Positions 1 through 64,000 of a stretch of DNA of 64,000 nucleotides are shown in pieces. The position numbers and the translations under genes are program-made. The stretch is from Dinoroseobacter shibae DFL 12 = DSM 16493. Its GTDB lineage: Bacteria; Pseudomonadota; Alphaproteobacteria; Rhodobacterales; Rhodobacteraceae. The stretch covers positions 2,108,001 to 2,172,000 of the forward strand of contig NC_009952.1 in the NCBI RefSeq assembly GCF_000018145.1, written 5' to 3'. Numbering within the stretch: the stretch's first letter is position 1; each line of letters begins with the position of its first letter. Under the pieces are notes generated by a model. It did not search any database. It saw nothing but the letters and a program-made list of their open reading frames with translations, and was not told the origin of the DNA.

Positions 1-817
1 GCCCCGCGGTCAGCCGCTTGGACTGCACGCCCTGTTTCAACTCAGCGGCGTTGTCGCCGAGAAAATCCTTGCTCATCGCTTTCTCGAGGCCGAGCGCCTG
101 GACGATGGCCACGTTCGACATCGCCTCGGATGCGGAGGCCGCCATGGCCCCTTCGGTTTTCCGGGTCTTGCGGCTGACCGACTGGATACGCCGCCCGATC
201 CGCATCGTCATCAGCCACAGCACGGGCAAGGGTGACAGCGCGATCAGGGCAAGCTGCCAATCGATCCAGAGCATCACGGCGATCATGCCGACCAGCACCA
301 GCGCATTCACGGCCAGCGGCAAGGCGGCGGTGACGGTGGTCTCCTTGAGCATGCCCACATCGGAAATCAGCCGCAGGGTCAGGTCACCGGGGCGGGATTT
401 CTGGTGAAACGCCACGGGCAACCGTTGCAGATGCTCGAACAGCGTCGCGCGGACCTTCGCCAGAACCCGCGCCCCGGCGAGCGCGAAGGTCACCCGTGCG
501 GTGAACTCGAACGTGGCGCGCAAGCCCATCACCAGGACTATGGACAGCGCACACAGCACCAGGAGCATGATCGGATCGGTCAGCCCGAAGGGCATCCCCG
601 GCTCCGTTCCGCCCCGCCCGGGCACGAACATGTCGATCACGAACTTCAGCGGCCAGGGCTCGGCCAGCTTGGCGAAGACGGCCGCGAGCATGGCCAGCGC
701 CCCGCCCGCGATCAGGGGACGCTCGTCGCGCATGAACGGGGCCAGTCGCCGCAACACCCGGCGCAAGCCGGGGGCGGTCTCCGCCAACGAGGACGGACGG
801 CTGCCGGACCGGGCCAT
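1..817 (-). CDS. ABC exporter, membrane domain (C-terminal part lies outside the window)
   Basis: The minus frame is open from an ATG at 817 to the window edge, about 272 residues. It reads as the six-helix membrane domain of a type I ABC exporter (MsbA-like): hydrophobic segments alternate with the coupling-type stretch QKSRPGDLTLRLISD near residue 130 and the region SEAMSNVAIVQALGLEKAM near 235. The nucleotide-binding domain would lie beyond position 1. The ATG overlaps the stop of the upstream glycosyltransferase (TGATG), so the two are translationally coupled and the exporter is the last visible gene of a glycosyltransferase operon. The inferred role is export of a glycolipid or polysaccharide precursor; the substrate cannot be read from the sequence. 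Confidence 0.85.
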   Translation of the reverse strand, partial: MARSGSRPSSLAETAPGLRRVLRRLAPFMRDERPLIAGGALAMLAAVFAKLAEPWPLKFVIDMFVPGRGGTEPGMPFGLTDPIMLLVLCALSIVLVMGLRATFEFTARVTFALAGARVLAKVRATLFEHLQRLPVAFHQKSRPGDLTLRLISDVGMLKETTVTAALPLAVNALVLVGMIAVMLWIDWQLALIALSPLPVLWLMTMRIGRRIQSVSRKTRKTEGAMAASASEAMSNVAIVQALGLEKAMSKDFLGDNAAELKQGVQSKRLTAG

Positions 818-1965
818 CAGGCGGCCAGGACCGAAGGGAGCGGCAGGCCGTTCAGGCTCGCCCGCAGGACGTGATCCCAACTGGCGGTGCGGATCACATG
901 GGCGCGCCCGCGCTGGCCCTGCGCGCGCCCGACCGACGGGTTCTGCGCCAGGTGGATGATCGCCTCGGCCAGCGCAGCGGGGTCATCGGGCGGCACCACC
1001 GCGCCCGCCCGGGGCGGCAGGACCACATCGCGCATGTTGCCCCGGTCACTGACGAGAACGGGCAGGCCCGCCGCCATGTATTCGTAGATCTTGAGCGGCG
1101 AGAAATAGAACGGATCCCCCCCGCGATAGGGGGCGAGCCCCACATGCATCCGGGCCAGCAGCGCCGGGATGTCCTGCGACGGCGCCGCGCCATGGAAGTC
1201 GACCGCGTCGGCAAGACCGCCCTCGCGCGCCTGCGCCTCGAGGGCCGCGCGCTCCGGACCGTCGCCGACCACCAGCAGCCGCGCATCGCGCACCGAGCGC
1301 CGGACCAGCGTCAGCGCATCGATCAGGCAGGCCACATCGTGCCAGGGCTTGAGCGTGCCGACAAACCCGAGGGTGAAAGGCGGCCGGAACCCGGGTGGCA
1401 CCGCAAAGCGGTCCGCATCGACGCCATTCGGCACGACCTTGACCGACCGGGCGCCGAAGCCTTCGGCATAGGCGCCGACCGCATCGGAGACGGCGATGAT
1501 CCGATCCGCCGCCGAGATCGAGGACCGGGCACGAGCCGCCGCCTCGTCCGAATTCTGCAGAACCCGGTGGCGGCGCTGTTCTTCCAGAAGCGGCGCGTTG
1601 ACTTCCAGCACGCTGGGGATCCGGCGCGCCGCACCGAATTGCATGGCCGCGTCCGAAAACAGGGCGTGCCGCTCATAGATCAGATCGAAAGGTCCGTGGT
1701 CCTCCATCGCCTGCGCCAGGCGCGCATTGGCCGCGATCAGCGCGCGTTCGCGGACCTCGGGCGCGCCCTTGGCCGGTTTCGGCAGCGGCACCCAGGTCAC
1801 CGCGGCCAAATCCTCCGGCAACGGCGCGCGGGACGGGGGCGCGAACAATGTCACCTCTGCGCCCATGCGCAGCAACGCCCCGAGGATCGCGCGCACATGG
1901 ATCGACGCCCCCTTGGTGCCGGTGGGCGATATGCCGGGATCGGTCGAGACATAAGCTACGCGCAT
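817..1965 (-). CDS. Glycosyltransferase family 4
   Basis: 382 residues with the two-Rossmann GT-B layout. The N-terminal domain starts MRVAYVSTDPGISPTGTKGAS, the glycine-rich acceptor-side start typical of GT4 enzymes. The C-terminal donor domain has LGFVGTLKPWHDV near residue 200, LLVVGDGPE, then SPLKIYEYMAAGLPVLVS near 290, which is the usual nucleotide-sugar binding helix. It would transfer a sugar from a nucleotide donor to a growing glycan at the inner membrane. Both ends overlap their neighbours by TGATG junctions, so it sits inside an operon with another GT4 upstream and an ABC exporter downstream. Donor and acceptor sugars are not predictable. Confidence 0.88.
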   Translation of the reverse strand: MRVAYVSTDPGISPTGTKGASIHVRAILGALLRMGAEVTLFAPPSRAPLPEDLAAVTWVPLPKPAKGAPEVRERALIAANARLAQAMEDHGPFDLIYERHALFSDAAMQFGAARRIPSVLEVNAPLLEEQRRHRVLQNSDEAAARARSSISAADRIIAVSDAVGAYAEGFGARSVKVVPNGVDADRFAVPPGFRPPFTLGFVGTLKPWHDVACLIDALTLVRRSVRDARLLVVGDGPERAALEAQAREGGLADAVDFHGAAPSQDIPALLARMHVGLAPYRGGDPFYFSPLKIYEYMAAGLPVLVSDRGNMRDVVLPPRAGAVVPPDDPAALAEAIIHLAQNPSVGRAQGQRGRAHVIRTASWDHVLRASLNGLPLPSVLAA

Positions 1966-3209
1966 CAGGCTGCTCCCTTCAGGCCGGCGGGCACAGGGCC
2001 CGAGCAGGACGCAAAGAGCTCGCGCAACCGGGCCGCGTTGCGGTCGATGTCGAACTCTTCCTCGATCAACCGGCGCGCATTGCGCGACACGCGCCGGCGC
2101 AGGTCGATGTCGCCAAGCATCTGCGAAATCGCGGCGGACAAGGTGTCGGGGTCGCCCTCGCTGGCCAGCAGCCCGGTGTCCCCCGGGCGCAGGATTTCCG
2201 GCAGGCCGACCACATCCGTCCCGATGCAGGGCGTTCCAAGCGCCATCGCCTCCAGCAACACGGTGGGCAACCCGTCACGGTTGCCGTCGCGGGCCACGAT
2301 ACAGGGGCAGACCAGAACGGCGGCGTCGCGCATGGCGGCGATGACCTCGGATTGCGGGCGCGGTCCTTCGATGGTCACCTGACCCTCCAGGCCCGCCGCC
2401 GCGATCTGGCTGCGCAGGTTGTCCTCGTCCTCCCCCATGCCGATGATCCGGCAGCGCGGGGTCTGCCCCTTGCGCGCCAACTGCCACAGGGCCTCCACAA
2501 GGATATGGAACCCCTTCTTCTCGATCAGGCGGCCCACGGCGAGGATATCCGTCTGCCGCGCCGTCGGCTCGGACCACGCAAAGCCCGACAGATCGAGCCC
2601 GTTGTAAAGCCGCACGAGCCCGGCCGCGTCCTTGCCGAACGTCTCGGTCATGTAGGCCAGGTTGAAATCCGAAACCGTCACCGCCGCCGCCGCATCGCGC
2701 AGCTTCACGTCCAGCTCGATCGGCGGGTCGTAGCGGTAATAGATATCCTTGGCATGGGCCGTGAAAGTATACGGAATGCCGGAGACCTGCGAGGCCACGC
2801 GCGCGACCGTCGTGGCGACCGTGCCGAAATGGGCGTGGAAATGCGTCACGCCAAGGCGTTTGGCGTCTATGGCCAGCGCAAGCCCCTGCGCAATGGCATC
2901 GGTCGCAGCGCCCGTGGCCAGCGCCCGTTGCGGCGCACCGGGATAAAGCGCCTCGGCCTTCTCCAGAAGGTCCCGGAACACGCTGACAGAGCGGGTCTTC
3001 TCGGGGATCCGGTGCACGGGCGCGCGCACTTTCGACAGGATGTCCTGGAAATGCGTGTCCATGACCGGGCGCAGCGCGAATATCTCCACCTGCTGGCCCG
3101 CGCGCTCATGGGCGAGGATCTCGTGGACGATGAAGGTCTCGGAAAAGCGCGGGTAGCGCTTGCAGATATATCCGATCTTTCCCTGTTTCGGTGGACGGAT
3201 ATGGATCAT
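1965..3209 (-). CDS. Glycosyltransferase family 4 (colanic-acid WcaL type)
   Basis: 414 residues from the ATG at 3209, chosen because GGAGAT lies six bases upstream and the protein then begins MIHIRPPKQGKIGYICKRYP; an upstream extension of the frame overlaps the preceding gene and is not needed. Family marks are YPRFSETFIVHEI near residue 20, HFHAHFGTVAT near 115, ILAVGRLIEKKGFHILVEAL near 225 and DGLPTVLLEAMALGTPC near 320, the last being the donor-binding EX7E-like region. It resembles WcaL/ExpE7-like transferases of exopolysaccharide clusters. The 23-bp gap to the upstream gene holds only its ribosome site, and its stop overlaps the next GT start. Confidence 0.87.
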   Translation of the reverse strand: MIHIRPPKQGKIGYICKRYPRFSETFIVHEILAHERAGQQVEIFALRPVMDTHFQDILSKVRAPVHRIPEKTRSVSVFRDLLEKAEALYPGAPQRALATGAATDAIAQGLALAIDAKRLGVTHFHAHFGTVATTVARVASQVSGIPYTFTAHAKDIYYRYDPPIELDVKLRDAAAAVTVSDFNLAYMTETFGKDAAGLVRLYNGLDLSGFAWSEPTARQTDILAVGRLIEKKGFHILVEALWQLARKGQTPRCRIIGMGEDEDNLRSQIAAAGLEGQVTIEGPRPQSEVIAAMRDAAVLVCPCIVARDGNRDGLPTVLLEAMALGTPCIGTDVVGLPEILRPGDTGLLASEGDPDTLSAAISQMLGDIDLRRRVSRNARRLIEEEFDIDRNAARLRELFASCSGPVPAGLKGAA

Positions 3210-3232
3210 GGCGATCTCCTTTTCTGATCGGA

Positions 3233-4393
3233 TCACTCTGCGGCGATCTGTTGGTAATCGGGGTAAAGCGCGGACTGGGCGAGGGCGGCAACAGAGGCCA
3301 GCCCATCGGTCCTGATCCCATGAGAGGCCGCGCGCGGGATCGGGCGCGCCATCCACTCCGACAAGGCCGTCGGGGACAGCCCCCTCGGGTGGCAGATATC
3401 GACAAGCCCGCGGTCGCTCAGGGCGCGCGCGCGGATCAGCTGCTCCGTGCGCGGCGCGACCCTTGGCACGATCAGCGCCGGTTTCTTCAGGGCCAGGATC
3501 TCGCAGGTCGTGTTGTAGCCCCCCATCGCCACGATCCGGCGCGCCGCGGCCATCAGCGGCACGAGGTCCGGCACGAAGGGCACCACCTGCATGCCGCGAT
3601 TGCCCGCCGCGATCTGCCGGATACGGGCCAGGGCGTCCGCATCCATTTGCGTGCCCGGCACGATGATGCCGCGGTGACCCGCCGGAAGCTCCGCCGCCGC
3701 GAACGCCTTGCACAGGTCGAGACCGTCGCGCCCGCCGCCCACGGTGCACAGAACCAGCGGCGCCTCCCCACCACTCGGCGCGACCTCGGCGGGCCAGTCC
3801 TTCAACAAGTAGCCGGTATGCACGATCTCGGCGGTGATGCCGGTCAGATCGCAGTCCTTGAACACGTCATAGACGGCCGGGTCCCCATAGATCCACACCG
3901 CATCGAAATAGGTGTTGATGGTCTCGACATGGCGCTGGCGCAGCCATTGCCGCCGCACGGTCGCCGGATCATCGAGGATATCGCGACACCCCAGCACAAG
4001 CCGCGTCTTGCCCCGTTTGCGAAGCTTGCGCAGCGGCCCCTCCAGTTCCCCCTGGGCGCCAAGCGGGACATTGTCCACGATCAGCAGGTCGGGCGCGAAC
4101 CGCTTCAAGGTGGCCGCCAGGATCGCCTCGCGCAGGGCGCGCAGCTCGCACAGCTCCATGTTCAGGCGCCGGGCAGTGTATTGGCCATCCGCGTGCTTGG
4201 CATAGGCCGGCAGCGTCAGAACCTCGATGCCGTCGGGAATGTCAAAGGCCCCGACTTCGTAGGTCCCGGCCACCAGCATCACATCCGGCTTCGACGGCAA
4301 CGCGCGCAGCTTCTTGGCCAGCATCAGGTTGCGCCGAAAGTGGCCAAAACCGAGCGTGTCATGGGAATAAAGGGCGATACGGTTGGCCTGCAT
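3233..4393 (-). CDS. MurG-like predicted glycosyltransferase (COG4671 type)
   Basis: 386 residues if translation starts at ATG 4393 (MQANRIALYSHDT); a start at 4441 would add 16 residues with no family look. The N-terminus YSHDTLGFGHFRRNLMLAKKL is the signature of the COG4671 predicted glycosyltransferases. The C-terminal half has CTVGGGRDGLDL near residue 185 and MGGYNTTCEILALKKPALIVP near 285, which corresponds to the UDP-sugar binding region of family 28 enzymes. It is the first gene of the minus-strand group GT-GT-GT-ABC exporter, so a role in surface glycan assembly is the natural inference. The promoter must lie in the long gene-free region upstream. Confidence 0.83.
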   Translation of the reverse strand: MQANRIALYSHDTLGFGHFRRNLMLAKKLRALPSKPDVMLVAGTYEVGAFDIPDGIEVLTLPAYAKHADGQYTARRLNMELCELRALREAILAATLKRFAPDLLIVDNVPLGAQGELEGPLRKLRKRGKTRLVLGCRDILDDPATVRRQWLRQRHVETINTYFDAVWIYGDPAVYDVFKDCDLTGITAEIVHTGYLLKDWPAEVAPSGGEAPLVLCTVGGGRDGLDLCKAFAAAELPAGHRGIIVPGTQMDADALARIRQIAAGNRGMQVVPFVPDLVPLMAAARRIVAMGGYNTTCEILALKKPALIVPRVAPRTEQLIRARALSDRGLVDICHPRGLSPTALSEWMARPIPRAASHGIRTDGLASVAALAQSALYPDYQQIAAE

Positions 4394-5661
4394 CCTGAAA
4401 CCTTTTGCTGTGGGCTGAACTTCGTGAAGCAGTTGGCGCAACCGGCCGATTGGTCCATTAAACTGGGGTTTATGGGCACCTCTCTGCCATAAACCATCGG
4501 TCTAGATCGCCGCTTTCAGCGCGGAATACCCCTGCGACTCGTGCCCTTTGCGATTTTGACGGAGCTGTCGCGGCGGTGTCTGACGACACTCTGATATGGA
4601 CAAAAACCCTCGGGTCGACGGCGGCAGGAGGCGGACTTGCGCGCCCCCGGTCCCACGACCGGCCTTCCCCGAAGCGCGGGGGGGGCCACCGCACCGACCG
4701 ACAGCCCCTGCGCGGGACTGTCGCGCGGTGCAGGCGTCGGGTATCGGATCGATGGCACGCGGTTCCCACGAGCGCGCCCCCGCCTGCCGGGCGCGGCGAG
4801 CGACCCGTGGATCGGCCGGGCCTCTCGGCCCGAAGGCTAGCAGGCCAATGTCGGATCGAACGGCAAGATTGTTTCTTGAACGTCATCAATCGAAAAAATT
4901 AATATTACCCATTCCGAATAAAGATTGAATGAACCTGGAATTCCGAAAAGCGTCCACCCCTGAAACACCCCGAGCTATATTCAGATCTAGAAACACTCGT
5001 CAGGCAATCCGTTGATGTACCTGCGATTTTTCGAAACGCACCCCCGAACGCGTGAGCTTCGGTGTCTCGACCCCGGGCAGCTGAAAAGACAACCTCAATG
5101 TATTGAAGCCTTCATTCAAAACGCTTTCAATTGACGCACGTAACCCACTGCGCATTCACCTGAAATCCTTTGACACATCAACACGTTCCAACAGAACGAC
5201 CCACGGGCCCGACTGCTGCAGTCCCGCGCCACGCCCTGCACCACCCCTGTGGCGGCATCAAGACGGGACACAAACCACTTTCGCCGCACCATGAAAACAA
5301 GGCGAATTATCCGAAAAAAGAGCGTTGGAAAGGGGCCAGAGCACGCTTCGAGCAAAGCGCTGGCGCAGGCATCCGACGCTTCCCTGGCACGCCGCACCGC
5401 AGAATATACTGCAGTCAAGATCACAGCGCGGACGGCAGTGAGATCTAAGTTCTTTCAAAAAACCATGATGAGGAAACACCTTAGCGTGACAACCCGCCCG
5501 TGCGCACCGCCCGTTACACCTGCACTTTGCCACGAAATAAAAAGAAAAATCCCTATGGAATTAGGTTAACAAAACATTAACGCCGGTCTATGCCGTTAAC
5601 TAATACTGAGGTATGGTACACTAGCGGTTTTAGCCGCAGTTAACGTGAAAGGTAAAACGAC
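4394..5661. other. 1.27-kb region without a convincing gene
   Basis: This divergent intergenic region holds no open frame with coding character: the frames present are short, conflict with each other and have no ribosome site or recognisable domain. The first 450 bp are G+C-rich like the rest of the window, whereas roughly 4860-5650 is clearly richer in A+T. It must carry the promoters for the leftward glycosyltransferase operon and the rightward VPLPA-CTERM gene. A CtrA-type box lies at its right end. An unannotated small RNA or a decayed insertion would also fit. Confidence 0.6.
5566..5581 (+). promoter_or_regulatory. Candidate CtrA binding site (TTAA-N7-TTAAC)
   Basis: The bases TTAA, seven bases, then TTAAC match the full CtrA consensus exactly. 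The site is about 80 bp before the VPLPA-CTERM start codon. Two further TTAAC half-sites lie at about 5595 and 5640, making a small cluster. CtrA in roseobacters is known to control motility, gene transfer agents and quorum-sensing-linked differentiation. Binding here is inferred from sequence only. Confidence 0.5.
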
Positions 5662-6381
5662 ATGAGACTTGGTAAATTTCTCGCGACAACCGCTGTCGCG
5701 GTGATCGTCGCAGGTGGCGCCTCCGCGTCGACCATCAGCGACATCGTGATCACCAGCGTGACAGGTGAATGGACCAGCGTCACCGGCGGCACGAACGTGA
5801 GCGGGCTCACCACAAACGCCATTTCCTGGGGCACGACCACGCCCTCCGGTGGACCGCAGAGCGGCTACACTTTTGTTGGCGTCGCCCCGCCTGCAACAGC
5901 CCCTTTTTCATCTGACACGGTGTTCACCCTGGGCAATTTCACCCACGACAACTTCCCAATCAACTCGGGGACATCCATCACCGGAGCCACGCTCGACGTG
6001 ACCACGGAATTCACGATCGGTGGTGTCGCAGGATCGCTGACGTCGCAGTTCATTTTCGATCATTTTGAAACGCCGAACGATCCCGGTGGCGCCCCCTGCG
6101 CAGCTGGCGGTCCCGAGCCATGTGGCGACTTGGTGACCCCCACCCTGAATGTCGGCGCGTCCGACTCCCTCACAATCGGTGGGGTAGACTACTTCGTGTC
6201 CGTGACGGGGTTCAACATGGGCGCCAGCTTCCTGACTGCAGAGAATGCGTCGAACACGACGACCCTCCTGGGCACATTCACCGCTGACGTGGCTGCCATC
6301 CCGCTGCCCGCCGCGGGCTGGATGCTGCTGGCCGGTGTCGGTGGGCTGGCCGCCCTGCGCCGCCGCAAGAAAGCCGCCTGA
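5662..6381 (+). CDS. VPLPA-CTERM sorted surface protein (choice-of-anchor-like)
   Basis: 239 residues. A Sec signal peptide (MRLGKFLATTAVAVIVAGG, cut after about residue 22) precedes a Gly/Thr/Ser-rich beta-type domain; the stretch NAISWGTTTPSGGPQSGY and the later FTLGNFTHDNFPI resemble the choice-of-anchor K families. The C-terminus is a textbook VPLPA-CTERM tail: IPLPAAGWMLLAGVGGLAA followed by LRRRKK, that is motif, membrane helix and basic end. Such proteins are cut and attached at the surface by a dedicated exosortase (XrtD) in bacteria that make exopolysaccharide. That agrees with the glycosyltransferase genes next door. No exosortase gene is in the window. AAAGG lies 10 bp before the ATG. 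Confidence 0.85.
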   Translation: MRLGKFLATTAVAVIVAGGASASTISDIVITSVTGEWTSVTGGTNVSGLTTNAISWGTTTPSGGPQSGYTFVGVAPPATAPFSSDTVFTLGNFTHDNFPINSGTSITGATLDVTTEFTIGGVAGSLTSQFIFDHFETPNDPGGAPCAAGGPEPCGDLVTPTLNVGASDSLTIGGVDYFVSVTGFNMGASFLTAENASNTTTLLGTFTADVAAIPLPAAGWMLLAGVGGLAALRRRKKAA

Positions 6382-6511
6382 CCGAGGCCGAACCTGCGCA
6401 CCCCCGACGCGGCCTCGGTCGCGTCGGGACATGAACCCTCGACCGGGACCGGCCTTGCAAGGGCATGGGGTGTCCAATACCAGTACGCTCCCTTCATGTG
6501 TCGGTCCCGGC
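6382..6511. terminator. Convergent terminator region with overlapping inverted repeats
   Basis: Between the convergent VPLPA-CTERM and xylA genes there are three perfect inverted repeats: CCGAGGCC at 6382-6389 with GGCCTCGG at 6411-6418; CCCGACGC at 6403-6410 with GCGTCGGG at 6421-6428; and CCGGGACCG at 6443-6451 with CGGTCCCGG at 6502-6510. The last lies directly beside the xylA stop codon. The first two are interleaved and cannot form as two ordinary hairpins at once. None is followed by a T-run, so termination is an inference. Confidence 0.5.
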
Positions 6512-7816
6512 TTACAGGTATCGCGCGACCAGCGCCTCCAGCCGTTCCTGCCCGCCCGAGACCGGCTGCGGATCAAGCCCGGTCTCCATCACATGGGCAA
6601 AGCAGTCCTCCAGCTTGCCACCGTTCAGCATCGCTTCCGCCGAGGGCGCGCGCCAGCCCGCATAGCGATCCTCGCGCCGCTGCTCCAACTCGCCATCCTC
6701 CAGCATCCGTGCCGCCGCCTTCAGCCCCGCGGCACAGACATCCATCGCCGCCACATGGGCCGCGATCAGGTCCGCCGGGTCCAGCGATTGCCGCCGCAGC
6801 TTGGAATCGAAATTGGTGCCCCCGGTATCGAAGCCGCCCGCGCGCAGGATCTCGTAATAGGCCAGCGCCACCTCGGGGATGTTGTTCGGGAACTGGTCGG
6901 TGTCCCAGCCCGACTGGTAATCGTTGCGGTTCATGTCGATGGAGCCCAGGATCCCGAACTCCCGCGCCAGCGCCAGCTCATGCTCGAAGGAATGCCCGGC
7001 CAGGATCGCATGGCCCTGCTCGATATTCATCTTCACCTCGTCCTGCAGGCCGAACTCCGACAGAAAGCTGAACACCGTGGCCACGTCGTAATCATATTGG
7101 TGCTTCGTGGGCTCCTGCGGTTTCGGCTCCAGCAGGATCGTGCCCTCGAACCCGATCTTGTGCTTGTAATCCACAACCATCTGCAGCATCCGGCCCGCCT
7201 GCTCCCGCTCGCGCCCCAGATCGGTGTTGAGCAGGGTCTCGTACCCCTCGCGCCCGCCCCACAGGACATAATTCGCGCCGCCCAGTTTGTGGGTCGCGTC
7301 CATGCAGGTCTTGATGGTGGCGGCGGCATAGGCGAACACATCCGGGTCCGGGTTCGTCGCCGCCCCAGCCATGTAGCGCCGGTGCGAGAACAGGTTCGCG
7401 GTGCCCCAGAGCAGCCGCTTGCCGCTCGCCTCCTGCTTCTGGCCCAGGTAGTCCACCATCGCTTCAAGGTTCGCGGTGGTCTCGGCGAAACTCGCGCCCT
7501 CGGGGCGGATATCGGCGTCGTGGAAGCAATAGAACGGCACGTTCAGGATGCGGAACATCTCGAACGCCGCATCGGCCTTGGCGCGGGCATGATCCAGGGT
7601 GTCGCCGAACCACGGGCGCTGGAAGGTCGGACCGCCGAACGGGTCGCCCCCTTCCCAAGCAAAGGAATGCCACCAGGCCACGGCGAAGCGCAGCTGATCC
7701 TCCATCCGCTTGCCCATGACCATCTCGTCGGGGTTGTAGTGCCGGAAGGCGAAGTCGCTGCGGGCCTCGGGGCCTTCATAGGTGACGGCGGGGATCCCCG
7801 CGAAAAAATCGCTCAT
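6512..7816 (-). CDS. xylA: D-xylose isomerase
   Basis: 434 residues, close to the usual 435-440 of class II xylose isomerases. It converts D-xylose to D-xylulose in the cytoplasm using two divalent metal ions. Visible family blocks are [14 protein letters not shown] near residue 50, [12 protein letters not shown] near 100 (catalytic His and Asp), [17 protein letters not shown] near 230 (metal-binding Glu and Lys), [18 protein letters not shown] near 265 and [17 protein letters not shown] near 300. It is the last gene of the xylF-xylH-xylG-xylB-xylA series; its start overlaps the xylB stop by ATGA. Assignment is secure. Confidence 0.96.
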
Positions 7817-9255
7817 CGGTCCAGTCCTTTCAGGGCGGTGTATGTGGCGCGGTAGGTGGCATGGGCCTCGCCGAAGGCGTCGGCAAGGGCCGGCACCGGA
7901 TCGAGGCTCCGCGCGATGGGGGGCCGGGTGGCCAGCGCCGCCCCCTGCCCCGTCGCCGCCATCATGCCGAGCCGTGCCGCGCCGAACGCGCCGCCGTAAT
8001 CGCCCGCTTGCGGCAGGTCGATGGGCAGGCCGATCAGCGTCGCGATCATCCGCACCCAGGTGTCAGACTTGGCCCCACCGCCCACGGCCACCAGCCGCTC
8101 CAGCCGCGTGCCCGTGGCCGCCAGCGCGTCGAAGCTGTCGCGGAAGGCAAAGGCCACGCCTTCGAGCACCGCGCGCGCCAGCGCATCACGGTCCGCGGCA
8201 TGGTCGATGCGGGCAAACGCGCCGCGAATGGCCGCATCGTTATGGGGCGTCCGCTCGCCGCCCAGATAGGGCAGAAAGACCGGGCGCCCGGGCGCCTGCA
8301 GGGGGCCGAGCCCGCCCGTCAGCGTCGCTGCATCGGTCCCACAGGTCCGCGCGAACCAATTGAGCGCGTCCGTGGCCGCCAGGATCACCCCCATCTGATG
8401 CCAGGTCTCCGGCAGGGCATGGCAGAACGTGTGCACCGCCGTGGCCGGGTCCGGCGCATAGGCGTCGCAGGCCGCGAACAGCACACCCGAGGTGCCCAGC
8501 GAGACGAACCCGTCGCCCGCCCGCACCACGCCCATCCCGATGCCCGAGGCGGCGTTGTCGCCGCCCCCGCCTGCCACCGGCACGCCGCGCGGCAGACCCC
8601 AGGCATCGGCGAGACTGTCGCGCAGGGTGCCCGAGACCTCGGATCCCTCTACCAGCCGGGGCATGTGATCCCGGCTCAGCCCCGTGGCCGCCAGCAGCGG
8701 CGCGGACCAGTCCCGCGCGCCGGTGTCGAGCCAGGAGGTGCCGGCGGCATCGGACATCTCCGCCACCGCCTCCCCGGTCAGCCAGAGCCGCAGGTAATCC
8801 TTGGGCAGCAGCACCAGCGCCGTGCGATCGAACACGTCCGGCTCATGGGCGCGCACCCAGGCGAGCTTCGGCGCGGTGAAGCCGGGAAACACGATATTCC
8901 CCGTCACAGAGCGAAATGCCGGGTCGGCATCCAGTGCGGCCGCCTCCGCCGCCGCGCGCGTATCGTTCCACAGGATGCAGGGCCGCAGCACCTCGTGGGA
9001 CGCATCGAGCAGCGTGGCCCCGTGCATCTGCCCCGAAAGGCCAATCGCCCGCACCCCCGACAGGTCCGCGCGGGCACCCAGCGCGGCCATCGCCGCCTCG
9101 GTCGCCGCCAGCCAGTCGCACGGCATCTGCTCCGACCAGCCGGGATGGGGGCGCGCGACCTCCAGCGGGGCGGTCGCCTCGGCCACCAGCGCCTGGTTTT
9201 CGTCGATCAGGACCGCCTTGAGCCCCGATGTCCCCAGATCCAGTCCCAGATACAT
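7813..9255 (-). CDS. xylB: Xylulokinase
   Basis: 480 residues from the ATG at 9255, which overlaps the stop of the ABC ATPase gene (TGATG); a longer frame to 9378 would run into that gene. FGGY-family sugar kinase that phosphorylates D-xylulose to xylulose 5-phosphate for the pentose phosphate pathway. The N-terminal phosphate loop is [17 protein letters not shown], followed by [27 protein letters not shown] near 75 and [12 protein letters not shown]. The C-terminal ATP-binding part has [17 protein letters not shown] near 395. Position directly before xylA supports xylulose rather than glycerol or gluconate as substrate. Confidence 0.95.
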
Positions 9256-10001
9256 CAGGCCACCGCCTTGGGGTTCTTGCCCAGAATGATCATCGACAGG
9301 ATGTCGTCCTCCGTCACGTCCTCGACCCGTTCGGTCCCCACCAGCTTGCCGTTCTTCATCACCGACACCCGGTCGCACAGCTCCAGCATCTCGCGCGTGT
9401 CGTGGGAGATCAGGAAAATCCCCAGCCCCTGCGCCTTGAGCTCCTTGATCAGGTCCGCGACCATTTGCGTCTCGTGCACGCCCAGCGCCGCCGTCGGCTC
9501 GTCCATGATCAGGATCTGCGCGTTGAAATAGACCGCCCGCGCAATGGCAACGGATTGCCGCTGCCCGCCCGACAGGGCACTCACCGGCTCGCTCAGTTTC
9601 TGGAAGTTCGGGTTCAGCCGCGCCATGATCCTGCGCGTCTCCGCCTCCATCCGCGTGTCGTCCACAAAGCCGAGGCGCGTGGTCAACTCCCGCCCCAGAA
9701 ACAGGTTCGAGGACGCATCGAGGTTGTCGGCCAGCGCCAGCGTCTGGTAGATCGTCTCGATATTGTAGCGCCGCGCATCCCTCGGGCTGTTGATCTCGGC
9801 CTTCTTGCCGTTGATCCGGATCTCGCCGCTATCCTTGCGGTACGCCCCCGCCAGGATCTTGATCAGCGTCGATTTTCCGGCCCCGTTATGGCCCAAAAGC
9901 CCCACGACCTCACCCGGGTAAAGGTCCAGCGACACGCCGTCCACCGCGCGAATCCCCCCGAAGGAGATCGAGATATCGTCCAGTTCCACCAGGGGGGTCA
10001 T
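9255..10001 (-). CDS. xylG: Xylose ABC transporter ATPase (single-domain form)
   Basis: 248 residues with one complete ATPase domain: Walker [10 protein letters not shown] near residue 37, signature [15 protein letters not shown] near 145, Walker [12 protein letters not shown] near 165 and the switch His in LISHDTREM. It belongs to the sugar (CUT2) class that serves XylH/RbsC-type permeases. The E. coli XylG protein has two fused ATPase domains of about 500 residues, whereas this protein is half that size and would have to act as a homodimer. It overlaps the permease gene by ATGA and xylB by TGATG, so it is clearly part of the xylose operon. Confidence 0.88.
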
Positions 10002-11305
10002 GACTTCGCTCCCATCCGCTTGCGATAGAGGATGTCGATCAGAACCGCGGCCACCAGAACCGTGCCCACGACGATGTTCTGCAGCGGCGCATCGACGCCG
10101 ACCATGGCCATGCCCGATTGCAGCGACTGCATGATCAGCGCACCGAGGATCGCGCCATAGATCGTGCCGATACCGCCCGCCAGCGCCGTGCCCCCGATCA
10201 CCGCCGCCGCGATCACGCGCAGCTCGTCGAGCGTGCCGATATCGTTGGAATGGTTTGTCAGCCGCGCCGAGGCCACGATGGCCGAAATCGCACAGAGCGC
10301 CCCCATCAACGCGAATACCTTCACCGTCAGCATCCGCGTGTTGATCCCCGACAACTCGGCCGCGTCCGGGTTGCCGCCAGTGGCGAAGATGTAGCGCCCG
10401 AACCGGGTCTTCTTGGCGATCACCGTCATCGCCACCGCCACCGCGATCAGCAGCAGCACGGAATAGGGAATGCCGTAAACCTCGGTATAGCCCTCGGGCA
10501 TCACCTCGCCGCGCGCCTCGAAGAGCCGCCGCAGCCGCGCCGTGGGCACCTCGTAGCTGTTCAGGATCGCCACGAACCCGAGGATCGCGACCGACACCAC
10601 CCCCATCACCGTCAGTTCCGCCCAGACGGGCTTGACCGGCGCGTCATGGGCGATCTTGTTCTTGCGCCCCGACCACAGCGCCCAGCAGGCCGCGACCACC
10701 GCGACGAGACCCACGATCCAGCTCAGGGTCGCGCCCAGCGTCCCGTTGATGCCGCCAAGGGTCATGAAGGTCGGATCGAGCGGCCCGATGGTCTGCCCGT
10801 TTGTCATGTACCAGGCCACGTTGCGCCACACGAGCAGACCGCCCAGGGTCACGATGAAGGCCGGGATCATCAGATACCCCACCAGGTAGCCCTGGAACGC
10901 CCCGATCACCGTGCCCGTGACCAGGCCCACCAGCATCGCGATCCACGGGATCGCCGGATGGCCCAACTCCAGCCCGAAGACCTGCGGCAGGATCGCGGTC
11001 TGGGTCATCGCCATGGCCGCCGAACAGGTGGCCAGCAACGCCCCCACCGCCAGGTCGATATGCCGCGTGACGATGATGAACACCATGCCCGTGGCCATGA
11101 TCGCCACGCTCACGGTCTGGATCGACAGGTTGAAGATGTTCCGCGCCGTCAGGAACCGCCCGTCTGTCAGCAGGTTGAAGACCAGGCACACCAGAACGAA
11201 GGCCCCGATCATGCCCAGAAGGCGGGTATCCAACTCCAGGGTCTGCAGGAAACTGCGCTTGGCCCGGCTGGGCAGGCGGCTCTCGGTCGGGGATGCATCG
11301 GACAT
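9998..11305 (-). CDS. xylH: Xylose ABC transporter permease
   Basis: 435 residues, a polytopic inner-membrane protein of the CUT2 (BPD_transp_2) family with about ten hydrophobic segments. Marker stretches are [21 protein letters not shown] near residue 55, [15 protein letters not shown] near 80 (the conserved DLSVG-like loop of RbsC/XylH proteins), [15 protein letters not shown] near 145 and [18 protein letters not shown] near 315, the EAA-like loop that meets the ATPase. It would form the translocation path for D-xylose. The insert [14 protein letters not shown] near 215 is a cytoplasmic loop typical of XylH-like proteins and lengthens it relative to RbsC. Confidence 0.92.
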
Positions 11306-11379
11306 GGGTCAAGTCCCTCCTGATCCCGCGCGCACTGGCGCAGGCGCAAATCTGGCGCGGATCGTCGGTGAACGGCAAT

Positions 11380-11408
11380 GGCCCCGGCACGCCGCGCGCG
11401 CCGGGACC
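11380..11408 (-). terminator. Hairpin between xylF and xylH
   Basis: GGCCCCGGC at 11380-11388 pairs with GCCGGGACC at 11400-11408 (nine pairs including one G-T), with an 11-base loop. It lies in the 117-bp gap after xylF and before xylH. There is no T-run. Such hairpins usually lower readthrough or shield the upstream message so that binding protein exceeds membrane parts. Confidence 0.55.
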
Positions 11409-11422
11409 GGATCGTCAGGCGA

Positions 11423-12445
11423 TCAGTTGCAGGGCGCCGGACCGTCGGTCACGCCCTGGCACAGGGTCTCTTGCGTGATCCACTGGGCATCGACCACCGC
11501 GGTAAGGTTGTCGGCGGTCACCGGCACCGGCGCCAGGAACCGGGCGGTCAACTCCGTCCCCCCGGGGGAGGTCCAGGAGGTCGCACCCTCGATATCCGCC
11601 ATCGCGGTGCCGTTCGCCATGGCCACGGCGATCTCACCCGCGGCCCGGCCCAGATCCCGCGCGTCCTTCCACACGGACACGGTCTGGGTGCCCTTGGCCA
11701 CCCGGTTCAGCGCGGCATGATCACCGTCCTGGCCCGAGACCGGGATCCCTTCCATGCCCTGGGCGGTCAGGGCCGCGACCACGCCACCCGCGGTCCCGTC
11801 GTTGGAGGCCACGACCGCGTCCACCTGGTTGTCCTGGGCGGTCAGGATCTGCTCCATGTTCCGCTGGGCGTTCGCCGGCAGCCAGCCATCGGTATAGGCC
11901 TCGCCCACGATGGTGATCTTGCCTGCGTCAATGGCATCCTGCAGGATCTCCTGCTGCCCGCCGCGCAGGAAGTCCGCGTTCGGGTCCGTGGGCGAGCCCT
12001 TGATCATCACGTAATTGCCCTCGGGGGCCTGCTCCAGCACGGCGCGGGCCTGCATCCGGCCCACTTCCACGTTGTCGAAGGTCAGGTAGAAGGCCCGCGG
12101 ATCCTCGATCAGGCGGTCATAGCCAACCACCGGGATCCCCTCGTCGGCCGCGGCCTGCACGGCTGGGCCGATGGCCTGGCTGTCTTGGGCCAGAATAATC
12201 AGGGCATCGACACCCTGCGCAATCAGGCTCTCCACATCCGACAGCTGCTTGGCCGAGGACGACTGCGCGTCCGCCGAAACATAAGTGGCGCCGGCGGCTT
12301 CGAGCGCGGCCTTGATGGCGGCCTCGTCGGTCTTCCAACGCTCTTCCTGAAAATTCGACCAGCTGACACCGACCGTGACATCGGCATAGGCCGATGTGGT
12401 GACACCGGCCGCGACGATGGCGGCCGCGAGAATTGCTTTACGCAT
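11423..12445 (-). CDS. xylF: Periplasmic D-xylose-binding protein
   Basis: 340 residues with a clear Sec signal peptide (MRKAILAAAIVAAGVTTSAYA, cut after Ala21). The mature part is a type I periplasmic sugar-binding fold: VTVGVSWSNFQEERWKTDE at its start, NVEVGRMQARAVLE near 125, GNYVMIKGSPTDPNADFLR near 145 and VVASNDGTAGGVVAALTAQG near 215. The pattern YDRLIEDPRAFYLTFDN is characteristic of XylF. First gene of the xyl transport and catabolism operon, divergent from a ROK regulator. Ends with a Cys-containing tail. Confidence 0.93.
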   Translation of the reverse strand: MRKAILAAAIVAAGVTTSAYADVTVGVSWSNFQEERWKTDEAAIKAALEAAGATYVSADAQSSSAKQLSDVESLIAQGVDALIILAQDSQAIGPAVQAAADEGIPVVGYDRLIEDPRAFYLTFDNVEVGRMQARAVLEQAPEGNYVMIKGSPTDPNADFLRGGQQEILQDAIDAGKITIVGEAYTDGWLPANAQRNMEQILTAQDNQVDAVVASNDGTAGGVVAALTAQGMEGIPVSGQDGDHAALNRVAKGTQTVSVWKDARDLGRAAGEIAVAMANGTAMADIEGATSWTSPGGTELTARFLAPVPVTADNLTAVVDAQWITQETLCQGVTDGPAPCN

Positions 12446-12531
12446 GTAGTCCTCCCAAATGTAGGCGCCTGAACCCAGGCTCCGGGGTCATTCGACCCTC
12501 ACCCCCTCAGTGATGCAAAGTTTAATTCGGT

Positions 12532-12550
12532 TGTCAAAATAAATTTGACA
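12532..12550. promoter_or_regulatory. Candidate XylR operator in the divergent promoter region
   Basis: A perfect inverted repeat, TGTCAAA, five bases, TTTGACA, lies midway between xylF and the ROK regulator gene. Each arm contains TTGACA read outwards, so each could also be the -35 box of one of the two divergent promoters. A repressor bound here would shut both. Assignment to XylR rests on position only. Confidence 0.5.
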
Positions 12551-12657
12551 GGTGGCGAAATTATATGCGTCATATTCCGGGAAAACCTGCCTTACACCGC
12601 CGCTTGAGGGAAAGATGCGCGGGTTTCTATGGGCTATAAAGTTCAGGGGATGAATTA

Positions 12658-13902
12658 ATGCCAGAGGATGCCGCGACGCGCGACACTCCCGGATGCGGGC
12701 CCATGCTGCCCGATTCGGGCCGCAATGCAAAACCCCTGCGTCAGGCGGTATTCGAGCATGTGCGCGCCGCCGGGCACGCGCCGCGAATGGACATCGCCCG
12801 CGCCCTCGGCATCTCGCCCGGTTCGGTCACCACGCTGACCTCGGACCTGATCGAGGCGGGGTTTCTCACCGAAATCGCCGCCCCCGCCCGCGAGACCGGG
12901 CGCGGTCGCCCGCCCGTGGCCCTCGCCGTGGTGCCCGCGGCCCGCTACGTGCTTGGCCTGCGCCTGTCGGACGAGATGCACACGGTCAGCCTGTCGGATT
13001 TTTCCGGCACCGAACTGGCCACCGCCCACCGCGCGAGCCAGCCGGGGCGCTATGCGGTCGAGGCGCTGCTGACCGAGATGGCCACCCTGATCGACGAGGT
13101 GTTGGCGGCAGCCGCCCTGCCCCGCGACCGGGTGGCGGCGCTCGGCGTCGGTCTGCCGGGGGCCGTCCATCACGAAACCGGCCGCGTCGCCTGGTCGCCG
13201 ATCCTCGCCGGGCAGGATCATGCCCTCCAGGCGATCATCGAAGACCGCTTCGGCCTGCCCGCGCATCTGGAGAATGACGCCAATGTCCTGACGCTGGCCG
13301 AGCTGTGGTTCGGTGCGGGCCGCGCGATGCAGGACTTCGCCGTGGTCACGATCGAACAAGGGGTCGGCATGGGGCTGGTGCTGAACAACCGGTTGTTTCG
13401 CGGCGCACAGGGGCTCGGGCTGGAGCTGGGGCACACCAAGGTGCAGCTCGACGGGGCGCTCTGCCGCTGTGGGCAGCGCGGCTGCCTGGAGGCGTATCTG
13501 GCCGACTACGCGCTGGTGCGCGAGGCCTCCACCGCGCTCGACCGCGACCCCCGCTCGGCCCAGACCGCCGCCGCCATGCTGGAGAGCCTGTTCGATCAGG
13601 CCAAGGCCGGCAACGGCGCGGCCAAGGCGATCTTTCAGCGCGCCGGGCGCTTCCTGTCGCTGGGACTGGCCAATGTGGTGCAGCTTTTCGATCCGGAACT
13701 CATCATTCTGAGCGGCGCGCGGATGCGCTACGACTACCTTTATGCCGAAGAGGTGCTCGCCGAGATGCAACGCATGACCCTGCACCCCGCCACCCCGCGC
13801 AGCCGGGTCGAGATCCACGCCTGGGGCGACCAGGTCTGGGCGCGCGGGGCGACGGCGCTGGCGCTGTCGGCGGTCACGGACGCGCTCATGGGGGAGAGAT
13901 GA
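12658..13902 (+). CDS. xylR: ROK-family transcriptional regulator of xylose genes
   Basis: 414 residues. The first 85 hold a winged helix-turn-helix (MDIARALGISPGSVTTLTSDLIEAGFL), followed by a ROK kinase-like domain. The zinc-binding motif of ROK repressors is present as CRCGQRGCLEAY near residue 265, preceded by GLGLELGHTKVQL, and the sugar-site motif GLPGAVHHETGRV lies near 165. Non-enzymatic members such as XylR, Mlc and NagC bind a sugar and release DNA. Its divergent position next to xylF makes it the likely D-xylose-responsive repressor. Its stop overlaps the next start by ATGA, so the downstream FG-GAP gene may be co-translated. Confidence 0.85.
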   Translation: MPEDAATRDTPGCGPMLPDSGRNAKPLRQAVFEHVRAAGHAPRMDIARALGISPGSVTTLTSDLIEAGFLTEIAAPARETGRGRPPVALAVVPAARYVLGLRLSDEMHTVSLSDFSGTELATAHRASQPGRYAVEALLTEMATLIDEVLAAAALPRDRVAALGVGLPGAVHHETGRVAWSPILAGQDHALQAIIEDRFGLPAHLENDANVLTLAELWFGAGRAMQDFAVVTIEQGVGMGLVLNNRLFRGAQGLGLELGHTKVQLDGALCRCGQRGCLEAYLADYALVREASTALDRDPRSAQTAAAMLESLFDQAKAGNGAAKAIFQRAGRFLSLGLANVVQLFDPELIILSGARMRYDYLYAEEVLAEMQRMTLHPATPRSRVEIHAWGDQVWARGATALALSAVTDALMGER

Positions 13903-15377
13903 GAGCCATTGCGCTGCTGGCCTGCCTTGCGGGCCCGGCTCAGTCCGAAATCCGGTTCGAGGATCTGTCGGGCACCCTGCCGCCCCATGTCTATTCCGGC
14001 GGGTGGGAGCATTTCGTCGGCGGCGGTCTTGCCGTGCTGGATTGCGACGGCGACGGGTTGCCGGAGCTGTTCGCCGCGGGCGGCGAGGCCCCGGCGATCC
14101 TGCTGCGCAACCGCGGCGGCATGCGGTTCGCGCCCGGTCTGTTGCCAAAGATCATCGGCGTGACCGGGGCCTATCCGCTCGACATCGACGGGGACGGATG
14201 GCGCGATCTCTTCGTGCTGCGGGTGGGGCCGAACCTGGTGCTGCGCGGCGGGCCGGACTGCGCCTTCACCGAGGCCACCGCGGAGTTGGGGATCGACCCC
14301 GGCGACGCCTGGTCCACCGCCTTCACCGCCTGGGTCGCGCCAGGCGACGAGCGCCCGACACTTTTCGTGGCCAACTATGTCGACCGCGACGACCCCGACG
14401 GGCCGTTCGAGGCCTGTGACGACCATCAAGTTCTGCGCCCCGGCCAGGCGGGCGGGTTTCGCAGCGACAGTTTCGGGCCGGGCTTCTGCACCCTCTCGGC
14501 CCTGGCGGCGCGGGATGCGCGCGGGCGGATGACCCTGCGGCTGTCCAATGACCGGCATTACTACGTGCGCGGCGGGTACGAGCAGATGTTCGACCTGGCC
14601 GAGCGGCGGTTTCTGGGCCCGGAGGATGGCTGGCCGCAGGTGGCGCTCTGGGGCATGGGGATCGCCAGCCGGGATCTGACCGGCGACGGGCGCGACGAGG
14701 TGATGCTGACCTCCATGGGCGACCAGCTGATGCAGATCGCACAGGCCGACGGGACCTATGCCGCCGCCCCTTTCGCCATCGGCACCTATGCCCAGCGGCC
14801 CCACACGGGCGAGGATGGACGCCCCTCCACCGGCTGGCATGCGGAGTTCGGGGATGTGGACAATGACGGACGCGCGGATTTGTTTCTGGCCAAGGGCAAC
14901 GTGGACCAGATGCCTGGGCTGGCGATGCAGGACCCCAACAACCTTCTGCACCAGCGCGCGGACGGGCGGTTCGAGGAGGTCTCGGTCGCCGCGGGGGTGG
15001 CCACCACGGCGCGGTCGCGGGGCGCGGCCCTGGCGGATCTGGACGGCGACGGGCGGCTCGACCTCGTGGTGGTGAACCGGCGCGCGCCGATGGAGCTCTA
15101 TCGCAATGTTTCGCAGCAAACGGGCCGCTGGCTGGCGGTGGACCTGTCAGCGCTCGGGCTGGCGGAGATCGGCGCACAGGTGACGGTGATCACGAACGCG
15201 GGCGCGCAGGTGCAGCAGCGCCTGATCGGGGGCGGTCATGCAGGCGGCAGTGCGGCGCCGCTGCATTTCGGGCTGGGCGAAGCGACGCAGGCGCAGGTCG
15301 AGCTGCGCGATGCCGCCGACCGGGTGATCTGGCAGGGCGAGAGCGCTGCGGACCGGGTGCTGCGCGTGGAGCCCTGA
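13899..15377 (+). CDS. Secreted FG-GAP/VCBS-repeat protein (CRTAC1 type)
   Basis: 492 residues from ATG 13899, which overlaps the regulator stop. A short signal peptide (MRAIALLACLAGPAQS) precedes repeats carrying calcium-loop motifs: LDCDGDGLPELF near residue 45, LDIDGDGWRDLFVL near 85, RDLTGDGRDEVML near 250, GDVDNDGRADLFLA near 320 and LADLDGDGRLDLVVV near 370. The C-terminal 100 residues (IGAQVTVITNAG) resemble the ASPIC/UnbV domain that ends CRTAC1-like proteins. It should fold as a calcium-bound beta-propeller in the periplasm or outside the cell. It has no evident link to xylose and may instead belong with the redox genes downstream; its ligand is unknown. Confidence 0.78.
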   Translation: MRAIALLACLAGPAQSEIRFEDLSGTLPPHVYSGGWEHFVGGGLAVLDCDGDGLPELFAAGGEAPAILLRNRGGMRFAPGLLPKIIGVTGAYPLDIDGDGWRDLFVLRVGPNLVLRGGPDCAFTEATAELGIDPGDAWSTAFTAWVAPGDERPTLFVANYVDRDDPDGPFEACDDHQVLRPGQAGGFRSDSFGPGFCTLSALAARDARGRMTLRLSNDRHYYVRGGYEQMFDLAERRFLGPEDGWPQVALWGMGIASRDLTGDGRDEVMLTSMGDQLMQIAQADGTYAAAPFAIGTYAQRPHTGEDGRPSTGWHAEFGDVDNDGRADLFLAKGNVDQMPGLAMQDPNNLLHQRADGRFEEVSVAAGVATTARSRGAALADLDGDGRLDLVVVNRRAPMELYRNVSQQTGRWLAVDLSALGLAEIGAQVTVITNAGAQVQQRLIGGGHAGGSAAPLHFGLGEATQAQVELRDAADRVIWQGESAADRVLRVEP

Positions 15378-15394
15378 GCGCGCGGCGGACGGGG

Positions 15395-15535
15395 CCAAGC
15401 GGCTTCGAAGCCGCTTGGGGCGCGGTTGGCCCAGCTGTCGCCCCGCCCGGAGCGGTGGGACGGCGGCACGGAGCGTGACGAGGGCGCAGGGGCTCGGGGC
15501 GCCGCGGGGAGCCCAAGCGGCTTCGAAGCCGCTTG
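15395..15535. repeat. Paired-palindrome repeat, copy A
   Basis: Two perfect palindromes frame a 95-bp G+C-rich spacer. The first (15395-15418, 24 bp) is CCAAGCGGCTTC followed by its exact reverse complement; the second (15514-15535, 22 bp) has the same core beginning CAAGCGGCTTC. The right flank of the first reads GGGGCGCG, two variable bases, TGGCC, and this flank is kept in copies B and C. The first palindrome starts 18 bp after the FG-GAP gene stop, so it may act as a terminator or transcript end, though no T-run follows. Confidence 0.75.
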
Positions 15536-15843
15536 CCCGGGGGCGGGCGTTGCGCGGGCGGCCCGGATTAACGGACCGGGACCGGAGATGCCCTCCACCG
15601 CCGACAAATTTTTTCGCGAAATCGTGGCGGATCAAGAGCTTCCAGAGATTTGTTTCGCGCGCGAAACATTACGGTTTTTGAATAGGTTACCGCGCGGTGC
15701 TGATACGAAATCTCAAGCAATTCGTGGCCGGGCGCTCACACAACCGTGTCTCGCGCGCAGGCGCCGCGCGGTCGCCAGACCCTGTCGGTGTGTTACGTTC
15801 GACAGAAGAGACGATTGGCCGTTCAGAGACAGGAGAGACTTGG
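15536..15843. promoter_or_regulatory. Promoter region with TTTCGCG palindromes
   Basis: Two further palindromes lie upstream of the Tat-protein gene: TTTCGCGAAA at 15612-15621 and an 18-bp perfect one at 15651-15668 (TGTTTCGCG and its complement). They share the TTTCGCG half, are about 40 bp apart and differ from the paired-palindrome repeats. They look like binding sites for one dimeric regulator. No other coding frame in this stretch is believable. Confidence 0.4.
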
Positions 15844-16359
15844 ATGACTGGGAGTTTTCTTACGCGCCGCACCCTTCTGAGCACGGGTCTGGCCACCGGG
15901 ACCGCCGCGGCCCTCGGCGGGCTGAGCGTGCCCGCCCGGGCGGCGGGACTTGCGCCGACGCCGACCATGCGCGGCGGAGCCAACAATTACCGCCCCGGCG
16001 CGCCGATCGTGGAGCGCATTGGGGGCGGCGGGTTCTGGATGACCGGGACCGTGCGGCGGGCGGGCGACGGCGCGCCCTTGCCCGGCCGGCGCATCCAGAT
16101 GTGGGCCCATACCACCGAAGGCCATGAGCGCGATCCCGAGAGCCATGGCGCGACCCTGACCGATGCCAACGGAATGTTCCGGCTGGAGATGCCACAGATC
16201 GTGCCCGCCTTCGGCCAGCCGCACGGGCATCTTGTCTATGACGCGGACCATGACACGGGCCATGGCGGGGGTGGGTTCAAGACCGTGTTCCTGCGCCCGA
16301 TCATGGGCAGCGCCGAGGACACGACGCTGGATGTGGCCTTCGTGCTGGAGCCGGTCTGA
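15844..16359 (+). CDS. Tat-exported intradiol-dioxygenase-like protein
   Basis: 171 residues from ATG 15844, preceded by AGGAGAG. The longer frame upstream is not needed: this start gives a twin-arginine signal, FLTRRTLLSTGLATGTAAALG, cut near Ala32. The mature domain contains VRRAGDGAPLPGRRIQMWAHT near residue 65, TLTDANGMFRLEMP near 105 and GHLVYDADHD, the beta-sandwich pattern of intradiol ring-cleavage dioxygenases and transthyretin-like folds. The two tyrosines of the catalytic iron site are not obvious, so it may bind a cofactor or act without dioxygenase activity. It is followed four bases later by a ferric-reductase-like membrane protein, so they probably work together. Confidence 0.6.
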   Translation: MTGSFLTRRTLLSTGLATGTAAALGGLSVPARAAGLAPTPTMRGGANNYRPGAPIVERIGGGGFWMTGTVRRAGDGAPLPGRRIQMWAHTTEGHERDPESHGATLTDANGMFRLEMPQIVPAFGQPHGHLVYDADHDTGHGGGGFKTVFLRPIMGSAEDTTLDVAFVLEPV

Positions 16360-16363
16360 GCCG

Positions 16364-16954
16364 ATGCGCGGGCTTGCGGCCTGGGCGGCCGTGGGGCTGG
16401 GGATCGCGGTGCCGGTGGTTTTGGCCGCGGGCAGTCCCCTTCTGGCCTGGCGGGAGCCGGTCTATATCGCGGCGGGGTTCGCGGGAATTTTCGCGCTTGG
16501 CCGGATGTTGCTGCAACCGCTGCTGGCGGCGGGGCTGCTGCCCTTGGTGCCGAGGGCGCTGGGGCGGCGGGTGCATGTCTGGACCGGCAGCGCGCTGGTG
16601 GCGCTGGTACTGCTGCATGTGGGCGGCCTTTGGATCACCAGCCCGCCCGACGTTGTGGATGCGCTGCTTCTGGTGTCGCCCACGCCGTTCTCTGCCTGGG
16701 GTGTCGTGGCGATGTGGGCGGTGTTCGGGGCGGCAGGGCTGGCGGTGCTGCCGCGCCGGATGGGGCCGCGGGTCTGGCGCAGGGCCCATACGGCGGCGGT
16801 GGTGCTGGCCGTGATTGGCACAGCGGTGCATGCGGTGCAGATCGAGGGCGTGATGGAGCCGGTGACACGTGCGCTGCTCTGCGCGGGGGTGCTGGGGGCG
16901 ACCGGCTGGGCGGTCTGGACACTGCGGGCCTGGGCGCCGCGACGACGGGCGTGA
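16364..16954 (+). CDS. Ferric-reductase-like transmembrane haem protein
   Basis: 196 residues with about six hydrophobic helices and little soluble sequence. Candidate haem ligands are His in RRVHVWTGSALVALVLLHVGG near residue 70 (two His about 14 apart) and RRAHTAAVVLAVIGTAVHA near 145 (again two His 14 apart), the layout of ferric-reductase-like membrane domains (Fre, MsrQ, YedZ). It would pass electrons across the inner membrane. It starts four bases after the Tat-exported protein, suggesting that the latter is its periplasmic partner. Substrate unknown. Confidence 0.7.
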   Translation: MRGLAAWAAVGLGIAVPVVLAAGSPLLAWREPVYIAAGFAGIFALGRMLLQPLLAAGLLPLVPRALGRRVHVWTGSALVALVLLHVGGLWITSPPDVVDALLLVSPTPFSAWGVVAMWAVFGAAGLAVLPRRMGPRVWRRAHTAAVVLAVIGTAVHAVQIEGVMEPVTRALLCAGVLGATGWAVWTLRAWAPRRRA

Positions 16955-16965
16955 GTGCGCCGGGA

Positions 16966-17103
16966 CAAGCGGCTTCGAAGCCGCTTGGGGCGCGGGTGGC
17001 CTTGGGTGCGCGCAGTTCCGGGGCGACGAGACGGTGGCGCGCGGCGGGACGGAGCAGGATGTCGCGCCGGGGCCGCGGGGGCAAGCGGCTTCGAAGCCGC
17101 TTG
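16966..17103. repeat. Paired-palindrome repeat, copy B
   Basis: Same build as copy A: 22-bp perfect palindromes at 16966-16987 and 17082-17103, each CAAGCGGCTTC plus its reverse complement, 116 bp apart. The first starts 12 bp after the stop of the ferric-reductase-like gene. The second ends 24 bp from the stop of the convergent peroxidase gene. The right flank GGGGCGCG-NN-TGGCC follows the first palindrome, and a close variant (GGGCGCGGGTGGC) follows the second. It fills the whole gap between the convergent genes. Confidence 0.75.
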
Positions 17104-17126
17104 GGCGCGGGTGGCAATTGATGTGC

Positions 17127-18482
17127 TCAGGGCCGGGCGACGGGAAGGCCGCTGGGCACGGCGGCGGGGATGCCGAGGCGGCCCTTGAGCGCGCCCGGGT
17201 CTTCGAGAGCGCCGAGAAAGGCCATGAGGTCGGCGATCTCCGCCTCTGACAAGACCGGGCCTTCGATTGTCCGCGCGGACGTGATCTCGGCCTGCTGCGC
17301 CGGGTCCGTCATGACGCGGAAATCGGAAACGGCGAGGTCGGGCAGCACTGTCCCTTTCGGATCGAACCGCCCTGCCCCGCCATCGGCCCGGATATGGTGG
17401 CGCAGGAACGCCCCGAGATCCCGGTGCGCGCCCGCATGGCCGTAGGGCGCGGTGCGGGTGATATTGCGCAGGGAGGGGGTGCGGAAGGCATAGGCATCCG
17501 CCGCCCGCCCGGTCACGCGCATCCGGCCCTCGTCGCGGGCGTGGGTTTCGAACCGTGCAGACTTGCCCGGCCCGATCTGCGGCGCCGCCATGGCGTGAAA
17601 CCCGTGGTCGGTCTGGAATTTTCCCGCGTGGCAGGCCGCACAGCCAGCGGTACCGTAAAACAGCGCCATGCCGCGCCCCTGGGCCGCGTCCAGCCCCTGG
17701 CCCGTGCGCAGGTAGGCGTCGAACGGGCTGGTGTCGGAGCGGAACTCGAAGGCCATGAAGGCGGCGATGGCGTTGGAGATGTCGGTGAAGGCGATCTGGT
17801 CGGGCGCGGATATCTGCGGGTAGACCCGCGCGAATGCCTTCCCATAGGCGGGGATCGCCGCCACCCGGCGGGAGATCAGGTCCCAGGCGCCGCCCGGCCC
17901 GGTGAGGCGGCCCTGGCGCACGGCGGTGGAGATCTCGTTCTCGCCATAGTGGCCGGCCATCTCGTCGGCGCTGAGCACCGGGAACATGGTTTGCGCCGAC
18001 AGGAGCGATGCGAAGCCCGCGACCATGTCGGCGTCGAGCGGGGTGCGCAACCCACCGGGGCGATCCGGGTCGGTCTCGATCCGGCCGTCGTGGAAGAGCA
18101 CCGTGAACTCGTGGGCGCCGAGGTTGAAGAGTGCGGGCGCGTTGCGGGGGATGCGTTGTTCGGGCGGGTTGTCGGGATCGGCGCGGCGGGCGGGGCCGAG
18201 GCCGGTGCCGCCATCGCCGATGCCCAGTGACAGCCCGTCGGAGGTCCCGAAGGCCGGGTGGTGGCAGGTGGCGCAGGAGACCTCGCGGTTGCCCGACAGG
18301 ATCGGGTCGTAGAAGAGCAGCTGACCGAGGCGCGCCTCGGCGCCGTCCACCGGGGCGTAGTCGGCATCGGTGACCGGGTCGGGCAGCGGCAGCGCCTCGG
18401 CGCGCGCGAGCGGGGCCAGCAGCACGAGCACCAAGGCCGCGATGCACGCGGTGCGGACCGGTCTGCGATGGGTTATCTGCAT
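17127..18482 (-). CDS. Di-haem cytochrome c peroxidase family protein
   Basis: 451 residues with a Sec signal peptide (ALVLVLLAPLARAEA, cut near residue 28). Two c-type haem sites are present, CATCH at residues 70-74 and CAACH at 281-285, the spacing of bacterial CcpA/MauG proteins. Other marks are GQLLFYDPILSGNREVSC before haem 1 and FRTPSLRNITRTAPYGHAGAH near 345, the usual C-terminal block. It should reduce hydrogen peroxide, or oxidise a partner in MauG fashion, in the periplasm. It is longer than CcpA (about 330 residues). It converges on the preceding redox genes across repeat copy B, so a functional link is possible but unproven. Confidence 0.85.
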   Translation of the reverse strand: MQITHRRPVRTACIAALVLVLLAPLARAEALPLPDPVTDADYAPVDGAEARLGQLLFYDPILSGNREVSCATCHHPAFGTSDGLSLGIGDGGTGLGPARRADPDNPPEQRIPRNAPALFNLGAHEFTVLFHDGRIETDPDRPGGLRTPLDADMVAGFASLLSAQTMFPVLSADEMAGHYGENEISTAVRQGRLTGPGGAWDLISRRVAAIPAYGKAFARVYPQISAPDQIAFTDISNAIAAFMAFEFRSDTSPFDAYLRTGQGLDAAQGRGMALFYGTAGCAACHAGKFQTDHGFHAMAAPQIGPGKSARFETHARDEGRMRVTGRAADAYAFRTPSLRNITRTAPYGHAGAHRDLGAFLRHHIRADGGAGRFDPKGTVLPDLAVSDFRVMTDPAQQAEITSARTIEGPVLSEAEIADLMAFLGALEDPGALKGRLGIPAAVPSGLPVARP

Positions 18483-18544
18483 GGTGCCTCCTCTCCTCTC
18501 GGGCGAACCGTGCCGCAGGGGCGGGGCGGAGGCAAGAGCGGCGG

Positions 18545-18961
18545 TCAGACCGGGTTCTGGGCGCCTGCGAAGAACATCAGGTTGCCCTCGGGGTCATAGA
18601 TCGGACGGATGCGCAAGCGGTTGACGAAGGCCGAGCCGTCCTTGCGGTAATTCAGGATGTCGATGGTGAAGCGGGTTTCGGCCTTCAGGCCCTGGCGGAT
18701 CGCCTCGACCGCATGGGGGTTGGTGTCGGGCCCCTGCAGGAAACGGCAGTTGCGGCCCAGCACCTCTTCGAGGGTGTAGCCGGTCTGGACCAGGAAGGCG
18801 TCGCTGACATAGATCATCGGGTTGTCGGGCTGCGACGGGTCGGAGAAGACGACGCTCATCTCGGCCTCGTCCTCGTCCAGAAGGGCGCGGAGGTCTGCGA
18901 TGTCTTGCGGTGTGTCGGGCATGGGCGTGTTCCGTATCAGGTCGCGATAATGTCTGCGCAT
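18545..18961 (-). CDS. Short LOV-domain blue-light photoreceptor
   Basis: 138 residues from ATG 18961 (MRRHYRDLIRN); a second ATG at 18922 would lose 13 residues. The core GRNCRFLQG places the flavin-adduct cysteine at residue 72, and the QNPV end follows the last beta strand, so there is no output domain. From memory the sequence equals DsLOV of Dinoroseobacter shibae, an FMN-binding short LOV protein with a very fast dark recovery whose Met49 shapes the photocycle; it has been linked to control of photopigment levels. It presumably signals by dimer rearrangement or by binding a partner. It is a stand-alone gene between a peroxidase and a repeat-bearing gap. Confidence 0.93.
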   Translation of the reverse strand: MRRHYRDLIRNTPMPDTPQDIADLRALLDEDEAEMSVVFSDPSQPDNPMIYVSDAFLVQTGYTLEEVLGRNCRFLQGPDTNPHAVEAIRQGLKAETRFTIDILNYRKDGSAFVNRLRIRPIYDPEGNLMFFAGAQNPV

Positions 18962-19135
18962 CAAACATATAGCGCGCATGCGATGGGTCCAAGCGGTGCG
19001 GTCGATGGGTCGCGGAGGCGGACTGCGCCGGGCCAGGCCGCTGGGTCGCATTGCACCGCGCTTAGCCCTGCGCATGCCGCGGCAGATCCACCCGGGGCAC
19101 GCGCTTGTCCGCCGATCCTGCGGGATCCGCCCGGG

Positions 19136-19179
19136 CCAAGCCGCTTGCAAGCGGCTTAAGCGCGTTGCAACGCGCTTGG
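19136..19179. repeat. Tandem palindromes related to the paired-palindrome repeats
   Basis: Two perfect 20-bp palindromes abut without a gap: AAGCCGCTTG plus its complement at 19138-19157 and AAGCGCGTTG plus its complement at 19158-19177. The whole is bracketed by CC and GG, giving the same CCAAG...CTTGG ends as the larger repeats. It lies 28 bp beyond the NUDIX gene stop on the minus strand, again a position just after a gene end. A terminator or transcript-stabilising role is likely. Confidence 0.65.
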
Positions 19180-19206
19180 TCCCGGCGCGACCGGCGGCCC
19201 TGTCAG

Positions 19207-19692
19207 TCAGGAGGGGGCGCCGAGTGCCTCCAGATCGGCGCGGGAGCGGCACTGTTTGCCCAGGACACGCAGGATCGCGGCCAGCTCGGGTTCTTGCACA
19301 TGCGCGACAGCCTCCTTGGCGGAGACCCACCTGCGGGTGCGCTCGTCCTGTTCCTTCCAGCACTCTTCCAGCCGGTCGACGATCAGCGGATAGACCGTCA
19401 CCTTGCACAGGCAGGACTCGGTCTCCGACAGGACCTTGCGGTAATGGTAATGCCCAAGCGGCGTGGTGAGCACCTGGCCCACGACCCCTGCCTCCTCCTG
19501 CGCCTCGATCGCAGCAGCCTCGGGGAAGGACAGGTCGGTCATCGGCCACCCCTTGGGGATGATCCAGCGCCGGGTCGTGCGCGAGGTGATCAGCAGCACC
19601 CGCAGCTTGCCGTCCTTCCAGCGTATCGGCAGGGCGGCGACCTGCAGCCGGGCCTCCTGGGGCGTCTTGGCCATGAAATCCATGTTCCTCAA
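19207..19692 (-). CDS. NUDIX hydrolase
   Basis: 161 residues if started at ATG 19692; ATGs at 19683 and 19674 are equally possible. The fold starts at RLQVAALPIRWKDGKLRVLLI and the NUDIX helix follows PKGWPMTDLSFPEAAAIEAQEEAG. Compared with the G-x5-E-x7-REUxEExGU consensus, the first Glu is Leu and the Arg is Ile, but the metal-binding EAQEE glutamates are kept. The PKGW lead-in resembles the diphosphoinositol-polyphosphate/dinucleoside-polyphosphate branch. It would hydrolyse a nucleoside-diphosphate-linked compound in the cytoplasm; the substrate is unknown. Divergent from the DeoR regulator. Confidence 0.85.
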   Translation of the reverse strand: MRNMDFMAKTPQEARLQVAALPIRWKDGKLRVLLITSRTTRRWIIPKGWPMTDLSFPEAAAIEAQEEAGVVGQVLTTPLGHYHYRKVLSETESCLCKVTVYPLIVDRLEECWKEQDERTRRWVSAKEAVAHVQEPELAAILRVLGKQCRSRADLEALGAPS

Positions 19693-19698
19693 ATCGCG

Positions 19699-19717
19699 AT
19701 GAAAAAAACATTTTCAT
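19699..19717. promoter_or_regulatory. Inverted repeat in the NUDIX/deoR divergent promoter
   Basis: ATGAAAA, five bases, TTTTCAT forms a perfect inverted repeat within the 106-bp A+T-rich divergent region. It is seven bases before the NUDIX start and about 80 before deoR. It could be an operator for the neighbouring DeoR-type protein; this is positional inference only. Confidence 0.35.
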
Positions 19718-19798
19718 GGGGTGGGTACAACAAAATTCGTTGCATATCGTGGCGATTGCCAACAATGCTAGGGCCAGATTTGGGGGGAGGCAGGAATC

Positions 19799-20614
19799 GT
19801 GGCACACGCGGTCTCTGGCACTGGGTGCGAAAATCGGCGCAGCGTGCCGCGACGACTGAAGAAGTCGGAACGGCAACGCCGCATCCTGCTGGAGCTGAAG
19901 TTGCATCCGCATGTGCGGGTCAGCGACCTCGCCCGGCGCTTCGATGTATCTACCGAAACCCTGCGCCGCGATCTCGACAGCCTGAGCCACGAGGGGCTGA
20001 TCAGCCGCGCCTATGGCGGGGCCTCGGTGCCGACGCGGGGCACATATCCGGACCTGACCGAGCGCTCCGGCGCCCGCGCGGCCGAGCGGGCCCGCATCGC
20101 GCAGGCCGCGGCGGCCCTGGTCCATCCCGGCGAGACCCTGATGATCGACAGCGGCGCGACCATGATCGAGGTGGCGCGCGCGCTGGCCTGGCGTGGCACG
20201 CCCTGCACGGTAATCACCAACAGCCTGCCGGTGGCGATGACCCTCGGCGAGGGCGCGGCGGAGGTGATCCTGGCGCCCGGCGCCTACCAGGCAGCGGAAT
20301 CTGCGGTCACCGGCACGGACACGGTCGCCTTCCTCAACGGCTTCCGCGTGGATCGCTGCATGATCGGCGCGGCCGGGCTGACCGGCGAGGGGCCGTTCGA
20401 GACCGTGCGCGGGTTCACGGCGGTGAAACGGGCGATGCTGTCACGGAGCTGTCACACACATCTGGTGTTGGATAGCGGCAAGTTCGGGCGGACCGGACTG
20501 AACCATGTGGGGGCACTGGATATGCTGTCCTCGGTGGTCGTGGAGACGCGACCCCCGGCGGATCTGGCCAGTGCGCTGCACCGGGCCGGGGTCGATGTGC
20601 TGATCGCGGACTGA
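19799..20614 (+). CDS. DeoR-family transcriptional regulator
   Basis: 271 residues from a GTG start at 19799, supported by GGGGGGAGG nine bases upstream. Residues about 22-75 form the DeoR helix-turn-helix (RQRRILLELKLHPHVRVSDL, then FDVSTETLRRDLDSL), and the rest is the DeoRC sugar-phosphate sensor domain (MIDSGATMIEVARAL near 120, RCMIGAAGLTGEGPF near 185). Family members bind phosphorylated sugars or glycerol 3-phosphate and repress transport genes. It stands just before phnDCEE, a HAD hydrolase and ugpBAEC, so an organophosphate such as glycerol 3-phosphate is a reasonable inducer guess. Confidence 0.85.
   Translation: MAHAVSGTGCENRRSVPRRLKKSERQRRILLELKLHPHVRVSDLARRFDVSTETLRRDLDSLSHEGLISRAYGGASVPTRGTYPDLTERSGARAAERARIAQAAAALVHPGETLMIDSGATMIEVARALAWRGTPCTVITNSLPVAMTLGEGAAEVILAPGAYQAAESAVTGTDTVAFLNGFRVDRCMIGAAGLTGEGPFETVRGFTAVKRAMLSRSCHTHLVLDSGKFGRTGLNHVGALDMLSSVVVETRPPADLASALHRAGVDVLIAD
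20438..20455 (+). promoter_or_regulatory. Candidate Pho box inside the deoR coding region
   Basis: CTGTCAC, GGAG, CTGTCAC is an exact 7-bp direct repeat with the 11-bp period of PhoB sites (consensus about CTGTCAT-N4-CTGTCAT). It lies inside the regulator gene, about 195 bp before phnD. Phosphate-starvation control of the importers would make sense, but coding constraint could produce the repeat by chance. Confidence 0.4.
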
Positions 20615-20648
20615 ACCACAAGATACTGATACTTCGGGGAGAAACCAA

Positions 20649-21623
20649 ATGAACATCACAACCAAACTGCTGACCGGCGTTTCGATGGCGGCGATGCTGA
20701 CACTGGGCGGGGCCGCATCGGCCCAGGATTGCCCACGCGGCGATCTGGACGAGCGTTTCTGCGACGTGGATGGCGACTTGGTCGCCGATATCCCGACCGA
20801 TCCGTCGGAACTGGTCGATCCCGACACGCTGATCTTCGCCTACACGCCGGTGGAGGACCCGGCGGTCTATGCCGAAGCCTGGTCGGACTTCATCGACCAT
20901 CTGTCGGAGGTCACGGGCAAGGACGTGGTGTTCTTCCCCGTCCAGAGCAACGCCGCCCAGATCGAGGCGATGCGCTCGGGCCGACTGCACGTGGCGGGGT
21001 TCAACACCGGGTCGAACCCGTTGGCGGTCAACTGCGCGGGCTTCCGGCCCTTCGCGCTGATGGCGGCGACAGATGGCAGCTTCGGCTACGAGATGGAGAT
21101 CATCACCTATCCCGGCTCCGGCATCGAGACGATCGAGGACATCAAGGGCGGGCAGCTGGCCTTCACCTCGCCCACGTCGAATTCCGGCTTCAAGGCGCCC
21201 TCGGCGATCCTGAAGGCGGAGTATGGCATGGAAGCCGAAAAGGATTTCGAGCCCGTGTTCTCGGGCAAACACGACAATTCGATCCTCGGGGTGGCCAACA
21301 AGGACTATCCGGCGGCGGCTATCGCAAACTCGGTGCTGCACCGGATGACCGAGCGCGAGGTCGTGAGCGAGGACCAGATCGTGTCGATCTACACTTCGCA
21401 GACCTTCCCGACCACGGGGTATGGCACCGCCCATAACCTGACGCCGGAGTTGCAGGACCAGATCCGCGATGCCTTCATCAACTTCGAGTGGGAAGGCACG
21501 TCGCTGGAAGAGGAATTCTCGAAATCCAACGAGGGCCAGTTTTTGCCGATGAACTACAAGGAGTTCTGGGCGGTGATCCGGCAGATCGACGAGGCCAACG
21601 GCGTTTCCTACGCGTGCGAATGA
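20649..21623 (+). CDS. phnD: Phosphonate/phosphite-type ABC transporter binding protein
   Basis: 324 residues with a Sec signal peptide (MNITTKLLTGVSMAAMLTLG, cut after Ala25). The mature protein is a type II binding protein of the PhnD family: LIFAYTPVEDPAVYAEAWSD near residue 62, FFPVQSNAAQIEAMRSGRLH near 95 and AFTSPTSNSGFKAPSAIL near 170. It would capture phosphonates, phosphite or phosphate esters in the periplasm for PhnC and two PhnE subunits. GGGGAG stands seven bases before the ATG. A strong terminator-like hairpin separates it from phnC. No C-P lyase genes are nearby, so phosphonate use as such is not shown. Confidence 0.9.
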   Translation: MNITTKLLTGVSMAAMLTLGGAASAQDCPRGDLDERFCDVDGDLVADIPTDPSELVDPDTLIFAYTPVEDPAVYAEAWSDFIDHLSEVTGKDVVFFPVQSNAAQIEAMRSGRLHVAGFNTGSNPLAVNCAGFRPFALMAATDGSFGYEMEIITYPGSGIETIEDIKGGQLAFTSPTSNSGFKAPSAILKAEYGMEAEKDFEPVFSGKHDNSILGVANKDYPAAAIANSVLHRMTEREVVSEDQIVSIYTSQTFPTTGYGTAHNLTPELQDQIRDAFINFEWEGTSLEEEFSKSNEGQFLPMNYKEFWAVIRQIDEANGVSYACE

Positions 21624-21637
21624 TCTGAAACCATGGC

Positions 21638-21673
21638 GCGTGGCGGGCCGGTCGGTCCGCCACGCCCTTTTTT
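21638..21673 (+). terminator. Terminator-like hairpin between phnD and phnC
   Basis: A 12-pair stem (GCGTGGCGGGCC at 21638-21649 with GGTCCGCCACGC at 21654-21665, one G-T pair) with a four-base loop is followed by CC and six T residues. This is the strongest intrinsic-terminator shape in the window. Because phnC lies directly downstream, partial termination would give far more binding protein than ATPase and permease. Confidence 0.8.
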
Positions 21674-21685
21674 GCGGGGTGGGAC

Positions 21686-22483
21686 ATGCTGCGTCTCGAG
21701 AAGCTGACCAAGACCTACAAGACCGGGGACAAGGCCCTGACGGAGATCGACCTGGAGGTGCCATCGGGGCAGGTCCTGGCGCTGATCGGGCCGTCGGGGG
21801 CGGGCAAGTCCACCATGATCCGCTGCATCAACCGTCTGGTGCCGCCCACGAGCGGGGCGGTGTGGCTGGACGATGTGAATATCACCGCGCTGGGGTCGGG
21901 CGGCTTGCGCCGGGCGCGGCGCGAGATGGGCATGATTTTCCAGGAATACGCGCTGGTCGAGCGGCTGACGGTGATGGAGAACGTGTTGTCGGGGCGGTTG
22001 GGCTTTGTCGGGTTCTGGCGGTCCTTCCTGCGGCGCTATCCCCAGTCGGATGTGGACGAGGCGTTTCGCCTTCTGGACCGGGTTGGGCTGTTGCACATGG
22101 CCGACAAGCGGGCGGACGAGTTGTCCGGCGGCCAACGGCAGCGCGTGGGCATTTGCCGGGCGCTGATCCAGAACCCCAAGCTGCTGTTGGTGGATGAGCC
22201 GACCGCATCGCTGGACCCCAAGACCTCCCGCCAGATCATGCGGCTGATCACCGAGCTGTGCGCCGAGCGCGGGTTGGCGGCGATCATCAACATCCACGAC
22301 GTGGCACTGGCGCAGATGTTCGTGCCGCGCGTGGTGGGTCTGCGCTTTGGCGAGATAGTCTATGACGGGGGGCCCACGGGGCTGACACCAGACAAGCTGA
22401 CCGAGATTTACGGCGAGGAGGATTGGGAGGCCACCATCGAGAAGGTGGAGGACGAGGACGCGCCCGTGGAGGCCGCCGAATGA
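21686..22483 (+). CDS. phnC: Phosphonate-type ABC transporter ATPase
   Basis: 265 residues, one ATPase domain: Walker [13 protein letters not shown] near residue 33, the Q-loop stretch [21 protein letters not shown] near 85, signature [15 protein letters not shown] near 145 and Walker [14 protein letters not shown] near 165. The segment [10 protein letters not shown], an insertion after the Q-loop, is typical of PhnC proteins. It energises uptake through the two PhnE permeases. The start ATG at 21686 has only a modest ribosome site (GGGGTGGGAC). The stop overlaps the phnE start by ATGA. Confidence 0.92.
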
Positions 22484-23292
22484 CAGCCCGGCTGGAGGAT
22501 ATGGTCGGCACGCCCTGGCGCAAGCCGCCTTTCGTGCGCAGCGCGGCACTGCGCTGGACCCTGATCGTGGGCACCATCGCCTATCTGATTGCCGCCTTCG
22601 CCACCATCGAGGTCGATTGGGGCCGGGTCTATATCGGGCTGGAGCGGGGCTGGCAGTTCATCCTGGGCTTTGCCAATCCGGATTTCACCTCGCGTGGCAA
22701 GGATATCTGGGAGGGGCTGCTGGAGAGCATCGTGATGACGGTGGCGGCCTCGGTGGTGGGGATCGCGATCTCGATCCCCATCGCGCTGGGGGCGGCGCGC
22801 AACATCGCGCCACTGCCGGTCTACCTGGTGTGTCGGGCGATCATCGCCGTGAGCCGGGCGTTGCAGGAAATCATCGTCGCGATCCTGCTGGTCGCGATCT
22901 TCGGCTTCGGGCCACTGGCGGGGTTCCTGACCCTGTCCTTCGCGACCATCGGGTTTCTGTCGAAGCTTCTGGCTGAAGACATCGAATCCATGGACCGGGT
23001 GCAGGCCGAGGCGATCAAGGCCTCGGGCGCGAGCTGGATGCAGTGGATCAACTACGGCGTGCAACCCCAAGTGATGCCACGCCTCATCGGTCTGAGCATG
23101 TACCGGATCGACATCAATTTCCGCGAGAGCGCGATCCTTGGGCTCGTGGGTGCGGGCGGGATCGGGGCGACTTTGAACACCGCCTTCGACCGCTATGAAT
23201 ACAACACGGCGGCGGCGATATTGCTGCTGATCATCGGGATCGTGATGGCGCTGGAATACCTCTCCGGCATCATCCGGGCGCGGGTGCAATAA
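22480..23292 (+). CDS. phnE: Phosphonate-type ABC transporter permease 1
   Basis: 270 residues from ATG 22480, overlapping the phnC stop. About six membrane helices; the binding-protein-dependent permease signature is [20 protein letters not shown] near residue 125 and the EAA loop is [21 protein letters not shown] near 180. The conserved PhnE end region [18 protein letters not shown] follows near 210. It forms half of the translocation channel with the second PhnE gene, which overlaps it by TAATG. Two adjacent phnE genes are common in alphaproteobacteria. Confidence 0.92.
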
Positions 23293-24107
23293 TGCCGGTT
23301 CTGGACAAGGCAGGGACGCAGGTCTGGCATCGCCGGACCCGCAACGAAAGTCTGGTACGCTGGTTCGGCTGGCTGCTGGGGGTGGCGGTGTTCGTGGTCT
23401 GCTGGCAGCGGATCTCGGACGCGACCACGTGGTTCTTCGTCTGGGACGCGCCGCGGATCGCCGACGATATCTGGACCCGGGCCACCCCGCCGCGGTGGGA
23501 ATACATCACCCAGCTGGGGCGGCCGATCTGGGACACGATCAACATCGCCACGCTGGGCACGATCATCGCACTCTTTCTCGCGGTGCCGGTGGCGTTCCTG
23601 GCGGCGCGCAACACGACGCCCTCGGCGCTGATCATCCGGCCCATCGCACTTTTGATCATAGTGTCGACCCGGTCGATCAACTCGCTGATCTGGGCGCTTC
23701 TGCTGATCGCGATCATCGGGCCGGGGGTGCTGGCCGGTGTGGTCGCCATCGCGATCCGGTCCATCGGGTTCTGCGCCAAGCTGCTTTACGAGGCGATCGA
23801 GGAGATCGACATCAAGCAGGTCGAGGCGATCACCGCCACGGGCGCCTCGCGCTGGCAGGTCATGGCCTACGGGATCGTGCCGCAGATCATGCCCGCCTTC
23901 GCCGGGATCGCGGTGTTCCGCTGGGACATCAACATCCGCGAATCCACGGTGCTGGGGCTTGTGGGCGCGGGGGGCATCGGGCTGCAGCTGTCATCCTCGC
24001 TCAACGTGCTGGCTTGGCCGCAGGTGAGCTTGATCCTGCTGGTGATCCTGGCGGCTGTCGTGATCAGCGAATGGGTCTCGGCCAAGGTGCGGGGCGCAAT
24101 CATTTGA
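23292..24107 (+). CDS. phnE: Phosphonate-type ABC transporter permease 2
   Basis: 271 residues, about six membrane helices, homologous to the gene before it: VSTRSINSLIWALLLIAIIG near residue 120, VEAITATGASRWQVMAYGIVP near 180 (EAA loop) and [18 protein letters not shown] near 215. It pairs with the first PhnE to make the channel. Its ATG overlaps the previous stop, and its own stop overlaps a possible TTG start of the HAD gene, so the five genes phnC to HAD read as one translational chain. Confidence 0.92.
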   Translation: MPVLDKAGTQVWHRRTRNESLVRWFGWLLGVAVFVVCWQRISDATTWFFVWDAPRIADDIWTRATPPRWEYITQLGRPIWDTINIATLGTIIALFLAVPVAFLAARNTTPSALIIRPIALLIIVSTRSINSLIWALLLIAIIGPGVLAGVVAIAIRSIGFCAKLLYEAIEEIDIKQVEAITATGASRWQVMAYGIVPQIMPAFAGIAVFRWDINIRESTVLGLVGAGGIGLQLSSSLNVLAWPQVSLILLVILAAVVISEWVSAKVRGAII

Positions 24108-24112
24108 CCCTG

Positions 24113-25009
24113 ATGACGCTGGACCATGCGTTCGACGCCTACGAGGCGGCGCGCCCCCGCCTGCCCCGGGCCATCGCACCGCACGGGACACCCGAGGCGC
24201 TGGAGAGCCTCGCGCCGCTGGCCGACCGGTTCGACGCCTTCCTTCTGGATGCGTTCGGGGTGCTGAATATCGGCGAGACGGCGATCCCCGGCGCGGTGGG
24301 GCGGGTTGCGGACCTGCAGGCGGCGGGCAAGCGGGTGCTGATCGTGTCCAATGCCGCCAGCGTGCCCCATGCCGCCCTGATGGAGAAATACGCGAAGCTG
24401 GGTTTTCGGTTCGCGCCCGAGGACGTGATCACCAGCCGCCGGACGCTGGCCCATCACATGGCGGGCGGGGCGGCGGCGTGCTGGGGCGTGATGACGCCCG
24501 AGGGCATCGCGCTGGACGATCTCGGCCCCGGGGAGATCACGGTGCTGGGCGACGACCCCGCGCCCTATGCGGCGGTGGACGGGTTCCTCCTGGTGGGCAG
24601 CGCGGGCTGGAGTGCGGCGCGGCAAGCGTTGCTGGAGGGTGCCCTGCGTGCCCGGCCGCGGCCCGTTCTGGTGGCCAATCCGGACATCGTGGCTCCGCGG
24701 GAGACGGGGCTGACCGCGGAGCCGGGGCATTTCGCCCATCAACTCGCCGACCGGACGGGTGTCAGCCCGCAGTTTTTCGGCAAGCCCTTCGCCAACATTT
24801 ATGACCTGGCCTTCGCGCGGCTGGGGGATGTGGACCGGAGCCGGGTGGTGATGGTGGGTGACAGCCTGCACACCGACATCCTGGGTGCACAGACCGCACG
24901 GGTGCGCTCGGCCCTGATCACGGGCTACGGGTTCCTGGCGGGGCGGGACGCGGGGGCCATGATCGCGCGGTCCGGCATAATACCTGATTTTGTTGTGGCA
25001 AGCCCCTGA
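24113..25009 (+). CDS. HAD-IIA family hydrolase
   Basis: 298 residues from ATG 24113; a TTG at 24104 overlapping the phnE stop is an alternative. Motif I is AFLLDAFGVLNIGETAIPGA near residue 43, where the nucleophile Asp is present but the usual second Asp (position +2) is Phe, as in the NagD-like subgroup with DxWGV/DxFGV. Motif II is LIVSNAAS near 80, and motif IV is VVMVGDSLHTDILGAQTA near 245. It may remove phosphate from an imported ester, possibly glycerol 3-phosphate-like, given its place between a phn and a ugp importer. Without the second Asp, strong phosphatase activity should not be assumed. Confidence 0.75.
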   Translation: MTLDHAFDAYEAARPRLPRAIAPHGTPEALESLAPLADRFDAFLLDAFGVLNIGETAIPGAVGRVADLQAAGKRVLIVSNAASVPHAALMEKYAKLGFRFAPEDVITSRRTLAHHMAGGAAACWGVMTPEGIALDDLGPGEITVLGDDPAPYAAVDGFLLVGSAGWSAARQALLEGALRARPRPVLVANPDIVAPRETGLTAEPGHFAHQLADRTGVSPQFFGKPFANIYDLAFARLGDVDRSRVVMVGDSLHTDILGAQTARVRSALITGYGFLAGRDAGAMIARSGIIPDFVVASP

Positions 25010-25085
25010 AAAAGCGCACATAACCACGGAAACCGCCCGCAGATGGCGGAGAGACGGACACCAACTGCAAAACGGGAGAAGACCC

Positions 25086-26387
25086 ATGAAATATACCATT
25101 TCCACCATCGCAACGCTGGCGGTGCTCGGCTCGGCGCAGAGCGCGCTGGCACAGACCGAGATCGAGTTCTGGCATGCCTTCACCGGGCGTCTGGGCGAGC
25201 TTGTGGCCGAGCAGGTCGACACGTTCAACGCCAGCCAGGACGAGTTCGTGGTCGTCCAGAGCCACAAGGGCAACTATTCCGAGACCCTGAATGCCGGGAT
25301 CGCGGCCTTCCGCGCGGGTGAGCAGCCCCATATCCTGATGGTGTTCGAAGTGGGCACCGCCACCATGATGGCTGCACAGGGGGCGATCCGGCCGGTGTTC
25401 GAGGTGATGGGCGACGGGTTCGACCAGTCGAAATACATCGGCTCGGTGAAGGGCTACTATACCTCGACCGACGGCAACATGCTGTCACTGCCCTATAACT
25501 CGTCCACGCCGGTTCTGTGGGTGAACCGTGACATGCTGTCGGAGGCCGGGATCGACCCGGACACGGATCTGTCAACCTGGGAGCAGGTCGGCGAGGTTCT
25601 GGACCAGCTGGCCGCGGCGGGCGTCGAGTGCCCGATGACCACCGCCTGGCAGAGCTGGATCCACCTGGAAAACTTCTCGGCCTATCATGACGTGCCGTTT
25701 GCGACCCAGGAGAACGGGTTTGCCGGGGCCGACACGGAGCTGGCCTTCAACAGCCCCGCACAGGTCGCGCATATCTCGGCCATGGGCAAATGGGCCGAAG
25801 AGGGCAAGTTCATCTATGCCGGCCGGCGCAACGAGGGCGGGGCCAATTTCCGCGCGGGCGAATGCGCGCTCTTCACCGAATCCTCCGCCGGGTATGCCGG
25901 GATCAATGCGGAGGCCGAGTTCGAATTCGAAGTGCGGCCCCTGCCCTATTGGACGGCGGTGGCGGACGACCCGCAGAACACCATCATCGGGGGCGCGTCG
26001 CTCTGGGTGATGGAGGGGCACGAGGCTGAGGAGTATGCGGGCGTCGCCGCCTTCATGGATTTCCTGTCCAGCCCCGAGATCCAGGCCAAGTGGCACCAGG
26101 ATACCGGGTACCTGCCGATCACGACCGAGGCCGGGGAGTTGACCCGCGCGCAGGGCTTCTACGAGGCGAACCCGGGCACGGACATCGCGGTGATCCAGAT
26201 GACCGCCAAGGAGCCGACCGCCAATTCCAAGGGTCTTCGCCTGGGGTCGTTCGACCAGATCCGCGGGATCATCGACGAAGAGCTTGAAGCCGTGTGGTCC
26301 GGTGACAAGGACGCGCAGGCCGCGCTGGACTCCGCCGTGGAGCGGGGCAATGCCCTGCTGCGCCGGTTCGAGCAGGCGAGCCGCTAA
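25086..26387 (+). CDS. ugpB: Glycerol-3-phosphate-type ABC transporter binding protein
   Basis: 433 residues, the usual UgpB size, with a signal peptide ([22 protein letters not shown], cut after Ala22). Family marks: [20 protein letters not shown] at the mature start, [18 protein letters not shown] near 140, [18 protein letters not shown] near 255 and [16 protein letters not shown] near 300. It binds sn-glycerol 3-phosphate or its diesters in the periplasm. It follows the HAD gene by 76 bp and precedes the permeases after a hairpin. This position beside a PhnDCE system points to a combined phosphate-ester scavenging locus. Confidence 0.9.
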
Positions 26388-26432
26388 CGACACCGCGCGC
26401 ACCCGGATCGGGGCGTGCGAGAAGGTGACATG

Positions 26433-26461
26433 GGGGCGGGCATGGCGGTGCCCGTCCCTTT
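26433..26461 (+). terminator. Hairpin between ugpB and ugpA
   Basis: GGGGCGGGCA at 26433-26442 pairs fully with TGCCCGTCCC at 26449-26458 (one G-T), six-base loop, followed by TTT. It sits in the 92-bp gap after ugpB. As with phnD, it would leave more binding protein message than permease message. Confidence 0.65.
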
Positions 26462-26479
26462 CGACGCCGAGGGGGGCAC

Positions 26480-27361
26480 ATGGAAAAGCGCGTGACGTTC
26501 AAGGGCTTGTGGCTGCCACTGTTACTGGTGGCACCGCAGATCGTGATCACGGCCCTGTTCTTCTTCTATCCAGCCGGACAGGCGATCTGGCAGTCGCTGT
26601 TCATCCCGGACCCTTTCGGGCTGTCGATGCAATGGGTGGGCCTTGGGAATTTCGAGTTCCTGTTCAGCGACCCCTTCTACCGCGCGTCCTTCGTGACCAC
26701 GGCGGTCTTCTCGATCCTGGTGACAGTGGTATCGATGGGCGTCGCACTCTATCTCGCGCTGCTGGCGGACCGGCTGATCAAGGGGTCCGGGACGTACCGG
26801 ACGCTGCTGATCTGGCCCTATGCGGTGGCCCCGGCGGTGGCGGGGGTGCTGTGGCTGTTCATGTTCAACACGCGGGTGGGCGTGGTGACCTGGTACCTGG
26901 GTCAGTTGGGCTACGACTGGAACCATGTTCTCAACGAGGAAGAGGCCATGGGGCTGGTGGTCGTGGCCAGCGCTTGGGGGCGGATCAGCTACAACTTTCT
27001 GTTTTTCCTCGCCGGGCTGCAAGCGATCCCGAAATCGGTGATCGAGGCGGCGGCGATCGACGGGGCGCGGTTCTGGACCCGGTTCCGGACGATCGTCTTT
27101 CCGCTCCTGTCGCCGGTGACGTTTTTCCTGCTGGTGGTGAACATTATCTACGCCTTCTTCGAGACCTTTGGGGTGATCCACACGATCACCAGCGGCGGGC
27201 CGCAGCAGGCGACGACGATCCTGGTTTACAAGGTCTATTCCGACGGGTTCGTGGGGCAGGATCTGGGCTCCTCAGCGGCGCAGTCGGTGGTGTTGCTGGT
27301 GCTGGTGTCGATCCTGACGGTGATCCAGTTCAAATACGTGGAACGGAAGGTGCATTACTGA
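26480..27361 (+). CDS. ugpA: Glycerol-3-phosphate-type ABC transporter permease UgpA
   Basis: 293 residues, six membrane helices. [20 protein letters not shown] starts the first helix; [21 protein letters not shown] near residue 190 is the EAA loop of MalF-type permeases, and [20 protein letters not shown] near 225 is typical of UgpA. GAGGGGGG lies just before the ATG at 26480. It forms the inner-membrane channel with UgpE, whose start overlaps its stop (TGATG). Confidence 0.92.
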
Positions 27362-28215
27362 TGGCGGAGCGGTCTGGCATGGTCGAGAAGCGCGGGCTGG
27401 GCCTGTGGCTGACCCATTTGGGTCTGATCATCGGGGTGGCGTTCATCTTCTTTCCGATCTGGCTGGCCTTCGTGGCCTCGACGGTCAGCCAGCCCGAGAT
27501 CGTGCGCCCGCCCATGCCCCTGCTGCCCGGGGACCAGTTGGTCGAGAACTACACCCGCGCCCTGACCGCGGGGATCAATGCGCCGGTCGCACTGATGCTG
27601 GGCAATTCACTGATCATGGCGTTGGGGATCGCGCTGGGAAAGATCGCGATCTCGCTGCTGTCGGCCTTTGCCATCGTGTATTTCCGGTTTCCGGGGCGGA
27701 TGCTGTTTTTCTGGCTGATCTTCCTGACGCTGATGCTGCCGGTGGAGGTGCGGATCGTGCCGACCTACGAGGTGATCGCGAATTTCGGGATGCTGAACAG
27801 CTACCAAGGGTTGATCCTGCCGCTGGTGGCCTCGGCCACGGCGACGTTCCTGTTTCGGCAATTCTTCATGACGGTGCCGGATGAGCTGGCCGAGGCCGCG
27901 CGGGTCGACGGGGCGCGGCCCATGCGGTTTTTCTTCGACATCCTGCTGCCGATGAGCCGGACGAACATCGCAGCGCTGTTCGTGATCCTGTTCATCTATG
28001 GCTGGAACCAGTATCTCTGGCCGCTTTTGATCACGACCGACCCGGAGATGAACACCATCGTCATGGGCATCAAGCAGATGTTCCCATCAGGTGACGACAC
28101 CGCCGACTGGCCGGTGATCATGGCGACCTCGATCCTGGCGATGGTGCCGCCGGTGATCGTGGTGATCACCATGCAGCGGCTGTTCGTGCGCGGACTTGTG
28201 GAAAGTGAGAAGTAG
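27361..28215 (+). CDS. ugpE: Glycerol-3-phosphate-type ABC transporter permease UgpE
   Basis: 284 residues, six membrane helices, MalG-type. The loop [21 protein letters not shown] near residue 185 is the EAA motif that contacts the ATPase. [14 protein letters not shown] near 55 and [21 protein letters not shown] near 235 are typical of UgpE, the latter periplasmic loop being highly conserved in that family. It overlaps ugpA by TGATG and is followed without a gap by ugpC. Confidence 0.92.
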
Positions 28216-29217
28216 ATGGCGACGCTGACGCTGGACAATGTCAAGAAATCCTTCGGCAAGACCGATGTGATCCACGGGGTGAGCATCGATGTGACCGAAG
28301 GCGAGTTCATCGTGATCGTGGGGCCGTCGGGCTGCGGCAAGTCCACCTTGTTGCGCATGGTCGCAGGCCTGGAAACCGTGAGTTCGGGGGAGGTGCGGAT
28401 CGATGGGCGGGTGGTCAACACGCTGGAGCCGATGGACCGCGACATCGCGATGGTGTTCCAGAACTACGCGCTGTACCCACATATGTCGGTCTTCGACAAC
28501 ATGGCCTACGGGCTGAAGATCGCGAAGGTGCCCAAGGCGGAGATCGCCGACCGGGTGGCGGTGGCCGCCAAGCTCTTGCAGTTGGAGCCGTACCTGGGTC
28601 GCAAGCCCAAGGAGTTGTCGGGCGGGCAGCGGCAGCGGGTCGCCATGGGGCGCGCGATCGTGCGCAAGCCCGCGGTCTTTCTGTTCGACGAGCCCTTGTC
28701 CAACCTGGATGCGAAACTGCGGGTGCAGATGCGGCTGGAGATCAAGGCGCTGCAGCGGGAGCTGGGGGTCACGTCGCTCTATGTCACCCACGACCAGGTG
28801 GAGGCGATGACGCTGGCCGACCGGATGATCGTGATGAACGGCGGCGTGGCCGATCAGATCGGTGCGCCGCTGGAAGTTTACGCCAACCCCCAGACGGCCT
28901 TCGTGGCGGGGTTCATCGGCTCGCCGCCGACGAATTTCCTGCCTGCCGACATGGTCCGCGCAGGGCCGGCAGGTCAACAGGTCGGCATCCGGCCAGAGCA
29001 TCTGCGCGTGGCCCCCCAGGGGCGGCTGGAAGCGCATGTCGCCTATGCCGAGGCCTTGGGGGCGGAGACGCTGCTGCATCTGCGCGCGTCCCAAGGCACG
29101 ACCCTGACCGTGCGCCAGGACGCCGCGGCGCCCATGCCGGCGGAGGGCGCGACCGTGCAACTGGACTGGGACGACAGCGACACGATGCTGTTTGCGGACA
29201 ATGGCAGGCGGGTCTGA
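28216..29217 (+). CDS. ugpC: Glycerol-3-phosphate-type ABC transporter ATPase UgpC
   Basis: 333 residues. ATPase domain with Walker [13 protein letters not shown] near residue 36, signature [15 protein letters not shown] near 134, Walker [19 protein letters not shown] near 155 and switch [14 protein letters not shown] near 190. The last 90 residues are the OB-fold regulatory domain of MalK/UgpC proteins ([14 protein letters not shown] near 258). It couples ATP hydrolysis to UgpAE. ATG follows the ugpE TAG directly. It ends with tandem stop codons TGA TAG. Confidence 0.92.
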
Positions 29218-29368
29218 TAGCCGGCCCTTCCCCTTTGCCAAGAAGGCGGTGCAGGCCAGCGACCGCCCCGGCCGTTGCGGCGCGGGGGGGATAGGCGTTC
29301 GGTGAGATTGCGAAATCTTCAGCTCTTTGAGGTCCTTATGGACGCTGGTTTCTCATGGAGACAATGCA

Positions 29369-29632
29369 ATGATTGACGTTTACAAGAACCGGCAACCCGG
29401 CATGACCAGCCCTGCCGTTGCAGCCGAAATTATCATTCCCGCGAATGGCCGGGAACTGAACTACGCGACGCGCGCGGTCTATGTCGGCAGCGGCGGAGAT
29501 CTGTCCATGGAGCTGCTGAACGGCGACGTGGTCACGTTCAAGAACCTGGCATCCGGAACGCTTCTTCCGGTGCGAGCACGGCGGGTGCGCAACAGCGATA
29601 CGACCGCAAGTGATCTGATCGGGCTGCGGTGA
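29369..29632 (+). CDS. Small protein like a gene-transfer-agent head-spike base protein
   Basis: 87 residues from ATG 29369 (MIDVYKNRQPGMTSPA); an earlier in-frame ATG at 29327 lacks a ribosome site. The pattern of an N-terminal SPA segment, then NYATRAVYVGSGGDLSMEL, GDVVTFKNLASGTLLPVRA and the end DLIGLR matches, from memory, the RCAP_rcc01079 spike-base family. In Rhodobacter capsulatus that protein (GhsA) forms the base of the fibres on gene-transfer-agent heads. It stands alone between a transporter operon and a convergent glutamate-synthase-like gene, with no other phage-like gene in the window. A prophage remnant or an orphan domain of other use is also possible. Confidence 0.65.
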   Translation: MIDVYKNRQPGMTSPAVAAEIIIPANGRELNYATRAVYVGSGGDLSMELLNGDVVTFKNLASGTLLPVRARRVRNSDTTASDLIGLR

Positions 29633-29639
29633 GCCCTGC

Positions 29640-29670
29640 GGCACCGCAGACCACACCGGGCTGCGGTGCC
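29640..29670. terminator. Bidirectional terminator hairpin
   Basis: GGCACCGCAG at 29640-29649 pairs perfectly with CTGCGGTGCC at 29661-29670 around an 11-base loop. It lies seven bases after the spike-like gene and in the 82-bp gap to the convergent glutamate-synthase-like gene. There is no T-run on either side, so its effect on transcription is inferred. Confidence 0.6.
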
Positions 29671-29714
29671 ACCGCCATGGGACGCGCAAGCGGGCCCGTG
29701 GCGGGCGATCGGGC

Positions 29715-31322
29715 TCAGGTGCCCTTGACCATGTCGGCGGGTGAGAAGTCATTTGCATCGGCGCGGCGCCAACGGCGCAGGTAGCCGAAGGCGTCTTCCT
29801 CCCCGCGCAGCAGGAAGCCTTCGGGCAGGTAGGGGTACACCTCGTCCCCGGTGACCATGCCGCGGTCGGTCTCGCGCACCATCAGGTGATAGGGCAGGAA
29901 GTCGCCGGGGCTTTCCAGCCCGGCCGCACCGGTCATCTCGCCCAGTGCCTTGAGCGTGTTGCGATGGAATCGCGCAACCCGCACGGATTTGTCTGCGACA
30001 TCCAGCGCCCGCTGGCGCAGCGGGTCCTGGGTCGCGACGCCCACCGGGCAGGCATTGGTGTGGCAGGCCTGGGCCTGGATGCAGCCGATGGAGAACATGA
30101 AGCCGCGGGCGGAATTGGCCCAGTCCGCGCCCAGTGCCAGCACCTTGGCCATGTCGAAGGCCGTGACGATCTTGCCCGAGGCACCGATCTTGATCCGATC
30201 ACGGACCCCAGCACCACGCAGGGTGTTGTGGGCGAAAGTCAGCCCCTCGACCAGCGGCATGCCCATGCGGTTGGCGAATTCCAGCGGCGCGGCACCGGTG
30301 CCGCCCTCTTTCCCGTCGATGACGATGAAGTCGGGGGTGATGTCGGTCTCCAGCATCGCCTTGACCATGCACATGAATTCGCGCCGGTGGCCGATGCACA
30401 TCTTGAAACCCACGGGCTTGCCGTCCGACAATTCGCGCAGTTTGCCAATGAATTCCATCATCTCGATCGGGGTGGAAAACGCGCTGTGGGAGGCGGGTGA
30501 GACGCAGTCCTCGCCCATGGGCACGCCGCGCGCCTCGGCGATCTCGGGCGTGATCTTCGAGGCCGGCAGCACCCCGCCATGACCGGGCTTGGCGCCCTGG
30601 GACAGCTTCAGCTCGATCAGCTTGATCTGCGGGTTGGCGGCGGTTTCGCGGAATTTCTCGGGGTCGAACACGCCCTCCGGGGTGCGGCAGCCGAAATAGC
30701 CCGAGCCCACCTGGTAGATCAGGTCACCGCCGCCTTCGCGGTGGTGGATGCTGACCCCGCCCTCGCCAGTGTCATGGGCAAAGCCGCCTGCCTTCGCGCC
30801 CTTGTTGAGCGCCTGGATCGCATTGCCCGAGAGCGCCCCGAAGCTCATCGCCGAGATGTTGTAGATCGAGGCGTCATAGGGTTGGGTGCAGTCCGGCCCG
30901 CCGATGCGGACGCGGAAATCGGTGTCCGCGATATGCACCGGGCGGACCGAGTGGGTCAGCCACTGGTAGCCCGAATCGTAGACCCGCATCCGGGTGCCGA
31001 AGGGGCGCTTGTCCTCGACGCCCTTGGCGCGCTGGTAGATGATCGAGCGCATGTCGCGGGAGAACGGCTCCTCGTCCTGGTCGCTTTCGATCAGGTATTG
31101 CCGGATCTCGGGGCGGATGCCTTCGAACAGGAAGCGCATATGCCCGATCACCGGGTAATTGCGCAGGATCGAGTGCCGCGACTGGATCACGTCATAGAGG
31201 CCCAGAAGGGACAGCCCCCCGAAGAAGGCCACCGGGATCCAGAACCAGACGCTCCATGCAACAGCGACCAGCGACGCGAGGGTCAGCACGGTGACAGCGA
31301 GGAAAATCGAATAACGCGACAT
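29715..31322 (-). CDS. FMN-binding glutamate-synthase-like membrane protein
   Basis: 535 residues from ATG 31322, chosen over ATG 31349 because GGAG stands seven bases before it. Two hydrophobic segments (IFLAVTVLTLASLVAVAW and VAFFGGLSLLGLYDV) anchor the N-terminus. The rest is the FMN barrel of the GltB large-subunit core: NISAMSFGALSGNAIQALNKG near residue 160, VIDGKEGGTGAAP near 335 and the 3Fe-4S cysteines CIQAQACHTNACPVG (C-x5-C-x4-C) near 430. It lacks the glutaminase domain, so ammonia or another partner must supply nitrogen, or the reaction differs. This family is widespread and poorly characterised. Not in an operon. Confidence 0.85.
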   Translation of the reverse strand: MSRYSIFLAVTVLTLASLVAVAWSVWFWIPVAFFGGLSLLGLYDVIQSRHSILRNYPVIGHMRFLFEGIRPEIRQYLIESDQDEEPFSRDMRSIIYQRAKGVEDKRPFGTRMRVYDSGYQWLTHSVRPVHIADTDFRVRIGGPDCTQPYDASIYNISAMSFGALSGNAIQALNKGAKAGGFAHDTGEGGVSIHHREGGGDLIYQVGSGYFGCRTPEGVFDPEKFRETAANPQIKLIELKLSQGAKPGHGGVLPASKITPEIAEARGVPMGEDCVSPASHSAFSTPIEMMEFIGKLRELSDGKPVGFKMCIGHRREFMCMVKAMLETDITPDFIVIDGKEGGTGAAPLEFANRMGMPLVEGLTFAHNTLRGAGVRDRIKIGASGKIVTAFDMAKVLALGADWANSARGFMFSIGCIQAQACHTNACPVGVATQDPLRQRALDVADKSVRVARFHRNTLKALGEMTGAAGLESPGDFLPYHLMVRETDRGMVTGDEVYPYLPEGFLLRGEEDAFGYLRRWRRADANDFSPADMVKGT

Positions 31323-31423
31323 GGGCGGGCTCCAAACCTCCGTCAGCATGGGCTGACGGTCCTTGAGAAACCCTAAACACCGATGCTCGGCTCTGTGAAC
31401 CGGCTAAATCGACGGGGGCGGGC

Positions 31424-34815
<3,392 letters not shown>

Positions 34816-34819
34816 GGGC

Positions 34820-36499
34820 TCAGCGCGATTGGCGGCGGACCTGGCGGCAGAGCAGGATAACCGGCAAGAGCCCCACGGCCACGATCAGCAGGCTGGGCAC
34901 GGCCGCCCCTTCGAGCCGTTCGTCTGAGGCCAGCCGGTAGGCCTGCACCGCCAGCGTGTCGTAGTTGAAGGGCCGCATGATGAGCGTCGCGGGCAATTCC
35001 TTCATAACGTCGACGAACACGATCAGCAGCGCCGTCAGCAGGCTTGGCGTCAGGATCGGCAGGTGCACCCGACGCAGGGTGCCGTAGGCGGTCTGGCCCA
35101 GCACCCGCGCGGCATAGTCGAGATTGAGGTTGATCGTCGCCTGTCCGCCCTCGTAGGCGCCCAGCGCCGCGGCGAGAAACCGGATCATGTAGGCCCCCAC
35201 CAGAAGCCAGATCGATCCGGTCAGCAGCAGCCCCGTGGAGAGGTCGAAATTGGCGCGCATCCAGGCATCGAGCGTGTTGTCGAAGAGCGCGAAGGGCACC
35301 AGAAGCCCTACCGCGATCACCCCGCCCGGGATCGCGTAGCCGAGCCGCGCGATATAGAGAGCCGCGTCCGAGCGCGGGCCGGGGCGGACGCGTTGGTAGT
35401 ACCCCAGGATCACCGCCGCGCAGACCGTCAGAACCGCCGCCGCCGAGGCCAGGGTCAGGGAATTCGTGATGAAACGAATGTAGCGGCGGCTGAGCAGGTT
35501 CTGCTCGGACCCGATGCCCATGACCAGCAGGGTGACGATCGGGATGGCCACGCCGAGAAGCACCGGCGCGCCGCACAGGATCGTCGCGCTCCAGCGGTGC
35601 CAGCCGGTCAGGGTGGTGCGGGGCATGGCCTCCTGCCGCTTGCCGCCGTGGTACTTGGCAGAACCGCGGCTTTGACGCTCCAGCACCGCGAGCAGGAGCG
35701 CGAAGCCCAGAAGCCCGAGGGCAAGCTGGGACGCGGCCACCCGGTCCCCCATGTTGAACCAGCTGGTATAGATGCCCGTGGCGAAGGTATGGACGCCGAA
35801 ATAGGACACGGTGCCGAAATCGGCGATGGTCTCCATGGTGGCCAGCAGGACGCCCGCGGCGATGGCAGGGCGCGCCATGGGCATGGAGACCTCCAGGAAG
35901 GCGCGGAAAGGCGTGCGGCCCAGGGCGCGGGCGGCAAAGAAAGTGGTGGCGCTCTGCTGCACGAAAGCCGCGCGGGCGAGCAGATAGACATACGGGTAGA
36001 GCACGAGGATCAGCATGGCCGCAGCCCCGCCCAGCGAGCGGATCTCGGGAAACCAGTAGTCGCGCGGTCCCCAGCCCATCACCGATCGCAGCGTCGCCTG
36101 AACGATGCCGGGATGGTCGAGCACATGGGTATAGGCATAGGCCAGCACATAGGCCGGAAAGGCCAGCGGCAGGACCAGCAGCACCTCCAGCCAGCGGCGA
36201 CCAGGGAACTCGTACATCGATATGAGCCAGGCTGTGGAGGTCCCGATCATGAAGGTGCCGGTGCCGACGAGCACCACCAGCGCCAGGGTTGCGCCGGTAT
36301 AGCCGGGCAGCACGGTGTCGGCGAGTTGGGCCAGGGTATCGGTCCCCCCCGACAGCGCCGTGATCAGGACCGCGAGCATGGGCAGCAGGCAGAGCGCCGC
36401 GAGCACGAGCGCGCCCGTGCCCAGCAGCCGGGCCTCGCGGCGCTTGCGGGCACGGCTTTTCACGGGACGCTCGCCAGAGGGATCGGACAGGGTTGCCAT
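34820..36499 (-). CDS. fbpB: Ferric-iron ABC transporter permease (fused, two-domain)
   Basis: 559 residues with about twelve membrane helices, the FbpB/FutB type in which two permease domains are fused. Both EAA loops are visible: ATTFFAARALGRTPFRAFLEV near residue 190 and ARVLGQTAYGTLRRVHLPIL near 475. LPLAFPAYVLAYAYTHVLDHP near 110 and FVDVMKELPATLIMRPFNYDT near 500 are typical of iron permeases. It would form the complete channel for Fe3+ delivered by the convergently coded binding protein. An ATPase gene is missing from the locus. Confidence 0.88.
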   Translation of the reverse strand: MATLSDPSGERPVKSRARKRREARLLGTGALVLAALCLLPMLAVLITALSGGTDTLAQLADTVLPGYTGATLALVVLVGTGTFMIGTSTAWLISMYEFPGRRWLEVLLVLPLAFPAYVLAYAYTHVLDHPGIVQATLRSVMGWGPRDYWFPEIRSLGGAAAMLILVLYPYVYLLARAAFVQQSATTFFAARALGRTPFRAFLEVSMPMARPAIAAGVLLATMETIADFGTVSYFGVHTFATGIYTSWFNMGDRVAASQLALGLLGFALLLAVLERQSRGSAKYHGGKRQEAMPRTTLTGWHRWSATILCGAPVLLGVAIPIVTLLVMGIGSEQNLLSRRYIRFITNSLTLASAAAVLTVCAAVILGYYQRVRPGPRSDAALYIARLGYAIPGGVIAVGLLVPFALFDNTLDAWMRANFDLSTGLLLTGSIWLLVGAYMIRFLAAALGAYEGGQATINLNLDYAARVLGQTAYGTLRRVHLPILTPSLLTALLIVFVDVMKELPATLIMRPFNYDTLAVQAYRLASDERLEGAAVPSLLIVAVGLLPVILLCRQVRRQSR

Positions 36500-36610
36500 G
36501 GGCGCGATCTAGCCTCGCCCACGGGCGGGACGCAACCCGCCTTGCGTCCCCCGCGCCGTTGCGCCGCTGAGCGCGCAATCGCATGCCGCGCGCCCGACCC
36601 GGAACCGGGG

Positions 36611-36746
36611 CCAAGCGGTTTCGAAACCGCTTGGGGCGCGCATGGCCGGCAATGGGAGCACCTTGGAAGAGCGGTCGGCTGCGGCCCGCCCCGCGGATCC
36701 AGCGCGCCGGGCCCGGCGGGGGATCAAGCGGTTTCGAAACCGCTTG
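36611..36746. repeat. Paired-palindrome repeat, copy C
   Basis: Perfect palindromes at 36611-36634 (CCAAGCGGTTTC plus its complement, 24 bp) and 36725-36746 (CAAGCGGTTTC core, 22 bp), 114 bp apart. The core differs from copies A and B by one base in each arm (GGTTTC for GGCTTC), a compensated change that keeps the palindrome perfect. The right flank GGGGCGCG-CA-TGGCC is conserved. The second palindrome ends 13 bp from the stop of the TauE/SafE gene. Confidence 0.75.
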
Positions 36747-36759
36747 GACCGCGCACCGC

Positions 36760-37515
36760 TCAGCCGCCGGTGAGGGCCACGTAGAAGAGCCGCGCCGCCA
36801 GCGCACTCAGCAACCCCAGAACCAGCTTGTCAAACCCCTCGGCGGACATCTTGCGCGCCAGCCACGCCCCCAGCGGCATGAACAACAGGATCGGCGCCAG
36901 CGCGGCAACGCTCAGGCCGAAGACCGGCAGGGTCAGAAGCCCGGTGGCAAAGAGCGCGGGCACCTGCACCACCGCCATGCCGATGAAACAGGTCGAGACG
37001 GTCGCGATGAAAACCGGCCGCGCCAGGCGCATCGCGTTGAGATAGCTCAGGGTGATCGGGGCAGAGATCCCCGCCGCCCCCTGCAACAGCCCCGCCCCCA
37101 GGGATACCGGCCAGACGATGCGCCGTGCGGTGTCCAGCGCCAACCGGAACTCCGGGCGTGCAAGGCGCAGGCCGATATAGACCGCCACTCCGAACGCCAC
37201 CGCCAGCAGCAGGACCCGGTCCGGCAGCACCGCGAGCAGGAAGGTACCGGCCAGGCAGCCCGCCGCCGCCCCGCCCGCCAGCATCCAGGTGAACCCGCCG
37301 GGGATCAGATGCGCGCGGTAGCGCCACAGCTGCCAGCTGTTCGACAGGAGATTCGGCATCGCCATGATCATCACGCCGAGCCGCACGTCGTAGAACGCCG
37401 CGATCACCGGCACCGCGATCACCGGCGCGCCCGCGCCGGTCGCCCCCTTGACGGTGCCGCCCAGGGCGAGGGCCGCGAAGATGGCCAGAAGCGCGACGGG
37501 ATCCAAGGCGGGCAA
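36760..37515 (-). CDS. TauE/SafE-family membrane exporter
   Basis: 251 residues with about eight hydrophobic helices. The family start is LAIFAALALGGTVKGATGAGAP, with the glycine-rich loop of TauE/SafE/YfcA proteins, and the duplicated half has GAGLLQGAAGISAPITLSYLN near residue 140. Members export sulfite, sulfoacetate or other organic anions. The window holds two sulfite-releasing pathways a few kilobases away, so sulfite export is attractive, but this gene is not in their operons and follows the D-lyxose isomerase gene by six bases. The true substrate is open. Confidence 0.8.
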   Translation of the reverse strand: MPALDPVALLAIFAALALGGTVKGATGAGAPVIAVPVIAAFYDVRLGVMIMAMPNLLSNSWQLWRYRAHLIPGGFTWMLAGGAAAGCLAGTFLLAVLPDRVLLLAVAFGVAVYIGLRLARPEFRLALDTARRIVWPVSLGAGLLQGAAGISAPITLSYLNAMRLARPVFIATVSTCFIGMAVVQVPALFATGLLTLPVFGLSVAALAPILLFMPLGAWLARKMSAEGFDKLVLGLLSALAARLFYVALTGG

Positions 37516-37521
37516 GCGCGG

Positions 37522-38214
37522 TCAGCTCCGCGGCAGGTGTGTGGCGTAATCGCTGACCAGCAGGTGCGTGGGCGCGACGTCCTCCTCGATCTCGGCGAAC
37601 CGCCCGATGGGATCGCGGAAGATATTGTCGGTCTCGTCGTCGTTGACGGTGGAGACCTCGCCGATCAACACGTCGCCCCCCTCCCCCCAGAAGGCGTGCC
37701 AGTCCCCGGGCATCAGCGTCACGCTCTCGCCCGGCGCGAGGCGCAGCTTGTCGCCGGGGGCGTAGGGGCGCGCGATGCCATCGCAGGCCACGGTGCCGCC
37801 GCGATCCTCGGCGAAGTTGCCCGCGTCGTCGGAGCCGTAGAGCTCGACCACCAGCGTGGCCCCGCCGCGATTGATGATATCCTCGGCCTTGATCACATGG
37901 GTGTGCATCGGGCAGAGCTGGTCGCGGCGCGAGATCAGCAGCTTCTCGGCGTAGCACATGCCACCACCGCGCTGCAGGTCCGCAAGCCGCCCGTTGCGCA
38001 GGGTGAACAGGAACAGCCCCATCTCGTCGAACCGCCCCGCGCCGTAATCGGTGATGTCCCAGCCGCAGCGGGCGTCGATGACATGGCGGGCCTCGGGCGC
38101 GCGGGCGGCGAATTCCGCGGGGCTCCAGCGCGCGAAGGGCGGCAGAACGAACCCGTGGCGGCGGATCAGGGCATCCGCCTCGGCCATGATGGCGTTGATT
38201 TCGGATCGTTTCAT
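37522..38214 (-). CDS. D-lyxose ketol-isomerase
   Basis: 230 residues from ATG 38214; the frame continues upstream without family likeness. Cupin-fold sugar isomerase of the DUF1498 type: MKRSEINAIMAEADALIRRH at the start, LISRRDQLCPMHTHVIKAEDI near residue 95 (metal-binding His and Glu), VTLMPGDWHAFWGEGGDVLIG near 175 and GEVSTVNDDETDNIF near 195. It interconverts D-lyxose and D-xylulose and often also D-mannose and D-fructose. The product D-xylulose would feed the XylB kinase present in the same window. It sits just before the TauE/SafE gene; no lyxose transporter is adjacent. Confidence 0.85.
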   Translation of the reverse strand: MKRSEINAIMAEADALIRRHGFVLPPFARWSPAEFAARAPEARHVIDARCGWDITDYGAGRFDEMGLFLFTLRNGRLADLQRGGGMCYAEKLLISRRDQLCPMHTHVIKAEDIINRGGATLVVELYGSDDAGNFAEDRGGTVACDGIARPYAPGDKLRLAPGESVTLMPGDWHAFWGEGGDVLIGEVSTVNDDETDNIFRDPIGRFAEIEEDVAPTHLLVSDYATHLPRS

Positions 38215-38275
38215 GCGCGTCCCCTCCCCGCTATCGCCCGGGACCATGGGCCGGAGCGGCGGGGGTGTAAAGGGG

Positions 38276-39046
38276 TCAGCGGCGGCCCGGGAACTGCGCC
38301 AGCGTGATGCCCGCATCCTCCAGCGCCGCGCGGGTGGCGCGGGCAATGCCCACGGCCTCGGCCGTGTCGCCATGCAGGCAAATGGTGTCAATGGGCGTGG
38401 AGATATGAGCACCGCTTTCGGTGATGATCGCACCGGCCTTGACCATCTCGACCATGCGCGCGCCGGCCCGGTCGGGGTCGTGGATCACGGCCCCGGGCAG
38501 GCGGCGGTCCACCAGGGTCGCGTCGTCGTTATAGGCGCGGTCGGCGAAGATCTCGGCGGCCCAGCGGCAGCCCAGCGCCTCGACCGCCGTCTGCTGCGCC
38601 GTGGCGGCCAGTACCATGATGATCACGTCCGGGTCGGCAGCCAGCGCACCCTCGTAGCAGGCGCGCGCCATCTCGGCATCCTCCGAGCACATGTTGGCCA
38701 ACGCCCCGTGCAACTTGACGTGCCGCACCGCCCCGCCCGCCTGCCGCGCCATGGCCTGGGCCGCGCCGACCTGCCAGGCCACGAGGTTGCGCAGGCTGTC
38801 ATGGGGCATCTGCATCCGGCGCCGCCCGAAGCCCTGCAGGTCCGGCAGGCCGGGATGGGCGCCGATGCCCACGCCGTTCTCGACCGCCAGCGCCATGGTC
38901 CGTGCCATCACGTCCCAGTCGCCCGCATGGGCGCCGCAGGCGATATTGGCCGAGGTGATGGTGCGCAGCAGGGCCGCGTCGTCGCCCATGGGCCAGGGAC
39001 CGAAGCTTTCGCCCATATCGGCGTTCAAATCGACTGTGATGGTCAT
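38276..39046 (-). CDS. pxpA: 5-oxoprolinase subunit A
   Basis: 256 residues, LamB/YcsF family. The start MTITVDLNADMGESFGPWPMG and SANIACGAHAGDWDVMARTM near residue 35 are invariant family blocks; IGAHPGLPDLQGFGRR near 60 and VRHVKLHGALANMCSEDAEMA near 105 follow, and ICLHGDTAEAV stands near 225. With PxpB and PxpC it cleaves 5-oxoproline (pyroglutamate) to glutamate using ATP. It overlaps pxpC by ATGA, and the order pxpB-pxpC-pxpA is transcribed leftwards. Confidence 0.93.
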   Translation of the reverse strand: MTITVDLNADMGESFGPWPMGDDAALLRTITSANIACGAHAGDWDVMARTMALAVENGVGIGAHPGLPDLQGFGRRRMQMPHDSLRNLVAWQVGAAQAMARQAGGAVRHVKLHGALANMCSEDAEMARACYEGALAADPDVIIMVLAATAQQTAVEALGCRWAAEIFADRAYNDDATLVDRRLPGAVIHDPDRAGARMVEMVKAGAIITESGAHISTPIDTICLHGDTAEAVGIARATRAALEDAGITLAQFPGRR

Positions 39047-40059
39047 GGCGAGGGCTCCTCCCCGGCGGTGACGCCGCTGATCAGTTGGTAGGACAGAAGG
39101 TCCGACATCTCGCGCGGGTCGCGCAAGAGGGGGCGGACCTGTTTCGGCAAGGCCTGCAGCAGCTTGGCCTCGGCGCGCTCGGCCGCAAGGGCGGTGGCGC
39201 GATCCACGAGGGCGAGGCGGATCGGCGCGCCCGGCCCGGCCTGCATCGCGCGCGGCAGATCGCAGGGGATGACGGTGGCGATGCGGGGATAGCCGCCGGT
39301 GGTCTGGCTTTCGGCCCCGAGGATATAAGGCGCGCCCTCGCCGGTGACCTGGATGTCGCCGGGCACGACGATCTCGGACAGCACCGTGAGCCCGCCCCGG
39401 GCAAAGAACCCGTCGCCCGCGTGGGCGAGACGCACACCCATCCGGTTGCCGCGCGGGTCGCGGGTGAAGGGCGTCTCGGAGAGGCGGGTGACATCCTCGG
39501 GCGCGAAGCTGTCGCTCTGGAAGCTGCGGATGATGCGGATCTCGCCGCCACAGAAGCGATCCTCGACCTGCAGCCCCTGCCCCACCGGGCCACCGGGATC
39601 GCGGCCCAGGGGCAGGCTGTCGCCCGCCGCCAGCGCCCGGCCCAGCCCGGCGGTGAGGTGGGTGGAGCGTGAGCCGAGCTCCACAGGCGTGTCGATCCCG
39701 CCGCCCACATGCAGGTAGCCATAGCTGCCCCCCTGCACGGCGCCGATGCGCAGTTCGGCCCCGGCGGGCCACGCGTGACAGGCGTGCCAGGCGAGCGGCG
39801 CGCCATCGAGCGTCGCCTGCATCGGCGCGCCGGTCAGCGCGAGCCGGGCGTCGCGGGTGACCCGGAAGGTCCCACCACTGCCGGCCATCTCGATCGCGGC
39901 GAGGTCGGGGGACTGGCGCAGCAATGCGGCGCCTTCGGCCAGGGCCCGGGTGTCCGCCGCCCCGCCCCGAGACAGACCCTGCCCGATATAGCCCAGGAAC
40001 CCGGCATCCTGCACGGTCAGGCCGGGACCGGCGGCGCAAATCTCCAGGCGCGCGGTCAT
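39043..40059 (-). CDS. pxpC: 5-oxoprolinase subunit C
   Basis: 338 residues from ATG 40059, overlapping the pxpB stop. Cyclophilin-like family formerly called biotin-dependent carboxyltransferase or KipA: GPGLTVQDAGFLGYIGQGLS at the start, SYGYLHVGGGIDTPVELGSRS near residue 115, DPRGNRMGVRL near 205 and SEIVVPGDIQVTGEGAPYIL near 235. It provides half of the PxpBC catalytic assembly that opens phosphorylated oxoproline. Old annotations as an allophanate hydrolase subunit reflect the same family. Confidence 0.92.
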   Translation of the reverse strand: MTARLEICAAGPGLTVQDAGFLGYIGQGLSRGGAADTRALAEGAALLRQSPDLAAIEMAGSGGTFRVTRDARLALTGAPMQATLDGAPLAWHACHAWPAGAELRIGAVQGGSYGYLHVGGGIDTPVELGSRSTHLTAGLGRALAAGDSLPLGRDPGGPVGQGLQVEDRFCGGEIRIIRSFQSDSFAPEDVTRLSETPFTRDPRGNRMGVRLAHAGDGFFARGGLTVLSEIVVPGDIQVTGEGAPYILGAESQTTGGYPRIATVIPCDLPRAMQAGPGAPIRLALVDRATALAAERAEAKLLQALPKQVRPLLRDPREMSDLLSYQLISGVTAGEEPSP

Positions 40060-40793
40060 TCCAGCACCTCCCATGTCGCGCCGCCGAGGCCGCTGGGATC
40101 GGCTTCGCAGGCGGCATAGTCCTCCGCAGGGATCGCTGGGAACATCACCTCGTCGCCCGCGCACAGGGCGAAGGGCCGGTCGGCGCCGGGGCGGTAGCCG
40201 GTGAAGGCGGTCTGGCCCACATGGCGCCAACCCGTGGGCGCCGTGGTGGCGAAGAGCACGAATTGGCGGATCGCCAGCACCAGCGCGCCCACCGGCACGC
40301 GGGGCGTCAGCTCGGTCTGGCGCGGCAGGTCCCAGGCGGGGGGCAGCGTGCCGAGATAGGGCATGCCCGGCGCGAAGCCGAGGGTCAGGACCCGGGTGCG
40401 CGCGGTGCTCAAGCTCTCGATCGCCTGGGCGGGGGACATGCCCGCCGCCTGCGCCGCGTCCCCGAGCTGCGGGGCGAGATCGCCGCCGAACACGCACGGG
40501 ATACGCCAAAGCCGCCGCCCGGCGGGGAACGGGGCCGCGTACCAGTCGCGAGCCGCGAGCAGATCTGCCAGCCGCGCTTCCAGCGGCTCGGGGTCGGTCT
40601 CCACCGGGTCGAAGCGGATGAAACAGGAGGCCAGGGTGCAGGAGCTTTCCAAAACGTCTGGCCAGGCTTCCGCCTCCACCGCGGCGCGAAAGGCGAGGGC
40701 TGCGCGGTTGGCCGGGTCCGACAGGGTGTCGGCGAAGCTGACCAGCAGGCCGGTCAGGCCCACGGGGCGGATTTTCGGCCAAGCGCCCGTCAT
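40056..40793 (-). CDS. pxpB: 5-oxoprolinase subunit B
   Basis: 245 residues from ATG 40793, KipI family. Family blocks are LLVSFADTLSDPANRAALAFR near residue 15, IPCVFGGDLAPQLGDAAQ near 97, VLTLGFAPGMPYLGTLPP near 135 (invariant GFxPGFxYLG-type loop) and IAIRQFVLFATTAPTGW-like sequence near 175. First gene of pxpBCA. KipI proteins of bacilli also block a sporulation kinase, but the full pxp set here argues for oxoproline breakdown. Confidence 0.92.
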   Translation of the reverse strand: MTGAWPKIRPVGLTGLLVSFADTLSDPANRAALAFRAAVEAEAWPDVLESSCTLASCFIRFDPVETDPEPLEARLADLLAARDWYAAPFPAGRRLWRIPCVFGGDLAPQLGDAAQAAGMSPAQAIESLSTARTRVLTLGFAPGMPYLGTLPPAWDLPRQTELTPRVPVGALVLAIRQFVLFATTAPTGWRHVGQTAFTGYRPGADRPFALCAGDEVMFPAIPAEDYAACEADPSGLGGATWEVLE

Positions 40794-41163
40794 GGCGCAC
40801 CCCGGCAGGCGGCGGATGTGTCCGGCGCAAGTTGCGCTGTGTACCTGTCTGACATGCCCGCTCGATCTTCCCTCACGCTGGCACCTTGCCTGCTTCGCGG
40901 CAGGAGCGCAACGCGGGAGCGACGCACCGCGTCGACTAGGGCACCGTGAAGGTAGGAGGGCAGTTTTCGTCGGGGGCGAAGCGGACCGGACCTGTGTCGG
41001 CGCGCCCCGATGCAATCACACGCGCCAAGGACGGATCACGCGGCGCCCGGAGGGTCACGTTGTGAACAGCGGCCCCCCCTTGTCCCTTGCGCCCCTTTCC
41101 GCGTCACGCTTGCGTGGCGCTCTGCGTTCTGCGTTACGCCTGCGCGTCCGATGATAGGGGCGG
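40794..41163. other. Gene-free gap between pxpB and the LacI regulator
   Basis: This 370-bp region lies upstream of pxpB and downstream of the LacI-type gene, both on the minus strand, so it should carry the pxp promoter and a terminator for the regulator. I see no convincing open frame, RNA gene or strong inverted repeat in it. Confidence 0.5.
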
Positions 41164-42222
41164 TCAAGTCCCGGACACGGGTCCGAGAGAAGCCCGCGAG
41201 ATGATCTGCGTCTCCAGAAGCAGCGGCACCGGAGGGGCACCGCCGGAGAGCAACGTGGCAAGGACGCGGGCCGCCTCGATCCCCATCTGGCGGTGCGGGA
41301 CATGGACCGTGGTCAGGCCCGGCGTCACGATGCCGGCGATCTCGATATCGTCGAACCCGGTGATCGACAGGTCCCCGGGCACCGACAGCCCGGCGGCGCG
41401 GGCCGCCCCCATGGCGCCCACGGCCAGAACGTCATTACCGCACATCACCGCCGTGGGCTGACGCGGCCCTGCGAGGATCTCTGCCATGACCCGCGCGCCA
41501 TTCTCGATCGAGTAGGGTGTCTGGACCAAGGTGAGGGCGTCCCGATCCAGCCCGACCTCGGCAGCCGCGTCCCAGATGCCCAGCACCCGCTCCCGCGCCC
41601 GGTCGTTGCTGTCCATCGGGGCCGCGATGATCGCCACATCCCGGTGACCCAGCCCGAAGACCTGCCGCGCCAGCGCCCGCATCGCCGCGCGGTTGTCGAA
41701 GCCGATGGCATGGTGGTCGCTGCCCGCGCTATAGGCCCAGGCGATGACGTAAGGTACGCCGCGCTGCTGCAACAGCTCGTAAGCCCGCGCCGAACGCTCG
41801 AACCCGATCAGCAGCAGCGCATCCGCCCCGCGCGCCAGCAACGTGCGGATCTGTTCCTCCTCCAGCTTGGGACTGTAGGAGGACGACGCCACGAGAAGGG
41901 TCAGCCCGTGGCGGGCCAATTCTTCCTGAAAGGCCTGCAGGCCCCGTGCGAAGATCGCGTTTTCCATGGTGGGAATGATCGCGCCGATGGTATTGGTGCG
42001 TTTCGCCGCCAGCGCCCGTGCCCCGAAGTTGGGCGCATAGCCAAGCTCCTGCACCACGGCCAGCACGCGCTCCCGGGTCTGCTCGACCACCAGTTCCGGC
42101 GAGTTCAGGCAGCGCGACACGGTCGCCGTGGACACGCCCGCCGCCTGCGCCACGTCCTGGAGGGTCGGCGAGGGGGTGGCGGGTTTGCGTGCCACGCGCC
42201 TGTTTGTCGTCCTGTCGACCAT
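41164..42222 (-). CDS. LacI-family repressor of the DHPS locus
   Basis: 352 residues from ATG 42222 with TAGGAG four bases upstream. The helix-turn-helix PTLQDVAQAAGVSTATVSRCL near residue 20 and hinge NFGARALAAKRTNTIGAIIP near 65 are standard, and the sensor domain has IAAPMDSNDRARERVLGIWDA near 185 and DDIEIAGIVTPGLTTVHVPH near 290. It is divergent from the TRAP-hps-suy operon. Two ATGTAA...TTACAT-type operators lie between them. It most likely represses that operon until DHPS, sulfolactate or another intermediate binds. Confidence 0.85.
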   Translation of the reverse strand: MVDRTTNRRVARKPATPSPTLQDVAQAAGVSTATVSRCLNSPELVVEQTRERVLAVVQELGYAPNFGARALAAKRTNTIGAIIPTMENAIFARGLQAFQEELARHGLTLLVASSSYSPKLEEEQIRTLLARGADALLLIGFERSARAYELLQQRGVPYVIAWAYSAGSDHHAIGFDNRAAMRALARQVFGLGHRDVAIIAAPMDSNDRARERVLGIWDAAAEVGLDRDALTLVQTPYSIENGARVMAEILAGPRQPTAVMCGNDVLAVGAMGAARAAGLSVPGDLSITGFDDIEIAGIVTPGLTTVHVPHRQMGIEAARVLATLLSGGAPPVPLLLETQIISRASLGPVSGT

Positions 42223-42309
42223 GCTTCTCCTACAACCGCAGCGTCGCCAGCTGTCCAATCCCGACAGGCTAGCCTGTCCGGGTCCGCGACGAAAGGCGAC
42301 CTTGGGCCA

Positions 42310-42325
42310 ATGTAATTGCTTGCAT
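42310..42325. promoter_or_regulatory. Upstream, imperfect LacI-type operator
   Basis: ATGTAATTGCTTGCAT matches the perfect operator at 42332-42347 in 13 of 16 positions. Its centre is exactly 22 bp, two helical turns, from the centre of that site, so two repressor dimers could bind on one DNA face. Confidence 0.55.
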
Positions 42326-42331
42326 GAATTT

Positions 42332-42347
42332 ATGTAAGCGCTTACAT
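42332..42347. promoter_or_regulatory. LacI-type operator, perfect palindrome
   Basis: ATGTAAGCGCTTACAT is a perfect 16-bp palindrome with the central CG expected for LacI-family operators. It lies in the 160-bp gap between the divergent repressor gene and the TRAP operon, about 35 bp before the first small gene. Confidence 0.75.
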
Positions 42348-42382
42348 TGAGCGCGACTCGGGGCGTTTGGGAGGACGAAGCG

Positions 42383-42574
42383 GTGTTTCTGGCATTATCC
42401 GCAGCAGTATTCACCATCTACGTGGCCAATGTGGTCATGGGGGCGGTGACCAATGCACCGATGTTCAGCGATGTCACGGAGATGGTCATTCTCTTCATCG
42501 CCGCAATTCTCTTCACGGTCGCGATCCTGAAGGCGGAAGCCGCCGACCCTGACAGAAAAGACAGAAATCCATGA
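42383..42574 (+). CDS. Small membrane protein leading the TRAP operon
   Basis: 63 residues from GTG 42383, chosen because GGGAGG lies eight bases upstream; a TTG at 42347 would overlap the operator. Two hydrophobic segments (ALSAAVFTIYVANVVMGAV and MVILFIAAILFTVAILKA) suggest a two-helix inner-membrane protein with a charged tail DPDRKDRNP. It ends 11 bp before the TRAP binding-protein gene. I do not recognise the family. It may be an accessory TRAP subunit or assembly factor. Confidence 0.65.
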   Translation: MFLALSAAVFTIYVANVVMGAVTNAPMFSDVTEMVILFIAAILFTVAILKAEAADPDRKDRNP

Positions 42575-42585
42575 GGGAGGAAAAC

Positions 42586-43734
42586 ATGGATCGTGATACC
42601 AAGGAAATCGCGTCGGTCGAGCGCAGGAATTTCCTGAAACTCGCAGGCTCGGGCAGCTTCACGGCCGCCCTGGTCGTCGGGGCCGGCGGGCTGTTGTGGT
42701 CCGATGCGGCCGTGGCGCAATCCGCCCGCGAAGAGCGTGAGCGCGAGGCCGCCGCCGATCACACGATGACGCTGGCCACTGCCTATGTGCTGGGCGCATC
42801 GCGCAGCTATCCGATCATGCAACTCGACCTGAAGGAAAACATCCAGAACGCCACCAACGGCAAGGTCTATGTCAAGCTCGCCCCGGGCGGGCAGCTCGGC
42901 GCGGGCGCGGCCCTGGTGCAGGCGGTTCAGGGTGCCACGATCCAGTGCGCACAGCATTCTCTGGCCAATTTCGCACCGTTTGCGAGTGCCACCGACCTGA
43001 TCAACCTGCCGTATTTCTGCGGCTCGAACCAGCGCTTCACCAACCTCGTCAGCTCCGATCCCTGGAAGGCCGAGGTGCATCCCAAGATCGAGGCCGCGGG
43101 CTTCAAGGCGTTGATGTATGTGGTGATCGACCCGCGGGTCGTCGCGGTGCGCGCAGGGGGTGCGGGGCCGGTGCTGTCGCCGGGCGATCTCGATGGCATC
43201 AAGTTCCGCGTGCCGGGCTCCGCGATGCTGCAGCAATATTACCGCATGGTCGGCGCCAACCCGACCCCGGTCGCCTGGGGCGAGACGCCTTCGGCGATCA
43301 AGCAGGGCGTGGCTGATGCGCTCGATCCGTCCGTGGGCGCGCTTTATGTCTTCGGCTTCGGCGACATTCTGAGCCATGTGACCTTCACCCAGGCGGTGCC
43401 GGACAGCCAGGTGTTCTCGATGAACCTCGAATGGTTCAACTCCCTGCCATCGGACGTGCAGGAAGGGATCGAGTTCGCGGGCGAGATGACCACGCACCAG
43501 AACCTCGCCAAGGTGCCGTCCGCGCGCGCCTATGCGATGTCAGAGCTCACCAAATCCGGTGTCCAGTTCCACTCCCTGGACGACGACCAACTCGCGGAGT
43601 GGCAGGCCGCCGGGGGCTACCAGCGCACCGAATGGGACGAGTTCAAGGTAGAGCTGGCCGGGTCCATGGAGGCCTTCTCCAAACTGGAAGAAGCCGCGGG
43701 CACACGCGGAAAATTCTACGTCCACGACGCGTAA
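42586..43734 (+). CDS. TRAP transporter binding protein (DHPS uptake)
   Basis: 382 residues from ATG 42586, preceded by GGGAGG; the ATG at 42571 lacks a site. A twin-arginine signal, VERRNFLKLAGSGSF at residues 11-25, shows export in folded form. The mature domain is DctP-like: LAPGGQLGAGAALVQAVQGA near 100, GIKFRVPGSAMLQQYY near 207 (the conserved Arg for the substrate carboxylate or sulfonate) and IKQGVADALDPSVGALY near 238. It sits in the same operon as hpsN, suyAB and comC, so the ligand is probably 2,3-dihydroxypropane-1-sulfonate (HpsKLM-type system of roseobacters). Confidence 0.85.
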   Translation: MDRDTKEIASVERRNFLKLAGSGSFTAALVVGAGGLLWSDAAVAQSAREEREREAAADHTMTLATAYVLGASRSYPIMQLDLKENIQNATNGKVYVKLAPGGQLGAGAALVQAVQGATIQCAQHSLANFAPFASATDLINLPYFCGSNQRFTNLVSSDPWKAEVHPKIEAAGFKALMYVVIDPRVVAVRAGGAGPVLSPGDLDGIKFRVPGSAMLQQYYRMVGANPTPVAWGETPSAIKQGVADALDPSVGALYVFGFGDILSHVTFTQAVPDSQVFSMNLEWFNSLPSDVQEGIEFAGEMTTHQNLAKVPSARAYAMSELTKSGVQFHSLDDDQLAEWQAAGGYQRTEWDEFKVELAGSMEAFSKLEEAAGTRGKFYVHDA

Positions 43735-43753
43735 AGACGCCACTCACGACACC

Positions 43754-43779
43754 GGGTCCGGCGCTGCGGCGCCGGGCCC
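43754..43779 (+). terminator. Hairpin between TRAP binding protein and permease genes
   Basis: GGGTCCGGCGC at 43754-43764 pairs over its full length with GCGCCGGGCCC at 43769-43779 (one G-T pair) around the loop TGCG. It lies 20 bp after the binding-protein stop. It has no T-run and may work as an RNA-stabilising or attenuating element. Confidence 0.6.
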
Positions 43780-43851
43780 CTCACGACCGCATCGTTCAAC
43801 GCGGAGGCGCCCGAGATCGGGCTGGGCCCTTTCGGGGTCGGGGAGGGACTC

Positions 43852-44367
43852 ATGCGAAATTTCCTGCGAATACTCGACAAGAACGGGGAGCGATGGGCGC
43901 TCTTGCTGTTCTACGTTATGCTCGTCGCGACGATGTTCATCGAGGTTCTGCGGCGTGAGATCATGTCCTACTCCTCGATCTGGGGCGAGGAGATCGTCCG
44001 CTATTCCTTCATATACCTCGCCTGGATCGGCTGCGCCGCCGCGGTCAAGGAACGCGGCCATATCCGCATCGACGTTCTGATGCAGTATGTCGGCCGCCGC
44101 GCCAAGGCCCTGCTCTACATCTTCGGGGATCTGGTGATGTTCGTGGTGGCGATCATCGCGCTCTACTGGTCGTTCGAGACGGTGCTGGTGTCGGCCAAGT
44201 TCGGTTCGGTCACACCGGGCCTGCGGATCAGCCAGGTCTGGTTCCTGATGGCGGTGCCCACCGGGTTCGCCCTCGTCATTCTTCGCCTCGTGCAATCCTT
44301 CCTGCGCGATCTGGCCGACCTTCGTGCGGGACGACCCGTTTACGAAGGCGACAAGCTGTTCGACTGA
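43852..44367 (+). CDS. TRAP transporter small membrane subunit (DctQ)
   Basis: 171 residues, four membrane helices. ALLLFYVMLVATMFIEVLRRE starts the first; the motif WGEEIVRYSFIYLAWIGCAAA near residue 45 and KERGHIRIDVLMQYV near 65 are the DctQ signature. It links the binding protein to the DctM channel in the inner membrane. It lies 118 bp after the binding-protein gene, the gap being taken by a hairpin, and 12 bp before dctM. Confidence 0.9.
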   Translation: MRNFLRILDKNGERWALLLFYVMLVATMFIEVLRREIMSYSSIWGEEIVRYSFIYLAWIGCAAAVKERGHIRIDVLMQYVGRRAKALLYIFGDLVMFVVAIIALYWSFETVLVSAKFGSVTPGLRISQVWFLMAVPTGFALVILRLVQSFLRDLADLRAGRPVYEGDKLFD

Positions 44368-44379
44368 GGGGGCGGAGAC

Positions 44380-45708
44380 ATGCTTTGGCAGCAAATGGAC
44401 CAAACCGTCATCCTGGGCTGGGATTTCTATGGCCCGGTGATCATGTTCGTCGCCCTCGTGGCCCTTGCCGTGCCGGTCTGGGCCGCCATCGGCGCCTCGG
44501 CGATCCTGATGCTTGTGTGGTCGGGCGCCCTGCCCCTGAGCCTCGTGGGCGAACGGCTGTTCTCGGGGATCGACGCGTTTGCCCTGACGGCGGTGCCCCT
44601 CTTCATCCTGACCGGCGACGCGCTTGTCCGCACGGGGTTGTCGCGCAAGTTTCTCGATGTGGCCGAGGCGCTCACGCAATTCGCCAAGGGCGGGTTCGGA
44701 TCGGCGACGGTGCTGGTCTGCGGGATGTTCGCGGCGATCTCGGGCTCTGACGCGGCGGGCGCCGCTGCCGTGGGGCGGATGACCATCGCGCGGCTGGTCG
44801 AGTCGGGCTATCCGCGGCCCTATGCCTGCGCTTTGGTGGCTGCGGGGGCCTGTACCGGCATCCTGATCCCGCCCTCGATCGCCTATATCATCATCGGCCT
44901 CGTGCTGGGTATTTCGGCCTCGACCCTGTTCCTGGCGGCCGTCATTCCGGGCCTCGCGATCCTGGTTTCGATCCTGGTGACGAACATCATCATGAACCGG
45001 CTCAACGGCTGGGAGGGCGGCGGCAATGTCTCGATGCCGGAGTATTTCTCCCGCCTCTGGACGGCGCTGAAGTCCGGCTGGTACGCCTTCATCGTGCCCG
45101 GCATCATCTTCTACGGCATCTTCTCGGGGCGGATGACGCCGACAGAGGCCGGCGCGACGGCGGTCGTGGTCACCATCGTGATGGGTTTCGTGCTGGGCAC
45201 GCTGAAGCTGAGCGATTTTCCCGCGATGCTGGTGAGTTCGGCCAAGGTCAACGGGGTGATCCTGCCGATCATCGCCTTCTCTGTGCCGCTGGCCGAAGCG
45301 CTGGCCATCATCGGCGTGCCGCAGGGCTTCGTCGCGGTGGCGACCGGTGTCAGCGAAGAGCCCTGGGTGCTGATCCTGATGATGCTGGCCATTCTGGTCG
45401 CCGCGGGCTGCGTCATGGAAACCACGCCGAACATCGTGATCCTGGCGCCCATCCTGCTGCCCTTGGCCGAAGAGATCGGCATGAACGAGATCCAGTTCTG
45501 CATCATGATGATCACCGCCCTGGGCGTGGGCTTCATCACGCCACCGCTGGGGCTCAACCTGTTCGTGGTGTCGGGCATAACAGGGGAATCCATCCTGAAA
45601 ATCGCCTATCGGGCAGTCCCCTTCGTGTTTTTCATGCTGCTCGTCACCCTTATGATTGCCTATATTCCGGCAATCTCCACCGCCCTTCTTCCAGACATCT
45701 TCAAGTAG
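44380..45708 (+). CDS. TRAP transporter large membrane subunit (DctM)
   Basis: 442 residues, about twelve membrane helices. Marks of the DctM channel are VPLFILTGDALVRTGLSRKFL near residue 70, ISGSDAAGAAAVGRMTI near 120, GILIPPSIAYIIIGLVLGISA near 160 and GFITPPLGLNLFVVSGI near 385. It is the sodium-coupled channel part of the TRAP importer. The next gene, hpsN, starts nine bases later, tying import and catabolism together. Confidence 0.93.
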   Translation: MLWQQMDQTVILGWDFYGPVIMFVALVALAVPVWAAIGASAILMLVWSGALPLSLVGERLFSGIDAFALTAVPLFILTGDALVRTGLSRKFLDVAEALTQFAKGGFGSATVLVCGMFAAISGSDAAGAAAVGRMTIARLVESGYPRPYACALVAAGACTGILIPPSIAYIIIGLVLGISASTLFLAAVIPGLAILVSILVTNIIMNRLNGWEGGGNVSMPEYFSRLWTALKSGWYAFIVPGIIFYGIFSGRMTPTEAGATAVVVTIVMGFVLGTLKLSDFPAMLVSSAKVNGVILPIIAFSVPLAEALAIIGVPQGFVAVATGVSEEPWVLILMMLAILVAAGCVMETTPNIVILAPILLPLAEEIGMNEIQFCIMMITALGVGFITPPLGLNLFVVSGITGESILKIAYRAVPFVFFMLLVTLMIAYIPAISTALLPDIFK

Positions 45709-45717
45709 GATCGAAAC

Positions 45718-47025
45718 ATGTCGCGAGAGTATCTCAAGAAAGCCACCCTGACCCCCAAGAGCGACGCGGGCGAGACCAAGAAGATCGTGCGCGCCATCCT
45801 CGACGAGATCGAGGCCGGCGGGGACGACGCCGCACTGGCCTATGCCCGGAAGTTCGACAATTACGAAGGCGAGATCCTGCTGAGCCAGGACGCCATCGAC
45901 GCGGCCATCGCGCAGGTGCCCGAGAAGCTCAAGCACGACATCGATTTCGCCCATGCCAACGTGAAGCGTTTCGCCGAGGCCCAGCGTGACACGGTCGCCA
46001 ATTTCGAGATCGAGGTGGTGCCGGGCCTGATCGCGGGGCAGAAGGCGATCCCGGTTCATGCGGCGGGCTGCTACGTGCCCGGCGGACGCTACAGCCATAT
46101 CGCCAGCGCGATCATGACCGTGACCACCGCCAAGGTGGCGGGCTGCAAGCATATCGTGGCCTGCTCGCCACCGCGACCGGATGTGGGCATCGCGCCCGCC
46201 ATCGTCTACGCCGCCCATGTCTGCGGTGCCGACAAGATCATGGCGATGGGCGGGGTGCAGGGCGTGGCGGCGATGACCTTTGGCCTCTTCGGTCTGCCCA
46301 AGGCGAACATCCTCGTGGGCCCCGGCAACCAGTTCGTGGCCGAAGCCAAGCGGATGCTCTTCGGGCGCGTGGGCATCGACATGATCGCGGGGCCGACCGA
46401 CAGCCTGATCCTGGCGGATGCGTCCGCCGACCCCATGGTGGTGGCGGTCGACCTGGTCGGTCAGGCAGAGCATGGCTACAACTCGCCCGTCTGGCTGGTG
46501 ACCGATGACCGCGCGCTGGCCGAGAAGGTGATGGAACTGGTCCCCGGCCTGATCGACGACCTGCCGGACGTGAACCGCGAGAACGCGACCGCCGCCTGGC
46601 GCGATTATGCCGAGGTGATCGTCTGTGCCGACCGTGAGGAAATGGCCGCGACCTCGGACGAGTACGCGCCCGAACACCTGACCGTGCAGGCCGAGGATCT
46701 GGATTGGTGGCTGGAGCGGCTGAGCTGCTACGGCTCGCTGTTTCTGGGCGAAGAGACCACCGTGGCCTTCGGTGACAAGGCCTCGGGGACGAACCACGTG
46801 CTGCCGACCTCGGGGGCCGCGAATTACACCGGGGGGCTTTCGGTGCACAAATACATGAAGATCGTGACCTGGCAGCGCTCAACCCGCGAAGGGTCCAAGC
46901 CCGTCGCGCTCGCCACGGCGCGCATTTCGCGACTGGAAGGGATGGAAGGCCACGCTCGCACCGCCGATATTCGTCTCAGGAAGTATTTCCCCGACCAGGA
47001 ATTCGATCTGACCGGCAATGACTGA
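45718..47025 (+). CDS. hpsN: DHPS 3-dehydrogenase (histidinol-dehydrogenase family)
   Basis: 435 residues of the HisD fold: VHAAGCYVPGGRYSHIASAIM near residue 113, AMGGVQGVAAMTFG near 177, VGPGNQFVAEAKRMLFG near 200, MIAGPTDSLILADASADP near 222 and QAEHGYNSPVWLV near 250 with zinc-binding His. It begins MSREYLKKATLTPKSDAGET rather than with the HisD N-terminus. HpsN oxidises (R)-2,3-dihydroxypropane-1-sulfonate in two NAD+ steps to (R)-3-sulfolactate. It is not the histidine-pathway enzyme: the neighbours are a TRAP importer, two dehydrogenases and sulfolactate sulfo-lyase. Its last eight bases overlap the next gene. Confidence 0.9.
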   Translation: MSREYLKKATLTPKSDAGETKKIVRAILDEIEAGGDDAALAYARKFDNYEGEILLSQDAIDAAIAQVPEKLKHDIDFAHANVKRFAEAQRDTVANFEIEVVPGLIAGQKAIPVHAAGCYVPGGRYSHIASAIMTVTTAKVAGCKHIVACSPPRPDVGIAPAIVYAAHVCGADKIMAMGGVQGVAAMTFGLFGLPKANILVGPGNQFVAEAKRMLFGRVGIDMIAGPTDSLILADASADPMVVAVDLVGQAEHGYNSPVWLVTDDRALAEKVMELVPGLIDDLPDVNRENATAAWRDYAEVIVCADREEMAATSDEYAPEHLTVQAEDLDWWLERLSCYGSLFLGEETTVAFGDKASGTNHVLPTSGAANYTGGLSVHKYMKIVTWQRSTREGSKPVALATARISRLEGMEGHARTADIRLRKYFPDQEFDLTGND

Positions 47026-47782
47026 CGCACCTGCCTCCATGTTCGATCTGACGGGCCGCGTGGCCTGCGTGACCGGGGCCAGTTCGGGCCTCGGGCGGCG
47101 CGCGGCCACGGTGCTGGCCCGCGCCGGAGCCTCGGTCGTCGGCGTCGCGCGGCGTGCCGACGCGCTCGCAGCCTGGGAGGCCGAAACACCGGGCCGCACC
47201 GCCAGCGCCGCCTGGGACGTGGCCGACCGCGACAGCCTGCCGGACATGGTGGAGGCAATCTCCGCACCCTTCGGTGCGCCGGATATCCTGGTGCTGGCCG
47301 CGGGGATCAACAATCGCGAGCGGGCCGATGCGGTCACGGCCGCCGGCTGGGATGCCACGCTGGCGCTGAACCTCACCGCGCCCTTCTTCCTCGCTCAGGC
47401 GCTGGTGCCAGCCATGTCGGAGAAGGGCTGGGGCCGGATCGTCAATTTCGCCTCGCTCCAGACCACGCGCGCCTTTCCAGGCGGTGTCGCCTATGGCGCC
47501 ACCAAGGGCGGGATCGCGCAACTGACCCGCGCCATGGCCGAGGCCTGGTCCGCCCAGGGGATCAATGCCAATGCCGTCGGACCGGGGTTTTTCAAGACCG
47601 AACTGACGGCACCCGTGTTCGACAATCCCGCGCTGGCGCAGGAGCTTGCGGACAAGACCTGCATCGGACGCAATGGCGTGCCAGGGGATATCGACGGCCC
47701 GCTCTTGTTCCTGTGCTCGGACGCCTCGGCCTATGTCACGGGCCAGATCCTGATGGTCGACGGGGGATTCACCGCGAAATGA
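47018..47782 (+). CDS. hpsO: Short-chain dehydrogenase of the DHPS pathway
   Basis: 254 residues, classical SDR. Cofactor motif VTGASSGLGRRAATVLARAG near residue 18, NAG-equivalent LAAGINNRER near 92, catalytic Ser in GRIVNFASLQTTRAF near 140 and the Tyr-x3-Lys in VAYGATKGGIA near 160. In Cupriavidus pinatubonensis HpsO and HpsP were proposed to oxidise and re-reduce DHPS at carbon 2 so that both enantiomers become available to HpsN. Position between hpsN and an ADH gene fits that pair. It overlaps hpsN by eight bases and the ADH gene by ATGA. Confidence 0.82.
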   Translation: MTDAPASMFDLTGRVACVTGASSGLGRRAATVLARAGASVVGVARRADALAAWEAETPGRTASAAWDVADRDSLPDMVEAISAPFGAPDILVLAAGINNRERADAVTAAGWDATLALNLTAPFFLAQALVPAMSEKGWGRIVNFASLQTTRAFPGGVAYGATKGGIAQLTRAMAEAWSAQGINANAVGPGFFKTELTAPVFDNPALAQELADKTCIGRNGVPGDIDGPLLFLCSDASAYVTGQILMVDGGFTAK

Positions 47783-48762
47783 AGGCGCTCGTTTATACCG
47801 GGGTGGCGCAGCTGGCCTTCCGCGATGTGCCGGAGCCGGTTCCGGCTGCGGGCGATCACCTGATCCGCATCGACAGTGTCGGGATCTGCGGCTCGGACAT
47901 GCATGCCTATCTCGGACATGACGATCGCCGCCCTGCCCCGCTGATCCTCGGGCACGAGGGCGCGGGCGTGATAATCGGCGGCCCCCGCGACGGGGAGCGT
48001 GTGACGATCAATCCGCTCGTGACCTGCGGCACCTGCCCGGCCTGCGTGTCGGGACGCGACAACCTGTGTGCCACAAGGCAGATCATCTCGATGCCCCCGC
48101 GCGATGGGGCGTTCGCGCAATACGTCGCCATGCCGGCACGCAACCTGGTGACCGTACCCGACGACGTCCCGCTGGAGAAAGCCGCCCTGGCCGAGCCCGT
48201 GGCGGTCAGCTGGCACGCGGTGCGTCTGGGGCTGGCATCCATGGCCGACGCGCGCCGCGACAGCGCCCTGGTGATCGGCGGCGGGGCCATCGGCGTGGCC
48301 GCCGCGATCAGCCTGCAAGCGCAGGGTGTGGCGGACGTGACCCTCGTGGAGCCGAACGCCATGCGCCGCGAGTACCTCGCTCGCGATGCAAACTACACCA
48401 TCGCGACGCCCGAGCAGGTCGCAGGCCGGGTTTTCGACATCACCGTGGACGGGGTTGGCTATGATGCCACCCGGGCGGCGGCTTCGGCGGCGACCCGTCC
48501 CGGCGGTCTGCTCTTGCATATCGGGCTGGGGGGTGGGTCCGCGGGCCTCGACATTAGGCGGATCACCCTGCAGGAGATCACCGTGATCGGCACCTATACC
48601 TACACCGCGCAGGATTTTCGCGACACCTGTGCCGCGATGTTTGACGGCCGCCTCGGCGGGCTCGACTGGACCGAAAGCCGTCCCCTTTCCGCGGGGGCAG
48701 ACGCCTTCGCCGATATCCGCGCGGGCCGCGTGCCCGCACCCAAGATCATACTCAAGCCGTAA
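47779..48762 (+). CDS. hpsP: Zinc-type alcohol dehydrogenase of the DHPS pathway
   Basis: 327 residues, medium-chain dehydrogenase. Catalytic zinc site GICGSDMHAYLGHDDRRPAPL near residue 36 and GHEGAGVI near 56; structural zinc cysteines in CGTCPACVSGRDNLC near 80; cofactor loop VIGGGAIGVAAAISLQAQG near 165. As the partner of the SDR HpsO it probably interconverts the DHPS enantiomers through the 2-keto compound. Sorbitol- or threonine-dehydrogenase-like chemistry is possible by family alone; the operon decides the call. It overlaps hpsO by ATGA and precedes suyA by 15 bp. Confidence 0.78.
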   Translation: MKALVYTGVAQLAFRDVPEPVPAAGDHLIRIDSVGICGSDMHAYLGHDDRRPAPLILGHEGAGVIIGGPRDGERVTINPLVTCGTCPACVSGRDNLCATRQIISMPPRDGAFAQYVAMPARNLVTVPDDVPLEKAALAEPVAVSWHAVRLGLASMADARRDSALVIGGGAIGVAAAISLQAQGVADVTLVEPNAMRREYLARDANYTIATPEQVAGRVFDITVDGVGYDATRAAASAATRPGGLLLHIGLGGGSAGLDIRRITLQEITVIGTYTYTAQDFRDTCAAMFDGRLGGLDWTESRPLSAGADAFADIRAGRVPAPKIILKP

Positions 48763-48777
48763 AGACAGGAGACCTAA

Positions 48778-49068
48778 ATGTCTGAAATACCGCATCTTCT
48801 GGTCCACGAACATGACGACAATGTCGGTGTGGTCGTGGTCGAGGGGCTGACCGCCGGCACGGACATGCTGTGCTGTGTCACCCATGACAATTCGACCTTC
48901 CGGCTGACCGCCAGGCACGATGTGCCGATCGGCCACAAGGTCGCGCTCAAGGACCTCAAGGCTGGCGACACCGCCATGAAATACGGCGAGGATATCGGCA
49001 AGATCATCGCCGATGTCGGCCAGGGCGAGCATCTGCACACCCATAACTGCAAAACGAAACGCTGGTAA
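48778..49068 (+). CDS. suyA: (2R)-Sulfolactate sulfo-lyase, small subunit
   Basis: 96 residues, the SAF-domain subunit homologous to the N-terminus of altronate and galactarate dehydratases (UxaA family). Seen are HEHDDNVGVVVVEGLTAG near residue 9, TARHDVPIGHKVALKDLKAGD near 42 and the end GEHLHTHNCKTKRW, the conserved LHTHN loop that contributes to the iron-containing active site. With SuyB it removes sulfite from (R)-3-sulfolactate to give pyruvate. AGGAG-type spacing before the ATG is good (GACAGGAGACCTAAATG). Confidence 0.93.
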   Translation: MSEIPHLLVHEHDDNVGVVVVEGLTAGTDMLCCVTHDNSTFRLTARHDVPIGHKVALKDLKAGDTAMKYGEDIGKIIADVGQGEHLHTHNCKTKRW

Positions 49069-49080
49069 GGAGCCACTGGA

Positions 49081-50262
49081 ATGGCATCGAAGTATTCAAA
49101 CCTGACCGTCAAGGGCTACCGGCGTGAAAACGGCCGCGTGGGCGTGCGCAACCATGTGCTCATCCTGCCCGTGGACGACATCTCCAACGCCGCCTGCGAG
49201 GCGGTCGCCAACAACGTCAAGGGCACGTTGGCGATCCCGCACGCCTATGGCCGCCTGCAGTTCGGCGAGGACCTGGAGCTGCATTTCCGCACGATGATCG
49301 GCACCGGCGCGAACCCGAACGTGCACTCGGTGGTCGTCATCGGCATCGAGCCCGGCTGGACCAAGCGCATCGCCGACGGCATCCGCGAGACCGGCAAGGA
49401 AGTAGCCGAATTCTCGATCGAGCAGAAGGGCGACTTCGAAACGATCCGCGCGGCCTCCTGGGCGGCGAAGGATTTCGTCCACAAGGCGACCGAGATGCAG
49501 CGCGAAGAGTGCAGCATCTCCGAGCTGTGGGTGTCCACCAAATGCGGCGAGAGCGATACCACCACGGGCCTCGGATCCTGCCCCACGGTCGGCAACATGT
49601 ATGACAAGCTCCTGCCCGAAGGGATCACCGGGTTTTTTGGCGAGACCTCCGAGATCACCGGGGCCGAGCATATCTGCCAGAAGCGCGCGATCAACGAAGA
49701 GGTCGGGCAGCGCTGGTACAAGATGTGGAAGGCCTATCAGGATGACGTGATCTTCGCGCACCAGACCGATGACCTGAGCGACAGCCAGCCCACCAAGGGC
49801 AACATCGAAGGCGGTCTGACCACGATCGAGGAGAAGGCCCTTGGCAACCTGGAAAAGATCGGCCGCACCTCGCAGTTCATCGATATCCTGGAGCCTGCCG
49901 AGCAGCCCAAGTCCGGCAACGGGCTCTACTTCATGGACAGCTCTTCGGCGGCCGCCGAATGCGTGACGCTGATGGCGGCGGGCGGCGCGGTGATCCACAC
50001 CTTCCCCACCGGCCAGGGCAACGTGGTCGGCAACCCGATCGTGCCGGTGATCAAGATCACCGCGAATCCGCGCACCGTGCGCACCATGGCCGAGCATGTG
50101 GATGTGGATGTCTCCGGCATCCTGCGTCGGGAGATGACCATCGACGAGGCGGGCGATGCGCTGATCGAGATGATCTGCCGAACCGCCAATGGCCGCAACA
50201 CCGCCGCCGAGGCGCTGGGGCATCGGGAGTTCTCGATGACCAAGCTCTACCGCTCGGCGTAA
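49081..50262 (+). CDS. suyB: (2R)-Sulfolactate sulfo-lyase, large subunit
   Basis: 393 residues, homologous to the C-terminal part of UxaA/GarD dehydratases. [20 protein letters not shown] near residue 18, [19 protein letters not shown] near 57, [19 protein letters not shown] near 152 (metal-ligand Cys region), [20 protein letters not shown] near 237 and [20 protein letters not shown] near 318 are the family blocks. It cleaves the C-S bond of sulfolactate, the key desulfonation step, giving pyruvate and sulfite. It starts 12 bp after suyA and ends at a strong hairpin. Confidence 0.94.
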
Positions 50263-50267
50263 CGATC

Positions 50268-50295
50268 CGGGCGCGCGGCAGTGTCCGCGCGCCCG
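50268..50295 (+). terminator. Hairpin after suyB
   Basis: CGGGCGCGCGG at 50268-50278 pairs perfectly over 11 bp with CCGCGCGCCCG at 50285-50295, six-base loop, followed by a pyrimidine-rich stretch (TCTCTCCTTTC). It begins five bases after the suyB stop. It may end the main hps-suy message or lower expression of comC. Confidence 0.7.
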
Positions 50296-50321
50296 TCTCT
50301 CCTTTCGAAGACCAGGTGTAC

Positions 50322-51335
50322 ATGTCCGAGACCGAAACCCTTTCCCTGCCCGACGCGCGCGACCTTCTGTTCCGGGCCTTTACGGCCAACGGCGTGCCGG
50401 AAGGCGCTGCGCGCAGCACCGCCGACGCGCTGGTCGCGGCCGAGGCCGAGGGCCAGGTGGGCCACGGGTTTTCGCGGCTGGAAGATTACGTGGCCCAGGC
50501 CCGCAGCGGCAAGATCGTCGCCGGGGCCGAGGTGACGATCACCCGCCCTGCCCCGACCACACTGCTGGTGGATGCCGGCCACGGGTTCGCCTATCCGGCG
50601 CTGGAGCGTGCCATTGACGAAGGCATCGCCGTCGCGCGGGAACTTGGCACCGCCGCCATCGCCGTGACCCGCTCGCACCATTGCGGCGCGCTGTCGATCC
50701 ATGTGGAGCGGGCGGCAAAAGCCGGGCTGGTGGCGATGATGGTGGTCAACGCCCCCGCCGCGATTGCCCCCTGGGGCGGCAAGACCCCGCTTTTCGGCAC
50801 CAACCCCATCGCCTTTGCCACGCCCAGGGCCGGGAGCGCGCCGTTGGTCATCGACCTGTCGCTGTCGAAGGTGGCCCGCGGCAAGGTGATGAATGCCAAG
50901 AAGGCGGGCAAGCCGATCCCCGAAGGCTGGGCGCTCGATGCCGCGGGCAATCCGACCACGGATGCCGAGGCAGCGCTCGGCGGCACCATGGTGCCCATCG
51001 GCGAGGCCAAGGGCACCGCGCTGGCGCTGATGGTCGAGATCCTGTCCGCGGTGATGACCGGTGCCGCGCTGAGCACCGAGGCCGGGTCGTTCTTTTCCGC
51101 TGACGGCCCGCCCCCTGGGGTCGGCCAGTTTCTGACGCTCTGGCGTCCGCCCGAGGGGGCGGAGGCGTTCACTGCCCGGCTCGCCCCGCTGCTGGCCCAG
51201 ATCGAGACGATGGAGGGCGCCCGCCTGCCGGGCACACGCCGTCTGGCCGCCCTGAACGCCGCGCAGGCACACGGCATCGCGGTGCCGCGCGCCTATCTCG
51301 ACGGCGCCCGCCGTCTTGCCGCCACCCATCCCTGA
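50322..51335 (+). CDS. comC: Sulfolactate dehydrogenase (Ldh2/ComC family)
   Basis: 337 residues, malate/L-lactate dehydrogenase type 2 fold: LVAAEAEGQVGHGFSRLEDYV near residue 36 (catalytic His), AVTRSHHCGALSIHVERAAKAG near 117, GTNPIAFATPR near 163 and MVPIGEAKGTALALMVEILSA near 223. Members in sulfonate clusters (ComC) are NAD(P)-dependent (R)-sulfolactate dehydrogenases that, with an (S)-specific partner, invert sulfolactate so SuyAB can use it. The (S)-partner SlcC is not seen here. The gene lies behind the suyB hairpin. Confidence 0.82.
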   Translation: MSETETLSLPDARDLLFRAFTANGVPEGAARSTADALVAAEAEGQVGHGFSRLEDYVAQARSGKIVAGAEVTITRPAPTTLLVDAGHGFAYPALERAIDEGIAVARELGTAAIAVTRSHHCGALSIHVERAAKAGLVAMMVVNAPAAIAPWGGKTPLFGTNPIAFATPRAGSAPLVIDLSLSKVARGKVMNAKKAGKPIPEGWALDAAGNPTTDAEAALGGTMVPIGEAKGTALALMVEILSAVMTGAALSTEAGSFFSADGPPPGVGQFLTLWRPPEGAEAFTARLAPLLAQIETMEGARLPGTRRLAALNAAQAHGIAVPRAYLDGARRLAATHP

Positions 51336-51381
51336 GCCCCAGTCCCCCGGACCCACCGGGCCGCCCCGAGAAGGAGACCCC

Positions 51382-51789
51382 ATGTCCGCGAAAATTCTGG
51401 TACCGGTCGACCTCGACCATGCAGACCTGATCCAACCCAAGCTCGCCCAGGCCCGGGACATGCTCGCCCCGGGTGGAAAAATCCTCGTTGTGACGGTGCT
51501 GGAGACTGTGCCCGGCTATGTGTCGGAGTTCGTCACCCACAAGCCCGAGAACAACCTGACCGCGAAAGTGGCCGAGAAGCTTTCGGGACTGGTGGGAGAG
51601 GCCGATGATGTCGAAACCCATGTGATCACAGGCAAACCCGGCGTGGAAATCCCGCAATTCGCCGAAGATCACGGCTGTACCTTGATCATCGTGGGCAGCC
51701 ATCGTCCCGGCATGCGCGACTATTTCCTGGGCTCCACCGCCGCGCGCGTGGTGCGGCGGGCCAGTTGTTCCGTCATGGTGATGCGCTGA
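51382..51789 (+). CDS. Universal stress protein (UspA family)
   Basis: 135 residues from ATG 51382 with AAGGAG nine bases upstream. Single Usp domain: KILVPVDLDHADLIQ at the start, then GCTLIIVGSHRPGMRDYFLGS near residue 97 and TAARVVRRASCSVMVMR at the end, the G-x2-G-x9-G(S/T)-like nucleotide loop being GSHRPGMRDYFLGSTA. UspA genes recur in bacterial sulfonate clusters, with no known task. Being last in the DHPS operon, it may serve stress relief during sulfite release. Confidence 0.87.
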   Translation: MSAKILVPVDLDHADLIQPKLAQARDMLAPGGKILVVTVLETVPGYVSEFVTHKPENNLTAKVAEKLSGLVGEADDVETHVITGKPGVEIPQFAEDHGCTLIIVGSHRPGMRDYFLGSTAARVVRRASCSVMVMR

Positions 51790-51929
51790 GCCCTGGCGCC
51801 CTGGATCGGCCTCGGAGGTGCGCGAGAGAGCGCGTGGACCGGTAAGCGGCCATGTCGCAGCCCTTTGGCTCTGCAGGCAACCCGGCGTCTCCCGATCCCG
51901 CGTCGGCGTGGCGGGCTGACCCTGCCCCC

Positions 51930-52604
51930 GCGCCGCCAGCCTCCCCTGCCGGGCATGTCGCTTCGCGATCAGCCGCGCATTCTCCGGATCCCGGAAGGGC
52001 AGCGCGCTGACCGTGGCGGCCTCGGACGTGTCGTCGCCCGGCTCGGCGAACCAGACCGCCCGCTCCCACCCGGTATAGGCGCCGAATTGCGCCCCGCGGG
52101 CCACGCGTGATGGGCGAGTGCATGGCGCATTCATGGCCATAGGTCTCTAGCGCCCTGGCGCGACTGTCGTCCTCGTCCGCATAGCCGGTCTTGCGGCGTG
52201 GATCGGCCGCCCACATGTACCACTCGGCCTGACCATCGCGGAGCCACTCAACCAGAACCTTGCCGGTCCCGCCCGCCTGCACGATCCCGAAGGTGCGCGC
52301 TTGGACCTCGAACGCGTTGGGCACGCCGGGCATCGGCCCCAGCAGGGACAGACCGTCCGGCGCGTAGGGAATGGGGCCGTTGATCAGCCGCCTCACCCAG
52401 GCAGTGCCCAAGGGCGGCACCCGCGCCATGGCATCCTCGATGTACCACGAATAGCGCTGCATGTTCATCACCGCCGAGGCGGCGGAGACGTTCGGCCAAC
52501 ACGCAATCTCTTCAACCCGCCATCGCCAGATGGTAGGGGCGCGACACACCGACCGCCCCGCCCCCGATAATTGCAACGCGGGCGGTGCCCGGCAGATCGC
52601 TCAT
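51930..52604 (-). pseudogene. Remnant of a dimethylglycine/sarcosine-dehydrogenase-like gene
   Basis: The ATG at 52604 overlaps the tpa stop by ATGA and begins a good FAD-binding start, MSDLPGTARVAIIGGGAVGV, but after about 30 residues a stop follows. A large internal deletion joins this to a distal FAD-oxidoreductase segment in another frame, with RLINGPIPYAPDGLSLLGPMP and the following FGIVQAGGTGKVLVEWL around 52200-52400, and a further frame change leads to the C-terminal block GAQFGAYTGWERAVWFAEP near 52080. These are the landmarks of GcvT-fused glycine-betaine-pathway dehydrogenases (normally about 800 residues). The gene cannot make a working product. The left end is approximate. Confidence 0.75.
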
Positions 52605-53983
52605 GCGCCGAACACCCGGGTCAGCGCCCCGTCGACGGCGTCGGTGATCTGGTCGATATCGTCCGCGGTGGCGATCAGTGCGGGGCTGAAACACAACGTG
52701 TTGTTGTACCCCGGCAGCGAGCGGTTTGTCGCCCCGATGATGACGCCTTGGGCCATGCAATCGGCCACGACCGCCTGCACCAGGGCCTCGGGCGCGGGCT
52801 CCTTCGTGGTCCGGTCCGCCACAAGTTCGGCCCCGCAGAACAGGCCCTTGCCGCGGATGTCCCCGATCACCCGATGCTTCTCCATCAGCCCGGCGAGGTT
52901 GCCCATCAGTTGGTCATGCATCCGGTCGGTGTTGCCCAGCAGATCCTCTTCCTCGATGATCTTCATGTTCTCGATCGCGGCCGCCGGTCCCGCCGTACAC
53001 CCCCCGAAGGTCGAGATATCGCGGAAATAATCGAGCGGCGCGCCGGGCTCGGATTTGAACATCTCGAACACGCGCTCGGTCGTGACCATGCACGAAATCG
53101 CAGCGTAGCCCGAGGCGACGCCCTTGGCCATGGTCACGAAATCCGGCTCGATCCCGTAATGCTGGTAGCCAAACCACTTGCCCGTCCGGCCCAGCCCGCA
53201 AACCACCTCGTCGATATGCAACAGCACATCGTACTTGCGGCAGATCTCCTGGACGCGCGGCCAGTAGCCCTCGGGCGGGGTGATCACACCGCCCCCGGCC
53301 GTCACCGGCTCCAGGCAGAGCGCGCCGACCGTGTCCGGGCCTTCGCGCAGGATCACCTCCTCGATCGCGTCAGCCGCGCGCTCGCCATAGTTCTCACCCT
53401 CCCACTGGGCGCGATATTCCAGGCAATGAGGCACCTCGACGAAGTCGGGCGCGAAGGGGCCGTATTGCGCCTTGCGCTCCCACTGTCCACCCGCCGACAT
53501 CGTGGCCAGGGTCGAGCCGTGATAGTCCCGCTCGCGATACAGGATCTTGGTCTTGCGCCCGCCATGGACCTTGTGCGCAATCTGGCGCACCATCTTGAAC
53601 GCCTTTTCGTTCGCCTCCGAGCCGGAGCTGGCATAATAGACCCGGCTCATCCCCGGCATCTTGTCGATCAGCATTTCCGAGAAGATCGCCCCCGGGATCG
53701 TGCCTAGCGAATTCGAGAAAAAGCACATCTGCATGAGCTGGTCGCGCACGGCATTCGCGATCCGCTCCCGCCCATAGCCCACGTTGACGGTCCAGAGCCC
53801 GCCGGAGACCGCATCCAGATGTTCCTTGCCCAGGGCATCCCAGACGCGCATTCCCTTGCCCTCGACGATGATCCGCGGATCGGTCGTCTCGAAGGGCTTG
53901 TGGTTGATCAGATGGTGCCACTGATGGGCACGATCCGCCTCGATCACATGGCTGAGGTCATTGGGAGCAACATGAGTGGTCAT
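52601..53983 (-). CDS. tpa: Taurine-pyruvate aminotransferase
   Basis: 460 residues from ATG 53983 (MTTHVAPNDLSHVIEADRAH); a longer frame upstream has no family likeness. Class III aminotransferase: YYASSGSEANEKAFKMVRQ near residue 110, RDYHGSTLATMSAGG near 150, LLHIDEVVCGLGRTGKWFG near 260 and the PLP lysine in VTMAKGVASGYAAIS near 290. It moves the amino group of taurine to pyruvate, giving sulfoacetaldehyde and alanine. Neighbouring tauR and xsc complete the pathway. Beta-alanine-type aminotransferases are related, but the context decides. Confidence 0.92.
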   Translation of the reverse strand: MTTHVAPNDLSHVIEADRAHQWHHLINHKPFETTDPRIIVEGKGMRVWDALGKEHLDAVSGGLWTVNVGYGRERIANAVRDQLMQMCFFSNSLGTIPGAIFSEMLIDKMPGMSRVYYASSGSEANEKAFKMVRQIAHKVHGGRKTKILYRERDYHGSTLATMSAGGQWERKAQYGPFAPDFVEVPHCLEYRAQWEGENYGERAADAIEEVILREGPDTVGALCLEPVTAGGGVITPPEGYWPRVQEICRKYDVLLHIDEVVCGLGRTGKWFGYQHYGIEPDFVTMAKGVASGYAAISCMVTTERVFEMFKSEPGAPLDYFRDISTFGGCTAGPAAAIENMKIIEEEDLLGNTDRMHDQLMGNLAGLMEKHRVIGDIRGKGLFCGAELVADRTTKEPAPEALVQAVVADCMAQGVIIGATNRSLPGYNNTLCFSPALIATADDIDQITDAVDGALTRVFGA

Positions 53984-54129
53984 CGGCCTGTCCTGTCCTG
54001 GCAAGAGGGGCGCCTGCATCCGGTGCGGCACGGAAAGACGTTGCCGGGACTGACGCCGCGCCCATAGGGCCAGCCTGGCCCAGAGCATAAGGCCAGAACC
54101 TCCACCTGTCCGGCGCAAGGAGTGTCAGG

Positions 54130-54139
54130 CTGGACTTAA
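54130..54139 (+). promoter_or_regulatory. TauR box upstream of tpa
   Basis: CTGGACTTAA agrees fully with the CTGGACYTAA repeat I recall for TauR in Rhodobacter capsulatus. It lies about 147 bp before the tpa start. A partial copy, CTGGATCCAT, follows 24 bp later at 54154-54163, in the same direction. Confidence 0.6.
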
Positions 54140-54584
54140 CGACTTCTACCCCACTGGATCCATGCCGCATCCAAAGCGCTCGTCATAGTCGGACCGATAA
54201 CAGAGACCGAAGCATGACCATACTCCTGATGTATCACGCAATTTTCACAGGTGCGTTCTTCGCGATCCTTGCTGTCACGCGCGACCATGACCCGGGCCGA
54301 CTTTCGCGCGCTCGAGACCGTGAGCATCGGCGACGAAAGCGCCGAGCGCCCGAACCGCGCCGCGTCGAACATCTCGGTCGTCACGATCTTCTTGTCCTGG
54401 GGGCTTCACCGGCTTCAACCTGATGCCGATCCACGCAATCGCCCCTTCATGGGCGAGACCACCTACACCGAGACCGACCCACTACCGTGATCACCGGCAT
54501 CATCGGCCACGGCATCGATATCCTGATGGCAAGGGCGAGACCTGCCGCGTGCCCTGGAAGGACCGCGCCTGACTGAACAGGCAT

Positions 54585-54594
54585 CTGGACCTAG
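54585..54594 (+). promoter_or_regulatory. TauR box upstream of tauR
   Basis: CTGGACCTAG agrees with CTGGACYTAA at nine of ten positions and lies 36 bp before the tauR start codon, a position suited to autoregulation. Confidence 0.5.
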
Positions 54595-54630
54595 CGCGGC
54601 GGCAAATTCTTCGGCACTCTCGGGCCAGAT

Positions 54631-56097
54631 ATGGATATCAGACCCGAGTCCCTCATCTTCGATCAGGACGGCGAAGGCACCCGCCAGCACCGCATCAAGC
54701 GGCAGGTGATCGACGGTATCCTCAGCGGCCGGTTCAAGCCGGGGGACAAGATGCCCTCCAGCCGTGGCCTCGCCCGCCAGCTCGGCGTCAGCCGGATCAC
54801 CGTGACCATCGCCTACACCGACCTCGTGGCCGACGACTACCTCGTGGCGCGCGGGCGATCCGGGTACTTCGTCTCCGACAGCGCCCCCAGCGCGCCCAGC
54901 CTGGTGCAGGCCTGCCAGAACGGCGAGAGCATCGTGGACTGGACGCGCCTGATGTCCCACCGGGAACCGCCGCCCGAGGAGATCGCCCGCCCCTTCGACT
55001 GGCACAGCTTCCCCTACCCGTTCATCTACGGACAGACGGATCCCCAGCTTTTCGATCATCGTAATTGGCGGCTCTGCGCGCTCGAGGCGCTCGGCCTGCG
55101 GGAATTCGAGAGCCTGACCGCCGACCATTATGAGCGGGACGATCCGAAACTCGTGGAGTATATCCAACGCAACATCCTGCCCCGGCGGGGGATCGCGGCG
55201 CGCCCCAACCAGATCCTGATCACCATGGGCGCGCAGAACGCGCTCTGGCTCTGTGCGCAACTTCTGCTCACCCAGCGGCGCAAGGCGGTGCTGGAGAACC
55301 CCGGCTACCCCAGCCTGCGCCAGATCCTCGGCGCCACACGCTGCCATACCCAAAGCGTCGATGTGGACGCAGACGGTCTGGCCCCCGAAACGCTGCCCGA
55401 CGCGCTCGACGTGCTCTTCACCACCGTCAGCCACCAATGCCCCACCAACGCCACCATGCCACTGGCCCGGCGCAAGGCGCTGCTGTCCCTGGCCGCCGAA
55501 CGCGGCTTCGTGGTGGTGGAGGACGAGTACGAGTTCGAGCTGGCTTTCGGGCGCACTGCAACACCGTCGCTCAAGTCGTTCGACACGCATGGCACGGTGA
55601 TCTATGTCGGCTCGTTCTCGAAGTCCCTGTTTCCGGGGCTTCGGCTGGGTTTCATGGTCGCCCCGCACCCCTTCATCGCCGAGGCCCGCCGGTTGCGCGG
55701 CACCGTGCTCCGCCATCCGCCGGGATTGATTCAGCGGACCACGGCGAACTTCCTGTCGCGCGGGCATTTCGATGCGCAGATCAACCGGATGCGCAAGGCC
55801 TACGAGGTGCGCCGCCGCGCCATGGAAACGGCGATCGCCGAGACCGGGCTGCAAGTCGCCTCCCAACCCGCCAATGGCGGATCGAGCCTGTGGATGCGGG
55901 CGCCGGACGGCGTGGATACCGACCTGCTGGCCCGGCGGCTCCGGTCCAAGGGGGTGGTGATCGAACCGGGCGCGGCCTTCTTCGACCCCACCCGCCCTCA
56001 GCGCAACTTTTACCGGCTCGCCTATTCGTCGATCGAGGTGGCCCGCATTCCCCAGGGCATTCGGCTGATCGCCGCTGCGCTGGCCGATCTGGACTGA
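54631..56097 (+). CDS. tauR: TauR, MocR/GntR-type regulator of taurine genes
   Basis: 488 residues. The first 75 form a GntR winged helix (QVIDGILSGRFKPGDKMPSSR, then GLARQLGVSRITVTIAYTDLV). The rest is an aminotransferase-like domain with VVEDEYEFELAFGR near residue 295 and the PLP lysine in VGSFSKSLFPGLRLGFM near 330. MocR proteins hold PLP and sense amines; TauR activates tpa in the presence of taurine in Rhodobacter capsulatus. Divergent from tpa and 98 bp before xsc, with matching boxes before all three genes. Confidence 0.92.
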   Translation: MDIRPESLIFDQDGEGTRQHRIKRQVIDGILSGRFKPGDKMPSSRGLARQLGVSRITVTIAYTDLVADDYLVARGRSGYFVSDSAPSAPSLVQACQNGESIVDWTRLMSHREPPPEEIARPFDWHSFPYPFIYGQTDPQLFDHRNWRLCALEALGLREFESLTADHYERDDPKLVEYIQRNILPRRGIAARPNQILITMGAQNALWLCAQLLLTQRRKAVLENPGYPSLRQILGATRCHTQSVDVDADGLAPETLPDALDVLFTTVSHQCPTNATMPLARRKALLSLAAERGFVVVEDEYEFELAFGRTATPSLKSFDTHGTVIYVGSFSKSLFPGLRLGFMVAPHPFIAEARRLRGTVLRHPPGLIQRTTANFLSRGHFDAQINRMRKAYEVRRRAMETAIAETGLQVASQPANGGSSLWMRAPDGVDTDLLARRLRSKGVVIEPGAAFFDPTRPQRNFYRLAYSSIEVARIPQGIRLIAAALADLD

Positions 56098-56111
56098 TCA
56101 GGCTCAAAAAT

Positions 56112-56133
56112 CTGGTCCTATGTGTGGTCCGGC
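56112..56133 (+). promoter_or_regulatory. Possible TauR direct repeat upstream of xsc
   Basis: CTGGTCCTAT at 56112-56121 and GTGGTCCGGC at 56124-56133 form a degenerate direct repeat with a 12-bp period, each sharing TGGNCC-like bases with the CTGGACYTAA box. They lie 63-84 bp before the xsc start. Confidence 0.35.
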
Positions 56134-56195
56134 TCCCGCTCCTAGATTGCTCCCAACCATACCAAACGAGCGACCGGTACAGAGGAAACCAGACG

Positions 56196-57974
56196 ATGCG
56201 GATGACGACGGAAGAGGCGTTTATCAAGGTTTTGCAGCGGCATGGTGTGGACCATGCGTTCGGGATCATCGGGTCTGCGATGATGCCGATTTCGGACCTG
56301 TTTCCGGAAGCGGGGATCACCTTCTGGGACTGTGCGCACGAGGGCTCTGCGGGGATGATGGCCGATGGCTTCACCCGGGCGTCGGGGCGGATGTCGATGA
56401 TGATCGCCCAGAACGGCCCCGGCATCACCAATTTCGTCACCGCCGTGAAGACCGCCTACTGGAACCACACGCCGCTTCTGCTGGTCACGCCCCAGGCGGC
56501 CAACAAGACCATCGGCCAGGGCGGCTTCCAGGAGGTCGCGCAGATGAAGCTTTTCGAGGACATGGTCGCCTACCAGGAGGAGGTCCGCGATCCCTCGCGC
56601 ATGGCCGAGGTGCTGACCCGGGTGATCTCCAAGGCGAAAACCCTCTCGGGGCCCGCGCAGATCAACATCCCGCGCGATTTCTGGACCCAGGTGATCGATA
56701 TCGAGATCCCCGAGCCCATCGAATTCGAGCGCTCCCCGGGCGGCGAGGCGTCGGTGGCGCGCGCCGCGGCGCTGTTGTCGGAGGCGAAAAACCCGGTGAT
56801 CCTGAACGGCGCGGGCGTGGTGCTGTCGGAGGGCGGGATCGCGGCCAGCAAGGCGCTGGCCGAGCGGCTCGATGCGCCCGTTTGCGTGGGATATCAACAC
56901 AATGACGCATTTCCGGGGGGCCATCCGCTGTTCGCGGGGCCGCTGGGATACAACGGCTCGAAGGCGGCGATGGAGCTGATTTCCGAGGCCGATGTGGTGC
57001 TGGCACTCGGCACCCGGCTTAACCCGTTCTCAACGCTTCCGGGCTACGGAATGGAGTACTGGCCGGCGGATGCGAAAATCATCCAGGTCGACATCAATTC
57101 CGACCGGATCGGGCTGACCAAGAAGATCAGCGTCGGCATCGTCGGCGACGCGGCCAAGGTGGCGCGCGGCATCCTGGGCCAGCTGGCCGAGGATGCGGGC
57201 GATGCGGGCCGCCAGGAACGGCGCGACCGGATCGCGCAGGTGAAATCCCGCTGGGCCCAGCAGCTCAGCGCCATGGACCATGAGGAGGACGACCCCGGCA
57301 CCACCTGGAACGCCCGCGCCCGTGCCGCGAAACCCGACTGGATGAGCCCGCGCATGGCCTGGCGCGCGATCACCGCCGCCCTGCCGCGCGACGCGATCAT
57401 CAGCTCGGATATCGGCAACAACTGTGCCATCGGCAACGCCTATCCGGACTTCGACGCGCCGCGCAAATACCTCGCGCCGGGGCTCTTTGGCCCCTGCGGC
57501 TACGGGTTGCCGGCGATCGTGGGCGCCAAGATCGCCCAACCCGACACGCCGGTGGTGGGGTTTGCCGGGGACGGCGCGTTCGGCATCGCGGTGAACGAGC
57601 TGACGGCGATCGGCCGCGGCGACTGGCCCGCGATCACGCAAGTGGTGTTCCGCAACTACCAGTGGGGCGCGGAGAAGCGCAATTCCACGCTCTGGTTCGA
57701 CGACAACTTCGTGGGCACCGAGCTCGACGAGGAGGTCTCCTATGCCGGCATCGCGCGCGCCTGCGGGCTCGACGGCGTGGTCGTGCGCACCATGCAGGAG
57801 TTGACCGACACCCTCGCAACCGCCATCAAGGCCCAGATGACCGAGGGCAAAACAACCCTCATCGAGGTCCTGCTCAACCAGGAACTCGGAGAACCATTCA
57901 GAAGAGACGCAATGAAAAAACCAAACAAGGTCGCAGGTGTCTCGAAACAGGATATGATGGTCGAGGCTGGCTGA
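56196..57974 (+). CDS. xsc: Sulfoacetaldehyde acetyltransferase
   Basis: 592 residues, thiamine-diphosphate enzyme of the acetolactate-synthase superfamily, usual Xsc length. The start MRMTTEEAFIKVLQRHGVDH and FGIIGSAMMPISDLFPEAGI are family-specific; GITNFVTAVKTAYWNHTPLL lies near residue 75, and the ThDP/Mg site is GDGAFGIAVNELTAIGRGDW near 453 with FRNYQWGAEKRN near 482. It splits sulfoacetaldehyde with phosphate into sulfite and acetyl phosphate. The start at 56196 has GAGGAAACC ahead of it. It follows tauR and is directly followed by ackA. Confidence 0.95.
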   Translation: MRMTTEEAFIKVLQRHGVDHAFGIIGSAMMPISDLFPEAGITFWDCAHEGSAGMMADGFTRASGRMSMMIAQNGPGITNFVTAVKTAYWNHTPLLLVTPQAANKTIGQGGFQEVAQMKLFEDMVAYQEEVRDPSRMAEVLTRVISKAKTLSGPAQINIPRDFWTQVIDIEIPEPIEFERSPGGEASVARAAALLSEAKNPVILNGAGVVLSEGGIAASKALAERLDAPVCVGYQHNDAFPGGHPLFAGPLGYNGSKAAMELISEADVVLALGTRLNPFSTLPGYGMEYWPADAKIIQVDINSDRIGLTKKISVGIVGDAAKVARGILGQLAEDAGDAGRQERRDRIAQVKSRWAQQLSAMDHEEDDPGTTWNARARAAKPDWMSPRMAWRAITAALPRDAIISSDIGNNCAIGNAYPDFDAPRKYLAPGLFGPCGYGLPAIVGAKIAQPDTPVVGFAGDGAFGIAVNELTAIGRGDWPAITQVVFRNYQWGAEKRNSTLWFDDNFVGTELDEEVSYAGIARACGLDGVVVRTMQELTDTLATAIKAQMTEGKTTLIEVLLNQELGEPFRRDAMKKPNKVAGVSKQDMMVEAG

Positions 57975-57977
57975 TCC

Positions 57978-59135
57978 ATGGCGGACCCGGCCCGGTCGGA
58001 CCTGATTCTTGTTCTGAACGCGGGGTCGTCGTCGCTCAAGTTTGCGCTGTTCACCCCGGCGCTCGCAGAGCATCTTACCGGGCAGGCGGAGTCCATTGGC
58101 GGGCCCGGGCGGCTGAAGATCGGCGCACGGTCCGCGTCATGCGACCTGCCCGACCATGGTGCAGCGCTGGCTGCGATCCTGGAAGCACTGGCCACGCGAG
58201 GCATCACCGCAAGCCACCTCAAGGCTGTCGCGCACCGGGTGGTCCATGGCGGCGTCCGGCTGACCGCGCCCGTGCGGATCACCCCCGCGACCCGATCCGA
58301 AATCGCCGCCTGTTCGGCCCTGGCGCCCTTGCACAACCCCCACAACCTCGCGGCCATCGACCGGATCACGGCGCTGATGCCGGACGTGCCGCAATGCGCC
58401 AGCTTCGACACCGCGTTCCACGCCTCCAACCCCGAGGTCGCCCTGCGCTACGGCCTGCCCGACACGGCGGAAACCGCGGGCCTGCGCCGCTATGGCTTCC
58501 ACGGGCAAAGCTATGCCGCGATGGTAGACAGCTGGTCGCGCGTGACCGGTGCCGCCCTGCCCGACCGCCTGCTGGCATTCCATCTGGGCAGCGGCGCGTC
58601 GATCTGTGCGATCCGCGACGGACGCTCCGTGGCCACGACCATGGGTTATTCCCCGCTGGAAGGTCTGACCATGGCGACCCGCAGCGGCAGCATAGATGGC
58701 AACGCCGTGCTGAAACTGGCCGAGGATCACGGCATCGCGCGCGCACGGCGGATCCTGAACAATGAAAGTGGGCTGGCCGGCCTGTCGGGGGGGCTGTCGG
58801 ACATGCGGACCCTGATGGCCTCCGACCGCCCCGAGGCCGGCTTCGCGGTGGACCATTTCGTTTACTGGGCGGTGCGGCATGCGAGCTCCCTGCTTGCGCC
58901 TCTTGGCGGGACGGAAACCATCGCCTTCACAGGTGGGATCGGCGAGAACGCGGCCGAAATCCGCGCGCGCATCGTGGCGGGTCTTCACTGGATCGGAGCC
59001 GAGATCGACCCGGAGGCCAACGCGGAAGGTCAGACCGCTCTGCACAGTGCCGCCTCCGCGACCGGCATCTACATCATCCCGGCAGAGGAAGAGCGAATGT
59101 TGGCCGCCGATGCTCTGCGCGTGCTCGGCGCGTAG
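57978..59135 (+). CDS. ackA: Acetate kinase
   Basis: 385 residues, ASKHA-fold kinase: NAGSSSLKFALFTPAL near residue 14, VAHRVVHGGVRLT near 85 (substrate Arg), ASFDTAFHASNPEVALRYGLP near 140, YGFHGQSYAAMVDSW near 175, HLGSGASICAIRDGRS near 202 and FTGGIGENAAEIRARIV near 318. It converts acetyl phosphate plus ADP to acetate and ATP. It starts three bases after xsc, which makes acetyl phosphate, so Xsc-AckA would yield ATP directly where many relatives place a phosphotransacetylase. It ends exactly where the convergent lipoprotein gene ends. Confidence 0.94.
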   Translation: MADPARSDLILVLNAGSSSLKFALFTPALAEHLTGQAESIGGPGRLKIGARSASCDLPDHGAALAAILEALATRGITASHLKAVAHRVVHGGVRLTAPVRITPATRSEIAACSALAPLHNPHNLAAIDRITALMPDVPQCASFDTAFHASNPEVALRYGLPDTAETAGLRRYGFHGQSYAAMVDSWSRVTGAALPDRLLAFHLGSGASICAIRDGRSVATTMGYSPLEGLTMATRSGSIDGNAVLKLAEDHGIARARRILNNESGLAGLSGGLSDMRTLMASDRPEAGFAVDHFVYWAVRHASSLLAPLGGTETIAFTGGIGENAAEIRARIVAGLHWIGAEIDPEANAEGQTALHSAASATGIYIIPAEEERMLAADALRVLGA

Positions 59136-59762
59136 TCAGCGCACCACCGACAGAACCCAGGCGCCGTGCTCGGCAAAGAGTTGCTGTGCCGCCTGGTCGA
59201 ACCCGGCGATCACTTCGGCCTCGGACACCGAGGCCACAGGCACTTGTACGGCGAAGCGGCGCGTCCCCATGATCCGCAGATCCGACTCGCGCACCACGCG
59301 ACCGATCAGGCTCAGCACGACCACCGCGCCCGGCCCCTCCGGCACGGCTTCGGCCTGGAAATCCACGATCTCCGTCAGTACCGCGTAATCACCGTTGATC
59401 CCGAGGGGTCGGCGGCCGACATAGCCCAAGCGCCCGCTTGCCTCCAGGGTGCGCAGCATCAAGGTCTGCACCATCACCGGTGTCGCGTCGCCCCACCGCA
59501 CCCCTGGCAGATACTGCGCCTGCAACGGGTCGGGCCGGATCATGATCCGGTCGGTCTGCAGCGCGCCAGTGGTCGTTGGCAACTCTATGACCACGTCGCG
59601 CGCCCGGACCGGCCCCTCCGGCAGAGTCCGAGGCGCCTGCAACTCGTAGACATCCAGAACCTCGGACGCGGAGCCGAGCGCGGACACCGCCGCGCAACCG
59701 GACAGGCTGCTAAGCGTCAGCAGCGCCACGGAACAGGCTTTGAGGGGCATGAGGACGCGCAT
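59136..59762 (-). CDS. ABC-type transport auxiliary lipoprotein
   Basis: 208 residues with a lipoprotein signal (ALLTLSSLSGCAAV, lipid Cys at residue 23). The domain has VYELQAPRTLPEGPVRARDVV near 38, DRIMIRPDPLQAQYLPGVRWG near 70 and YVGRRPLGINGDYAVLTEIVD near 113, the pattern of the PqiC/ABC-aux lipoprotein family. It is last in an operon with MlaE-, MlaF- and MlaD-like genes and would form the outer-membrane-side part of an MCE lipid conduit. It abuts the ackA stop with no gap. Confidence 0.87.
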   Translation of the reverse strand: MRVLMPLKACSVALLTLSSLSGCAAVSALGSASEVLDVYELQAPRTLPEGPVRARDVVIELPTTTGALQTDRIMIRPDPLQAQYLPGVRWGDATPVMVQTLMLRTLEASGRLGYVGRRPLGINGDYAVLTEIVDFQAEAVPEGPGAVVVLSLIGRVVRESDLRIMGTRRFAVQVPVASVSEAEVIAGFDQAAQQLFAEHGAWVLSVVR

Positions 59763-59768
59763 CGGGAC

Positions 59769-61508
59769 CTACCTTCTGAATTCCGGGGTGTTGGGGTTGA
59801 GGATGAACCGCGCGGGATCGCGGCTGATCTGGTTGGTCAGCCGGTCGAGGTTTTCGACCAGCACGCGCGCTTCCTGCGCGAGCCGGGAATAAAGCGGCAG
59901 GCCGGTGGTCGCGAAAGTCTCCAGCCTGGGCCCGGCCGCCTCGGCCAGCGCCTCCACCTCGGCAAAGGCCCGCGCGGCGGCATCGCTGGCGCTGCGCAGA
60001 TCCGAACTGATCAGCGGCAGGTCCTCTGCTACGCTGTCCACCGCCCCGGTCAGCGAGCCAAGCGTGCTCTCCAGCGCGGCGATGACCCCGTCGAGATCCT
60101 CGCTCATCACCCGATCGGCGGAGGTAAAGGCGCTCTCGGCGGCGCGCAGGGCGCTGTCGCCAGTCTCCATCGCGGTGTTCACCGCCGTGAGGGTCTCGTT
60201 GGCATTGCGGAAGGTGGTGGTGACATCGGCGAGGGTGGAGTGCGCTGACACGATCAGCGCCTCCACCCGGCCCGACGCGCCGCTCAGGTTCTCGCCTACC
60301 TCGGCGACCACCCGGGTCGTGGTGTCGGTCGCGGCGCGGATATCGGCCACGATGGCGGGCATGTCCACGGTCGCCACCGCGTTAACCGCCTCCATCGCCG
60401 CCTGCGCCGTTGCGACCAGCGCGCGCGTCTCGCTCAGCAGCGGTGCGCCCTCTTCCGCAACCAGCCCGTCGATGCGCCGCACGGCCACCTGGACCTCGCC
60501 CGAGGTTGCCTCCAGTGAGGCGACCAGCCGATCCACCGCCGCCAGCGTGCCCGCAAACTCCGTAAGCCGGGCCGTGGCCACGTCGCCGGTCGCGCCGAAC
60601 CCCTCGATCAGCGCCGCAGCCTCGGTGCCCAGGGTGTCGGCCTGCGCCCGCAGATCGGCCATCAATGCCCGGGCCTCCTCGGTCGCACCGGCCAAATCAC
60701 CTTCGATATAGGTCTGCGCGGCCCCCAGGGAATCGTCGAGCGTCGACAGCACCTCCTCACCGTCGAGGACCATCCGGCGCGTCTCCTCCGACAAGGCTCC
60801 GATGGAGGCCAGCGTCGTGTCGGCCGTGGAAAGCACGTCGTTGATCTCTCCCGTCAGGGTATCGAGCGTGGCGTTGAACCGGCTGATCTGGTCGGCAAAG
60901 GCGTTCACCGTATCGGCCACGCCGGAGAAATTCTCCAACGCGCTGGCGAATTCTTCCGAGGCCGCCTCGGTATTGACCAGGATATTGCGCAGCAGGTTGC
61001 GATTGTCGTCGGTCAGCAGTGCGCTGACCTCCTGCACGATCTGCAGCGCCTCGGTGATCAGCTCGGGCGCGTCCTCAGACAGGGTCTGCAGCACCGAGCG
61101 CCCGGCCTCGATCTCGGGCACCTGCGCGTCGGTGGCCGCCACCAGAAGCGGCGCGTCCGGCGTTCCCCCACTGATCCCGACGAAGGACACGCCCGTGACC
61201 CCCTGAGCCTCGATCGTCGCAACACTGTCCGTGCGCACCGGCGTGTCGGCATTCACCTCAACCCGCACGACGATCGAGCCGTCCTGCTCCGGGGCCAGCC
61301 GTACATCGACCACCTGCCCCACGGGCAAGCCGCTGAACCGTACGTCCGACGCCTCGCTCAACCCAGAGACCGAGGAAAACCGGATGTCGTAATAGGCGAA
61401 TTGCCGGTCCAGCTCGACCCGCGCGAACAGCAGGAAAAAGGCCATCATGCCGAGGATGCCCAGCAGCGTGAAAAGCCCGATCAGGATGTAATTGGCACGC
61501 GTTTCCAA
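59769..61508 (-). CDS. mlaD: MlaD-like MCE protein with a long helical tail
   Basis: 579 residues from a TTG start at 61508, supported by GGAAGGAGAG seven bases upstream; no better start exists. One N-terminal helix (YILIGLFTLLGILGMMAFFLL) is followed by a single MCE domain (FSSVSGLSEASDVRFSGLPVG near residue 43, then TPVRTDSVATIEAQGVTGVSF near 90). The remaining 430 residues are Ala/Thr/Ser/Glu-rich and periodic, pointing to a long helical needle, unlike E. coli MlaD of about 180 residues. It would span the periplasm as a lipid channel between MlaE and the lipoprotein. Confidence 0.85.
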   Translation of the reverse strand: METRANYILIGLFTLLGILGMMAFFLLFARVELDRQFAYYDIRFSSVSGLSEASDVRFSGLPVGQVVDVRLAPEQDGSIVVRVEVNADTPVRTDSVATIEAQGVTGVSFVGISGGTPDAPLLVAATDAQVPEIEAGRSVLQTLSEDAPELITEALQIVQEVSALLTDDNRNLLRNILVNTEAASEEFASALENFSGVADTVNAFADQISRFNATLDTLTGEINDVLSTADTTLASIGALSEETRRMVLDGEEVLSTLDDSLGAAQTYIEGDLAGATEEARALMADLRAQADTLGTEAAALIEGFGATGDVATARLTEFAGTLAAVDRLVASLEATSGEVQVAVRRIDGLVAEEGAPLLSETRALVATAQAAMEAVNAVATVDMPAIVADIRAATDTTTRVVAEVGENLSGASGRVEALIVSAHSTLADVTTTFRNANETLTAVNTAMETGDSALRAAESAFTSADRVMSEDLDGVIAALESTLGSLTGAVDSVAEDLPLISSDLRSASDAAARAFAEVEALAEAAGPRLETFATTGLPLYSRLAQEARVLVENLDRLTNQISRDPARFILNPNTPEFRR

Positions 61509-61529
61509 GTCTCGTCTCTCCTTCCGGCC

Positions 61530-62309
61530 TCAGCCGCCTGCCGTCTCAAGCGCCGCCCGGGCACGGGGGCCGTGGAAATACGCGTGCACCCAAGGGTGAT
61601 CCACCTTCAGCATCTCATCCATGGTGCCCGTGACCAGCACCTTGCGTTCCGCAAGGACAGCGATCCTGTCGCAGATCGCGTGCAACGTATCAAGGTCATG
61701 GGTGACCAGAAAGACCGTCAGGCCCAGATCCGTGCTCAGCCCCTTGATCAACGTGTCGAAATCCGCCGCCCCGATGGGGTCGAGCCCGGCGGTCGGCTCG
61801 TCGAGGAACACGATCTCCGGGTCGAGGGCCAGCGCCCGCGCCAATCCCGCGCGCTTGCGCATCCCCCCAGACAGCTCGGAGGGGTATTTGTCCTCCGCCA
61901 CCGGCGGCAGTCCCACCATCGACACCTTCAGCGCAGCCAATGCCCGGCGCGTCGCCGCATCCAGACCCGGGATCGCGCGCATGGGAACTTCGACATTCTC
62001 GCGCACGGTCAGGGAGGAAAACAGGGCACCGTCCTGGAACATCACGCCCCAGCGCGCCTCGACCGCGGCCCGCGTCGCCTCGTCGGCGCTCAGCATGTCG
62101 GTGCCCAGAACCTCCACCCGCCCCGCCGCAGGCCGCAACAGCCCCGCGATCGTGCGCAGCAGCACCGACTTGCCGGTGCCCGAGCCGCCGACCACGCCCA
62201 GGATCTCGCCCCGCCGCACGTCCAGATCCAGGTCTTCATGGACCACATGCGTGCCGAACTGCGTCCGCACCCCGCGCACCCGGATCACGTTCTCCACCGG
62301 CTCTGCCAT
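61530..62309 (-). CDS. mlaF: MlaF-like ABC ATPase
   Basis: 259 residues from ATG 62309, overlapping the permease stop (TGATG). Walker A GGSGTGKSVLLR near residue 42, VMFQDGALFSSLTVRENVEVP near 92, signature LSGGMRKRAGLARALALDPE near 147, Walker B IVFLDEPTAGLDPIGAADFD near 168 and switch LVTHDLDTLHAICD near 200. The LSGGM-KR form of the signature and GALFSSLTV are typical of Mla/Ttg2/TGD3 ATPases. It drives glycerophospholipid or related lipid movement with the MlaE-like permease. Confidence 0.92.
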   Translation of the reverse strand: MAEPVENVIRVRGVRTQFGTHVVHEDLDLDVRRGEILGVVGGSGTGKSVLLRTIAGLLRPAAGRVEVLGTDMLSADEATRAAVEARWGVMFQDGALFSSLTVRENVEVPMRAIPGLDAATRRALAALKVSMVGLPPVAEDKYPSELSGGMRKRAGLARALALDPEIVFLDEPTAGLDPIGAADFDTLIKGLSTDLGLTVFLVTHDLDTLHAICDRIAVLAERKVLVTGTMDEMLKVDHPWVHAYFHGPRARAALETAGG

Positions 62310-63463
62310 CAGATCCCCATCTGCGCAAAGAAAATCGAAAACGCCGCATCGGTCACGATCACGGCGAAGATCGCGGTCACCACCGCACCCGAGGTCATCC
62401 GGCCAAGGGATTCGGCGTTGCCCTCCACCTGCATCCCCGCATGACAGCCAACCACCCCGATCAGGATGGCGAAGAACGGCGCCTTGACGAGCCCGACCAC
62501 CGCATGATTGATATCGGTCCCCTCGATCAGCCGGGTCTGGAACATCGCGGGCGAGATGCCCAGCTCGATCCAGGACATCAGCGCCCCGCCCAGCAACCCC
62601 GACAGGTTGGCGATCAGCCCCAGGATCGGCAACATGATCAGCAGCGCCAGTACCCGCGGCAGGAACAGCAGCATCGCGGGGTCGAGGCCCAGCGTCCGCA
62701 TCGCATCGATCTCTTCGCGCATCTTCATCGACCCGATGGCCGCGGTAAACGATGAGGCCGTCCGCCCGGCCACGATGATCGCCGTCAGCAGAATGCCAAG
62801 CTCTCGCAGAATCGAGATCGAGATCAGGTCGACGACGAAGACCTCGGCCCCGAATTGCCGCAGCTGGCTCGCGCCCTGGAAGGCAAGAACGATACCGATC
62901 AGAAAGGCCATCAGCGCCACGATGGGCACGGCCCTGAGCCCCACCTCCTCGCAATGATGCACCAGCGCGGTCATCCGGAACTCCCGCGGATGCCGCAGGG
63001 CCCGACCGAACCGGGCCAGCACGAGGCCCAGCATCCCGGTCAGCCCGCCGAGGAATTTCGTCCCCTCCACCACCTGCCGCCCGAGCCGCTCCAAGCGATC
63101 GGTCAGGGTCGGCGGCGTCTCTGTCCGCTCCGGGTGTTCGGGCTCGGCCTTGGCCACGTTGGCGATCAGCCGCGCCACCTTGTCGGGCGCCCCCACAAGG
63201 CGGACCCCCTCGCCCCGCGCCAGTTCTGCCAGCAGCCAGGCGCCCGCCGTATCGATCCGCCCGATGCCGGACAGATCCAGGGTCAGCGACCCGGCCGGGC
63301 GCGCGGCAAGCTGCCGCTGCAGATCGGCCACCCCGTAGATCGTCAGATCGCCACTCAGCGCGCCTGCGACCCCGGCTTCATCCTGCGACAAGCGCAAGTC
63401 GGGCGCGGGGCGCGCATCGACCCCGCGTCCTTCTGCATATTCTGCGGCATCCGTTGCGGCCAC
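62309..63463 (-). CDS. mlaE: MlaE-like permease with an N-terminal STAS-like domain
   Basis: 384 residues from GTG 63463 (GAGG eight bases upstream). The first 110 residues read as a STAS-like domain (LTIYGVADLQRQLAARPAG, then LTLDLSGIGRIDTAGAWLLAE), normally a separate small protein (MlaB) in E. coli. The permease part has VPIVALMAFLIGIVLAFQGAS near 175, GILLTAIIVAGRTASSFTAAI near 225, GSMKMREEIDAMRTLGLDP near 245 and KAPFFAILIGVVGCHAGMQVE near 335, the MlaE blocks. The fusion of MlaB-like and MlaE functions is common in alphaproteobacteria. First gene of the operon mlaE-mlaF-mlaD-lipoprotein. Confidence 0.91.
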   Translation of the reverse strand: MAATDAAEYAEGRGVDARPAPDLRLSQDEAGVAGALSGDLTIYGVADLQRQLAARPAGSLTLDLSGIGRIDTAGAWLLAELARGEGVRLVGAPDKVARLIANVAKAEPEHPERTETPPTLTDRLERLGRQVVEGTKFLGGLTGMLGLVLARFGRALRHPREFRMTALVHHCEEVGLRAVPIVALMAFLIGIVLAFQGASQLRQFGAEVFVVDLISISILRELGILLTAIIVAGRTASSFTAAIGSMKMREEIDAMRTLGLDPAMLLFLPRVLALLIMLPILGLIANLSGLLGGALMSWIELGISPAMFQTRLIEGTDINHAVVGLVKAPFFAILIGVVGCHAGMQVEGNAESLGRMTSGAVVTAIFAVIVTDAAFSIFFAQMGI

Positions 63464-63568
63464 GCGTGCTGCCTCATCCCGTTCGCTTCGTTCCGAACAG
63501 CACTAGGGCCTCTCTCGCCCTTTGTCACGGGGCGCGCAGCCCCAAGGACCGCGCGCCCCGCCCCCCGC

Positions 63569-64000
63569 TCAATGAAGTGTGACGGACAACGGCACCCGCC
63601 GCGGCGGATCCTGACTGCGCAGGACCATGCGACGCAGCGCCAGACCGAATTCCTGCGCGAGGCCGACCACCTGGTAGCCCATGTCCGGACGCACCAGGGT
63701 CGTCGCCAGCAACAGCGCATCCTCCGTGCTGCCCTCGCTAGCATAGCCCACGAAATTGGCGAAACAGGCCTCGTCCGCGCCCAGGCACTTGCAGGCCACG
63801 CCATGCCGCGCCATCGGGCGGCGACCGTGACGCAGGCACAGCATGCACAGATTCTCGAGCGCCTTCAGTGCCGGGCGCCCCGCCTCTGGCCCGAGGGAGG
63901 CCGCGAAGGCGGTCCAGACCCGGGCCTGCGCGTCCGGCCCATCGCACCACAGGCGCAGGTAGAGCACCGCGTCCCGTTCCAGCGGCGGCAGGTCCTGCAC
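63569..64000 (-). CDS. Unknown protein, 5' end outside the window
   Basis: The minus frame runs from the window edge (a GTG at 64000 is in frame but may be internal) to a TGA at 63569, 143 visible residues. A cysteine-rich stretch, CMLCLRHGRRPMARHG followed by CKCLGADEACFANFVGYAS, sits near residue 52 with five Cys and could bind metal. The end RRVPLSVTLH is short and basic. I do not recognise the family. It precedes the mla operon on the same strand with a 105-bp gap. Confidence 0.6.
   Translation of the reverse strand: MQDLPPLERDAVLYLRLWCDGPDAQARVWTAFAASLGPEAGRPALKALENLCMLCLRHGRRPMARHGVACKCLGADEACFANFVGYASEGSTEDALLLATTLVRPDMGYQVVGLAQEFGLALRRMVLRSQDPPRRVPLSVTLH

Follow-up and report, generated by a model that had tools for sequence, protein, structure and literature searches.

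A divergent head-spike base family gene outside the main gene transfer agent cluster of Dinoroseobacter shibae

The 87-residue protein analyzed here truly belongs to the head-spike base family, of which it is a divergent representative. We assign a probability of about 0.6 to the reading that this gene provides the pentameric head-spike base of D. shibae's own gene transfer agent (GTA), as a divergent component relocated away from the main GTA cluster. A more interesting lead than the D. shibae gene itself is that its relatives are associated with polysaccharide loci.

Results

The analyzed stretch of DNA (the window, 64,000 nucleotides) corresponds to C1:2,108,001-2,172,000 of a genome of six contigs and 4,417,868 bases, with the spike-base gene at C1:2,137,369. 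The gene and its surroundings, in window coordinates, are as follows:

28216..29217, + strand: upstream ABC transporter ATPase, UgpC/MalK-like (ABC_tran and TOBE_2, Pfam)
29218..29368, + strand: upstream gap of 151 bp, without a sigma-70-like promoter match, a CtrA-like site or the GTA-cluster promoter motif
29357..29361, + strand: Shine-Dalgarno-like GGAGA, 7 nt 5' of the ATG (direct sequence reading)
29369..29632, + strand: CDS, head-spike base (RCAP_Rcc01079/GhsA family), 87 aa (ORF, profile, PDB, fold)
29633..29714, no strand: gap of 82 bp before the converging gene, too small for a fibre (ghsB) gene
29715..31349, - strand: converging gene of a glutamate-synthase-domain protein (Pfam)

The frame read from the sequence is intact, with the ATG at 29369 and the end of the stop codon at 29632. 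The ATPase gene upstream is the final one of a sugar-type ABC transporter operon starting at about 25086. Pfam identified the seven flanking proteins as two solute-binding proteins, two permeases, the ABC ATPase, the glutamate-synthase-domain protein and a phosphoglucomutase, the genes of the last two lying on the downstream side; for these seven, the statement of the initial annotation that the gene has no phage or GTA neighbours is true. A search with a library of polysaccharide proteins revealed no polysaccharide genes within 10 kb of the spike base, only cross-matches to ABC ATPases. The GC3 of the gene was 0.716 versus 0.87-0.89 in three neighbouring ugp-like genes, which fits either a foreign origin or a weak/relaxed constraint.

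The product had been described from its sequence as an 87-residue protein with the RCAP_rcc01079 (GhsA) pattern, and the profile search bore this out. The NCBIfam profile NF048002.1 ('spike base protein, RCAP_Rcc01079 family'), with a cut-off of 28 bits, matched residues 3-86 with 93.4 bits (E 7.6e-27), the match covering profile positions 1-84 of 85. PHROG 12296 ('tail fiber protein') was matched with E 7.6e-17, and the Pfam search of the protein gave no match. Comparison with the PDB by phmmer yielded just two matches below E 1: 6tb9, through its Rcc01079 head-spike base chain (E 5.4e-6), and 8cjz, through its spike base (E 2e-4).

The AlphaFold2 model of the protein, built from a 44-row alignment in which 43 relatives' loci accompanied the window protein, reached a pLDDT of 93.7. 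Its top PDB match was 6tb9_A1, the head-spike base of the R. capsulatus GTA (RcGTA), with Foldseek TM scores of 0.88/0.91, and VIA-align superposed the model on 6tb9 with Z 13.9 and rmsd 1.3 Å over 84 aligned residues at 34% identity. The spike base of phage Carin1 (8cjz, Z 11.3) was second, and the next among the matches listed had Z 4.4. By sequence the protein belongs to the Rcc01079 family, and its model shows the jelly-roll of 6tb9 together with the extended N-terminal arm. In the R. capsulatus base, Glu12 is described as helping to bind a cation at the capsid contact (PMC7296036). The phmmer alignment placed Thr13 of the D. shibae protein at this site; the acidic residue was not counted as family-defining because the position varies in the family (T in 21, S in 9, D in 3 and E in 1 of the 44 rows).

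Members of the family also occur in 79 phage records and 63 viral-contig loci, and a Dinoroseobacter phage is among the sources of viral proteins predicted to have this fold. Together with the capsid spike of Carin1 (8cjz), these occurrences would agree with a phage or prophage gene unrelated to the GTA. Such an origin is nevertheless very unlikely in our view: the seven flanking proteins include no phage proteins, and the best phage records reached 37-43% and the best viral contig 45%, versus 49% identity for the relative from Pseudoruegeria, found on a bacterial chromosomal contig among neighbours that are not phage genes.

The initial annotation had proposed an unlinked structural gene of the D. 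shibae GTA. The proposal is partly supported. Family, fold and the absence of linkage to the GTA cluster are borne out, the TIM domain of the GTA megatron (GTA_TIM) lying at C1:2,294,093, about 157 kb from the spike-base gene at C1:2,137,369; a role in the particle is plausible. The main GTA cluster contains GTA_TIM, a tail-fibre DUF2793 gene, terminase, g1 and the capsid protein, and the major capsid protein of D. shibae aligns to that of RcGTA over residues 21-405. A profile search of the whole genome detected no second spike-base copy above the NF048002 cut-off, and therefore the genome holds no competing spike base. One candidate at about 41366-41575 of the window (16 bits, two internal stops) was dismissed as noise, sub-threshold matches of this search having appeared in five of 14 control genomes as well. 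We also observed that the DUF2793 tail-fibre gene of D. shibae directly follows the megatron gene (C1:2.290-2.310 Mb), unlike R. capsulatus rcc00171, which is placed outside the GTA cluster (PMC8601537).

A transcriptome paper names Dshi_2018 and Dshi_2162, as homologues of tail-fibre genes in R. capsulatus, among the QS-induced GTA genes (PMC6473078), and the D. shibae GTA cluster has been given as Dshi_2162-2178 (PMC4046655). The genome contains one DUF2793 gene above the cut-off, at 2.292 Mb, and since this sole gene comes right after the megatron gene, where the Dshi_2162-2178 cluster ends, it is most simply Dshi_2162. Counting 144 genes back from Dshi_2162 at about 1.07 kb each leads to the spike-base gene, and the genome has no other member of either family; hence, by position and elimination, the spike-base gene is very probably Dshi_2018. 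Six locus tags from its neighbourhood did not turn up in the literature text that was searched. If the two are the same gene, the published QS induction lends indirect support to a role in the GTA, and the gene has probably been noticed in print already, under a vaguer name.

Among 248 genomes of the bacterium's family, the spike base was present in 80 and the GTA marker in 215. The marker was found in 77 of the 80 spike-base genomes (all but G114, G141 and G240) versus 138 of the 168 genomes without a spike base (Fisher P 0.002, phylogeny ignored). Because most GTA-bearing genomes (138 of 215) have no recognizable spike base, this protein is either an optional part or too diverged for recognition. 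A second genome of the genus (G035), the only other one covered, had GTA_TIM and no spike base, and its synteny gave no clear ortholog of either flanking gene (best identities 60% and 39%).

The ghsAB genes of R. capsulatus are described as late, driven by CtrA with GafA (PMC9638019). A conserved promoter of the Rhodobacterales GTA clusters, CTTGACTT-n-CG-n-ACGGTC followed after four bases by GTATACC, was matched at at least 19 of 29 positions in 15 of 20 loci (D. shibae and 19 of 20 relatives, the relative L273 having no terminase match), and 14 of these 15 sites lay 375-406 bp before the terminase. The motif is a candidate GafA target, although we infer the link to GafA. It was seen, as CTTGACTTnCGnACGGTC n4 GTATACC, 5' of the small-terminase gene at about 16520-16560 on the minus strand of L171 and in L257-L276.

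None of 100 spike upstream regions, D. shibae included, reached a score of 10 for this motif. The best score upstream of the D. shibae spike gene was -4.0 versus 28.7-46.6 at the 15 motif sites, a gap that is overstated because the matrix had been built from these 15 sites. The 151-bp upstream gap of D. shibae contained no CtrA-like site and no TTAA anywhere. CtrA half-sites were detected at most 160 bp upstream of 10 of 34 spike genes versus 8.4% of 463 other genes, an enrichment that is weak evidence because the control takes in genes inside operons. The initial annotation had pointed to the CtrA regulon and to co-expression with the main cluster as places to look for a GTA connection; at the level of sequence, the outcome was negative. 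The missing GTA-cluster motif and CtrA-like site argue against tight co-regulation with the GTA genes.

The weakly resolved tree of 118 proteins (87 columns) grouped the D. shibae protein with that of Pseudoruegeria SK021 (L042; 95/75) and then with those of Fluviibacterium (L045) and a MAG (L102; 84/81). The branch of the D. shibae protein was long (0.78), which fits a foreign origin or relaxed constraint. In L042, L045 and L102 the spike base has exopolysaccharide genes (Wzz, CpsD, sugar transferase) on one side and sohB on the other. In D. shibae, sohB lies at 0.639 Mb, followed by the same genes (CaCA antiporter, SDR and UvrC, named by eye), and the Wzz/CpsD locus lies at 3.566 Mb; neither locus contains a spike gene. 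The simplest account is that the D. shibae gene moved from the kind of locus occupied by its relatives.

The head spike of R. capsulatus is reported to consist of an Rcc01079 pentamer, whose N-termini bind the capsid pentamers, and one Rcc01080 fibre, anchored in the base pentamer via its repeated Ile/Leu-Gly N-terminus (PMC7296036). In many relatives an ORF that begins in this way (MIGFSLGL, MLGLSLGL, MRLGLTLGLG etc.) came after the spike base, often with a 1-4-base overlap. No fibre (ghsB) ORF follows the spike base on the + strand in D. shibae, where the 82-bp gap and the converging gene leave no room for it. A genome-wide search with a strict N-terminus pattern, by which variant motifs are missed, gave 29 matches versus 13 with the reversed one, and none of them starts a plausible fibre. 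On inspection, each of the 29 lay within another gene, looked membrane-like or was very short. Phages searched with a short fibre query returned nothing relevant. The D. shibae spike base is unusual in lacking both a recognized fibre gene and polysaccharide genes nearby.

A fibre gene within 160 bp was missing from all four members of the closest tree group (D. shibae, L042, L045 and L102), and many other spike bases ending in ALW/AMW likewise had no obvious fibre. Such copies may mean that in this lineage a fibre-free base covers the five-fold vertices, either as a capsid stabilizer or as a direct sugar-binding knob, which would be a sub-case of the GTA head-spike base reading. Against this, a fibre could be encoded elsewhere: fibre C-termini are diverse, only a short N-terminal motif is common among fibres, and the downstream-ORF test is heuristic. 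We regard a base-only spike as less likely than not.

The fibreless state also bears on another explanation, in which the gene is a decaying or idle leftover: it arrived in an exopolysaccharide/spike cassette, rearrangement then stripped it of its fibre and regulatory context, and it has ceased to serve in particles. The absence of polysaccharide genes within 10 kb and of a GTA or CtrA-like promoter element, the long branch, the low GC3 and the sohB (0.639 Mb) and Wzz/CpsD (3.566 Mb) loci devoid of a spike gene are all in line with this. However, the frame is intact and preceded by a good Shine-Dalgarno sequence, the 93.4-bit match extends over nearly the whole profile, the fold is confident, and a QS response has been published for Dshi_2018 (PMC6473078), if this is indeed the spike-base gene. 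We consider an idle leftover unlikely and retain the reading of a GTA head-spike base.

Polysaccharide genes were a recurrent feature of the loci of the relatives. Capsule or exopolysaccharide genes lay near the spike gene, in stretches reaching at most 10 kb to either side, in 14 of the 15 plasmid regions sampled from 28 matching records (L003-L006 and L202-L211 among the plasmid loci), the sole plasmid without them being pORIO5. Since plasmids of such a kind may be rich in polysaccharide genes, chromosomes were tested with 20 spike-centred regions of 20 kb (L212-L231), picked for long contigs only. A library of 56 polysaccharide proteins gave a match in 16 of these 20 regions versus one of 20 control regions, the latter placed at round-number positions of long contigs in ten of these genomes rather than drawn at random. 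KpsT was dropped because it cross-reacts with any ABC ATPase; without it the counts were 15/20 and 0/20 (Fisher P about 8e-7), the five chromosomal regions left without a match being L215, L217, L223, L225 and L231. The plasmid spike loci and L042 were not counted with this library because it was built from them, and two of the three polysaccharide matches of L042 were its own library entries. In the set of 66 named loci, several of them on short contigs, 26 had polysaccharide matches, and the Rhizobiaceae loci had none. A separate Rhizobiaceae-type set from Rhizobium, Ciceribacter and Agrobacterium (L046, L049-L051, L053, L054, L057, L058, L060, L062, L064, L065 and L071) carried spike bases without a recognized downstream fibre and without polysaccharide matches.

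The spike-base genes of the Rhodobacterales relatives are mostly situated in exopolysaccharide/capsule clusters. In R. capsulatus, whose capsule serves as the receptor for the particle, spike-base and capsule genes have been reported side by side, and the present pattern generalizes this adjacency; the spike base of D. shibae is an exception to it. No statement of an order-wide linkage between spike bases and polysaccharide genes was found in the open-access literature searched.

The location of the relatives could also mean that they handle polysaccharides directly, and the D. shibae protein might accordingly be a repurposed cell-surface or polysaccharide protein acting outside any particle. 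We hold this for the least probable explanation, given that the D. shibae copy is not in a polysaccharide cluster, no signal peptide was seen by eye, the fold and the N-terminal arm match the capsid-bound form, and the R. capsulatus precedent is a part of the particle.

Discussion

If the gene supplies the head-spike base of the D. shibae GTA, as we prefer to think, then by comparison with R. capsulatus every free five-fold vertex of the capsid would carry five copies, anchored through the N-terminal arms, and the pentamer would turn a central socket outward. Judging from the genomic context, the gene may have been carried or moved from an exopolysaccharide locus, the home of its nearest relatives, to its site behind the sugar-transporter operon. 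Because no fibre gene lies beside the spike base, the D. shibae spike would be a bare knob, or its fibre would be encoded elsewhere.

The distribution of the relatives raised a broader, tentative hypothesis, to which we give somewhat less than even odds. Rhodobacterales spike genes may travel together with the genes of the surface polysaccharide that the spike grips, as a lock-and-key cassette on chromosomes and exopolysaccharide plasmids, so that the acquisition of a new coat also re-targets the cell's own GTA; the D. shibae gene would be an escaped, fibreless member. Alternatively, polysaccharide loci are insertion hot spots.

With the spike base, the list of likely parts would be complete for a second model GTA, and the base would be a part that can stand alone. 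The recipients of GTA DNA depend on the capsule, and if spikes are inherited with capsule genes, plasmids included, one transfer event can change the circle of GTA partners. Such co-inheritance would bear on why selection keeps GTAs.

Of the systems compared, the L042, L045 and L102 spike bases are the nearest relatives of the D. shibae copy in the tree and are fibreless as well; they differ in lying between Wzz/CpsD/sugar-transferase genes and sohB, whereas the D. shibae copy is elsewhere. The spike base of phage Carin1 (8cjz) shares the fold (Z 11.3) and is likewise the base of a capsid spike, but it is a phage component with only 22% identity and rmsd 3.5 Å in the structural alignment. As regards RcGTA Rcc01079 (GhsA, 6tb9), the R. 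capsulatus gene is reported to precede the fibre gene rcc01080 and to lie beside the capsule genes rcc01081-01086 (PMC10218006, PMC9638019), whereas the D. shibae copy has no fibre gene, no polysaccharide neighbours and Thr in place of Glu12. The two have in common their length, sequence similarity over the full length, the jelly-roll fold, the N-terminal arm and the position of the gene outside the main GTA cluster.
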